Shown piece by piece: positions 1 to 50,397 of a stretch of DNA of 50,397 nucleotides. Origin of the DNA: Nannochloropsis salina CCMP1776. Lineage: Eukaryota > Sar > Eustigmatophyceae > Eustigmatales > Monodopsidaceae. The notes beneath the pieces were generated by a model that was given only the letters and a program-made list of their open reading frames with translations, was not told the origin of the DNA and searched no databases. The position numbers were made by a program, and so were the translations under genes. How positions within the stretch are numbered: the first letter of the stretch is position 1; every line of letters starts with the position of its first letter. The DNA is taken from NCBI GenBank assembly GCA_004565275.1, contig SDOX01000050.1:24141-74537 (forward strand), read 5' to 3'.

Positions 1-1464
<1,464 letters not shown>

Positions 1465-2331
1465 GATGTTTGGTGCCTGGGATAGATTTGAAGTGAGTAA
1501 AGAGGAAGTAAGAATGGGGAGGGAAATGGAGGAGACGAGGGTTTGAAGCTGTGATACGTTGTTCGGTCGCGCTTACCTTTAAAATATCACCCACACCACC
1601 ACCGCGGCACCTGCGGTTCGCCATGGTACTCATGCGGCCAGGACTCTGTGTAAGATACTCGAATGTCGGTAGGAGCACGATGGGACATGGCGGTCGCGGC
1701 AGCACGGAAAGCAGACAGGCATGGAAGAAGGAGGATGGGAGAAGGCACCATCCAAGGGTCAGATAGCAACAGTAAGTGCGACAAACATATCGTCCTGCAA
1801 GGCCAATTCATGAGGCCCTGCCCCCCACACGATACATTTCCGCGGTATGAACTACATCACCCGTGTCATTCAATTCCTGCACGCTCTTTCTAGAGCCCCG
1901 GAAATCAAATTTGAGGGAGGCTGGGTGCTCCGTCAAGTGGAGGACAAAGGCGCCAAGATAAAGCGCGCAAGGATGCTACTGGCATGCGATGCATTCGTGT
2001 GATAAACAGCCTCTTGAACGAGCCTCCCTTGCTGTCCCGCACGTCACCGTACATTATCAGGCACTGGTGTTCGACGACCGGTATTCTAAAGCCCAAAAGA
2101 TTGAAATGTTTATGTTTTTGTTTGGTTCGTTTTCGAGCGAGGCTCGGCGAGAGCATACAAAGTTATCACCACAGTAGTCCAGTCTAGGCCTACAGCAACA
2201 TGCCCAGGCGCTTTCCAGACGTGCCCAAAATCCCTTTCTTCTTGCATTCACTTTTGTGCCTACGTACTTATAACCAACCCTGACTTTTCGTGCGCTTCGT
2301 TCAACAGAGGTCCGCTTAAATCAAGATACGA
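1465..2331. other. divergent intergenic region
   Basis: This lies between the leftmost minus-strand gene and the methyltransferase, so it should hold both promoters. I see no TATA box I would defend. A 51-codon reading frame at 1848-2003 (+) has ordinary composition but no splice signal tying it to the methyltransferase. Confidence 0.4.
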
Positions 2332-4413
2332 ATGCTCTCCGATACGAAAGATACCGGCGGCAGCACTGTTGAAAAAAATTCCCAGGTCAAGGCACATTAT
2401 GACGCCTTGTTGGGCAGAACATATACCTGGTACGTGCTGAAAATTTTCGAAGTGCGACGTATTGTGAGGTGGCAGAGCAAGGCCGTCGTAGCCAGTTCAG
2501 GGCAGCTACCAGGGTGAGGGAGGAACAGAATTGATGTGGATGTCCCAACCGAGTAGAAAGACTCACATTTCCCGAACACGCCTGCATGATTGCATACTGG
2601 TTATTGCGGATGTAGGATGATGGGCGGGGCGTCAACCAACTTTGAGGAAAATCGAAAATTTTTCGACCTTCATGGTCTGAGGCCACCAACAGTAGATGCC
2701 AAGGCCCTGGATCTCGGCTGCGGGTGAGGTGAAAGATAGTAAAGGACGTGCAAGAGGACATCGGATTACTTCTGCGCAAGGCTCACCCCTTGCTCCAAAA
2801 TTGTGGTGCCTGATGCTTGCTTATGTCTCTAATCCCTTGTCTGTCTTCAACCTCTCCTCTCCACACCCCCGTGCGTCACGCCCTGAGGTTCTCTTAAGCA
2901 TCGTCTTTTTTTCACTCTGCATTGCTATTGCTTCTAGAACAGCGACGCCGTTTTAAATGTATCGCTAAGCTTTGTCTCCTTCCCTTGGCATCGCGCACAT
3001 CCCCTTCCCACCAGGAGCGGCTTTCAAGCCATCCCACTCCTCGAGCTCGGGTACGCCGTCACCGCCATAGACATGAGCGCCGACCTCCTACAGGAACTGA
3101 AAGGACACAAAGGTGAGGGCAACGAGCAAGGTCAAAATGACAGGGGGTGGGAGCCTAGAGTCTGGAAAGGACTCTCGGAGCTCCCAGGGTTATGAGGTCC
3201 TGCGCGTCTCCTTAACTTACACAAACCCTTTCCCGCCCAACAGAGGCCCTTGCCAGGAAGGTCAGCGGCCAATCGCCCCTCCCCTCGCTCACCCTCATCG
3301 AGGGAGACATTTTACGTCTGAGCGCCCTTCTCCCCTCCGACGCCCTCGCCTCCGTCGACCTGGCGGTGTGCATGGGCGACACCTTAACCCACCTGCAGGC
3401 ATGGCATTGGGGAGGGGGAAAAGCGACATGCACGCGTACCCTCACTGTATCCGCGTCGAATTTTTCCATCCTCTCTCATGGATGTCCCCTTTATTGCTTC
3501 TTTCTCCCTTTTTCGCTCCTTCCCTCCCTCCCTCCTTCCCTGTATCTTTCTCTAGTCGACAGCGCAAGTACAGTCTTTGGTTAAAAATGCCGTCTCCTTT
3601 CTTAAGCCAGGAGGGACCCTAATCCGTAAGTAAGGGCAAGGGGGGAGACGGCGGGCGGAGGGAGGGGGGGGGAGGGGCGGAGGAAGGAGTCTCTGATGGA
3701 CATGGGAGCACCAGCCCGGCGGCCAATGTCCGCCCACACAATTGCTCGCTGGCAGCCATTGGTCGACTTGAGGCCCAATTTCCTCCCTAATCTCCCCACT
3801 TTCTAGTCCACTTCCGAGACCTGACGCGCCATCTAGAGGGCACGGACCGCTTCTTGCCTTGTCGCACGGACGAGAACAACATCTTCACCTGCGTCCTTGA
3901 GTACGAGGAGGCTCAGGAGACGTGTCTAGATGGCAGAGACAAGGCGAGGCTTGGCAGTGGAGGGGGAGAGGCGTGGTTGTTTGCGTCTGTTTGTCGGCCC
4001 ATACGCTCTCAGTATGCTCACGGATGCGTCTTTACTTCCTTTCCCTTTGCTCCGTACAATCTCAGGAAGACCGCTTTGTTCTCATCAATGACCTTCTCTA
4101 TACCCGTCCCGACGCCTCCGCACCATGGACATTTAAAAAGTCGCAGTACAAAAAATTGGAGGTGGGTCACAAGGGAAGGTGATCGCTCGCCTGGTTAATC
4201 GCCCTTGGCAGACGTGCGAAAATGCACATGTATTCGTACAGCTTCACCAAAAGGAAGAGTATTTACCCTACCCACAAACCTTATACCTTTTCAATATCGT
4301 TGCAGGTATCACCCGAGAAGGTGCTCAAAATGATGCAAGATGCAGGCATGGACACGTCTTTCCACCCCCTCGCCTTCGGGGTGGTGGCTGTTATGGGGAG
4401 AAAGAAACCGTGA
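2332..4413 (+). CDS. class I SAM-dependent methyltransferase, about 280 aa, eight exons
   Basis: It should transfer a methyl group from S-adenosylmethionine; the substrate is not evident. Exons: 2332-2429, 2616-2723, 3015-3112, 3244-3398, 3556-3625, 3807 to about 3915, 4066-4161, 4306-4413. Joins restore motif I (ALDLGCGSGFQ) across exons 2-3, then VTAIDMS (motif II, acidic ribose-binding residue), LIEGDIL, DLAVCMGDTLTHL (motif IV region) and VSFLKPGGTLI (motif V). The N-terminal HYDALLGRTYTW and C-terminal VVAVMGRKK fit small-molecule methyltransferases of the glycine/sarcosine type, but that subfamily is a guess. The intron after exon 4 starts GC, not GT. The exon 6-7 junction (LEYEE to DRFVLIND) also lacks a GT at the natural site and may be GC-AG. 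An upstream 5' exon cannot be excluded. Confidence 0.88.
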
Positions 4414-4796
4414 ACACGTCGGGGGAAATCACATAAAAAAGAAAAGAACAACTGTTACGGGCCTTAAGGTCATAGAAATGAATTCGTTTCAAATACGATT
4501 TCTTTGGTGAGGTAACGACATAGGTTATGGTATGTTCATTATATATACCTCTAACATGTGGGAGGTAGAAGGGGAAGAAGCGCACTACGGTTATGGATTC
4601 TGCTGTTGCTTCCTTCCTATGAAAAACTTTCGTGCAATGACATATATTTCTACATGGAGACGTGCGTGGTAGGCTTCATCTTCATTAGTTTTGTCTGATC
4701 GCATGTCCGAGAGGCGTGCTGTCGATCATGCACGGCCCATTCTCCTTCAAGACACCGCGGTGATCCTGACCCTTCCTTACCCCCGAAGAGGACAGG
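4414..4796. other. intergenic, 3' of methyltransferase and promoter of PLAC8 gene
   Basis: This is AT-richer than the flanking exons. It holds the 3' end of the upstream gene and the promoter of the next. I see no gene or repeat. Confidence 0.4.
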
Positions 4797-5946
4797 ATGG
4801 AGCGAGGGGGAAAAACAACAGAAGCTGACCAAGGAAGAATCGAAACAACATTTCGTGCACCAACGAGATACAATGATGAATGGAAGAGCAGCTCCATTGA
4901 CGACAAGCAGGTAGATTTTTTTTCAAACACGTTTCCCGCCGATGCCAGGACGGCCCATTTTCATTATCGTCACATTAATACCTTGCATTTCCTGCGATCG
5001 CAATACAGTGCATCCAAGCAGAGGATAAATCTTCTCTCTCCCAAGTTATGATTGAGGCTACCTCTCTGGATATGAACCATTTGCAAAAGCCAGCCTCGTC
5101 CTCCTGTGGTCCTATTTTTCCCTCCGCGAGTCCGCCTCGAGGCGGATGGAGGGATGGTTTCTGCGACTGGCACAAGAAATGTGTCCCATCTTGTAAGTAT
5201 AAGTACATCATACATCTAGTATATTCCTCGAAAAATGGCTTTGACATGATCTATAAACGTCGTCTATACCTCGTTCTTTTTCAGGCCTGATGGGCTCCAT
5301 CTTCCACTGCGTTCTTCTTGGTAAGCCTATCTCTCATCGATGCCTTAGGCTTATGAAAACCTCATGTCATGACCAATATTCATTCATATTCGACTTAAAT
5401 GCCCTGATCAGGTCAAGTGGCCCAACGCCTGCAGTATTGCTTGCGCTACAAGGAGGTCGTGTCCCTAACCTTGGGCCTGTGGATGTTCTCCTGTTTTCTG
5501 TACGCAACCCTGCCAAGGTGAGGAGCCGGCAAAGCAGACACTGGAGACCATCATCTTATCTGAGTCTAATCCTATTGGCTGGTCTTCTACCTTTTCCCAG
5601 AAACGCCATATTCGGAGGCCTCTCCAATCTTTCCTACTTTCTCCTGTCAGTCTTTATCCTCTACCAGCTGCGTGGCCGTGCCCGGACCCAGTTTTCGATC
5701 CCGGTAAGTTCAGGGATGGGTCATACTTTGTGGCGCAGAGCTTAATGATCAAGCCATGTCCCTCACTGAGATAGTTTTCGACCATGCGAATTTCAGGGGG
5801 ACCTGCGGTCGGACTTTTTCGCGAGTCTCTGCTGCTCCTTTTGCACGTTGACGCAGCTGGCCCGCCACCTTTTTGACCGCCCACATGAGCCAGGGGAGGA
5901 TGAGGAGGAAGACCTCTGGATAGAGGATGGCCATTCGATTCGCTGA
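4797..5946 (+). CDS. PLAC8-family (Cys-rich, DUF614) protein, 230 aa
   Basis: PLAC8 proteins are small Cys-rich membrane-associated proteins; members affect cell or organ size and metal handling in plants and fungi. The role here is unknown. Six exons join in phase with clean GT-AG borders: 4797-4910, 5009-5192, 5285-5320, 5412-5517, 5601-5703, 5797-5946. The N-terminal 40 residues are polar. The domain begins at GGWRDGFCDWHKKCVPSC (around residues 80-100) and runs through LMGSIFHCVLLGQVAQRL. Two hydrophobic stretches follow (SLTLGLWMFSCFLYATL; YFLLSVFILYQL). It closes with the family signature DLRSDFFASLCCSFCTLTQL, followed by ARHL and an acidic tail (EDEEED). The usual CPC after the first Cys cluster is replaced by hydrophobic residues. 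All junctions agree, so the model is secure; the function is not. Confidence 0.92.
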
Positions 5947-6767
5947 GGAGAAGTCAGCCCTCTAGAAACGCCTGGGCCGTAGGGGTGAGATGCATGAAAT
6001 TTCTCGGGAGGGCTAGCGAAGTATGTTTTTAACGCGATGAACACTCCACGCGTGATCCTGGCAGCCATCATGCAATACAGGCAGCCCAGCGAGGGGGTTC
6101 GGAAGAAGTCATTTCCGGTGTCGGTGGCCTCAGGACTTTGTAATTTTTTTTAAGTGTACAGATGTGCAGATAGCGTTTGACAGGTGATGAATAAATGTGC
6201 AGCAAGGACGCACAGCACATGGACATTGTTGTGACAAAAATTACTTTGCTTTTTTTCTTTCAATCGCTCGCTTTCGCATCGGTTTAAAGATAGATACAAA
6301 TACCTCATGGCTCCTTGGCCCCTTACACAGAGGTCATGGGTCATTCAGATTTTTCCCTTCTGATGCATCACTTCACTTCTCTAGAAACCCTGAGTCCGTG
6401 AACATACCCCTGTGACGACAAATACTACTGTCAGTCAGGTCAGGCTTTTTTTTCTGGGGTCGCGCAATTGTCTGGAACTTCTTCTCGTCAGCCGCCGGGG
6501 CCGTAACGGAAGATGGACCGCCACAACGCAGTCACAGACTGCTCAATCTCCTATTATGCTTTAAAGTTCAATATTGTATCGTCGATGAGGTGTTTTCATC
6601 ACATTTCAGTCAGTTTTTTTTCAGCTCCGTTCTTATTCATGACGTCCACGCAACGCCGCTTCAATTCCTAAATTGGGAGGTGGGTGTTTTAGCCAGGCCA
6701 CACAACACCTTTGATCCACACCCTTTTCCTGCGCTGATGATTGCGCTCGTCTGTATGAGTGGTCTCG
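5947..6767. other. convergent intergenic region
   Basis: The 3' ends of the PLAC8 gene and the minus-strand surface protein gene face each other here. It is AT-rich with short T runs, and I see no coding exon. Confidence 0.4.
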
Positions 6768-9700
6768 CTACACATCCGCGAAGTCGAACATCCGCCTCCG
6801 CGGTTTGCGGGCGTCGGCCACGTCCTGGAAGGAGAAGACTTGGGAATTTCCGAAGAGGACTGGGAAGGCTGCGGGCCTGGCTTGCAGGTAGTATTTTTTG
6901 GGAGAGAAATCTACGTCCCTGGGCGCGGTCCAAGCTAGTTCAGAAATGCCATCATCGTCGAAGGATTCGATCGTGTCGACCACGGGTCCATCTTGCTCGA
7001 GCCCCGCCAGCAGCTTGAGAATTATCTTGGTCCCTGCAGGGAAATTCTGCACGTAAACTTTGTAGGTCTCGCCTGGTACGAGCGTCCTTGGGGGGGTGAT
7101 AGAAACGCTGTCCGCGATTGTCACGTCGGGGCCCAGGGAACCGGTCAACGAGGGCCTGAAGGCGGGCATGGTCTCAATGGATGGGAAACGATGTTCTGCC
7201 TTCTCAGTCATCACCGCGCCGCAGGGCTGGATGTCCTCAGATGGATCCCAGTTTTCGATCAACGTCAACCTCAGGTCCGTGGGGTCCTCGTAAAATTCCT
7301 CAAACACATCCAGCAGGTGCTGTTCTGCCTCGGGCTCGCTCGCGGTCACTTGGACGTCGAATTTCGTCCATCCCTGGCAATCCGGGTTCCACGGTGGGGC
7401 CAGCCGCGACCGCAACTCGGACATGGCTGAGTCCTCGTGCTCAAGGTGGAAGGTAGACAAGGTCGCCACCGGATGGAGGCCACCCTGGCTCAAGGTGATC
7501 TGATATTCCGTGCCATCGGTCGCGTTCAGAGCGATGAAGCTTTTGAGCACCTCCGTCACGTACTCCTTGGTCAGGCAATCCCTCTCGATGCTCGCGTCGT
7601 CCTCGCCAGGGTCCCGATGCTGGCAATAGACGACAAGCTCGCTCCAGAGTAACCACGTGTCCGCCAAGGACGCATTGGCCCATCCCGACACTCCAGGCAA
7701 GGCACCCGGGGGCGGCATGATGTTCAAGTTCGTGAGGCCTTGAGCTTGCACATAGGCATCCACAGGATTGTCAGCGTCGCAAGCCTCGCTCGTTTCACAC
7801 GCGTCTGGGCCCCCTACATGGTCAAGGGTACGCCCCGGGTTGACACTACACAGGAAGCATTCCGAATTGTTCGCAGAGATCAATCCCGGCTGATACCCGC
7901 CCGAGCCGCCCTTCACCCTTCCAAGCGTGCGGGTGCTCTCTTGCGCTTTTTTGTCCTGGATCTCTACCAGTCCATCGGCCAGGATCTTCGCGTACCCGCC
8001 CCACCGGCCTTTGAGTTCGGGAGACTTGAAGGCGTCGGGGTGGGGGGCCGTAAAGCTGTGCGAGCGGCCCTCCAACAGCGTCGTTTGCACCACCACAACC
8101 TTGTTGTTATTCGCAATCGATGGGTCCAGGCCCCCTGTCGCATCCACTATCTCTTTCAGCCAACCACCCATGGTGATCGCGCCCGCTTGGTTGGGACCAG
8201 CAGTTTCGACTCCGCGTTGAGCCTTCCGGTGCCCCCCAATCCCGCCCATCTTGCGCTTCCATTCCCCTGGGTTCAAGGCCGTGGGCGACAGGGTCTTCTG
8301 CGCCCTGGGCGTGGATATCTGCGTGACCGACTTGGTCGTCTTGTTGTATATGAACCTAGTGATCCCATTTTTGCTAATGAAGAAATTCTGACCCCGGGTC
8401 TCGGAAGAGATGGCGCCGGTGCCCCCAACGACGATGCTGAATGGACTGGGGCCGGCAAAATTGTACCGGCGTTTCGTGACGACATAGCTTCGGATAAAGA
8501 CAGCTCCACCGATGCCCACGAAGGCCTGCGAGGCAGTGCCGAAATAGGAATTGGCCAGCTGAAAGGAAAATCGCGTGTTGTTGATGCTGTTCGCCCAGCC
8601 CATGCCTACGAAAAAATCCGTGGCGATACCGGTATTGAATCTGACAAGATTCACGCTAAATGAGGGTAAGTATATGTGTGTAAGTGACCCTGCACCCACG
8701 AAATTGTAAAATCCACAGCCACTCGCGGAGGCCGTCAGCGCTGCCCTCATCTGCGGGATACCATTGAAGATACCAGTCCCGGCCCCGATATAAGTCGAGC
8801 CTCCCACGCCGAAAAAGGCCTGGGAGATGGTGTAGGCAAAGGTGGCCCCACCCTGCCAAATGATCATCCCCGCGGCCTGCACGTAGGTTTGCCCTGCCCC
8901 AAAGACGGTCGCCGCCCCCCAGGCACGGCCTTGGAGGAACCCTGTCAGGTAGTAGACACCGCTCAGGCCCCCGAACTGACCGCCCGCTGTCCGATACAGG
9001 AGGAGATTCGTGGCCACGTGGCTCCAGCCGATCAGGGCCGTGATCCCTGCGAAGGTCCCCACTTGCATGGCCCATCCCACCTGGAACTGTAACAGGTTCG
9101 ATCCCACGTTGCGGCCGCCCACATAGATGAGGACGCCGCCCATGGCCAATCCCTGTGCGCCCGAGACCCAGTAGGAGCCGGTAAAGAGGGCAGAGGACAT
9201 GGTGAGTGGTCCCGTCAGGATCGCGTAGCCGGCGACCACGTTGATGTCGCGGCCGATGGTGATCGCGTTCAGGACCGCGCTTCCAAAGGGGCGGAAGCGG
9301 AAAGAGCGGCCTGCGTGGGAGGGGGGGGAGAGGGTTAGAGGGGTCTCTGGAAGAGGAGGATGGATATAATGCTGTGGGCAGGCATTGCAGAGAAGGACGG
9401 ATGACGCGCGGGTATGATTAAGAAGGGATGGGAGGGGAAGGGAGGGGGAAGTAGAGGTGGAGAGGGGAAGGGGGGCGGTTCCTTACATCCTGTGAGGTGC
9501 AATCGCCCCCCAACCACGAGAAACATTTGCCCAAAAGTCCGAGTTCGAGTGTTTGGCTGGTCTATCACTTGACGGACCTCCCTCTCGAACGAGGCCCGCG
9601 TGTTATTCCGCTCTCGGTACAGGCAGCCCACCGCCGTGTAGAAGGCGCCCACTTGCACCCGGACCAAGGTCCCCACCGCCATGCTGATCTCCTTGTCCGG

Positions 9701-10522
9701 CCCCGCCTGCCAGCCAAAACCACGCACCAGCGTGATGGAGCGCGTCTCCAAACGGGCGCCTGGGTAGACGTCGATCAAGCGGGGGTTTCTGTTCGTGCAA
9801 TTCAGCACCGGGGAGTTTATGGGCCGGCCCAGGAGGAGGAGGGGCCGGGAGACGTTAATGGTGCGAGGGATGCTGTAGGGGGTGAAACGGTCTTCTGTCA
9901 AGATGACCACCTCGCAGGGGCTTCCATATTCCATGCTCGCCATCCGCAGGACGTCCTCGCCTGTCTTCGCGTAGCACACGATGCGGCCGCTGGCCAAGGC
10001 GTTTCCCTCCAAGAGCGAAGCACTCCCCAAGGCCCGCCAAGACGGGACTGCCACGGCGCCCTCGGGCAGTACAATGGCTTTGGGGTCAAATTTGGGCAGG
10101 GAACTGGACGGCGGTAGACCAACGAGCCTCTTTAGACCCTCGTATGCTTTACCGAAAACGGATTCAGGCTTGCTGTTAAAATTGCTATTGCTCATTTCAT
10201 CCGCTTGAGACCTCATCCCCGTTGAGTTCCCTTGAAACGTGTCATTTTGAACGCGTGAAATTAAGTTGGAGGGAGTCGTTGGCTTGAAGACTGCTGGCAA
10301 TAGCCCCTCCGTCACCATGGAGTATGTCACATCCTCTATGGCAATAGGACGACGCTTCTTTGGAGCAGCAGCTCGGGAGCCAAAGACGGCACCCAGAACG
10401 ATACCGCTCCCAAGCACGCATGCTACCAAGATCCCCAAAATGACGCGCCTTGTCAAGGGCTTCCTGCCCCCAGGGTCATCTTTATTATCATCCGCTAGTG
10501 ATGGCCTGTGGACGTTGGGCAT
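6768..10522 (-). CDS. large type II membrane/surface protein, 1192 aa, two exons
   Basis: Not recognised as a named family. Exon 1 is 9487-10522 and exon 2 is 6768-9310; the single 176-bp intron has GT-AG borders and the join restores LTGC-RSFRF. About 25 polar residues precede one membrane segment (VILGILVACVLGSGIVLGAVFG, residues ~28-48) with Arg-Arg before it, giving a type II signal-anchor. Residues ~200-330 (VVILTEDRFTPYSIPR, RPLLLLGRPINSPVLNC) look like the first turns of a right-handed beta-helix. Residues ~360-650 are Gly/aromatic repeats (VGGRNVG, FGAGQTY, YIGAGTGIFNG). A Cys-rich part follows (SECFLCSVNPG, DACETSEACD). The C-terminal 120 residues (VPGETYKVYVQNFPAG ... ISELAWTAP ... 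YYLQARP) resemble an Ig-like Kre9/KNH wall-protein fold. Several N-glycosylation sequons are present. It is probably an extracellular wall or adhesion protein, by inference. Confidence 0.85.
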
Positions 10523-11387
10523 CGCTCACTCAATGTCCCAACAAGCTGAAATACGGGGCAGGAGCCCTTCAAAAAAATGTCACTTATGTACGACTCCGGA
10601 TGACATTCGACACAGCAAGATGATCCATCCCTGTAGTATGGTATTTTGTTATTTTTTGGGGATTTTTGGAAGGCCATAAGTCAAATGCGACGTTTGTCAT
10701 ATCAGCCCAGTCGCCCATTTTTCAAATTCTTCCACGCGACGAATGATGTTGGATGAATTGTCATGCCTTTTAGCACCAGGGCCCCACGATTCAAGACCTG
10801 CATCCACCGGTTTTCATCGGAAAAAGTCCACCATTGCTCTCCCAGTCATTCAATATCGTGCGTAACTGGACTTTAATCCTGCGCATGATGAGTTTCTCAG
10901 GAATGTTCCAAGGGAAATGCCGGGGGGGTAGGCCAGGAGTATGGTGGTGGAGGCAAAAACATGGAGACTTTCAGTCAGATGGCCAGCTCTTGACCAATAA
11001 CAAGCATAGAAGAAGGCTGAGGTTCAGCATTTTTAGTGCCTGAACCTAAACATACCATGCATGATCGCTCTCAACAAACCATCTGAACTCCGAAAGCGCG
11101 CTGAACGTCGGTCGGTATACGGGTAGTCTCACGGTCTTTACCACCATGATCAGCACGTCATCATGTACACGACTTGAATCATGACAAGACGTTTTAGTGG
11201 GTTTCTTAGTTGCGCACAGCTGGATGATTGTATCGTGTTTCCGGAGACAGGAGGATTCTTCAATTGAGGTCTTGGACTGTATGAGGCCAAGTAGGACCCC
11301 ACATTAACTTGACTATTCTCAAGAGTGGGTCACACTGGGTAACAACTGACGCACGGCTCCGTCTTTGTCACCTTCGTTCCCACAGGT
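10523..11387. other. divergent promoter region
   Basis: This separates the 1192-aa gene (-) from the 303-aa gene (+) and should contain both promoters. I see no gene. A CACAG just before the plus-strand ATG could be an acceptor for an unseen 5' exon. Confidence 0.4.
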
Positions 11388-12978
11388 ATGCGTCACGTTT
11401 GCCAATTGCTCCTGGCGCTAAGCATAATACATCTGGCAGCTTGCAACAGAAAAACCGGCATCTTCAACAAATTCTTCGAGTCTCAACAATCTGTCCAGGA
11501 GCCGACTGACAGCACAGTAAGACCAGCGGGAGGACGACGGAATGATCGGAACTTGGTCCCACCGTTGGGGAGCGCGAACGGTGATTTGTCCGTGCTCAAA
11601 GAGACCCTCTTTGACCCCTTGGCGGACTGGGAGTGGGACCTAGCCGAACGAGCCTTTGCCGGGGACGTGTTTGCGGTCCTTCGCGAGGGGATGCTCACGA
11701 ACAAGGCCCACGTGGACGAATTGAAAGCGACGTGGTCCGACCCTGTTGTCCTCCGGTTTTTGAGAGATGAGACGCCCTTGTTGAAGGCCTTCAAGCCCCT
11801 CCGTCCTCTTTTCAGCAAGGAGGCTCTCACACCTCAAGATGTACGTGGTCATGTCGGAGAGGTGGAAAGCAAGAAGAAAGGGGCGGGAAATTCCGTCATT
11901 GCACGCGAGCAAACGCAGAAGGTGACCGGTCTGCGCGGCATCGTGCAGCCGACGCATCAGTCCAGCGCTCTGTCTCACGCTCAAAAATCGCCTTCCTATT
12001 TCTCCTCGCATTTAGGGCGTGGACGCCGTTGAGACCTTCAAGAACGCCATGCTGAAGGTGCTAGCCACGATCGAAGCGGTCCGCGACCCCGAGGGCATGG
12101 CCACGCTCATGTTCAACTACTCCAACCTCCAGGTGGGCGTATCCTCCAACTTGATCCTACTTTAACTTGTGCGTTGCTCAGTTGCTTCGGGTTTTTCAAG
12201 CATTCGAAGTGTCCAAGGCCGCTGATCGGGCCCGGCGCTCCTCCGACGTGTGACGAGCGTGCTCTGTTGCAGTGTCCGCGTCGCGCCCGCGTCGTCCTCC
12301 TCCTCTCCTACGTCCTCACTCCCAGTCCCCCTCGACAACATGTTGTAGGACCCGGAATGGGTGAGCTTGATCGCGCGCCTGCAAGCAGGGGAGAAAGAGG
12401 CACAGCTTGAGCTCCAGCAGTATATCCTGGACCGAGAGCTAGGGGGCTGTAAGTGCAGAAGGAGGGGGGGGGGGGGCGACCTTGGAGGAAGGGACAGACT
12501 GGTCCTATTGAAACCCGAGGGAGGAGGGGCTAGAGGTGGGGACGGGAAGAAAAAGGAAAGCAAGGGCCGGGGAAAATCTCGCGTGGACAAATCTCAGCAT
12601 CAATTCATCTCTGCCTCTTTCGCCGACGTCCGATCACGTCGGGCGAGGCATTCGAGAGGCGATCCCCTTACCGCATATCCCGCCGTGATTCTCGCCCTCG
12701 TTCTCCTTTTCCATTTTTCCATTCCCTTCCCCACAGTAATCGATTTGAAGGAGATGGGCTTTGACGGTCAGGAGCCCTCCATCCTCAAACAGGCGCGGGA
12801 GGCCGTGCAAAGAGAAGAGCCGGAGCTTTGGGACTCGATTTTCCGGGAGGACCCTATTGCCCGAAAATACATGGAAGCCCCCGAGACGGTCCTCAAGGAT
12901 GTGATGGATTTGACCTCAGAATTTGCGACAAATTTAAAGGGAAAGACCACGCTGGATTTTGGGACGGCGAGTGTGTGA
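11388..12978 (+). CDS. unknown secreted or luminal protein, 303 aa, four exons
   Basis: I do not recognise the family. Four exons join in phase: 11388-11840, 12016-12132, 12349-12448, 12737-12978; the total of 912 bases gives 303 codons plus stop. The start gives a signal peptide (MRHVCQLLLALSIIHLAAC). The mature part is helical and charged: residues ~60-150 contain PLADWEWDLAERAFAGDVF and VVLRFLRDETPLLKAFKPL, residues ~152-190 DAVETFKNAMLKVLATIEAV, and the last exon a run DLKEMGFDGQEPS, REEPELWDSIFREDPIA and VLKDVMDLTSEF. It has no membrane span beyond the leader and few Cys. A luminal or plastid-targeted helical protein fits. Exon structure is strong; function is open. Confidence 0.8.
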
Positions 12979-14095
12979 GGGGAGTAGAGGGAAGATTTCT
13001 GGTGCACTGTTGAAGAGAGGCGCGGTGTGGAAGGCGCTTGGGACAGTCCTTGTTGGCTTTGCAAAGAGGGAAGAATAGGAGGCTTGTCGTATATTCTGTA
13101 CGACGGAAGGCTCGGATCTTGTTCTAGTGGATTGTATCTATACAGGTGTACATACTAATATAGCGTAATCGGATGAGACGACTGCTTGTCTTTGAACATC
13201 AGAAGGAGACTAAAGCCGAGGAAAAGCTGGCTTTACAGGCCAAGGTAATTGGACATACAAAAGCAGGACAAGGAAAACAAACCTTTGAAATGAAATAGGC
13301 AATGGAAATTGTGAAAAACGCTTGAAGAACCTGCCCTTCTCTTCCAACCGAGGCGATGACCTGGTTTGCGAGACGCACGGACGAGGGCTCTCAAGCATCA
13401 GGAGCGGACGTGACGCCTCAGACGTCCAGATCCAAAAAACATTTCCAGTACGGAGTCATAAAGTACACCGCAATGCTAGTCAGCTTTCTTTCATGCCTCA
13501 AATACTCTTCATTCATGACGGTCGCTGTGTCCGTTCCAGGCTATGGGCCGATTGTGTCGCTTCTACTTAGTAAGAACAGCAGCGAGACTCGCCTATCACA
13601 ATACCTGATTCCGAATTCAGACCTCTGTGCTTCAGTAGATATGTGTTCAGGCTTTGTTAGCTCGTGAAAGATAGTCACAGCTTGACCATAAATGACGACC
13701 GCTCTTTAACACCCGACATGCTGCGTCGTCGACAAGACTTGATTGAAGGCGTTCCGTTAACGCCACAAAGCAACTCCGCTTCATTTTGTCACATATGTCT
13801 CGTTTGTTACTGGGAGCATCCTCACTTTCGGACGTGCTATAGGACAATTCATTTTTCGCCCTTAAAAGGAGTGCTGGCTATTTAAACCTCCTCTCTCCCC
13901 TTGGCACCCCATGCGAAGAGTCAAATGGATTGAATTGATGTATCCCCTTCTCCCACATTTTGCTGTTTCTCATGGTACACCATGATAAGATTTCCTGCCA
14001 TGGCTCAGTGTTCCACGTGCGCGTGGCTACAGTGCACGCTGGTGCGTGACCTATGCGCTCACTTTCTGCCCACGCTCCCTCCTCCTTGTAGATCG
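12979..14095. other. intergenic region between two plus-strand genes
   Basis: It should contain the terminator of the 303-aa gene and the promoter of the WBP2-like gene. Short reading frames here have no splice partners. A TTGTAG acceptor-like site ends four bases before the chosen ATG at 14096, so a short non-coding or coding 5' exon may lie near 13982-14040. Confidence 0.4.
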
Positions 14096-15081
14096 ATGAG
14101 TTTCAACCCCTGTCCTGCCAGCGCCCCTCCCTCCTGGTACCCCGGCGAAGGCCTCCTCGTCACTGCAGATAATGTGGAGTTCTCGCTGTCCCTCGGCCGG
14201 TTTCCCCCTCGACAGAGCAAGGCCACGTGTAAGGCCAAGGGGCTCCTCCACCTCACCAACATCCGCCTGCTTTTCATCGCCACCAAACCAACGGCCAGCC
14301 CGGTTCCCGGCGGCCCGGAATTTGCCTCTTTCGACATCCCCCTGCGCGGTATCGTGGACGTGAAATTTAACCAACCCATTTTTGGCGCGAACAATCTGCA
14401 AGGCAAAGTGACGCCGGTTTCTTGCCTGGAGGCGTCGGCCCCTGTGGAATGGAAAGCCGCTTTTATCGCGGGGGGGACCACAGTCCTCATTCCCACCTTG
14501 CTCCGTCTTATGGACCAATTGCACAGGGAGGCGCAAGGGCAGGCAATACCAGCCCAGCAATTGCGAACGCCCCAACAACAGCCACATCACGGACAACCGC
14601 CGCAACCGCAACACCATGCACCGCAGCAGCAGCAGCCCTGGTATGGGGGGGAGGGGACCTTGCCCGTCGCGCAGGCGGTAACTCCCGGCGTAGAGGGAGG
14701 AGGGTACATGGACCCAAGCGACCCCTCGCGGGTGCTGGTGGACGCGCCAGTGGTGAGGGAGGGAGGGAGGAAGGGGTGGAGGAAGGGAGGGAGGGAGGGG
14801 TAGAAAGGGCGAGAGGAGTGGGGAAGGAAAAGGGCAAGGAAGGGAAACGTTGCACATGGGGGACGATGGAGGAACATCAAGTAAGAAGACATAGCCCCTG
14901 GCTCGGGCTCCTGTCGCTACCATACACTAATCCACGTCTTCTATCAACGGGTATTCCCTCCTCCTTCTTCCAGGCCACAGCGACGTATACGAATCCGATG
15001 CCGCATGCCTCTGCCCCTCCCCCGTCCTCTGGCTCCTCCTTCAACCCGCCAGCCTACAGCGGGTTTCCCTCAGGGCGGTGA
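14096..15081 (+). CDS. WBP2-like GRAM-domain protein with PPxY motif, 254 aa
   Basis: WBP2 (WW-domain binding protein 2) proteins carry an N-terminal GRAM/PH-like domain and PPxY motifs that bind WW-domain partners such as YAP and NEDD4-type ligases in animals. Exon 1 is 14096-14752 and exon 2 is 14974-15081, with GT-AG borders, in phase. The GRAM domain (residues ~18-140) shows GEGLLVTADNVEFSL, KGLLHLTNIRLLFIA and the diagnostic VKFNQPIFGANNLQGKV, then EWKAAFIAGG. Residues ~145-190 are Gln/Pro/His-rich. The last exon ends in NPPAYSGF, a PPxY motif. The start at 14096 matches family length; an in-frame Met at 13982 would add 38 Cys-rich residues and is disfavoured. The intron is a GGGA-rich tract. 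Confidence 0.92.
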
Positions 15082-15864
15082 AGGAAGCGGGAAAAATGAG
15101 GGATGCGGCGAAGGAAGGGGCTTGGGATGGGCGGGAAAGAGGGAGGGACGGAGGAGGATGTAGTAAACCTGTGCAGATGCTTGTGGGAAGGAGCAAAGAG
15201 GGCCGAAATCTAAATAAAACGAGGATCTCCATCGTGGGTGTCAGGGAGTTTGTCCACGGCGCCTCTTACTTTCTCTCTCCTTCTCGCCCTTTCTGACACG
15301 GCCTCGTTTTTGAAGTACATCCTCTCCGTCGGTTGCCCTCCCCTTTCTCCTCCGTCTTTTTCACCTCACACTCCTCCTTTCCCATGCCCGCTCCTTGGTG
15401 AAAGTCTCGCCGAACGTTGCCTTGGGGCCTGAGGAAGAGTCGCTTCGGGCCTCGCAGGGCGTGGGAGGAGTCAATGAGCAGGGCGAGGCAATGGCAAAGA
15501 CACCAGTAGAGTCAACGAGCAAGAGAGGCAGAGGCTACAGTCACGCCATTTCGTGATTATTTACACTTTTACTCGTGTCCGGGCCAGAAAAGCGAGGGAT
15601 GCTCTGAGCCCCCCCTCCACTTCACCCTGCCCTTGAATCCCGTGTCCATGTCTCGTTCGCGCCAATTTGACGCCCTCTTCCTTTCCAAGATGTGCGTCCA
15701 GCTCCTCGCCGGCACCACATGGACGGGCTGGCAGCACCCCTTTCAATATCTCCCTTTCACCGTTGACGACCGTTCTTCTTTACGACATTCCCTCCACGCG
15801 CTCTTCCCCTGCCTGCTACTCCCCCACGCCCTCCCCATCCCCCACTCCCCCCCCTTTTGGGCCC
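15082..15864. other. convergent intergenic region
   Basis: The 3' ends of the WBP2-like gene (+) and the ABC transporter gene (-) meet here. It is pyrimidine-rich at 15330-15400 and I see no coding exon. Confidence 0.4.
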
Positions 15865-18800
15865 CTACCGCTCCTCCTTCACGCACCGGGCGAGCACCAG
15901 GTAGGCCACTACGAGAGCCGCCCCTAAGTACCCGAACAAGACGGTCAGGTTCAGGTCGACGCGGTCGGGTCGAAAGCCTGAGGGAGGGAGGGAGGGAGGG
16001 AGGGAGGGAGGGGTTGTCAGAGGATGAAGGGGGTTATAGCTGGGGGCATGGCTGGAGCGATAAATGCTTCTGTCTCTAGAAAATCAGGCGACGTCGATGC
16101 TGAAAGGCCCGTGGAATGCAAAGCCTTGGCGGCAAGAGACTGCCGTAGTCGTGAGTCTGCACTTCGCCCCTGCTGCCTGCCCTCCCTCCCTCCGTCCCAC
16201 CCTCCCCGTCCTCCCTCCAACCTACCTAGTTGCGTCAAGACGGCTGTCCCGCTCTCAACAGGCAGCTCCGTTAGTGCCCGGCCTACGAGAGCAGAAGGGG
16301 GGGAAGGAGGGAGGGAGGGAGGGAGAGAGGGAGGGAGGGAGAGACGAGCCTGGCGCCTGAGCATCATCCTGAATGAGATCACCGCGCTCTTTTCCTCCTT
16401 CTCTCTCCCTTCTTCCGCCCCTCCCTCCCTCCCTCCCTCCCTCGTTCCTGACCTGCCATCTCGTTCGCCACCAGCGCCTCGTAGCCGTACTGGAAAAAAG
16501 ACAGGTACCGAAGCGCACCCAGCCAGGCCAACCGCATGGTGTCTGGAGGGAGGGACGGAGGGACGGAGGGAGGGACGGAGGGAAAACTTTAAGTGGGGGA
16601 GCGCGCGTGGAGCAAAAGACAAGTGGAAAATAAGCTTCACGTTTCGGACACCGGGCTCAGACAGGGAGGGCAGCGGGTCTGCGCACGCACCAAAATTGAC
16701 GAATATAGCCGTGAGGAGGAGGAGATGGAGCATCAGGATGGTGGCCGTCAGGATACCGCTCATGATGCCTTGGGCTGGAATCCAGAGAGCGAAGGAGGAA
16801 GGGAGGGAGGGAGGTCCTGAGCCCCGACCAGGACCTAGTCGCTCCCTAGGGGAGGCGAGGGGGGCGGGACGCAGGCCGCTGGGGAGCCCACGGGAGCCCT
16901 GAGGGCACTTAAGCTCCCACTTCCCGCCTCCGCTCCCCCTCCTTCCTCCTCCCCTTTCTCTTGTTTGGGCGTGTCTATCCCCTTACCCTCGAGTCCCCTC
17001 CCTCCTTTCCCCTCCCCGTCCTCCTGCTTCTCCACCACCGCCACCTCCATCCCTTCTCCCTTCCTTCCCGGTTTCCCCCCTATGAACAAGGCCTCGATCA
17101 TCAGGTCTCCCACATTCTCCCCTCCCTCCCTCCCTCCTTCCCTCCCCCCCTCTTGTCCCTCCACCCTCCCCCCCGCCCGCCCGCCCAGCCCCCTCGCCGC
17201 CAAAAATGTCTCTGCCTCCGGCCCCAGAGGAGGCCCCTGGTAGACACAGCGGCCGCGGTGGAGGAGGAGGAGGGAGGAGAGCTTGGCGTAGGTCTCTCGC
17301 TTGGGCTGATGGATGGACACCAGGATGGGAATATTCCGTGTCCGTGCTACGGACAGGAGGGTATCGACCAGGACGGCTGGAAGGAAGGGAGGACGGGAGG
17401 AAGGGAGGGAGGGAGGGAGGGAGGGAGAGAGGGAGGGAAGAAAGGTAGTTGTCGGATGGGTCGTCGAGGGGGAGGGCGGGAGAAGGAGGGACGCGTGATG
17501 GAAAGGCAAGGGAGGTGCGTCTCCTCAGTGTTAAAAAGCTCGATATTCTCATACGTCCGCAGCGCGGCCAAAGGCCCTCTTGGAGTTGGATTTCGGTTTG
17601 GCTTCATCCGCGGAGGGCACGACCCGGCAAAGGGGAAAATAAAGAAGAGAAGGGCGGGAAGAAGGTTCTGACGCGGAGAGTGGGCCTCACCTGCGTTGTA
17701 GCTGTCTAAGCCGCTCGTCGGCTCGTCCAAGAACAAGACGGAAGGCGCGCTCAAGAGCTCCATGGCCACGCCCACGCGGCGCTTCTCCCCCCCCGAGATG
17801 CCTCGGTGGGAGGAGCGCTGCACGTCGCCGCCTGCACAATTGAGGGAGGAAGGGAGGGAGGGAGGGAGAAACGGATTGGAAACCGTGACGAGGCGATGCA
17901 TTTTGATCATGGGCAGAACCCAAACCGCCGGGAAAGGGATGCATCCAGGGTCGCGCGCACGATGCCACCCATTCCGTTCCATGACCCGTGCAAGGCCCCC
18001 CTTACCAATGCGGGCGTGCAGCAAGTGGTCAATCCGCAGGCTCTCCATCACCGACACCGCCCGCCGTTGCCGCTCCTCCATCCCCACCCCAGGCCCCAGC
18101 TTCAGCGCCGCCGCCATCAGCACGCTTTCCCCCACGGTCAGTGTCGGCGTCAGTCGGTGCTCCTGGTCCAAGAACCCAAACTGGCTCCTCACGCGCTTCC
18201 TCTGTCCCGCCCTTCCCCCCCTTCCCCCCTCCCCGAGGGGCACCACCTCCTTTCCTCCCTCCTTCCCTACCACCTCCACCTGGCCCCTCGCCCTGCCCCG
18301 ACCCCTCCCCTCCTTCCCCTCCCTCAGCGACAGCAGATCCAGCAGGGTGCTCTTTCCGCTCCCCGAGGGCCCCATGATCCCCACCACCTGCCCGGGCTCT
18401 GCCCTTCCCTCCACGCCTTGCAAGATCTCCCGCCGTGTCCCCTCCGCCTTGCCCCTCGGGCCGGTACCGACGGGGGCGGCGAAAGCCGGGAGGAGGGCAG
18501 CCACGGAGGACGGGGGCGGCGCGGGCACAGTGTAGGAGATCTGTCGCCAGATCAGGGTGGGGCCCGTGGCATGGGAAGGAAGGGGGGAGGGGAGGACGGA
18601 GAGGGGAGGAAAGGGTGGGACGACAGCCGCCGCCGGCCTCACCGCGTCCGTGCTGCCCGTGCGGGAGCCTCCCGGGGCCTTCCCCTCGCCCCCCTTCCCT
18701 GTAAAGGCCTCCGTCGCTCCCTCTACGCTTCCCAGGGCATCGACGGCTGCCCTGCTGTAGCGATAGAGGAGGAGGGAGGCGAGGGAGCTCCCGAGGACGA

Positions 18801-20210
18801 GGAGGAGGACGGCGAGAGCCAAGGCCTGGTTGAGGCGGAAGAGGGCCGAGGGGGAGGACGGGGGCAGAGCGAAGGAGCTGTGCGGGGGGGAGGGGAGAGG
18901 AGCGATGGCTATCCGTGAGTATGCTTCGAGCTCCCGTCAACGAAGCACTGGCAGTCTCGCCTGCCCTCCCTCCCTCCCTCCCTTCCTCCCTACCTCAGCT
19001 CTTGCAGCGTCATGTTCCCCGCGTTCCTAGGCGCGCACTCCCCCAACCGGCACTCGTCGAAGACAATGCCCTTGAAGTAGGCGTCGAGCACTGCCTCGTG
19101 CATCACGCAGGAGTCGCCGTCGGCCTCGCAGATCAGGTCCAGGGTCCCGGTCTTCCCGATGCTCGCCAAGAGCTGGATCATCAGGTCGATGCAAAACGCG
19201 TCCTCAGCCTTGTCGCAGAGGGCGGTGCAGGAGCTCTGCTGGCACTGCATGCCCACACGGGCCCCGCCCGCTGCCCCTTGCGAGTCCTTCTCCTTGCTGA
19301 GCAGGCACTGGCGGCCCGCGCACGAGAAGACTGGTCGAAAGATACCCGGAGAGGGGTTCGCGAAGACTGTCAGGTCGAGCGAGCCAGCATCCGGAGCAGG
19401 CTTCGCTGAGGGAGGCAGGAGAAGGGGGAGGAAAATTCCAAGAAGTGGAGAAAAATTCCCCAGAAGCGTGAGTGTTGTCGCAATGCCCGGACGGCACCCA
19501 GACCGTCTCCGAGAGCGCGCCACCCCCTCAACGACCCTCACACCCTACGCTGCCTCTCCCTTTTCTCGTCCCCTTCCTGAACCTTCCACCCTGTATACCT
19601 CCTTCGCTGTCGGTCATGCCCATTTGCAACGCCAGGGTTCCAGCTCCCCCCAAAAAATCCGCGAAACCCTTGGTAAATATGTTGCAGACCCCTTCGAGCC
19701 GCTGGTACATCGGCAGTGCATGTCGACACAGCTGCCCAGAACCGCACACGGAGTCATCTGTGCACACCTGGAAGACGTGGGGCGATGAGGCGAGGAAAAG
19801 AGCGCGCGTATAAGGCACCCTGCATGTAGATGCTAGGAAGCAGACTTGTGGCCTCTGTAACAAAAGATCAGGGACTACCGTCATTCCCTATCGCAGCGAA
19901 ATGCAAAGAAAATATACCCTCTCATCCTCTGCCAGACGATTTGGCTTACTCGACATTCCGGTCCTGTCCAATTGTCCACGCAGACGCACGCAGCATCTTC
20001 CGTAGGAGGCAAGGCTGCTTCGGAGCTTTGTGCAGCACATTGGATGGGAGGATCCGCTGAAGAGCACGCGACGACGAAGAGCAGGAAGAAGATAAGATGT
20101 ATAATGATGGGTATTCTGGAATGCCAGAAACTTTTTGCGGGGAAATACGTCTTCCGGGGTAGATTTCTTCTTTTCCCTTTCTCCTCCACAACCAGGCAGC
20201 CCTGCGCCAT
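15865..20210 (-). CDS. ABCG-subfamily half transporter with EGF-like/Cys-rich N-terminus; short membrane domain
   Basis: ABCG half transporters export lipids or other hydrophobic substrates. Exons on this strand: 20210-19950, 19767-19599, 19405-18994, 18877-18006, 17831-17701, from 17376, 16774-16691, 16542-16453, then further short exons to a stop at 15865. The N-terminus has a hydrophobic leader (IIIHLIFFLLFVVAC), an EGF-like CVCVDNWTGPEC, then a Cys-rich region and a membrane span (ALAVLLLVLGSSLASLLLY), as in plant ABCG24/28-type proteins. The ATPase is complete in motifs: Walker A GPSGSGKST, Q-loop FGFLDQ, signature ISGGEKRR, Walker B VLFLDEPTSGLD, H-loop SIHQP. The membrane part shows only TM5-like GIMSGILTATILMLHLLLL, LRYLSFFQYGYEALVANEM and the last span (LTVLFGYLGAALVVAYLVL). 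I find no sequence for the first spans. Introns carry GGGA/TCCC tracts. Borders downstream of 16453 are unresolved. Confidence 0.85.
15977..17872. repeat. cluster of (GGGA)n/(TCCC)n microsatellites in ABC introns
   Basis: Tracts at about 15980-16015, 16298-16345, 16420-16445, 16540-16580, 17100-17145, 17398-17440 and 17843-17872 lie in or beside introns. On the coding strand most are TCCC runs leading into acceptors. The purine strand could form G-quadruplexes. Similar tracts occur at 290-320, 650-690, 810-835 and 14755-14800. Confidence 0.85.
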
Positions 20211-21639
20211 CTATATAAGAAATGCGTGCATTGCTGTCAAAAAGGAATCTATCATCGTATCACGACCAAGTACATGCATAAGTTTCCTTATAATTGCCAA
20301 CGTGTTCACGAGAGGGTCCTTCCCGAGTCTCTTTGGGTATATGTCTGCTATGTCGTCTCCGCCGTCCGACAGACAGCTCAAGACTCGCCGAGGGCGCGAA
20401 GAGCGCAAGTCTCGAGAGGAGACCCGCCCTGCCGAGAAATCGTCTAAATACCGGACATGCTGGAAAATATACATCCCGAAGTCACTGGTTTCTATGAAAT
20501 TGAAAGCGATCAAAGCGTCTTGACAGTCGAAGTCGCGCACTGTGGGATCATTTCGCAGCAGAAAATGAAGGACGACGGGGAAAGCGACCCTCTCACGGGT
20601 ATGGTTGCGAGCCAATGACTTGCTGTCAACGCACATAATCAGTACGAGCGTCCCACTCGCGCTCGTATCCAAAAGAAAAGAACAAAGAAAATAACCAAAG
20701 CATGGCGGAGAAATTTCTTGTTGAAAGGAGCGGGAGACGATCCCACCGATGTTTGCATTTGAAGGGCTTTTAATTCCACTTGCAGATTGGGAAATTCAGA
20801 ACCAGGCTCGGAAGATTTGGGAGCGTGCGCATATGAAGCCGGATGGAGGACTCTGCACCAGGGTGAAATCAAATGGCGGTCCGACATATATCCGTATGAT
20901 CGTTCGACATTTCTGCCTGTCACATCCGCGAGCCATATGGGATGCCGGTGTGAATGAAGGTCAATACATGGTGGAAACACCCAAGGGACGCTTTGGTTGC
21001 CGCGGAACTCGGGTTTTGGATGTCTACGGTCATGAGGTACATAAGGCCGACCGTCGCGACTCTTTCTGAAATCTATTATGGCGTGCAAACCAGCAACTAG
21101 GCTCGGACAATCGAAGCCTCACGTCCTTACTTGGTATTTTCGGGATGTTGTGACACATGTCTTTGCGAGGAAAAGTCCCTTAATTTCCTATTGGCTCTCC
21201 TCCCCCCCAGTCGGAAACGAGTGCTGCACGGGTGGGCTGATCTCGCCGCGGGTCCAGCATCGTCATGGACCCCTGAAGGAAAACTCAAGACCTTAATGCT
21301 TCGTTCAAGAATAAGTCCTGTCAGAAACATTACATTTTCAAGGTAAAGTGTCCCAGCATGTCCTGAATTTTTCACTCTCTGGTATTTCCGGTGGCCGAGG
21401 AGATGCCGTCAGTCCGGACTTTATTTCACACAAGGATAGACTACAACGAGGAGACCAACAATCTTCCCCCCTCACACATGCATGTTTATAGAGTAAATGC
21501 GACTTTAGCCTTCCTTGCGAGAGGTACGTGTGAGAAAGCGGATGGGGGAGGAGTACTTTGGGGTTACTCAAAGCTACGGATCTACACGGGACATAAATTT
21601 CAGACGCAGACTCCACCCAGACATCTTATTTTCAAGGCA
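20211..21639. other. divergent promoter region between ABC gene and regulator (copy A)
   Basis: No confident gene. A minus-strand frame at 20211-20672 (DPTVRDFDCQDALIAFNF ... VRYLDDFSAGRVSS) stops with TAG directly before the ABC ATG and in the same frame. Part of it is kept in copy B, but a 4-base indel breaks it there, so coding is doubtful. CTATATAAG at about 20210 is a TATA-like string overlapping the ABC start. Confidence 0.5.
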
Positions 21640-22122
21640 TAGCCCGGTCATGTCAGCCTTCCAATCACATGTCGACTCATTTGTACCGTCCAGTGACCCT
21701 CGCTGCTCGCGGCTCACCATGTCTGTCTTAAGCGTGTCAGCTCGGAAAACGTGTCATCTCTTCGGCTTCTCTGCATTCTTCCATCACGACGCTCTACCTC
21801 TCACCACAGGTGTTTCCGCTTAAACTTACCTGGCAGGCCGCGAGCTCGTGGCTCTGTGGCCCATTCAGCCCCCAAGAGATCCCGTGGTTGCTCCACTTCC
21901 GCGTTGGAAAACGAGGCGACCGGAAGCCCCGATTGACCTCCGCAGGAGTCTCTGCCCCGGCTAGGCAGGCCTGTCAAATCGCCGAGGGTCGGTGAAAAAG
22001 GTAGGCAATGGACACGAAGGGACGACTACACCGGCACTGAGGCCGCAAGCGAGGACGGGGAGGAGGAGGAGGGCGAGGGGTGCCGGCCGAAAGGGACGAG
22101 AGCGTATCCGCGGGACTCTGGA
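21640..22122 (+). pseudogene. truncated 5' copy of the Q-rich regulator gene
   Basis: This matches about 28140-28626, the 5' part of the intact regulator gene, including the SARKTCHLFGFSAFF and ENEATGSP-like segments, with base changes and small indels. It stops where the copia-type fragment begins (about 22122), so nothing of the conserved downstream domain remains. The break and the lost frame make it a non-functional duplicate of a host gene. Confidence 0.8.
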
Positions 22123-23251
22123 ATTTTATTGATCAAGTGAGTTAGTAGCATGGATTCATTGACTTCCATACCAAATCGATTCTTGATCTTCCTGGCTAGT
22201 ACCTCATCTGCTTTGAAGGTTTCACCGGGATCACCATTCTCATTAAAATAGAGCTGGCTGAATTCGGACATCAACAACGCTTTTTGCGTCTCTCCCTTCA
22301 TTCATGTTTATCCTTGAGTGCTCGGAATGCACCAGCCCCATCTTTATCTAGACGGAATTCTTCGATAAAGTTTGCAGCCGCTCCCTTTAGTACTTCTTAA
22401 GGGTGAAGTAACCCTTCGCATTTTTCTTATTATAAGACGATACCTCGTCCCTAGAAATCGGCGACTTGTTTAAACTAACAATGATTTCCGCCATTTCTGG
22501 GTCCTTCGCTCTAATGAAGCTCTCTATATCGCATTTCCAAGCATTCCAATCATCTAATCTTCCGCTGAAGATGGTCATTCGATAATCGTCATTATCTCCC
22601 ATGATTTAAATTGTGATCCTGGCCAGCCTAATATGATGCCTCCAGATCCAATCTAAATATTGTCTTTAATCTAGCAAATCCAATTGCCAATTAAAAATAG
22701 TCCTGAATCTCTGCAAATCCAATTGCACATGAGAGATTCAATTAAATCAGTCCTCTATCTCTGCAAATCCAAATTGCACCAGAGATAGGACGTCGATCAG
22801 TGTCTTTATCATTATTCAATCCCTTAACTCGCTCAAAAGATCGATCCACTAGGGCCAATAACCTGACGCGAGTAAACAAACCAAAACTCCTTGGGTAACG
22901 CAATACCCAATTAATTCTTCAATACAACCACTATTCTACCTGAGAATATATACCAATGGTTCACCCAAGAATCATGTACTAACATAACCAATACAACCAA
23001 ATACAATCAAAGACACTGGTCGACGCCAGTCCTGTTGGCGTATAATAATATAAGATACAAAATGATTAGGTGGACGCAAACCATGACATGACACAACGGC
23101 GATCAGCACATCGTAGTACAGACCGTAGAGGCCATAACAGGTTTAGTCCTGTAGAACGGCTTACACGGCTCTTTCTACCTCCTATCGCTGATCCCTGTTC
23201 TTCACGAATCAAGTCATTTCTATATTAACGTCAAATATAACATGTTCAACA
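22123..23251 (-). mobile_element. Ty1/copia LTR retrotransposon fragment (gag and leader/LTR-like part), broken
   Basis: On the minus strand, gag-like sequence (22602 down to about 22124) includes MTIFSGRLDDWNAWKCDIES, NKKNAKGYFTLK and MLLTHLINKIPE, typical of the N-terminal copia Gag (UBN2-type) region. Upstream of it, 22620-23251 is AT-rich leader/LTR-like DNA. A possible LTR edge TGTTGAACATG lies at about 23251. There is no protease, integrase or reverse transcriptase, so only one end is present, and its reading frame is broken. It ends abruptly against the duplicated host block. It is a fossil; because it lies at the duplication junction it is probably younger than the first duplication or part of that event. 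Confidence 0.8.
22640..22790. repeat. degenerate short tandem repeats in the retroelement leader
   Basis: The string gcaaatccaattgca recurs three times with small changes, spaced about 50-60 bases apart, with atctctgcaaatcca flanks. It lies within the leader/LTR-like part of the copia fragment. Confidence 0.75.
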
Positions 23252-23616
23252 CACCTCCACACATCGTTCAACGCAGCAAATTGTTGCCACATCCACTCAA
23301 ATCATGCCTCCTAGCAGAAAATGGTCTAGAATCCCTTTGTGTATTTCAATCACGTATTTTTGCACGTTGCTTTCTCGTCTGTGAAACACATTCTGCTCTT
23401 TCCTGATGGTGGCAAGGAAAGTGCAAAGGACATTGCACACGGCGATGGCATGTCTTATCTCTATGCATCGGGGCTATTTGAGCTGAATTTTCCTCTCTCT
23501 GAGCTGCAATATTGATCATTCAGTCCCAAAACGCTTTTCTACTGAATGCAGCAAAAGAGCACGGTACCACGCCCTCCCACAGTCTTCGTCTTCTAGCGTA
23601 GGGTTAGGTTATCGCA
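23252..23616. other. intergenic, likely promoter of the 668-aa gene
   Basis: AT-rich DNA between the retroelement edge and the start of the glycine-zipper gene. I see no exon. Confidence 0.4.
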
Positions 23617-25623
23617 ATGCGTCTCTTACTGTTTATGGGGTGGTATCTCATACATACTGCATTTTTGGTCGATGGTGAAAGGCAAACCTTCTCTCGCCGT
23701 GCCTGCCTTGACAAGATTTCCACAGATGCCAAACGGTACATAAATGACATTTGTAAGGCACAAGTGAGGTATGGCAATGCAAATGTTCGGAACATGGCAA
23801 GCAATATGCCTGCCGGTAGTCAGAATACTGGTAGTACCAAGACGTTCAACTCTACGATGGGAGGAAATTTCCCAAGGCAGCTTCCCAACAGCACGTACGA
23901 CGAGCGAGTTACGTTTTTGAAAGGATTACTGACACAAGGACAAGACGGCACGTTGCTGAATGCAACCTCACCATGCGGGCCGTGGACTGAATATTTCGAC
24001 TTCACAGTCCAAATCCTGACGTACATGATGGGCAACGTGGGGGGAACTATCGGGCGATTGGCCGGTACAGGCACGGGCATAGTGGCAGGCACCTCAATCG
24101 GACAAAGCGGAGCACTTCCAGCGGCCGCGGCGGCCTCGGTTCTGGGTACGGCGGCCGAGGAAACAACGCTAGAGCAGGCTACGCAGGGAAGTGGGCAGCA
24201 GCGACGGCGTCAACAGAACTCAAGGAATGCTGAAATCAGGAAAACTGGAGAAACTCGTAGGAAACGGCGTCAGCAGGCGCCTAGGCCAGTGGATGACGCC
24301 ACACTGGGCTTAGCGGCAGGATCAGGGATAGGGCTGGGGACTGGGTTTGCAATCGGGACGCCGGTGGGAATGGCTGCAGGGAGGACATATGGAGAAAGAT
24401 TAGGGAGAGAGCTCGCACTCTGGATTATAAACAACGTAAATTTCGCCATCGCGTACTTTGGCACCCTGGTAGTGGCCGATGTCATGAACGGTATAGATAT
24501 TGTCGTGACATATGGTGTGAACAGCAAGGCGGTAAGAAAAATTCTCCGCAGTCAAATCCAGGGTATTGAGGATCAGATCTTTCAGGAGTTTGCTGCAGTG
24601 TACAACGCGACGGTGTACCAAGATTTTCGAAATTTTGAAATCGAATCAATCGTCTTTTATTTTCTGATTAAAACAATGAGGTCTGTGGGCCTTCTTTTTG
24701 GCTTAGCCGGGGGCATGCCAGCCGGAGCCGCACTGGGCTCATCCAGCGGCGGCGCCTTTGGCAGCGGCGGGGCAGGCATGGCAGGCGGGCTTGGGGAGAG
24801 CTTAGGGTCGAGGAAAAGGAAGGCCCAGACCGCATCATTGGCTGAGGATTTGGCAGCAATCGATCCCCTGGTGGCCGTGTCGGCGGCGACGTGGGCTGCG
24901 GTCTCCATTGGGATAGGAAGTGGGACGGCCATAGGGGTGGGCGCAGGGATGTACGGTGGTTGGCAGCTGTCGAAGCAAATTGGTTACTCCATGGGCCTCC
25001 TCGTTGTAAAGTTTATCGTCCGATTGTTCACGGTTCTCCAACAGCTCTTTGGACAGGTGGTGGTGAATCAGATCGAAGGTGCGATCCAAGAGGCAGCCGG
25101 CATTGCCATCAATATCACCTACACACCCACCTGTGATTTTTCCAACTACACATACCCTATCAAGAACATTTCGTTCTACGACGTATCGCGACCTTCGTCA
25201 TTGTTGAGCAATACCATGTCGGAAAAAGGCGCCCAGCCGGCGGCAATGAACGAAGCAGAGAGAACCCGAGACGATGGCGCCAAGGAGGGCCTCCACGCTT
25301 TCGCTTCTTTGGTGGACTCCCTACTCTCAGCACCTGTAAACGCAGACGCGGGAGAGGCAACGACCCAGGAAAACCAAAGTAAGGAAGAAGAAGACCTGAT
25401 CGCTGCCTTTCTTCAAAGTTTCGCATTCTTATCCCCGGATGCTGCGGCCAAAGGAACGTCGTCGACGTCAGCTGCTTTTTTCACGAAAACGCCTCAGGAC
25501 TTCTTCCAGCCGGACAAAGCGGGGCCAGGAGCGAAGAAGATAACCCGTCGGGACGCCTTTATTGCTTGTCGAGACTATGCCAAGTCGGAGATGTATCGAG
25601 AGAAAGCACTTTGTTATTCCTAA
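23617..25623 (+). CDS. unknown secreted glycine-zipper protein, 668 aa, intronless
   Basis: No family recognised. One uninterrupted frame begins with a signal peptide (MRLLLFMGWYLIHTAFLVDG). Four Gly-rich hydrophobic stretches follow the glycine-zipper pattern, with small residues every four: GGTIGRLAGTGTGIVAG (~140-165), GLAAGSGIGLGTGFAIGTPV (~230-265), GLAGGMPAGAALGSSSGGAF (~365-400) and VSIGIGSGTAIGVGAGMYGG (~425-455). Each is followed by a conserved-looking amphipathic segment (LALWIINNVNFAIAYFGTLV; MGLLVVKFIVRLFTVLQQLF). A basic linker (QQRRRQQNSRNAEIRKTGET) separates the first two. Cys are few (CDFSNY, ACRDY, LCYS at the end). It may be a secreted membrane-inserting or self-associating protein; that is inference. 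It sits between the duplicated blocks next to retroelement DNA and, unlike its neighbours, has no intron. Confidence 0.85.
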   Translation: MRLLLFMGWYLIHTAFLVDGERQTFSRRACLDKISTDAKRYINDICKAQVRYGNANVRNMASNMPAGSQNTGSTKTFNSTMGGNFPRQLPNSTYDERVTFLKGLLTQGQDGTLLNATSPCGPWTEYFDFTVQILTYMMGNVGGTIGRLAGTGTGIVAGTSIGQSGALPAAAAASVLGTAAEETTLEQATQGSGQQRRRQQNSRNAEIRKTGETRRKRRQQAPRPVDDATLGLAAGSGIGLGTGFAIGTPVGMAAGRTYGERLGRELALWIINNVNFAIAYFGTLVVADVMNGIDIVVTYGVNSKAVRKILRSQIQGIEDQIFQEFAAVYNATVYQDFRNFEIESIVFYFLIKTMRSVGLLFGLAGGMPAGAALGSSSGGAFGSGGAGMAGGLGESLGSRKRKAQTASLAEDLAAIDPLVAVSAATWAAVSIGIGSGTAIGVGAGMYGGWQLSKQIGYSMGLLVVKFIVRLFTVLQQLFGQVVVNQIEGAIQEAAGIAINITYTPTCDFSNYTYPIKNISFYDVSRPSSLLSNTMSEKGAQPAAMNEAERTRDDGAKEGLHAFASLVDSLLSAPVNADAGEATTQENQSKEEEDLIAAFLQSFAFLSPDAAAKGTSSTSAAFFTKTPQDFFQPDKAGPGAKKITRRDAFIACRDYAKSEMYREKALCYS

Positions 25624-25886
25624 GGACTCGTAAACAGACTGGAGAGGCGTCGTAAATTTTCAGACGGCACGGGTGGCGTCGGGAATGTTGTTTTCAAGTA
25701 ACTGCCTCCCAGGGATGTGTAATTTTTTGGAAGCTTACTTTTAACAGTTTTCAATGTTCACTTATCAATTTTATATTTTTCCGCATGCGAAATCAAAAAA
25801 ATAGTGCTTTTTGTTTAAACTTGTTATTTCCATCGAAAGTGTAAAATGTAAAAGTTTACTTTTAGATTATTATTATTATTATTATG

Positions 25887-25932
<46 letters not shown>

Positions 25933-26128
25933 TTTTATTATTCTTTTATTATTATTATGAAAATAATCATGCGTACGATTCTTCCAGTTGTTATGTAAAA
26001 GGACAAGGACTTGTCAACGTCAACGTCATCACTTTATAATGGAAACAGACCCCTCGTGTTCCACTCCGTCGATGAGGAGTAATATGGGGGAAGACTTGCG
26101 CCCCCCAGGCGCCAGTCAGCACACATGT
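25624..26128. other. AT-rich 3' flank of the 668-aa gene
   Basis: AT-rich region with T/A runs and a long TTA microsatellite. No exon is seen. It ends at the left edge of duplication copy B. Confidence 0.5.
25866..25959. repeat. (TTA)n microsatellite
   Basis: About 94 bases of nearly uninterrupted ATT/TTA triplets, broken by a few TC/TG substitutions. Confidence 0.97.
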
Positions 26129-26686
26129 GGTTCCAGCTCCCCCCAAAAAATCCGCGAAACCCTTGGTGAAGATGTTGTAGACCCCTTCGAGCCGCATGTC
26201 GACACAGCTGCCCAGAACCGCACACGGAGTCATCTGTGCACACCTGGAAGACGTGGGGCGATGAGGCGAGGAAAAGAGCGCGCGTATAAGGCACCCTGCA
26301 TGTAGATGCTAGGAAGCAGACTTGTGGCCTCTGTAACAAAAGATCAGGGACTACCGTCATTCCCTATCGCAGCGAAATGCAAAGAAAATATACCCTCTCA
26401 TCCTCTGCCGGACAATTTGGCTTACTCGACATTCCGGTCCTGTCCAATTGTCCACGCAGACGCACGCAGCATCTTCCGTAGGAGGCAAGGCTGCTTCGGA
26501 GCTTTGTGCAGCACATTGGATGGGAGGATCCGCTGAAGAGCACGCGACGACGAAGAGCAGGAAGAAGATAAGATGTATTATGATGGGTATTCTATAATGC
26601 CAGAAACTTTTTGCGGGGAAACACGTCTTCCGGGGTAGATTTCTTCTTTTCCCTTTCTCCACCACAACCAGGCAGCCCTGCGCCAT
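26129..26686 (-). pseudogene. truncated 5' copy of the ABCG transporter gene
   Basis: Exon 1 (26426-26686) is almost identical to the intact gene's exon 1, with the same leader and the CVCVDNWTGPEC EGF-like motif and the same GTAAG donor. Only part of exon 2 is present. A 17-base deletion relative to 19700-19730 shifts the frame after LCRHA, and homology ends at 26129. No ATPase or membrane exons follow. This is a host-gene duplicate with no coding capacity for a transporter, although exon 1 alone could still be transcribed as a short leader-EGF-like product. Confidence 0.9.
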
Positions 26687-28188
26687 CTATATAAGAAATG
26701 CGTGCATTGCTGTCAAAAAGGAATCTATCATCGTATCACGACCAAGTACATGCATTTCCTTACAATTGCCAACGTCTTCACGAGAGGGTCCTTCCCGAGT
26801 CTCTTTGGGTATATGTCTGCTATGTCGTCTCCACCGTCCGACAGACAGCTCAAGACTCGCCGAGGGCGCGAAGAGCGCAAATCTCGAGAGGAGACCCGCC
26901 CTGCCGAGAAATCGTCTAAATACCGGACATGCTGGAAAATATACATCCCGAAGTCACTGGTTTCTATGAAATTGAAAGCGATCAAAGCGTCTTGACAGTC
27001 GAAGTCACGCACTGTGGGGTCATTCTGCAGCAGGCAAGGGAGGACGACGGAGAAACTGGCCCTCTCATGGGCAAGGTCGCGAGCCGAAGATTTGCTGTCA
27101 ACGCACTTTAATAGTACGAGCGTCCCACGCGTGTTCGAATGCAAAAGGAAGGAAAAAGGAAGCAACCAAAGCATGGGGAAGGAGTGACTTGTTGAACGGA
27201 ACGGGAGACGACCGCACCGATGTTTGTGCTTCACGGGCTTTATTTTCCAGTTGTAGATTGGGATATGTTACGCCGGGCTCAGACGATTTTGGCCGTCCCC
27301 ATTTGAAGTGGGAAGGCGGACAAAAATCTTCACACCGGGGTGAAACCAAACAGCTACCCGGCATGAATTCATATCTCGTTTTCCAATCGCTCGACATGTC
27401 TGTCAAATTTTTTCGCGAGTTGCATGGCATACCAGTGTATATAGAGGCCAATACAGGGCACAAACATTTCAAGACTGCTTTCGTCGCCGCGGAACTCGGT
27501 AAATGCATGTCTCCGGCCCTCCGGTCCAAAAGGCCGACCACTGTGACTCGTTCTGAATCTCTGCTTTGGGGAGACGGCGTGCAGGCCATCAACTAGGCTC
27601 GGAAAATCGAGGTTTCACATTTTTACTTGGTAATTTCTGAGTTGCGTGACGGATATCTTTGTTAGGAAAAGCCCTTTAATTTCCTATTGGCTCTTTTCTC
27701 TCCCAAGTCAGCAACGGCTGCCGTACGGGTGGGCTGATCTCGCCGCAGGTACAGCATCGCCATGGACACCCAAAAAAAAAACCAAGACCTTGGTACATCA
27801 TCCAAGAATAAGTCCTGTCAGAAATGCTACGCTTCAAAGGTAACGTGTCCCAGCATGTCCTGAACTCTTCACCTTTTTTATTTTTCCTGCGGCTGAGGAG
27901 ATGCCCCCGCCCCCCTCCACCCGGACTTTATCTCACCCACGGATAGACTGTTATGAGGAGACCAACACCCTCCCCCCCTTACACGTGCATGCTTACAGAG
28001 TAAATGCGACTTTAGCCTTCCTTGCGAGAGGTATGTGTGAGAAAGTCGGTGGGAAAGGAGTACTGGGGGCCGCCCTCAGCCAGAGACGTACAGGAGACAT
28101 AAATTCACACAGACTTGGGTTTACACTCGGACATTCCATTTTCAAGGCATAGACCTGTCACGTCAGCCTTGCAATCACATGTAGACCC
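26687..28188. other. divergent promoter region (copy B), upstream of the Q-rich regulator
   Basis: The counterpart of 20211-21640, nearly identical at the left and diverged to the right. It presumably drives the regulator gene. Small reading frames are not preserved between copies. Confidence 0.45.
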
Positions 28189-31041
28189 ATGCCGTCCAGT
28201 GTCCTTCACTGCTTGCGGTTCACCGTGCCTGTCTATAGAGAGTCAGCTCGGAAAACGTGTCATCTCTTCGGCTTCTCAGCATTCTTCCCATCACGACGCT
28301 CTACCTCTCATCGCAGGTGCTTCCGCCTAAATTTATCCTGCCGACCGCGAGTCCGTGGCTCTGTGACCCATTCAGCCTCCAAGAGAACCCGGGGTTGTTC
28401 CAAATCCGCGTTGGGAAACGAGGCAACCGGAAGCCCCTGTTTGTCTCCGCAGGAAAGTCTGCCCCGACGAGGCGGGCCTGGCAAAGCGCCGAGGGTCGGT
28501 GAGGAAGGCAGGCAATGGGCAGGAAGAGACAGCTACACCAGCACTGAGGCCGCTAGCGAGGACGGGGAGGAGGACGAGAGCGAAGGGTGCCAACCCGAAG
28601 GCTCGAACGCGTACCGGAGGGACTCTGCGTGGGGACTGCTGCTGGAAAGGGCGCACTATGACTTTCAGCGTAGCATGGGTACGCAACCGTCGGGAGAAGA
28701 ATCGCCAATAAAGGCTCAGCCTTCTAGGGCATCGGCGAGCAAGGAGGAGGAAAACGACGGGGACGGGCAGAGCCTCTTGGAGACCATCCTGGAGCGGGTG
28801 GACAGGTCCCGCATGGCCGAAGAGTTCTTAAACGCCTTCCACGCGGTGCAGAGGCGGGGGAGGGTACACCGAGAGGGGATGGTGGGTATGCTCCGTCATT
28901 GGAAGAAGCTCTCTGACCTGGCTGGGCAGGATCTGACGCTCGGCGTAGGCGCTGCCATCGCCAAGGCATCTCACGTCGAGGAATGGGAGATTAGGTATCG
29001 CAGGATAAATGAGGTCAACCGATCCGAATCCTGGGCCAGGGACGCCAGCCTTGGGAGCACGCCTACCTCCAATTTCTTCCAAGGGCGGCTCTCGTCCAAG
29101 CGGTTCCTCACAGCCGTCAAAGAGGGACCTCGGGGATTGCTTCTGGAGGAATTGATGGCTGTGGAGGCCGGTGCCGCCCGACTCAAGGCGTCTCCCCTCT
29201 TTCGGGAGCGCGACAATGGCTACACGGGCCTGCTGCTGATCGAGGTGGACCGGGCGGAGGACCGAGTCATCGTCGCCAGCAACCAGGCCTACCTGGACGT
29301 CTTCTTGGGCCCCGGCTTCCTCCTCTCCGAGGGCCTGGCCCGGGGCTGCCTTGAGCCCTTCCTGTTCGCGGCCTTTGTGGCCCATAGCGACAGGGACACC
29401 TGGTTCCGCATGAACCTGGAGGCCCTCTGCTCGCCACGCTTCCGGCCAGAGGGAGGAAGCACGAGGGAAGGGGTGCCTCCGCGAGAAAGATTGCTGTACT
29501 CGGAGTTCCTGAAGATCTTCAGTCGGGAGGGTCACGTGCGTCTGTATTGGGCGCGTCTCGCCCAGCTAGAGGCGAGCACGAGGGAAGGGGAAGGGGAGAA
29601 ACTTCACTTCCTCTTGTGGATGGAACCGGTGCCCGCGTCCAGATACATCACAGACCGCCCGGAGAAGGCCACCCACAGCAAGACAACGCTTTTCAAGCGG
29701 CGGCCTCATCCGAAGGTTAGGTCCTCATTGTCGACCGTGGCGGCCGAGGGTGAGAAGATGGGGGAGAGGCCATTGGAGCAGGATGTTCCCCAGGGACAAA
29801 AGGAAAATGGAGATCCGTCAGGCTGCGGAGAAAGGCAGCAGGTCGCTCTACAGAAAAGCGGCCCGCCAAATTTACTCTTCCCTGCTCTAGCCTCCGTGCC
29901 TATCCCTCCAGGGGTCACCCTTTCTTCTTTCCCGTCGAGCTGGACCATAACCACTGACCAAGCCAGGACAGGGAGGCAAGCCACCCCCTTTTCTCCGTCG
30001 TGCTTCCCACCGCTTTCCTCTCCATCTCCTTCCACACTCCATCCCTCCGACTCCGCCTTGCGCCCCCTTGCTTCCACGCTCCCGGACATTTTTGAGATCA
30101 AGAGCGAATTTATCAGAGAAATTCTCCGCGCTGCGCATAAGTCCGTACCTGCGGTTAAGGCGCATGGAAAGGACACCGTGACGAATTCTGTCATCGATGC
30201 CGAATGTAAATGTGTTACAGATAAGCAAAAAGTACGGCGAAATGAATTTCATGTAAGTAAGATTTCACGCTCGCAGGAGGAAAGAGAGGTTCGAAAAACC
30301 TTTCGAACGACTGCAGGGCTGAAGTATCTGCCGCGCCAGCACGAGCAACAACAAGAAGAACAAAAACAAGAACAACAACGACAACAACAACGACAACAAC
30401 AACAACATGGGCAGCCACAGCAACAACAGATGTCCGTCTTCCCATTTTCAAAAACATCCCACTGCCTACCATCCGGCATGAACATAGGCTTGGAAATGGA
30501 GCAGCAATGTCAGAGGCATCCACTTGTCTTCCTGCACACACATCAGAATCTTTGCTCGGGAGGGGAGCATCCTCCACCCTTCGGACAGACTAATCAGGAG
30601 TATGACTTGAACGTCGGTGCATTCATGCTTTCACCTGCTGCGATGTCGAACGACCAGCAGCTTCAGGAGCATCATGTAACACAGATTAAAAACCATGAGG
30701 CATGGTATCCTGCTTCGGTTGGGGCAAAACGACGACAGTATGGAGAGAAGCAAGAACACCTTAGGGAAAATTACCAGCCTGTGGACGGTTATTCACAAGA
30801 AAGCAATGCAGAACATCGGCAACCCTACTTACGAAGGCAATTTCAACAACACGAGCAAGAGCAGGGCTGGTCCATGTCTTGTTGGCCACCCTCGACGCCA
30901 TGGCAGAGAGTCCAATCACGACCAATGCAGCAAGGAGAGCACAGACAGTCGCTTTCTGCGATACCACACTCTAAATCAAGGTTAGGGACTGGACTGTTCT
31001 TACTTAGCATGGCAGCTGCGCAGAGCAATTGTGACGTTTGA
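28189..31041 (+). CDS. Q-rich putative regulator with PAS-like domain, up to 950 aa
   Basis: An open frame of 950 codons; the first ~130 residues are low-complexity and may be partly untranslated or intronic (acceptor-like ATCGCAG at 28315), so the true start is unsure. Residues ~190-270 are helical (SLLETILERVDRSRMAEEFL, MVGMLRHWKKLSDLAGQDL). Residues ~340-490 (YTGLLLIEVDRAEDRVIVAS, SNQAYLDVFLGPGFLLSEGL, VAHSDRDTWFRMNLEAL, LHFLLWMEPVP) have the order of a PAS-type sensor fold (NxxY, then a basic helix, then a strand ending in W). Beyond 560 it is Ser/Pro-rich, then Gln-rich (QQEEQKQEQQRQQQRQQQQH, residues ~720-750), like an activation region. No DNA-binding domain is visible. A transcriptional co-regulator is plausible but unproven. 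The 5' end is duplicated at 21640-22122. Confidence 0.65.
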   Translation: MPSSVLHCLRFTVPVYRESARKTCHLFGFSAFFPSRRSTSHRRCFRLNLSCRPRVRGSVTHSASKRTRGCSKSALGNEATGSPCLSPQESLPRRGGPGKAPRVGEEGRQWAGRDSYTSTEAASEDGEEDESEGCQPEGSNAYRRDSAWGLLLERAHYDFQRSMGTQPSGEESPIKAQPSRASASKEEENDGDGQSLLETILERVDRSRMAEEFLNAFHAVQRRGRVHREGMVGMLRHWKKLSDLAGQDLTLGVGAAIAKASHVEEWEIRYRRINEVNRSESWARDASLGSTPTSNFFQGRLSSKRFLTAVKEGPRGLLLEELMAVEAGAARLKASPLFRERDNGYTGLLLIEVDRAEDRVIVASNQAYLDVFLGPGFLLSEGLARGCLEPFLFAAFVAHSDRDTWFRMNLEALCSPRFRPEGGSTREGVPPRERLLYSEFLKIFSREGHVRLYWARLAQLEASTREGEGEKLHFLLWMEPVPASRYITDRPEKATHSKTTLFKRRPHPKVRSSLSTVAAEGEKMGERPLEQDVPQGQKENGDPSGCGERQQVALQKSGPPNLLFPALASVPIPPGVTLSSFPSSWTITTDQARTGRQATPFSPSCFPPLSSPSPSTLHPSDSALRPLASTLPDIFEIKSEFIREILRAAHKSVPAVKAHGKDTVTNSVIDAECKCVTDKQKVRRNEFHVSKISRSQEEREVRKTFRTTAGLKYLPRQHEQQQEEQKQEQQRQQQRQQQQHGQPQQQQMSVFPFSKTSHCLPSGMNIGLEMEQQCQRHPLVFLHTHQNLCSGGEHPPPFGQTNQEYDLNVGAFMLSPAAMSNDQQLQEHHVTQIKNHEAWYPASVGAKRRQYGEKQEHLRENYQPVDGYSQESNAEHRQPYLRRQFQQHEQEQGWSMSCWPPSTPWQRVQSRPMQQGEHRQSLSAIPHSKSRLGTGLFLLSMAAAQSNCDV
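30342..30432 (+). repeat. CAA/CAG polyglutamine-coding tract
   Basis: CAACAA/CAG runs with a few GAA codons encode the Gln-rich stretch of the regulator. The mixed codons suggest a somewhat old expansion. Confidence 0.95.
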
Positions 31042-31480
31042 TGTAATGGTTCCGAGAAACATTGGACACTTTCTGATGATGCACGAGAGTGTGAAAAGTA
31101 AGGTATGAGGAGCAACAAAAGTAACAAGGCCTGTAATATGAATTCTTGCTAATCATATCACTTTCTTGTACTCGTCACGCTTTCAACCGAGCTTTTCTAT
31201 GAGCTACACTTGTACGCACAAGCTCCTTTTCATCGGCATAAAACGCCCCTTCTTAGCATCCTCATGATCGATTGCAAAGATTCAACTGGAGGAAGGGAGA
31301 GCATCGTTCTTCCTCGTCAAAGGCCTTGAGGATTTAATGAGACCAGCGTCTCTGAACTGGCTGTGCTCACTGTTCATCTGAGATTGATAAATGGGTCACT
31401 GGTGTCAATCACTTGGATGGTCAAAGGGAAGACCACAAATCTATCGCATGATCCATAAAGCCATTATGAAAATCCATTTT
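31042..31480. other. convergent intergenic region
   Basis: Faces the 3' ends of the Q-rich regulator (+) and IML1 (-). No exon is seen. Confidence 0.4.
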
Positions 31481-34400
31481 TCAAAGCCTATTTGTACGTG
31501 CTCTTTCGTAGCAATTACACCCACGTCTCACCTGCCCTTGACACTCCGCATAGTATGCATCCCTTTCCGCAATGCTCATAACTGCTATCGCTAGCATCTC
31601 TTGCACCAAATCATAGCAAAACGCCGCATCACGGCAGTATGTTTCAAAGTGGTGCAGCGCATCCTCCCACCCAGCCCCAATTCCTAAATTCCTGTGCGGA
31701 CGATAAATACGCTGAAGATCTTGCTCCAGGTGCTGCTGCTGCTGATACTCCTCATGTAGCTGCTCTCGCATTTCCCGCTGATACTGCTGTTGGATTTGCT
31801 GCGCGTGTTGCTGATTGAGAAGGTGGTTGTGCAGCCAAGCGAAACCTGCAGAAGCGGCCACTCGGACGAAGACAGCGCCCGATCTATACAGAACGTAGGA
31901 TACGTCGGAAATGGACAGGCAAGTGAGACAAGGGTTTCTATGCTTTCTATATTACATTATATTCTACCACAGGTGAATGAAAGCAAAGAGAGCGACGTAC
32001 CGATGGTAGTACTGACGGTCAGCGCATCCTTTCCTCCTTACCACACTTCCCGTCAATCTTTGAGTTACCGATTGATTCGCCTCCTGTAGCGTCTGCTGTT
32101 CATGCAGCGAAGTGGCTAGTGCACTTACGCATTCACGTCCCTCTTTCCTATCCTCGAGCAAGTAAACCTCACGCCAATTTGTCTTTCGTTCGTCGTCTCG
32201 CACAAAACCGAAGAGCTGGATCAGGGCCTCCTCGCAGATACTAGAAAGGTAAGGATAGACATGGATGTGGGAGCGAACGACCGATGGTGACATGAAGTGC
32301 GTGAAGAATAACATAGCCCATCAGAGGAGCGACAACATAATTCCATACCGGAGCAGTGCTGGAGGGTAGATGGCAACAAATGGATGGGCCAGGAAAGGGT
32401 GTACGTTCAAGTTTGAGGAGCGAGAATACTCAGGCAATGGCACCAAATGCAGTCCCAGCTGATAATTGATTAGGGAAAGAGAAATGGAAGAGAGTCTCGT
32501 ATTCGTCCAAGTAGCCTCCATAAATGCTTCTGAATGATTTTTTTCATAACCACCAATCCATGACCCTCCATGACCTTCATCCCCTAGGTGTACCTGCTGC
32601 GCTTTCCTCAGAAGAGCTGCGAGAAAGTCTCGAGCATTTTTGGCTGAGCAAACAAGCCAGTTAATATCCAGATGGAAGGCACGGCAAGGATCGAGGAGCT
32701 GCACCAAGATAGGAAAAAGAAGACTGCTGAATATTCGATGTCAACTATAGGATACCCAGAGTCGCTACGAGGAAACCACAAGGAATACCTTATCGCAGGA
32801 CAGCACAAGCCACTCTTGCCGCGTGCTCTGAGGCCCCACCGATGGCAGAGGGATGTGTGCCGCCATAATTGCATTCGATCGTCTACTCTCTTTGACCATC
32901 TCTTTGTTTCCTCTCAGCTGGTCTTCTTTTTCCGGAAAGCCCCGACTTATCACCTCCAACGGAGGACTACCCTTGAGACGACGCCGATTCACATGCCCAA
33001 GTAGCTCTTGAACCCTCTGTATGAAATCTGCATGAAGAGAAACGAGCGAAGGGGAGAACAGGTACATATTTCAAAAAGTCTGCAGAGCTCCCCCGAAGGA
33101 TTATGCCACTTTTAGAAGTTTGCAAAAAAACACTAATGTGAAACGAATTTTTCGTACAGCTACTACTAGCTGAAGATTGCAAGGGAAAAGATTATTTTTC
33201 TGATCCCTTCGCACACAACTCATTTCCATGATCTTCCTGCTTCACCGTCTATACCCTACCTTCTTTGTTTTCGTCCTCTGTTTGACGGCACATGGCGTAC
33301 AGCTTCCGCCTGTACTTTGTCTCTGGTCGCAGAAGGTCCTCTATCGTAACCAAGGAAACGGAGAAAAGAGGAGTTAAAGGTACATCAGTGATGCGTTAGA
33401 ACTGTGCAAACAAATACAGCGTTTCCATAGCCAATGTTTTCCTTCATCACGTTTCCAATTCGAGTCACGAGTCACCTGGAGCATCGTTATAGCCACAAAT
33501 AAGTTCGTCAACGTAGTTCCACTTGTATTCAGGCGTCGGGAAGCGGTAAAATTCTTGCGTCACTGCCTGGAAGCGACCAGTCTAGATGGAAGGCGTAGTT
33601 GTAATGAAAGTGAATGAAAAATGAGAGACTGCGCGAAAGCAGATTCAAAGCTTTAAAAACGCACATGAGGGACCCATAGCTGGTATCGGTATCGGTGATG
33701 ATTTTGAGGCGAATTCGCGTTGCTTCCTTGTCTATCCAGGAAGTGTTTCACGTCCACCTGTAGATAGAATCCACCGTAAATGATAAGCACGATAAATAAT
33801 GAAATAAGACGCGGGGAGAGAATCGACCCAACCGTCGGGCGCTCTGTCATTCCAACCCTGTGCCTTCTTTCTCACACTCTCTCACCTGCCGCGTTAATTC
33901 GTCATAAGACAGGACATGGATGCGGTGACCCATACTCAAAGTGTACACGGCGCGTTTCCCGCCTCCCTCCCGTCCTTTTCTTTCCACTCCAACTCCTCCC
34001 GCCCCTCCTCCTGGCAGGGCGCCAAAGAGCCGGAGGAGACTCGCCGCTGGGCTACCGGGACTCGTCTCAACTAGCTGAAAGTCTTGCGCGAGGCTGATTG
34101 TAAGGGGGGAAATAGAGCAAATGAGAGCAGCAAGAAAAAGTTGTGCTGTCATGCAAAATATGAACACGTTCCCTGAGTCAGAGGATAAGTATAATAAGAA
34201 GGGTAGAAGAAAAGTAAAGCAAGCGACAGTTCTTCTCACCGCTGGCAGACCATCTCCTCCAAAAGATCAGCATGTGAGCGACACATTGCCTGTGCATGAC
34301 TGTTGCCAGTACCTGAAGGTGTGGTTGCCTTGGGACTGCATAGCAGGGAAAGGAAGAAATATTATTGGTTTTTTTTAGCATAAAAATATACACAGCACAT

Positions 34401-37400
34401 ACTGTGCCAACTTAACACAAAAAATCCGACAGTTAACATATGTTTACTCCCACACTACATTTCATCTAGCTGAATCCGCCAATGTGCTGGGTTTTATTCC
34501 GGCTTTCAACGATGCCTCCTCCTCCATTCCCGGTACTTGTCCTTCCTATACATACCTGTCATCTCCCTCAGGCAGCATGAGGGTATAGAAGCTCTCAGTG
34601 TAATCCTTCCGCAATTGCTCTGGCGTGGGCAGGTAATCTGTCGTCAACGGAAGGATTGCGGGTTGGCAAAGGCTTTTCCAGTTGGGGCCTAGGGGAAGAG
34701 GAAGGGTATGAAGAGTTGGTAAGGAAGAGACGTCGGTAGAAGAAAGCTACTGAAAGACAACAAACCTGGGGAGTGCTTAAACTCCACCTCGCCCGGGGGG
34801 AAGACGTGCGACCACCTACAGAGAAAATATAAATGTTTATTCCGTTAAAAACGTCAGAGAAATAGAACACGAGCATCATCCACGAGCTTTTAAATGATCA
34901 CGTCTCTCGGCCCCGATCCTTCCGTGCCCTATTTCTCCTCTCGCTTACCGTCGATGGTTGTGCGTTCGCTTCTGAAGCAGCTCTGCCTCGTCTTCCCGTC
35001 GAAATGGGTTAATGGTACCCGCCCTTTCCCTTAACCCCACAGGTCCTCCTCCTGTAGCCCCTCCACTCGACGAATATCCCAAGCCGGCAGTTGTGGAGGG
35101 TTGACTGGGGAAAGAATGGTGACTGCGTGAATTGTGCGAGTTCCCAAGCGAGGTCAGAGAGCTGCGACTTATAGATGCATGCAATAATCCACTACCCCTT
35201 CCACGCTCCCTCATCGCTTCCTTTCCGGCTAAAATGGAGCTGTTCGGCGTGCGTCCACCCGACAAGGGTCGATTGGAAGACATCGAAACTGGCGAACCAC
35301 CTGAATTAAAGAAGCGAAAAAAGACATATTATTAAATGATCACCGCGCTAAACTATTCTAAACCTTGCTGAAACTCATAGCCAAACTCGAAACTCTGCTT
35401 GTAGGCTATTAAACAATTCCTACTTTCTCCATTCCAATGCTTCTCTGATCCTCCGTACCAAGTTCTACTCCATCCGAAGCCCGTGTCGGTGACGTTGTTG
35501 CAGCTGCCGACAAAGCCGAGAAAGAGGGAGATGGCTTGGGGATTTGAATGCCTTTCCTGTCGGCCTCTCTTCGTTCTTCCCGCCCTTTTTCATATCTGTC
35601 TTCCGCCTGCCCAGCGGCTTGATGCATGGATCTACACAATGAGGTCGTTCTTATAAGCGGAGCGTCTGAAGAAAATTTTAGATGCAGGAATGAAATACTC
35701 ATTAATGGCGAACAAACAAAAGTGACACCAAGAGGATGAGTGGAGAAGCCAACAATATCCGAACGAAACGAAAACCGCTTCAACAAATTAGGGCTGTATA
35801 AGCCGTGTAAACAGAATAGCCCGACCACTCGAAGGCAAGAAGGTGAAAGCATGCATTCGTATGAGCCTGTCACGTGCATTCTATTGTTCCAGCTGTTTTC
35901 TCTGTGATAACGTCCTCCCACTATTTCATGCACCCCTTCTGTCTTACCTTCAGTTGCCGAAGAAGAGAGAAAGGTGAGACTTGTGGTGCTTGAGGGTGGC
36001 TTGCAGAAATTTTCAATTTTCGAATGGCCTACAAACGTGGATCGCATTCCAAGAGGCGAGCAGTCAAGGCCCTGTCAAGGAGATTTATTTGCGGGAAGGC
36101 CATTCAACAATCAGCGAACGCGAAAATAGAAAGAAGTTAGAAAGATGTTACAGTAAACTCAACAAGAATGAATTCACGCACCATTGTCGATGACACCGAT
36201 AAAGGCAGCCTACCATGCTCCTCCCGTTCCAAGCACACATGCTGCCTTTGATGCAGGCTTTCCTCGAGCAGCGGTTGATACTGGTCTTCATGATGAGACC
36301 ACGATCCTGGGACGGGACGTGCCTTTCCCCCGTGATTTCCATTCCACTTATTTTTGGGTACGAGAGAAGAAAGTAAGGAAGGAGAGCCTGCCCGAAGGTC
36401 GACAATGCTCTGCGTGCTACTGCTGCGATTGAAGTTGCCTACATCATACTGTAAATACAATTCAAATCCATGAGTCTGAAGTAATTTTGTCCAAACGGAA
36501 GCTGGAAAGATCGAGGGGAAACACGAATAGATAAAGCTGTTAGGGTCGATACAGTCATGCACAGCGATAAGCACACTTACAGGTGGCAACTTTTTGCTGC
36601 TTGCTGTCGGTGGCCGAGAAAGGGGCGGTGGAGTTGAAGGCCGAAAAACAGCCTGGTCGTGTTGTGTCATAGCCTCTAGTATGTCTTTTGGCCGTTTTTC
36701 AAGCATTTTCAACGTTTCTGACGCGTATTTTTCGTCTGATACTTCCACTCTCCCTCCCTCGTTCTCCTTTCGCAGAACTTTACTAAGCCCGGAAGGTGTA
36801 GAAAGAACACGCTGCTCGCGATAAGGGGTAGCGGGCTTTGAAAATCTGCCGCTGCCTTGCTCACCGACCGCTGCCATCGATTGCTTTTGTTGCAACGCCT
36901 TGGATGCACCGTCACTCCGGCTTCTCCCTACAGCCTTGAGGGGAGGAACGAGGGGAGGGAGCAGGGCTAGGCCACTAGTTGTAGCACTGCCGATACTTTT
37001 ACTTCGAGATGGGGTGCGCCCAGCCGACTGTTGAACCCTATCAGGCGTCTCACTCTGACTACTCCAGTCCGCGCTCTCCCTCACGCCTAACGGTTGGCAC
37101 AGATGAAGGCGCAAGGGTGGGATAGCAAGACAAGATCGGGGAGGCAGCTCATGCTGACTTTGACTGCTCGCTTTTCTGTCTTTGGCCTCAAAAGCCTCTT
37201 CTCTTCCAGTTCCGCGCTGTTTACCCTCTGTGTCCATTCCGACGCCCTCCAAAGGGGGTAGGGAGGCGAGACTTGGACCAAAGAGAGCGGCACGAAGGGC
37301 TGGAGGAAGACAAGGAGGCGGTGCAAGCACGGAGGGGGACACGGGTTCACCAGGTATAGTTGGTGCGTCGTCGGTAGCAGATGGACCTCGGACAGCATGT

Positions 37401-40400
37401 GCGGCCCAGAAAGACGGAAGGGAAAGAGGGCGAAAGGATGATTGGAAAAGATGCTTGTCCATCGCCATGGCTGAATGACAAAAAACGAAAAGAGGGAAGG
37501 GTCGGGGGAAGGGAACAGAAAGTGAGGTAGGAGGCATACAGACGGCCCACAATCTTGCTTCCATGTGAGTCTTAAAGACCCTATGGACACCACCCTATAA
37601 CCCACCACACTATATGTATAAAATCTTACAGAAATCGTTGTTTCACAGCCATTCCTCCCTGCTTACCCAAAATATGGTAATCTAAGTGTTCTTGATGTTG
37701 ATGAGACCAGCAGTCTCCCCCTTCACGTCCTCCGTCTCCTCCTCCTTGCCTCAAAGCCATGCCGTCGGGGAGTAGCGACGGACCGAGAGATGGTAGGGGG
37801 GCAATGCTTTTCTCTCTCACTCCCTCCAACCACCCTTCCATTCCCTCTATTCCCCTTCCTGCATATGTCCCTGTTCTCGTGCTCCAAGGCACCTCGGAAC
37901 CACTGGAAAGAATGGAAGGAGTCTGTCGCTGCTGGAAGGCAGGCATGGATGAGGATGAGGACAAGCTTGTGAAAGGCACTAAAGATGAAAGAGGGTAATC
38001 CGTTGTAGAGAGGCCTTCGGGACTAAAGTAGGAGATATGCATCCAGTGAGGCACTTCAAAGGGCGAGCTATCTCTAATTGTATCGGAAAATTGGAGTGAT
38101 GTGTCGCGGAATGAGCAGGGATCAATGGCGGTTCAGAACAAACTATGCTGATGTTGTGAGAATTAGTAGAGGGGGAATGCCAAACAGAAAAGCCACACTT
38201 CCATAAAGGAAAAAGAAAAGTGCACCTTTCCGTGTTGAACTTGTCCCTGCAAATAAAGAGGGGTACAATATGGAGGGGCGGCCGGGCGAGCGAGAGCAGA
38301 TCCATGCCTATCCCATCATCCATCATACGCTGCTTGGTAATGCCAGAGAGTTTCGAATCCACCTGCGAGAGAGGACGGGCAACGTGCATGCGCTTGGTTG
38401 AGACTAATCGTGCGATACGTGGTGAAAAAAGGGGGAACCCAAAAATATAAGGACCCTGGATTCTACTCGGTAAATTACCTCAATTACGCCTGTGGAAGGG
38501 GATATCATCAAAATACTGTTTCCGGTACGCGTGAGGTCCCTGTCCATGTAGTGCTTCTCCAACACATTTAACGTCACATTGATGGCCTCCAAAAAATTGC
38601 CACGTGCTGCTTTCGCAGGCACACCTGTCCAAAAAGTTGTGAGGATGTAGAATGAGACAAAAAGACCGACACCCACATGGCCACTGCTCCGGCACACGGT
38701 GCAAGTTCTTCTTGTGTGCCTTTGTTACCCTCTTAGCCGGCTTTCATCAGCTTGCGATATACTTACCTGGCCAACCTTGCACTGTTTCCCACCGTAGCAC
38801 CTTCGCAAATGCTAGAGCTTCCATTTTCAGGGTCGTCAACAATTTTTGAGTCTCGATCCGGCTTTCATTTTCCAATGCCATCCTGTAGAAGTCTTCGTAA
38901 ATCGCGCCTCCAACCCCATGGCCTTCTTTTTGCGCAGTAGGCGACCCGTTGCCCTCTGAGAACTGGATACTCTCATCAATTCTGCTCCCTCCCCCCATAA
39001 GAAGAAAAATTAAACACAACGAGTGTATTTTATTGTTTCACGATGCAACATCTCAGCCACAGTCCATCAACTGTTCATACCGTAGCTTACCTGAATGATC
39101 CTTCCATCTGAGATTTCGGCGAGAAGGAGGAAGCACAAAAAGCAGGGTCTTGCAAGCTTTGTCGAGACCTTGTGACTCCCTCAGGCAGTTTCTGATGCCA
39201 GCTGAACGACGGCCGGGGAGAGTTGACGGGAGGAGATGCGGCGATCGTTGCTGTAGCGGGCGGCATGAAAGGAGAGAATGAATTAAAAGGCTCGAACGGG
39301 CGATCCGCATGCGGGTGTGGAGATGCATCGTTCGATCTGGGCAGTGCAGGATGTGTTGAGGATGACAAGGACGAGAAGTGGGCGTTGGTGAGGACTTGTT
39401 TAGTGCGCTCCGGTTGTGGAAGGCTGGCCGCGTCGGAAGATTCTTTTCCTACAGTGGTTTGTATCTTTGTTCCCGATTTTTGGCCCCCTCCTGCTTCCAT
39501 TCCAGGAGCGACGGAGCCAGGACAGGAAGCGGGAGAATGGTAGTAGAGTCGGGTAAAGAAGACGACAGAGAGGGAGTGCGAAACGTCAAGAGCCCGCCAA
39601 TTTTCCAGCAGCAGGCGTGCGAATGTAAGGAATTTTTCCAGGTATACTGTGTTTATTAAAAAATGGAGTGACGACGAAAGATGAAGCAAGAAACTGGAAA
39701 GGACTGTGCTTAAACAAAGGTGTGCGGAAGGCAGGGACCCACAGACTTCCTCCTTTTCTTCCTTTCATCCATTCCGCTGCTATACCTTCTCCGTCCGGGG
39801 CATAGTCCCACATCTCGTAAGACATCTGCACGAGCCAAAAAATGCGAGCTGAGCGGGACCTGTTCAAAATGTGGACAAAAGGAAGGAGTACACGGGGCAG
39901 AAATAAAGGTCGAGGCAAGAAGGGCAAGCGAGAAGACAGGAAAATAGTAGAGGGCATACCGAAATGTCATTTTGGTGTCCGCCGTGAGTAAGCCGCTACA
40001 AACTGAGCTCTCCCCGCGGGAAAGCTCCTTGACGCGGGCACGGATGCCTGATGGCAAATCAGAACGGAAGTGTGACGGCAAAAGGAGAAGGGAAGTATAC
40101 GTTTCATAGAGGACATGAGCCTAGCGGACGGAAAAAGCAAGAGAGGGGCGAGAAACAGGACGGGAAGTACCGATTGTATTGACATGTTGTCCAAGATAAG
40201 CCGCTTTGCCCCCCGAGGAGGTGGTGATGGCCTGCTTGAAACGCCTGGAATGATTAGGAGAAGTTCAAGTCGCTTTATCGTAATCGTTATTACAAAAAGA
40301 GGAGTAGTCACTCCAAACAGCAGCTGCCAATGCCGGTAGGTCAGATCTTGGAGCACCTGACCATGCTGTACGGGTCTCTCTAGCCCTGTCTCTCCGTCTC

Positions 40401-41836
40401 ACTGCCCTTACCCCCCGTCAAAGTGCGGTCCTCGGACAAAGCTTCAATACCTCCTCACCTACCACATATCTGCGCGCGAAATAAAGTCGTCTTTGAAAAC
40501 CAGCTCGACAAAATCCAAACGAGCCTTGCTTGGCTCGGCCTTGTGGACCTCCACCTTGTTCCATGGGGAGGAAATCCCGAAGCGTGGTTGGGGGGTATTG
40601 AATAAAATCCATTTGGGAGGCGATGGCGAATTTTAAATCCTTCTTTCCGTATGGTCTCGCGTCTTACCTCTTGATAAGCATGCAGGCCGAAGGCCTCTGC
40701 CACAGACTTGAGAATCGAAATCTGCATCCGTGCTACCTGTTGTCGCAAGGCCGCCAGGTCAGAGAAGAGGAGAGAGCGAGCCGTCGCAAAAGGAGACACA
40801 TAGTGCAAAAAGATAGTGGGAAGCTCAGGACGTGATATTTGAGCCCGAAGGGCAGCGAAAATTTTGCCCAAAGGAACGTTCCCAGACATGCCACAAGAAA
40901 ATTCGAGGACCAGGGACCAGTACAGTCCCGGGACTTTACCTTGCCCGCGGGAGGAATGGAAGTCACTTGCAAAAATATATTGTTGCTGCTACTACTACCC
41001 TTGCCACTGCGCCCGACTCTTTTGCTTGGTGTCGGCGCCTCCGGTGTCAGTGAGGTAGAAGGCGGCGATGCGCGTGCTTGGCGGTCTGTGCGGGAAGGGC
41101 CCATGCCGATTCCCCCAATGATCCCCGATCGGACCATGCCCTCCCCGATTACTTCGTGCTCTTTTGCTCCAGTCTGCGGCCTTCCCACACCAGCTCCCTC
41201 CAGCGTATTGTCCTCGGTGAAGCCTTTTCTGCTGCTGCTTTCACTAGCTAGCCTTCCCGGGAGGCCTCCTGTGTCATTCCGTATACTCATCTCCCCCGGT
41301 GCCATTCCCGTGTAAGGATCAAGAGTGTCCTTGGGGCCATCTGGTGACGAATGGAAATCGCTCTTATGCCTAGAGCCTCCTCCCTCCATGACCCCCTCTG
41401 GGCTCTCTGTGCCCCCAAGGCCCTCACCACCGTTTCGAGCTTGAGACATCAAGTGCGCAGACGTACTACCCTCTGATCGCCCTCCCAGGTCGTTCCCTCC
41501 CGTGATGAATGATGAGCCACTTCCTCCAACCCTCTCTGCTGATAATGGCATGGAAGAAGATGCGTGGGCCGAGGGAGATGATGAAGTCGAGCTGCTGGAG
41601 GCAAAGCTGTAGGAGAGCGGGATTATCTCCAGGACGTCATAGAGGGCGATAGAGGGAAACACGTCCGGATTTATGATCACCTCCTCGGAAGAAAACGAAA
41701 GTTCGTGAATGTGTAGCGAGTATGCGAATGCTGCAGCTGTTGTGCTCGGTGGGCCATGGAATTGGTGCCGGGGAGGAGCCTTTACAGACCCTGTGTAATT
41801 ACCAGTCACGGCAGGAGGCGACGGTGCGCGCAGCAT
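31481..41836 (-). CDS. IML1: IML1/DEPDC5 homologue, GATOR1 complex subunit, many exons
   Basis: Iml1/DEPDC5 with Npr2 and Npr3 forms GATOR1, a GTPase-activating complex at the lysosome/vacuole that restrains TORC1 under amino-acid shortage. Matches to the family occur in order along the strand: [17 protein letters not shown] (exon 1, 41836-40940), [19 protein letters not shown] (~40.5 kb), [10 protein letters not shown] (~39.8), [14 protein letters not shown] (~39.6), [15 protein letters not shown] (~38.9), [20 protein letters not shown] (~38.6), [20 protein letters not shown] (~38.3), [11 protein letters not shown] (~38.0), [10 protein letters not shown] (~35.0), [17 protein letters not shown] (~34.8), [20 protein letters not shown] (~34.6), [11 protein letters not shown] (~33.9), [14 protein letters not shown] (~33.5) and [13 protein letters not shown] (~32.7). 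The C-terminus is Gln-rich then [14 protein letters not shown]. Long Ser/Pro-rich insertions lie in exon 1 and at 37.5-36.6 kb. The DEP domain appears absent. The end at 31481 and several small exons are approximate. Confidence 0.95.
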
Positions 41837-42289
41837 CTCTGTTGCTAGAACATGAATAGAAAGCTATTGAACAGGCATGAAGTTGAACTTAATATGAGAT
41901 TCTTCTGCTCTTGCCCTTCTAGACCTGAGGAAAGTTGAAGGTGATAACGCGAAGCATGTGCTAGTGCCATCCGCTTCAAAGTCAATTACACCACAGTTTG
42001 CTTCTCAAAAAGCAAGCAACCAACTGGATCAACCGCCTCGCAGACAGTCCGACACTCCTGCTATTGTGGTATACTGCCTATTCCGCCAAAGCGCGCACGT
42101 TCACTTGCTTCGGACACGGAGTTGAACCGAATAACCTCCTCACTCGGCTCTCTAACTCCTTGAGACCTCACTTTGATAAAAAGGGGAAGCGCACAATGAC
42201 AGGCAAACAAAGAGATAATATTGGAATTGACACGAATTATCTGATGTCGCGCAGTTTTTTTTCCCCTCAACCACCCTCTTGCTTTTCTA
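41837..42289. other. divergent promoter region between IML1 and CDC123
   Basis: About 450 bases separate the two start codons, so the promoters must be shared or adjacent. I see no clear motif. Confidence 0.45.
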
Positions 42290-43978
42290 ATGACTCTTGA
42301 AGCCTCTTCGCGTGGTGGGCATAGGCCTCAAGGAAATCACGTCGCGTCTGCCATGAAAAGCCAGCCTCAAGGAAAGATATGGGGTGCAGCAGAAATTTTT
42401 CGCCGCCGACAACGTCTCATCGCCCTCCAAGCATGTCAGGTGCACCTTTGGTCACCTTTGTTTCGCCCTTGGACGCTGAAATCTCGATCTATTCCGTTGT
42501 CCAGGCCCCTCGTGGAATGGCTGCAGGTAACAGGCATCTTTGAATCAATACCTCCCTCTAGCCATGATTACCATAGTCTTTATATCAAAAATATACATTT
42601 GTAGTGCTTGATCGGTTTTCCAGCAATTTTGTTCCTGCTATTCATGCATCCTCAACAGGCAGACGGGATAGTCTTGCCAGATAACGTTATCCTGACCAGT
42701 ACTGACGGAACGAGCAGTCAATCATATTCCGACAATGAGAACGAAGACATTGGGTGGCGAAGAGGCGATGACCGTCCTAGTGATTCGTCTCTTTCGTTTC
42801 TTTCTGTGTTCGAGCTGGCCTTGACAGAAGCTCTTGCGGAATTGGGTGGACAAGCTGTCCCAAAGATGAATTAGAGCGTGCCTCGCGATGCAGCCTGGTA
42901 TTTGGGAGATGGGATAGTTTTGATGGTTGAGTCTCTATGTTCCTTCGTCACACAGACGCTGCTTTTCAAGCAGGAAGCTTGCCAATGGCCTGTATTTCCC
43001 TGTAACATCCGCTGGGAACATGGACTCCTCTGAGAAATAGAAGGCAGGGAAGGGCATACGCCTTACAACTCTGATCGTTTACCTTTGTTTTTGTACTCTC
43101 TCCTTATCGGCCGGACAGGATCAATGGTGGGACTTTAAAATGCGAGACCCCCGGTGACATCATGCTCCTGCTCAAGAGCTCCGATCGCGTTCAGGAGGAT
43201 CTGAACCGCCTCCTTAAAACGGTGAGAAAGGATGTCGACGAGTCAGGTTACTAAATGGGATGGGACGCGGCTTGTAAACCGCTGTCGATTCTCATAGACG
43301 TGATCTTGTGCACCTCCTTGCCCATTTCCACCCAAACTCCCTCTTTCTGTTTCGGCAGTCCGCGCCTCCCGATACTTCTTTTAGATTCTCGCCCACGCTG
43401 ACGCTCCGGATATGGGCGACCCTGCTCCCCTTTATGCTCTTTCGCTGCTTCATTTATCGTTCCTCTCTCTGTGCCATCAGCCAGCGGGAGCCTTCTGCCT
43501 TCTATCCCTTCCTCGCTGCTGAAGGGTCTCGCCTGAGTACGCTCCTTTATGACTTCTTCCTGCACGAGGGAAGAGAGGGGCTTCGGGCCTTCAGAGACTC
43601 TTTGAACACGGAGATTGGACAACGAAGGATGAAGTGGGAGAAAAAGGAGGACTGGCTGAAGAAACAGAGAAGAAAATGGGAGGAAAAGAAGGCCTGGCTG
43701 TATGCGTGGACGTGTATGTGGACCGACGGGACAAGGTCTGGGTGCTTGACGTAGCTCCTTGGGGCCCGCCCACCGATTCGTTGTTATTTGAGTGGATCGA
43801 GGCGGATGCAGAGGATGACAGTGGGGGACACGTGCCATGGAAGCTCGACTCGATGGATGGTCGCCAGTGTGTTTCAGCGGGAGGAAAGGAGCATGTGATC
43901 TATCGGGTGGGAGACGGAGACATCTCCATAAAGCCGGACACTTGGTCTTCATGTCGCGTCCCTTTGGAGATGAAGTAG
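42290..43978 (+). CDS. CDC123: CDC123 (D123) family eIF2 assembly factor; in-frame TAG at a conserved Trp
   Basis: CDC123 is an ATP-grasp protein that helps join eIF2 alpha and gamma during assembly of translation factor eIF2. Exons: 42290-42526, 42659-42897, 43119-43221, 43359 to about 43630, about 43690-43978; the first four borders are in phase. Family marks: VHLWSPLFRPWTLKSRSIPL, DGIVLPDNV, EDIGWR, GGQAVPKMN, SVPRDAAW, LKCETPGDIMLLLKSSDRV, FRCFIYRSSLCAISQRE and VWVLDVAPWGPPTDSLLFEW. Between KMN and SVPRDAAW the family has Trp, but codon 42872-42874 is TAG in the same frame, while the next donor (42898) and acceptor still splice perfectly. The frame also changes between 43590 and 43700, where an intron starting near GTGGGAG is possible but not proven. 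It is either an allele, a read error, a decaying gene or a recoded stop. An in-frame Met at 42353 is an alternative start. Confidence 0.88.
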
Positions 43979-44332
43979 CACATGGCATCAGAGATATTGG
44001 ATTTGCAAGCGATACAGCGGTCTACGCTCAGAGAGCAAAGAGGAGGCGAGGAAGCGGATGCCAGCGACAGTACTGATGACGGCGCAGGTATTGCATGCAT
44101 AAATTTACTTTGAAAGAATTAAATAGTGCTCTACCTGCTAGTCAAGGGTAAATATTCGGTTTTTGTGTGGAAACAGCGATCTTGCTTTATGCGAGGGTCT
44201 ATGGCGCCTTGCACAACAAAAGCTTGGACACGCCTCCATCTATTTGCGCCAATAACGTAACTATCGGCAGCTGAGAGAGTGCAAAAGAGGACAAATTCAG
44301 TAGAGATGGCAACAGCAAGAGAGTAGAAAGAA
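43979..44332. other. intergenic, 3' of CDC123
   Basis: Holds the 3' end of CDC123. I find no signal-peptide exon here that would supply an N-terminus for the next gene. Confidence 0.4.
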
Positions 44333-46189
44333 ATGCGAACCCACTGCGACGCCCACTGCGACTCCCACTGCCACGCCCCCTGCCACGCCCACGCCGGCGC
44401 CTTGTCGTGGATCATCGTGGAGCAGTGTTTTAAAAAATGTTGGGAAGCGACACCCACTGCCACACCTACTATGTCGCCCACAGCCACACCCACCGCCACG
44501 CCCACAGCCACGCCCACAGCGACAACCACTGCCTCCCCCACTGCCACACCCCCTGCCACACCTACTATGTCGCCCACAGCCACACCCACTGCCATACCTA
44601 CTATGTCGCCGACAGCTACAGACCGTCGTCTCTCGGCGCATCCGGGATCAAGCAGGCATGGAGGCATCATGGCTCTCGGTCAAGCTGGAAACCGACACCT
44701 GCAGTCAATCGATACCCCGGAGGCTTGCTATGAATACTGCTCGCTGAATGCGGGCGAGGTAGTACCGTTCCTCTTCAGCTGGAATACCGTGACCAGACAG
44801 TGCTTCTGCTGCGTCGGAGTGTGCACACCCCTGGTCTTCGATCCTGATTTCAACGTGTACGAAGCGCTCTTGCCTAAGACGTCTTCCCTGACTTCCATTC
44901 CTACTGCGATGCCCACCAAGTCGCCTACTGGCACGCCCACTGCCTCCCCGACTGGGACGCCCCCTGCCACACCTACTATGTCGCCCACAAGCACACCCAC
45001 TACCACACCTACTATGTCGCCGACAGCTACACCCACTGCCACACCTACTATGTCGCCGACAGCCACACCCACTGCCACACCTACTATGTCGCCGACAGCC
45101 TCGCCTACTGCCACACCTACTATGTCGCCCACAGCCACACCCACTGCCACACCTACTATGTCGCCGACAGCCTCGCCTACTGCCACACCTACTATGTCGC
45201 CGACAGCCTCGCCTACTGCCACACCTACTATGTCGCCGACAGCCACACCCACTGCCACACCCACTGCCTCCCCCACGGCTACGCCCACTCCCTCACCTAC
45301 TCCCACGCCCACGCCGGTGCCTGGTCCTGGATCATCGTGGGAGAGTATCTTTGTAAACACTGGAAACAATAATGCCATTGGCTACCACGATGGAACATAC
45401 GTAACCGTCGGCTCACCTTCATCCATTTACTACAGCAACAACAATGGGGTGACTTGGGCTAAGGCAACGACCATTCCACCTACCAGCGCGTACACTGGCG
45501 TCGCCTACGGCAATTCCACATGGGTCGCTGTCGCGCAACAATCGCCATGGGTCGTAAGTAGTGTAGATGCGAATACATGGACCGCTCGGACGCCCGCGGA
45601 GCAGGCGTTTTGGAGGTCGGTCGTATACGGCAACAGTCTCTTTGTGGCAGTGGCAACCAACAAGGTCATGACAAGTCCCGATGGCGAGAGCTGGACGTCT
45701 AGAACATCCGCTGCAAACTCGGCTTGGTGGGACATCACGTATGGGGGTAGTCTCTTCGTCGCCGTAGCCAGTGCTACTTCTGGCACTCTGGTCATGACAA
45801 GCCCAGACGGCAGCAACTGGACAGGTCGAACTGCTGCGACACTCAACAACTGGAGAAGTGTGACCTACGGAGAAAACTTGTTCGTAGCCGTGAGCCAAAC
45901 CGGCACCACCAATCGCGTCATGACAAGCCCGGATGGCACTACATGGACCTCAAGAACGAGCGCCAGTGATAATGATTGGCAAGGCGTGACATGGGGGAAC
46001 GGGACGTTTGTGGCAGTATCCTTTACCGGTACGGGCAACAGGGTGATGACGAGCCCCGACGGCTTCACTTGGACGAACCAAACAAGCGCATCAGATTCCG
46101 ACTGGCAGGACGTTGTTTTCGGGGGAGACAAATTTATTGCTTGTGCAAACCAAGGGACGTGGAAACTCATGAAGAGCATCGTAGCCTGA
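44333..46189 (+). CDS. surface protein, copy 1: PAN/apple-like domain, Pro/Thr stalk, seven-blade propeller; 5'-truncated
   Basis: An open frame of 618 codons. Residues ~1-40 ([12 protein letters not shown]...) are an out-of-frame reading of a stalk repeat and look spurious; there is no signal peptide. A short [11 protein letters not shown] stalk follows, then a Cys-rich module (CYEYCSLN ... QCFCCVGVC ... [10 protein letters not shown]) of PAN/apple type, a long 12-residue repeat stalk ([12 protein letters not shown]), then about 270 residues with seven repeats of the pattern W-x-x-V-x-Y-G ... FVAV ... VMTSPDGxxWTxRT. These Asp-box-like repeats indicate a seven-blade beta-propeller like those of sialidase/BNR proteins, suggesting carbohydrate or protein binding at the cell surface. 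Its paralogue at 49147 has a proper signal peptide and extra N-terminal domain. It may be a truncated gene, or a 5' exon was missed. Confidence 0.75.
44340..44440 (+). pseudogene. remnant of a third surface-gene copy
   Basis: The bases reading [20 protein letters not shown], in a frame different from the following stalk, match the stalk-propeller junction of copy 1 at about 45300-45370 ([20 protein letters not shown]). The propeller then breaks off into a new stalk start. It looks like a recombination scar between surface-gene copies. Confidence 0.75.
44455..45312 (+). repeat. 36-bp coding tandem repeats (Pro/Thr stalk), two arrays
   Basis: Arrays at 44455-44620 and 44890-45312 repeat a 36-base unit such as acacctactatgtcgccga encoding 12 residues of the type [12 protein letters not shown], with Thr/Ser/Ile variants. 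Such Thr/Ser-Pro stalks are usually heavily O-glycosylated. Confidence 0.95.
44621..45029 (+). repeat. near-identical duplicate segment (partner 49768-50176)
   Basis: About 409 bases covering the PAN/apple-like module and stalk start are the same at 49768-50176 except for two substitutions I can see (Arg/Ser at CFCC-upstream; Leu/Pro after TSS). Flanks are unrelated upstream. Confidence 0.95.
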
Positions 46190-46754
46190 GGTATCGCCAG
46201 CTCGCAAGCATCCTCACATGCTTATTACGAATGGCTCAAGCCCCCTCTCTGTTGACAAATCTACGCGAACGGGTCTCCCTCTCTAAGTTTCCTTACTATT
46301 TTATAGCTACTAATAATATATCCCCCTTTCAAAACTCACCTATATTACTTGAGATTCACTCCAAAGTATACGTGTGTGATTCGCTCTTGATATACATGGA
46401 CTTGTCAAAAGCTTCTACTCGCGATATATGCGAGAGAACATGTGACCCAAAATACAAAGAGGTACGGTCTCGACAGTAGTTTCCTCGATGATTTCCGACA
46501 TACGTCCCTATTCATGAGCTGTCCTTCGTCGATTATCCGTGGCAATACACTAAAGCGGTATAACCACAGTAGCAAACTTGTCAGACAAAGAAATATCTAC
46601 GGGAAAACCCGACGACGCGCCATTCGTGAAAGACAATGACTGCTCAGGTAGCGCTCAGCAGCATGACAATGATGATGCGTTCTCCTACCGCACTCATCTT
46701 TTCTTTTGAAACGCATTATCGTGTTGTCTTCTATCTATCTGTATCACTGTTAAG
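46190..46754. other. intergenic, 3' of surface gene copy 1
   Basis: AT-rich. Short frames only; no exon that I can support. Confidence 0.4.
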
Positions 46755-47230
46755 TTGAGTTTCAGCAATGTTGTTCCTGCCTTTCATACATCTGCACGAG
46801 GAGGACGGGGTGGTCTTGCCAGTCGGTCGTTTTATTCCCCAAAAGCATTCTCGTGTATTCAAGCTATCTGTTGCTCGATTGAGCTCGTCAATGTTGCTCC
46901 TGCCTTGCATACATCTGCAAGAGGTGGACGGGGTGGTCTTGCCAGATCACGTTACCCTGACCAGTAGTGACGGAGCTAGCAGTCAACCATGTTCCGACAA
47001 AGACAACGAAGACATTGACTGGCGACGATGCGGTGACCGTGATAATACTTCGTCTCGTTCACTCCTTTGTATGTTCGAGCTAGTCTTCACAGAGGCATTT
47101 GCAAACCTTGGTGGACATGCAGAAGATGAATTGAAGCATGCCTCGCGATGCAGCCTCCTTTGTGAGAGGTGAAATGGCATAAATGGTTAAGTCTTCACGT
47201 GCCTTCGTCTCGCAGACGCTGCTAATCAGG
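46755..47230 (+). pseudogene. CDC123 exon 2 fragment, decayed duplicate
   Basis: 47 kb sequence VDGVVLPDHVTLTSSDGASS, SDKDNEDIDWRR and LVFTEAFANLGGH matches CDC123 exon 2 at 42659-42897 (ADGIVLPDNVILTSTDG, ENEDIGWRR, LALTEALAELGG). A 5-base indel before AAGATGAATT shifts the frame, and the site of the conserved Trp is TGA. The Trp at the exon end and its donor are lost. The acceptor-side ~70 bases are repeated within the fragment (46757-46826 and 46883-46950). There is no good match to the later CDC123 exons downstream. It is a broken host-gene copy lying before the second surface gene, just as CDC123 lies before the first. Confidence 0.85.
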
Positions 47231-49146
47231 CGGAAAGCGAGTGGAAGGAGCTTCGAGAAGAAAAGAATGGCTATGCATGCTTAGACAGGATAAATCAAAC
47301 ATGCAACCACGAGGAGGATGAGATGGAGGAAGAGTCGATGTGAAAGGAAGTAATCTTCGCTAAGCTCTGCGAATCTCTAATTTCTCTGATTTTCTCCTCC
47401 CCCCTCTTTTGTTCTCTCCCTTCCTGCTTACTAGCACCATAGCGCTTGCCTTGCTCCTCCGATCTGAATTATATTCGAATTTCTCGTCTCGGCTGCAATT
47501 CTCCATGCGAGTAACATATTGGCATTTTGCGTGCGATTTCAACCTGGCTTATCACTACGGACTCTTCTCTTCCCTATCTCTACCGAGCCACCTCATCTCT
47601 ATAGGTTGAGGAGGCTGTTATAGCACAATCGCCTCTAGCCTTGCTGATGCTTTTGCCTCTTCAAGGAGATTTCCCCTTCCTCCCCTCTTACACGTTGTAT
47701 ACAAACGTGCCCTGGTACCTTACAGCTGCATGAATCAACCCAAGCTCTGGCTGGGGAAATCGACACCTTTGGCATTCCGGCTCCGTGCCCGTCTGTCCCC
47801 GCGCGATTTATTTGGAATCTTATCCGCCGTTGCCATTCCCGTCTTTTGAGACAAGACCACCGTCGCTGCGGCTACCAAAATGCTCTACCTTTCACGATTA
47901 ACACCTGGGTAATGGCAATCGAATTTGATGTAGCCAGAGTCCAAGTACGCAGGAATGCTCTGGGAAAGTCCGGTAAAGATATCATTAAACCTATTTGTCG
48001 GCGTTTGCGGTGCTATGGTTGGCTCGAGGCAGACCGGCATCATATCGAGCAATGTCTATGGGACTTCTCTTATCGTGGCCTACAACGACATTGGGAATGT
48101 AGAATACAAAGATGTCCCAACATATATACATATCTATATTTCAAAAATGTGTGTGTATGTATGTGTGTGTTTTTCTGTGGTTGTGTGCGTGTGTGTGTGT
48201 TTACAAAGCCAGCTTGAGGTATGTGTTAATTTCCTTCAAACAGAATTTAGCCGGTAAGCGAGGCCAGAAGATGTCTTCGCATTCACGTCGTGAACGCTAA
48301 ATATCTCAGACTTCTTATCCATGCTAGCCTTCATTCCGAGATTATTTTCTCTTTTCATTCTACATGTACATGCATGGTGCAGACAGAACGACACCAAAGC
48401 CTGGCCGCTTACTGAGACGCCCGACCATGTCGTGTGCTTGGTAGCGTCAATTTAAACGTTTGAATATTCTGTTGAAACGTCAGCGGCCAGGACATGAGAG
48501 ACAGTTGTCGTTATTTCTCGTCAATCGCATAGAGAGGAAGCTATATTCGTACGTGAATCGTAATGTCACCAGTAAGATTGTGGATTTTCTTGCAACCAAA
48601 TACATGGCATTCGATTTTCCTCGATTTTCACGTGCCCAAGCTGTCGCCTTCAAGAAGGTACGCGATGGAAAAGCACATTTCGTGCTGTGGCTTTCCGTTT
48701 CGTGCAGTGGCGTCCCTTTTTCAAAGCGAGAGGCTCCAAATATGTCACCTTTCTAGGAGAAGCATCGACTGATAATATGTCTAGACTTCCGATGCATTAC
48801 TTTCCCTCTTGCAATGGTTTCTGTTATGACATGCCAATTAAGTCGTGCCATTCAAGGTCGTTGGTGATGGCCCCTAGCTCTCGTGATAGGATGCGCTGCT
48901 GAGGACATCCTAGCGTCTCTCTGTGAACATCAACGGAACCAAGCGAGGTATATATTCTCGTTCTGTTTTAGATGTAAATAAAATAGCGATAAATGCACTT
49001 CTACCCTCACTTATTGCAGATAGCTGCATCACCCAGAATTCATGTACACCCCGAGCTCATGTTTCCGCATTTTCTAACCATTCGATCCGTCGGAAGCTTC
49101 AAAGCAAAGTTCACAGGTGCCCTTTCAAGCACAGATTCAGCAGAGT
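47231..49146. other. about 1.9 kb without a supported gene
   Basis: Includes possible but unproven coding segments: 47960-48120 (+) reading LFVGVCGAMVGSRQTGIISS then NVYGTSLIVAYNDIGN, and a 98-codon frame at 48460-48756 (RIERKLYSYVNRNVTSKIVD). Neither has convincing splice partners. They could be decayed parts of the duplicated block or a small unrecognised gene. The promoter of the 49147 gene should lie at the right end. Confidence 0.4.
48148..48201. repeat. imperfect (GT)n microsatellite
   Basis: Alternating GT with occasional A and T interruptions. Confidence 0.95.
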
Positions 49147-50397
49147 ATGAAAATTTCCTCAAGCGCATTCCTTGTCGCTCTCGTGGGCTTCACAAGCATT
49201 TTGACCACCGTCTCGCAAGAATGTCCGCGGCTTCTTCTCAAGGCCAAAGTAAGGCCGAATACAAAGCGCGGGATCCTGGCAGGGAAGGGCCAGGCCAAGA
49301 TTACCGTCACACTAAAGAGCAAAGACCCCGTCGACAATCTGGAGTTTCTACTGAACCTGCCAAATGGCTTATCGGTTGAGCGGACAGCAATGCGCCCGTC
49401 CTCAAAGCCCTATACGCCGCCGCAAATTGTTGAGGATACGGATGGAACGACTGCTATTTACTGGCTTGGCGTCGCCTTCACCAAAAGCAAGGGAGGAAAG
49501 CGCCGCTTTCGCGTCAAGGTGAAGGCCGACGAGTGTGCCCCTGAGACGTTGGCGGTGGATGCTTTTGCTTACCTAGTGAATGCTACAGATACCTCATGCA
49601 TCACGCCGCTGGCCAGCCCCGCCATCGTAAAAGTGCGATACTCGAAACTCAAAAATGCCGCGACTTGCGCGCCGACGCCAGCTCCTACTATCAATCCTAC
49701 GCAGCCTTTTGTGCTTCTTGGCGAGGGCCAGCGATTCTCTCAAGGAGGGCGTCTGGCCCCCTTTCAGGACCGTCGTCTCTCGGCGCATCCGGGATCAAGC
49801 AGGCATGGAGGCATCATGGCTCTCGGTCAAGCTGGAAACCGACACCTGCAGTCAATCGATACCCCGGAGGCTTGCTATGAATACTGCTCGCTGAATGCGG
49901 GCGAGGTAGTACCGTTCCTCTTCAGCTGGAATACCGTGACCAGCCAGTGCTTCTGCTGCGTCGGAGTGTGCACACCCCTGGTCTTCGATCCTGATTTCAA
50001 CGTGTACGAAGCGCTCTTGCCTAAGACGTCTTCCCCGACTTCCATTCCTACTGCGATGCCCACCAAGTCGCCTACTGGCACGCCCACTGCCTCCCCGACT
50101 GGGACGCCCCCTGCCACACCTACTATGTCGCCCACAAGCACACCCACTACCACACCTACTATGTCGCCGACAGCCTCGCCCACTGGCTCGCCCACTGCCA
50201 CACCTACTATGTCGCCCACAGCCACACCCACTGCCACACCTACTATGTCGCCCACAGCCTCGCCCACTGGCTCGCCTACTGCCACACCTACTATGTCGCC
50301 CACAGCCACACCCACTGCCACACCGACTATGTCGCCGACAGCCACACCCACTGCCACACCTACTATGTCGCCGACAGCCTCGCCTACTGCCACACCT
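49147..50397 (+). CDS. surface protein, copy 2: signal peptide, Ig-like domain, PAN/apple-like domain, Pro/Thr stalk; cut by window edge
   Basis: The frame is open from the ATG at 49147 to the end of the window (417 codons). It starts with a signal peptide ([20 protein letters not shown]). Residues ~25-165 ([55 protein letters not shown]) resemble a DUF11-type Ig-like adhesion domain. A short linker with [13 protein letters not shown] leads to the PAN/apple-like module ([26 protein letters not shown]), near-identical to copy 1, and then the stalk of 12-residue repeats including [15 protein letters not shown] variants absent from copy 1. By analogy a seven-blade propeller should follow beyond the window. 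The protein is probably secreted or wall-attached with a glycosylated stalk. Confidence 0.88.
49768..50176 (+). repeat. near-identical duplicate segment (partner 44621-45029)
   Basis: Second copy of the 409-base segment. Here it is preceded in frame by the Ig-like domain; identity starts at GACCGTCGTCTC. Confidence 0.95.
50036..50397 (+). repeat. 36-bp coding tandem repeats (Pro/Thr stalk) of copy 2
   Basis: The same 12-residue unit as in copy 1, with inserted [12 protein letters not shown] variants giving a longer period. The array continues past the window edge. Confidence 0.95.

Follow-up and report, generated by a model that had tools for sequence, protein, structure and literature searches.

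Does a gene whose conserved tryptophan codon has been replaced by a stop codon still provide CDC123, the chaperone of eIF2 assembly? The question is raised by a locus of Nannochloropsis salina CCMP1776 that lies in the window analysed here, the right-hand 50,397 bases of the 74,537-base contig C71. An earlier note on this stretch reported a TAG at the conserved Trp of CDC123 and a TGA at the matching site of a decayed duplicate, and offered read error, a pseudogene with a good copy elsewhere, stop readthrough and A-to-I RNA editing as explanations. We conclude that the locus is very probably a CDC123 pseudogene. This assignment follows from several lesions of different kinds together with the loss of catalytic motifs.

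Gene model and lesions of the CDC123 locus

The name given to the gene proved right. The profile PF07065 (D123) matches the conceptual read-through product, with X written at the stops, at 196 bits (cut-off 24, E = 9e-58), and in a profile search of the genome the exons span positions 1-259 of the 300 profile positions in four stretches above the cut-off. Four distinct sequences of solved chains named CDC123 also match the read-through product, one with E = 3e-41 and three with E = 3e-26 to 5e-26. The latter three look like variants of one protein, and the four chains like representatives of two proteins. The exons and introns of the full-length copy (copy 1) are listed in Table 1 with the other features discussed below. 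The profile search row that covers exons 1 and 2 reports two TAGs, one at 42872 and another, which we take to be the in-frame TAG at 42602 within intron 1.

Table 1. Coordinates, in the window, of the CDC123 locus, its partial second copy and associated repeats.
Feature	Position	Strand	Remarks
CDC123 full-length copy (copy 1)	42353 to about 44110	+	exon-intron order kept
Exon 1	42353..42526	+	58 codons, ends in phase 0; CQ-x3-W aligned to solved CDC123
Intron 1	42527..42658	+	GT-AG, 132 bases, in phase
Exon 2	42659..42897	+	carries PKMN-TAG-SVPRDAAW
In-frame TAG at conserved Trp codon	42872..42874	+	exon 2; motif PKLNWS
Intron 2	42898..43118	+	GT-AG, 221 bases, in phase
Exon 3	43119..43221	+	INGGTLKCETPGDIMLLLKSSD...; profile and solved-chain match
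Intron 3	43222..43358	+	GT-AG, 137 bases, in phase
Exon 4, first part	43359..43700	+	ExR is LFR; Lys/Glu-rich end, frame lost within
C-terminal part, other frame	43700..43975	+	VDVYVDRRDKVWVLDVAPWGPPTDSLLFEW...; DxN is DVA
Second in-frame TAG	43976..43978	+	after RVPLEMK; 44 more open codons beyond
Short extra repeat	46760..46822	+	exon 2 start and preceding bases; 79% identity over 63 bases
Partial second copy	46889..47238	+	exon 2 plus 80 bases from the start of intron 2; 76% identity
TGA at the codon matching the TAG of copy 1	47132..47134	+	not in frame with the exon that precedes it
198-base stretch	47153..47350	+	starts at exon 2 end of second copy; recurs close to an end in six other contigs at 84-89% identity
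Contigs with a near-end match to the Thr/Pro-repeat family			C17, C23, C26, C33, C37, C41, C57, C64, C70, C78, C87, C96

The TAG is real and lies in the frame of exon 2, where it forms residue 130 of the conceptual product of the spliced model; the residue aligned with it is W in all four solved CDC123 chains. When the K104 and A109 numbering of the published work is mapped by alignment, the site would correspond to human W107 and adjoin the ATP-binding pocket, in which A109 and R111 are placed by PMC12860950. As an observation on the side, the codon at 42878-42880, in the place of human A109, encodes Val. A109V is described as a temperature-sensitive CDC123 allele (PMC12860950), and since Thr occupies this place in another solved CDC123, the Val may mean little.

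Everything downstream of the TAG was said to splice in phase (donor 42898, acceptor 43118). This holds for the three GT-AG introns of the model but not for exon 4, which changes frame. Up to 43565 (from 43362) the profile is matched in one frame, and from 43700 onwards it is matched in another, the change falling between about 43566 and 43700. Between 43540 and 43710, no GT-AG intron of 20 or more bases joins the two frames. Six GC-AG pairs, 35 to 86 bases in length, occur in the same region; in these, 5 to 10 of the 20 bases preceding the AG are pyrimidines, and for want of a pyrimidine-rich end we judged them not credible and rejected a hidden intron as the source of the frame change. The Lys/Glu-rich stretch of exon 4 is not odd in itself, because eukaryotic CDC123s are described as often having low-complexity inserts (PMC4431377). 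Beyond the frame change, the TAG at 43976-43978 could be a further lesion or could mark a gene that naturally ends early; within the explanation favored here it is probably a second disabling stop. The spliced model is thus no continuous open reading frame: it is broken by the TAG of exon 2, the frame change of exon 4 and this TAG.

Substitutions in the ATP site accompany these lesions. K104, D233, D246xN248 and an ExR motif are given as conserved features of CDC123 in PMC4431377. By alignment to solved CDC123, the locus keeps the K, D233 and D246, while N248 is replaced by A and the E of ExR by L, and the window gene does not carry the complete set of ATP-grasp residues. The loss of motifs would by itself be no proof of a dead gene, since some lineages, notably apicomplexans, may retain a CDC123 that has lost its activity, as stated in the same paper. 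Across five ungapped segments chosen by hand, 51 of the 71 positions that are identical in the two solved CDC123 proteins are kept in the window and 20 are changed; of the 47 positions that differ between the two proteins, 20 have in the window the residue of one or the other. Exons 1 to 3 contain no other in-frame stop, none of the splice sites is damaged and the product scores high against the profile, which argues that the decay is recent or that constraint persisted for some time.

Partial second copy and subtelomeric setting

A DNA search of the genome with window positions 42300-44060 returned the query itself and one partial copy. At 46300-47800, around this second copy, no match was found to exon 1, 3 or 4. 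The duplicate at about 47.1 kb does have a TGA at the codon aligned with the TAG, as had been reported, but a 5-base deletion just upstream takes this TGA out of the frame of its exon 2. A 31-base pattern, written by hand from both copies, occurs twice in the sequence and never in 100 shuffles at up to 3 mismatches. The two copies differ less in exon 2 (41 of 197 positions) than in the intron part (26 of 84). Their dN/dS is 0.76 (65 codons; bootstrap 95% interval 0.39-1.72), a value that is compatible with neutral decay without proving it and also with weak purifying selection. As the earlier note rightly pointed out, a single G-to-A change turns TGG into TAG or TGA; a single A-to-G change in TAA likewise gives either codon, and therefore a stop predating the duplication would be just as parsimonious as two separate hits.

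The CDC123 locus is 6-8 kb away from the contig end. Among the six other contig ends that share the 198-base stretch of the second copy, three have TTAGGG-type arrays, two have N and one has neither. About 80 bases at the start of intron 2 in copy 1 are related to this stretch (73-84% identity over 49 to 86 bases). The locus adjoins members of a Thr/Pro-repeat (TATPTMSP) protein family at 44327-46189 and 49144-50397. With window positions 48846-50060, the start of the protein, as query (at least 46 rows, 40 of 46 candidates scored), this family has a match no more than about 6 kb from an end in at least 12 further contigs (Table 1); some matches also lie farther from known contig ends or on contigs whose length is not known. 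From these shared repeats and the duplication we take it that the CDC123 locus probably belongs to a subtelomeric region that has undergone rearrangement.

Further repeats and genes were observed. The segments 44621-44920 and 49768-50067 form a 300-base stretch that is 99% identical, far closer than the two CDC123 copies are to each other, which suggests a recent exchange between members of the Thr/Pro-repeat family. Another near-end family (loci L074-L079) has repeated exons of the form SPGIVVKVNLTDFSRVNSLALEDGEN-x-L-TSVVSGEYAYFG; its tail is the 198-base stretch also found at 47153-47350, and three of its loci lie beside TTAGGG-type arrays. Two minus-strand frames, 20211-20795 and 26728-27267, share a long and near-identical peptide run (DFDCQDALIAFNFIETSDFGMYIFQHVRYLDDFSAGRVSS...), a further duplication within the window. 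The window also contains a gene with an ABC transporter domain (PF00005) at 17347-18936 on the minus strand.

Search for an intact CDC123 and alternative explanations

The earlier note made its pseudogene option depend on a good copy elsewhere. Such a copy did not turn up: in the 26.5-Mb assembly (103 contigs), no other CDC123 was found with the D123 profile, a solved CDC123 protein as query or the DNA of window positions 42300-44060. The four stretches returned by the profile and the three returned by the protein query all belong to the window gene. By the same method eIF2gamma and eIF2alpha were found in the assembly, as were control families whose rows we grouped by eye into loci, so that the numbers count loci rather than subunits: chaperonins with 10 loci above the cut-off and one below (18 rows), the proteasome family with 22 loci (35 rows), and MCM proteins with 7 strong and two weak loci (16 rows). 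Nothing in these families points to large missing parts of the assembly. C71 as given includes N runs of 6,336 and 1,074 bases, which are either gaps or withheld sequence, and it stops inside a repeat.

The organism might be supposed to have lost its working CDC123 altogether, the relic in the window being its only gene and eIF2 being assembled without the chaperone. This supposition shares the pseudogene reading of the locus and departs from it in denying an intact copy. It is in keeping with the searches, in which profile and protein query match the window locus only while the control genes are recovered. According to PMC8844851, CDC123 is essential in yeast and counts among the core essential genes of human cells, but yeast tolerates its deletion when eIF2gamma and eIF2alpha are overproduced, and the factor of archaea does without Cdc123; since yeast can live without CDC123 when these two subunits are overexpressed, a loss is possible in principle. 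Against it stand the N runs of C71 and its end in a repeat. The C-terminal domain of eIF2gamma, which is bound by CDC123, is matched by its profile over the whole length. Compared by eye with yeast and human sequences, this domain looks ordinary, and a truncated C-terminus that would explain independence of CDC123 was not seen in that comparison; this, too, speaks against a true loss. We regard such a loss as unlikely on balance, and our guess is that a working CDC123 sits in missing or unassembled sequence.

The other explanations concern the stop codons themselves. Errors of reading or assembly could have introduced the stop and the frame break into a good gene, and the N runs of C71 as given would lend this some color. 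However, both ATP-site substitutions and the 20 changed positions among the 71 shared ones do not resemble base errors, and 63 of 69 match rows of the control families are without internal stop; in four of the remaining six, the stops sit at a match boundary or beyond the presumed exon end, as judged by eye. Given several lesions of more than one kind, read error, one of the causes first proposed, is very doubtful as the whole cause. Readthrough of the stop, or a suppressor tRNA, would yield a full-length CDC123 from the locus, and exons 1 to 3 are indeed otherwise open and correctly spliced in the model. Yet TAG serves as a normal terminator in this assembly. The first stop after the conserved domain, which was taken as the gene end and which an intron could mimic, is TAG in 6, TAA in 4 and TGA in 2 of 12 control genes, with eIF2gamma among the TAG genes. 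These genes were picked from 16 fetched loci for having no internal stop in their search rows; left out were four loci (L038-L041) whose stop, by eye, either occupies the first or last codon of the matched part or falls beyond the presumed exon end. Since TAG is the first stop in half of the selected genes, it does not appear to be reassigned, and we rejected TAG recoding. A strict pattern for a tRNA with a CTA anticodon, run without a positive control, found nothing, and in the tRNA family search (63 of 582 candidates scored, at least 55 matches) none of the 30 loci passed through ARAGORN has a CTA anticodon. The tRNA clusters on C102 and C103 look organellar, and these two contigs may represent a mitochondrial and a plastid genome. 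Among the literature matches listed, no title dealt with nonsense codons or readthrough in Nannochloropsis, and no paper was found that joins CDC123 with Nannochloropsis.

A-to-I editing, finally, would turn the UAG, and the UGA of the second copy, into a Trp codon, and the arithmetic of the codons is what speaks for it. The TGA of the second copy is off the frame of its exon, so that editing there would restore nothing, and TAA as a common ancestor accounts for the TAG/TGA pair equally well. The profile A_deamin (PF02137) has no match in this assembly, a result that counts for little, as 14 control genomes likewise gave none. Editing and readthrough share a further difficulty: neither would repair the frame of exon 4 or bring back the two lost ATP-site motifs, so neither yields a normal CDC123. 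Programmed readthrough entails that the sense frame continues across the stop and gives a functional protein, and here the exon 4 frame and the ATP-site motifs are lost. Neither proposal is supported; readthrough seems to us extremely improbable, and the chance of editing close to negligible. The stops at the matching site are best explained as ordinary nonsense codons without a recoding signal.

The pseudogene option of the earlier note is thus the one we favor, on account of the TAG, the exon 4 frame change without a usable GT-AG intron, the second TAG and the motif losses, and presumably no functional protein is made. Within what is probably a duplicated and rearranged subtelomeric region, copy 1 has kept its exon-intron order but carries the TAG in exon 2, the frame break, probably the second stop, and the substitutions in ExR and DxN. 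Since the partial copy includes intron sequence, it probably arose by duplication at the DNA level, and it would then have decayed on its own. As a pseudogene the locus is ordinary, and it matters only if a complete assembly proves to be without an intact CDC123. In that event the organism would show that eIF2 assembly independent of CDC123 occurs in nature, and it could be used to test directly what makes CDC123 necessary in yeast and human cells.

Relation to known systems

The closest known system is the CDC123/D123 family (PF07065) of the R2K ATP-grasp clade. Its motifs CQ-x3-W, PK-x-N, S-x-P-R-D-A-x-W, KSSD, FRCF, QR, D-x-Y and TDxLLFxW are recognizable in the locus, which departs from the family in having TAG for the Trp codon, a frame break in exon 4, LFR for ExR and DVA for DxN. 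Duplicated pseudogenes of subtelomeric regions are a known kind of locus. Unlike these, the window locus has no parent gene that we found in the assembly; like them, it combines a duplicate in the form of a partial second copy, repeats shared with other contig ends and several lesions. With three introns retained in copy 1, sequence of intron 2 in copy 2 and more than one disabling lesion, it resembles in these respects an unprocessed (duplicated) pseudogene.
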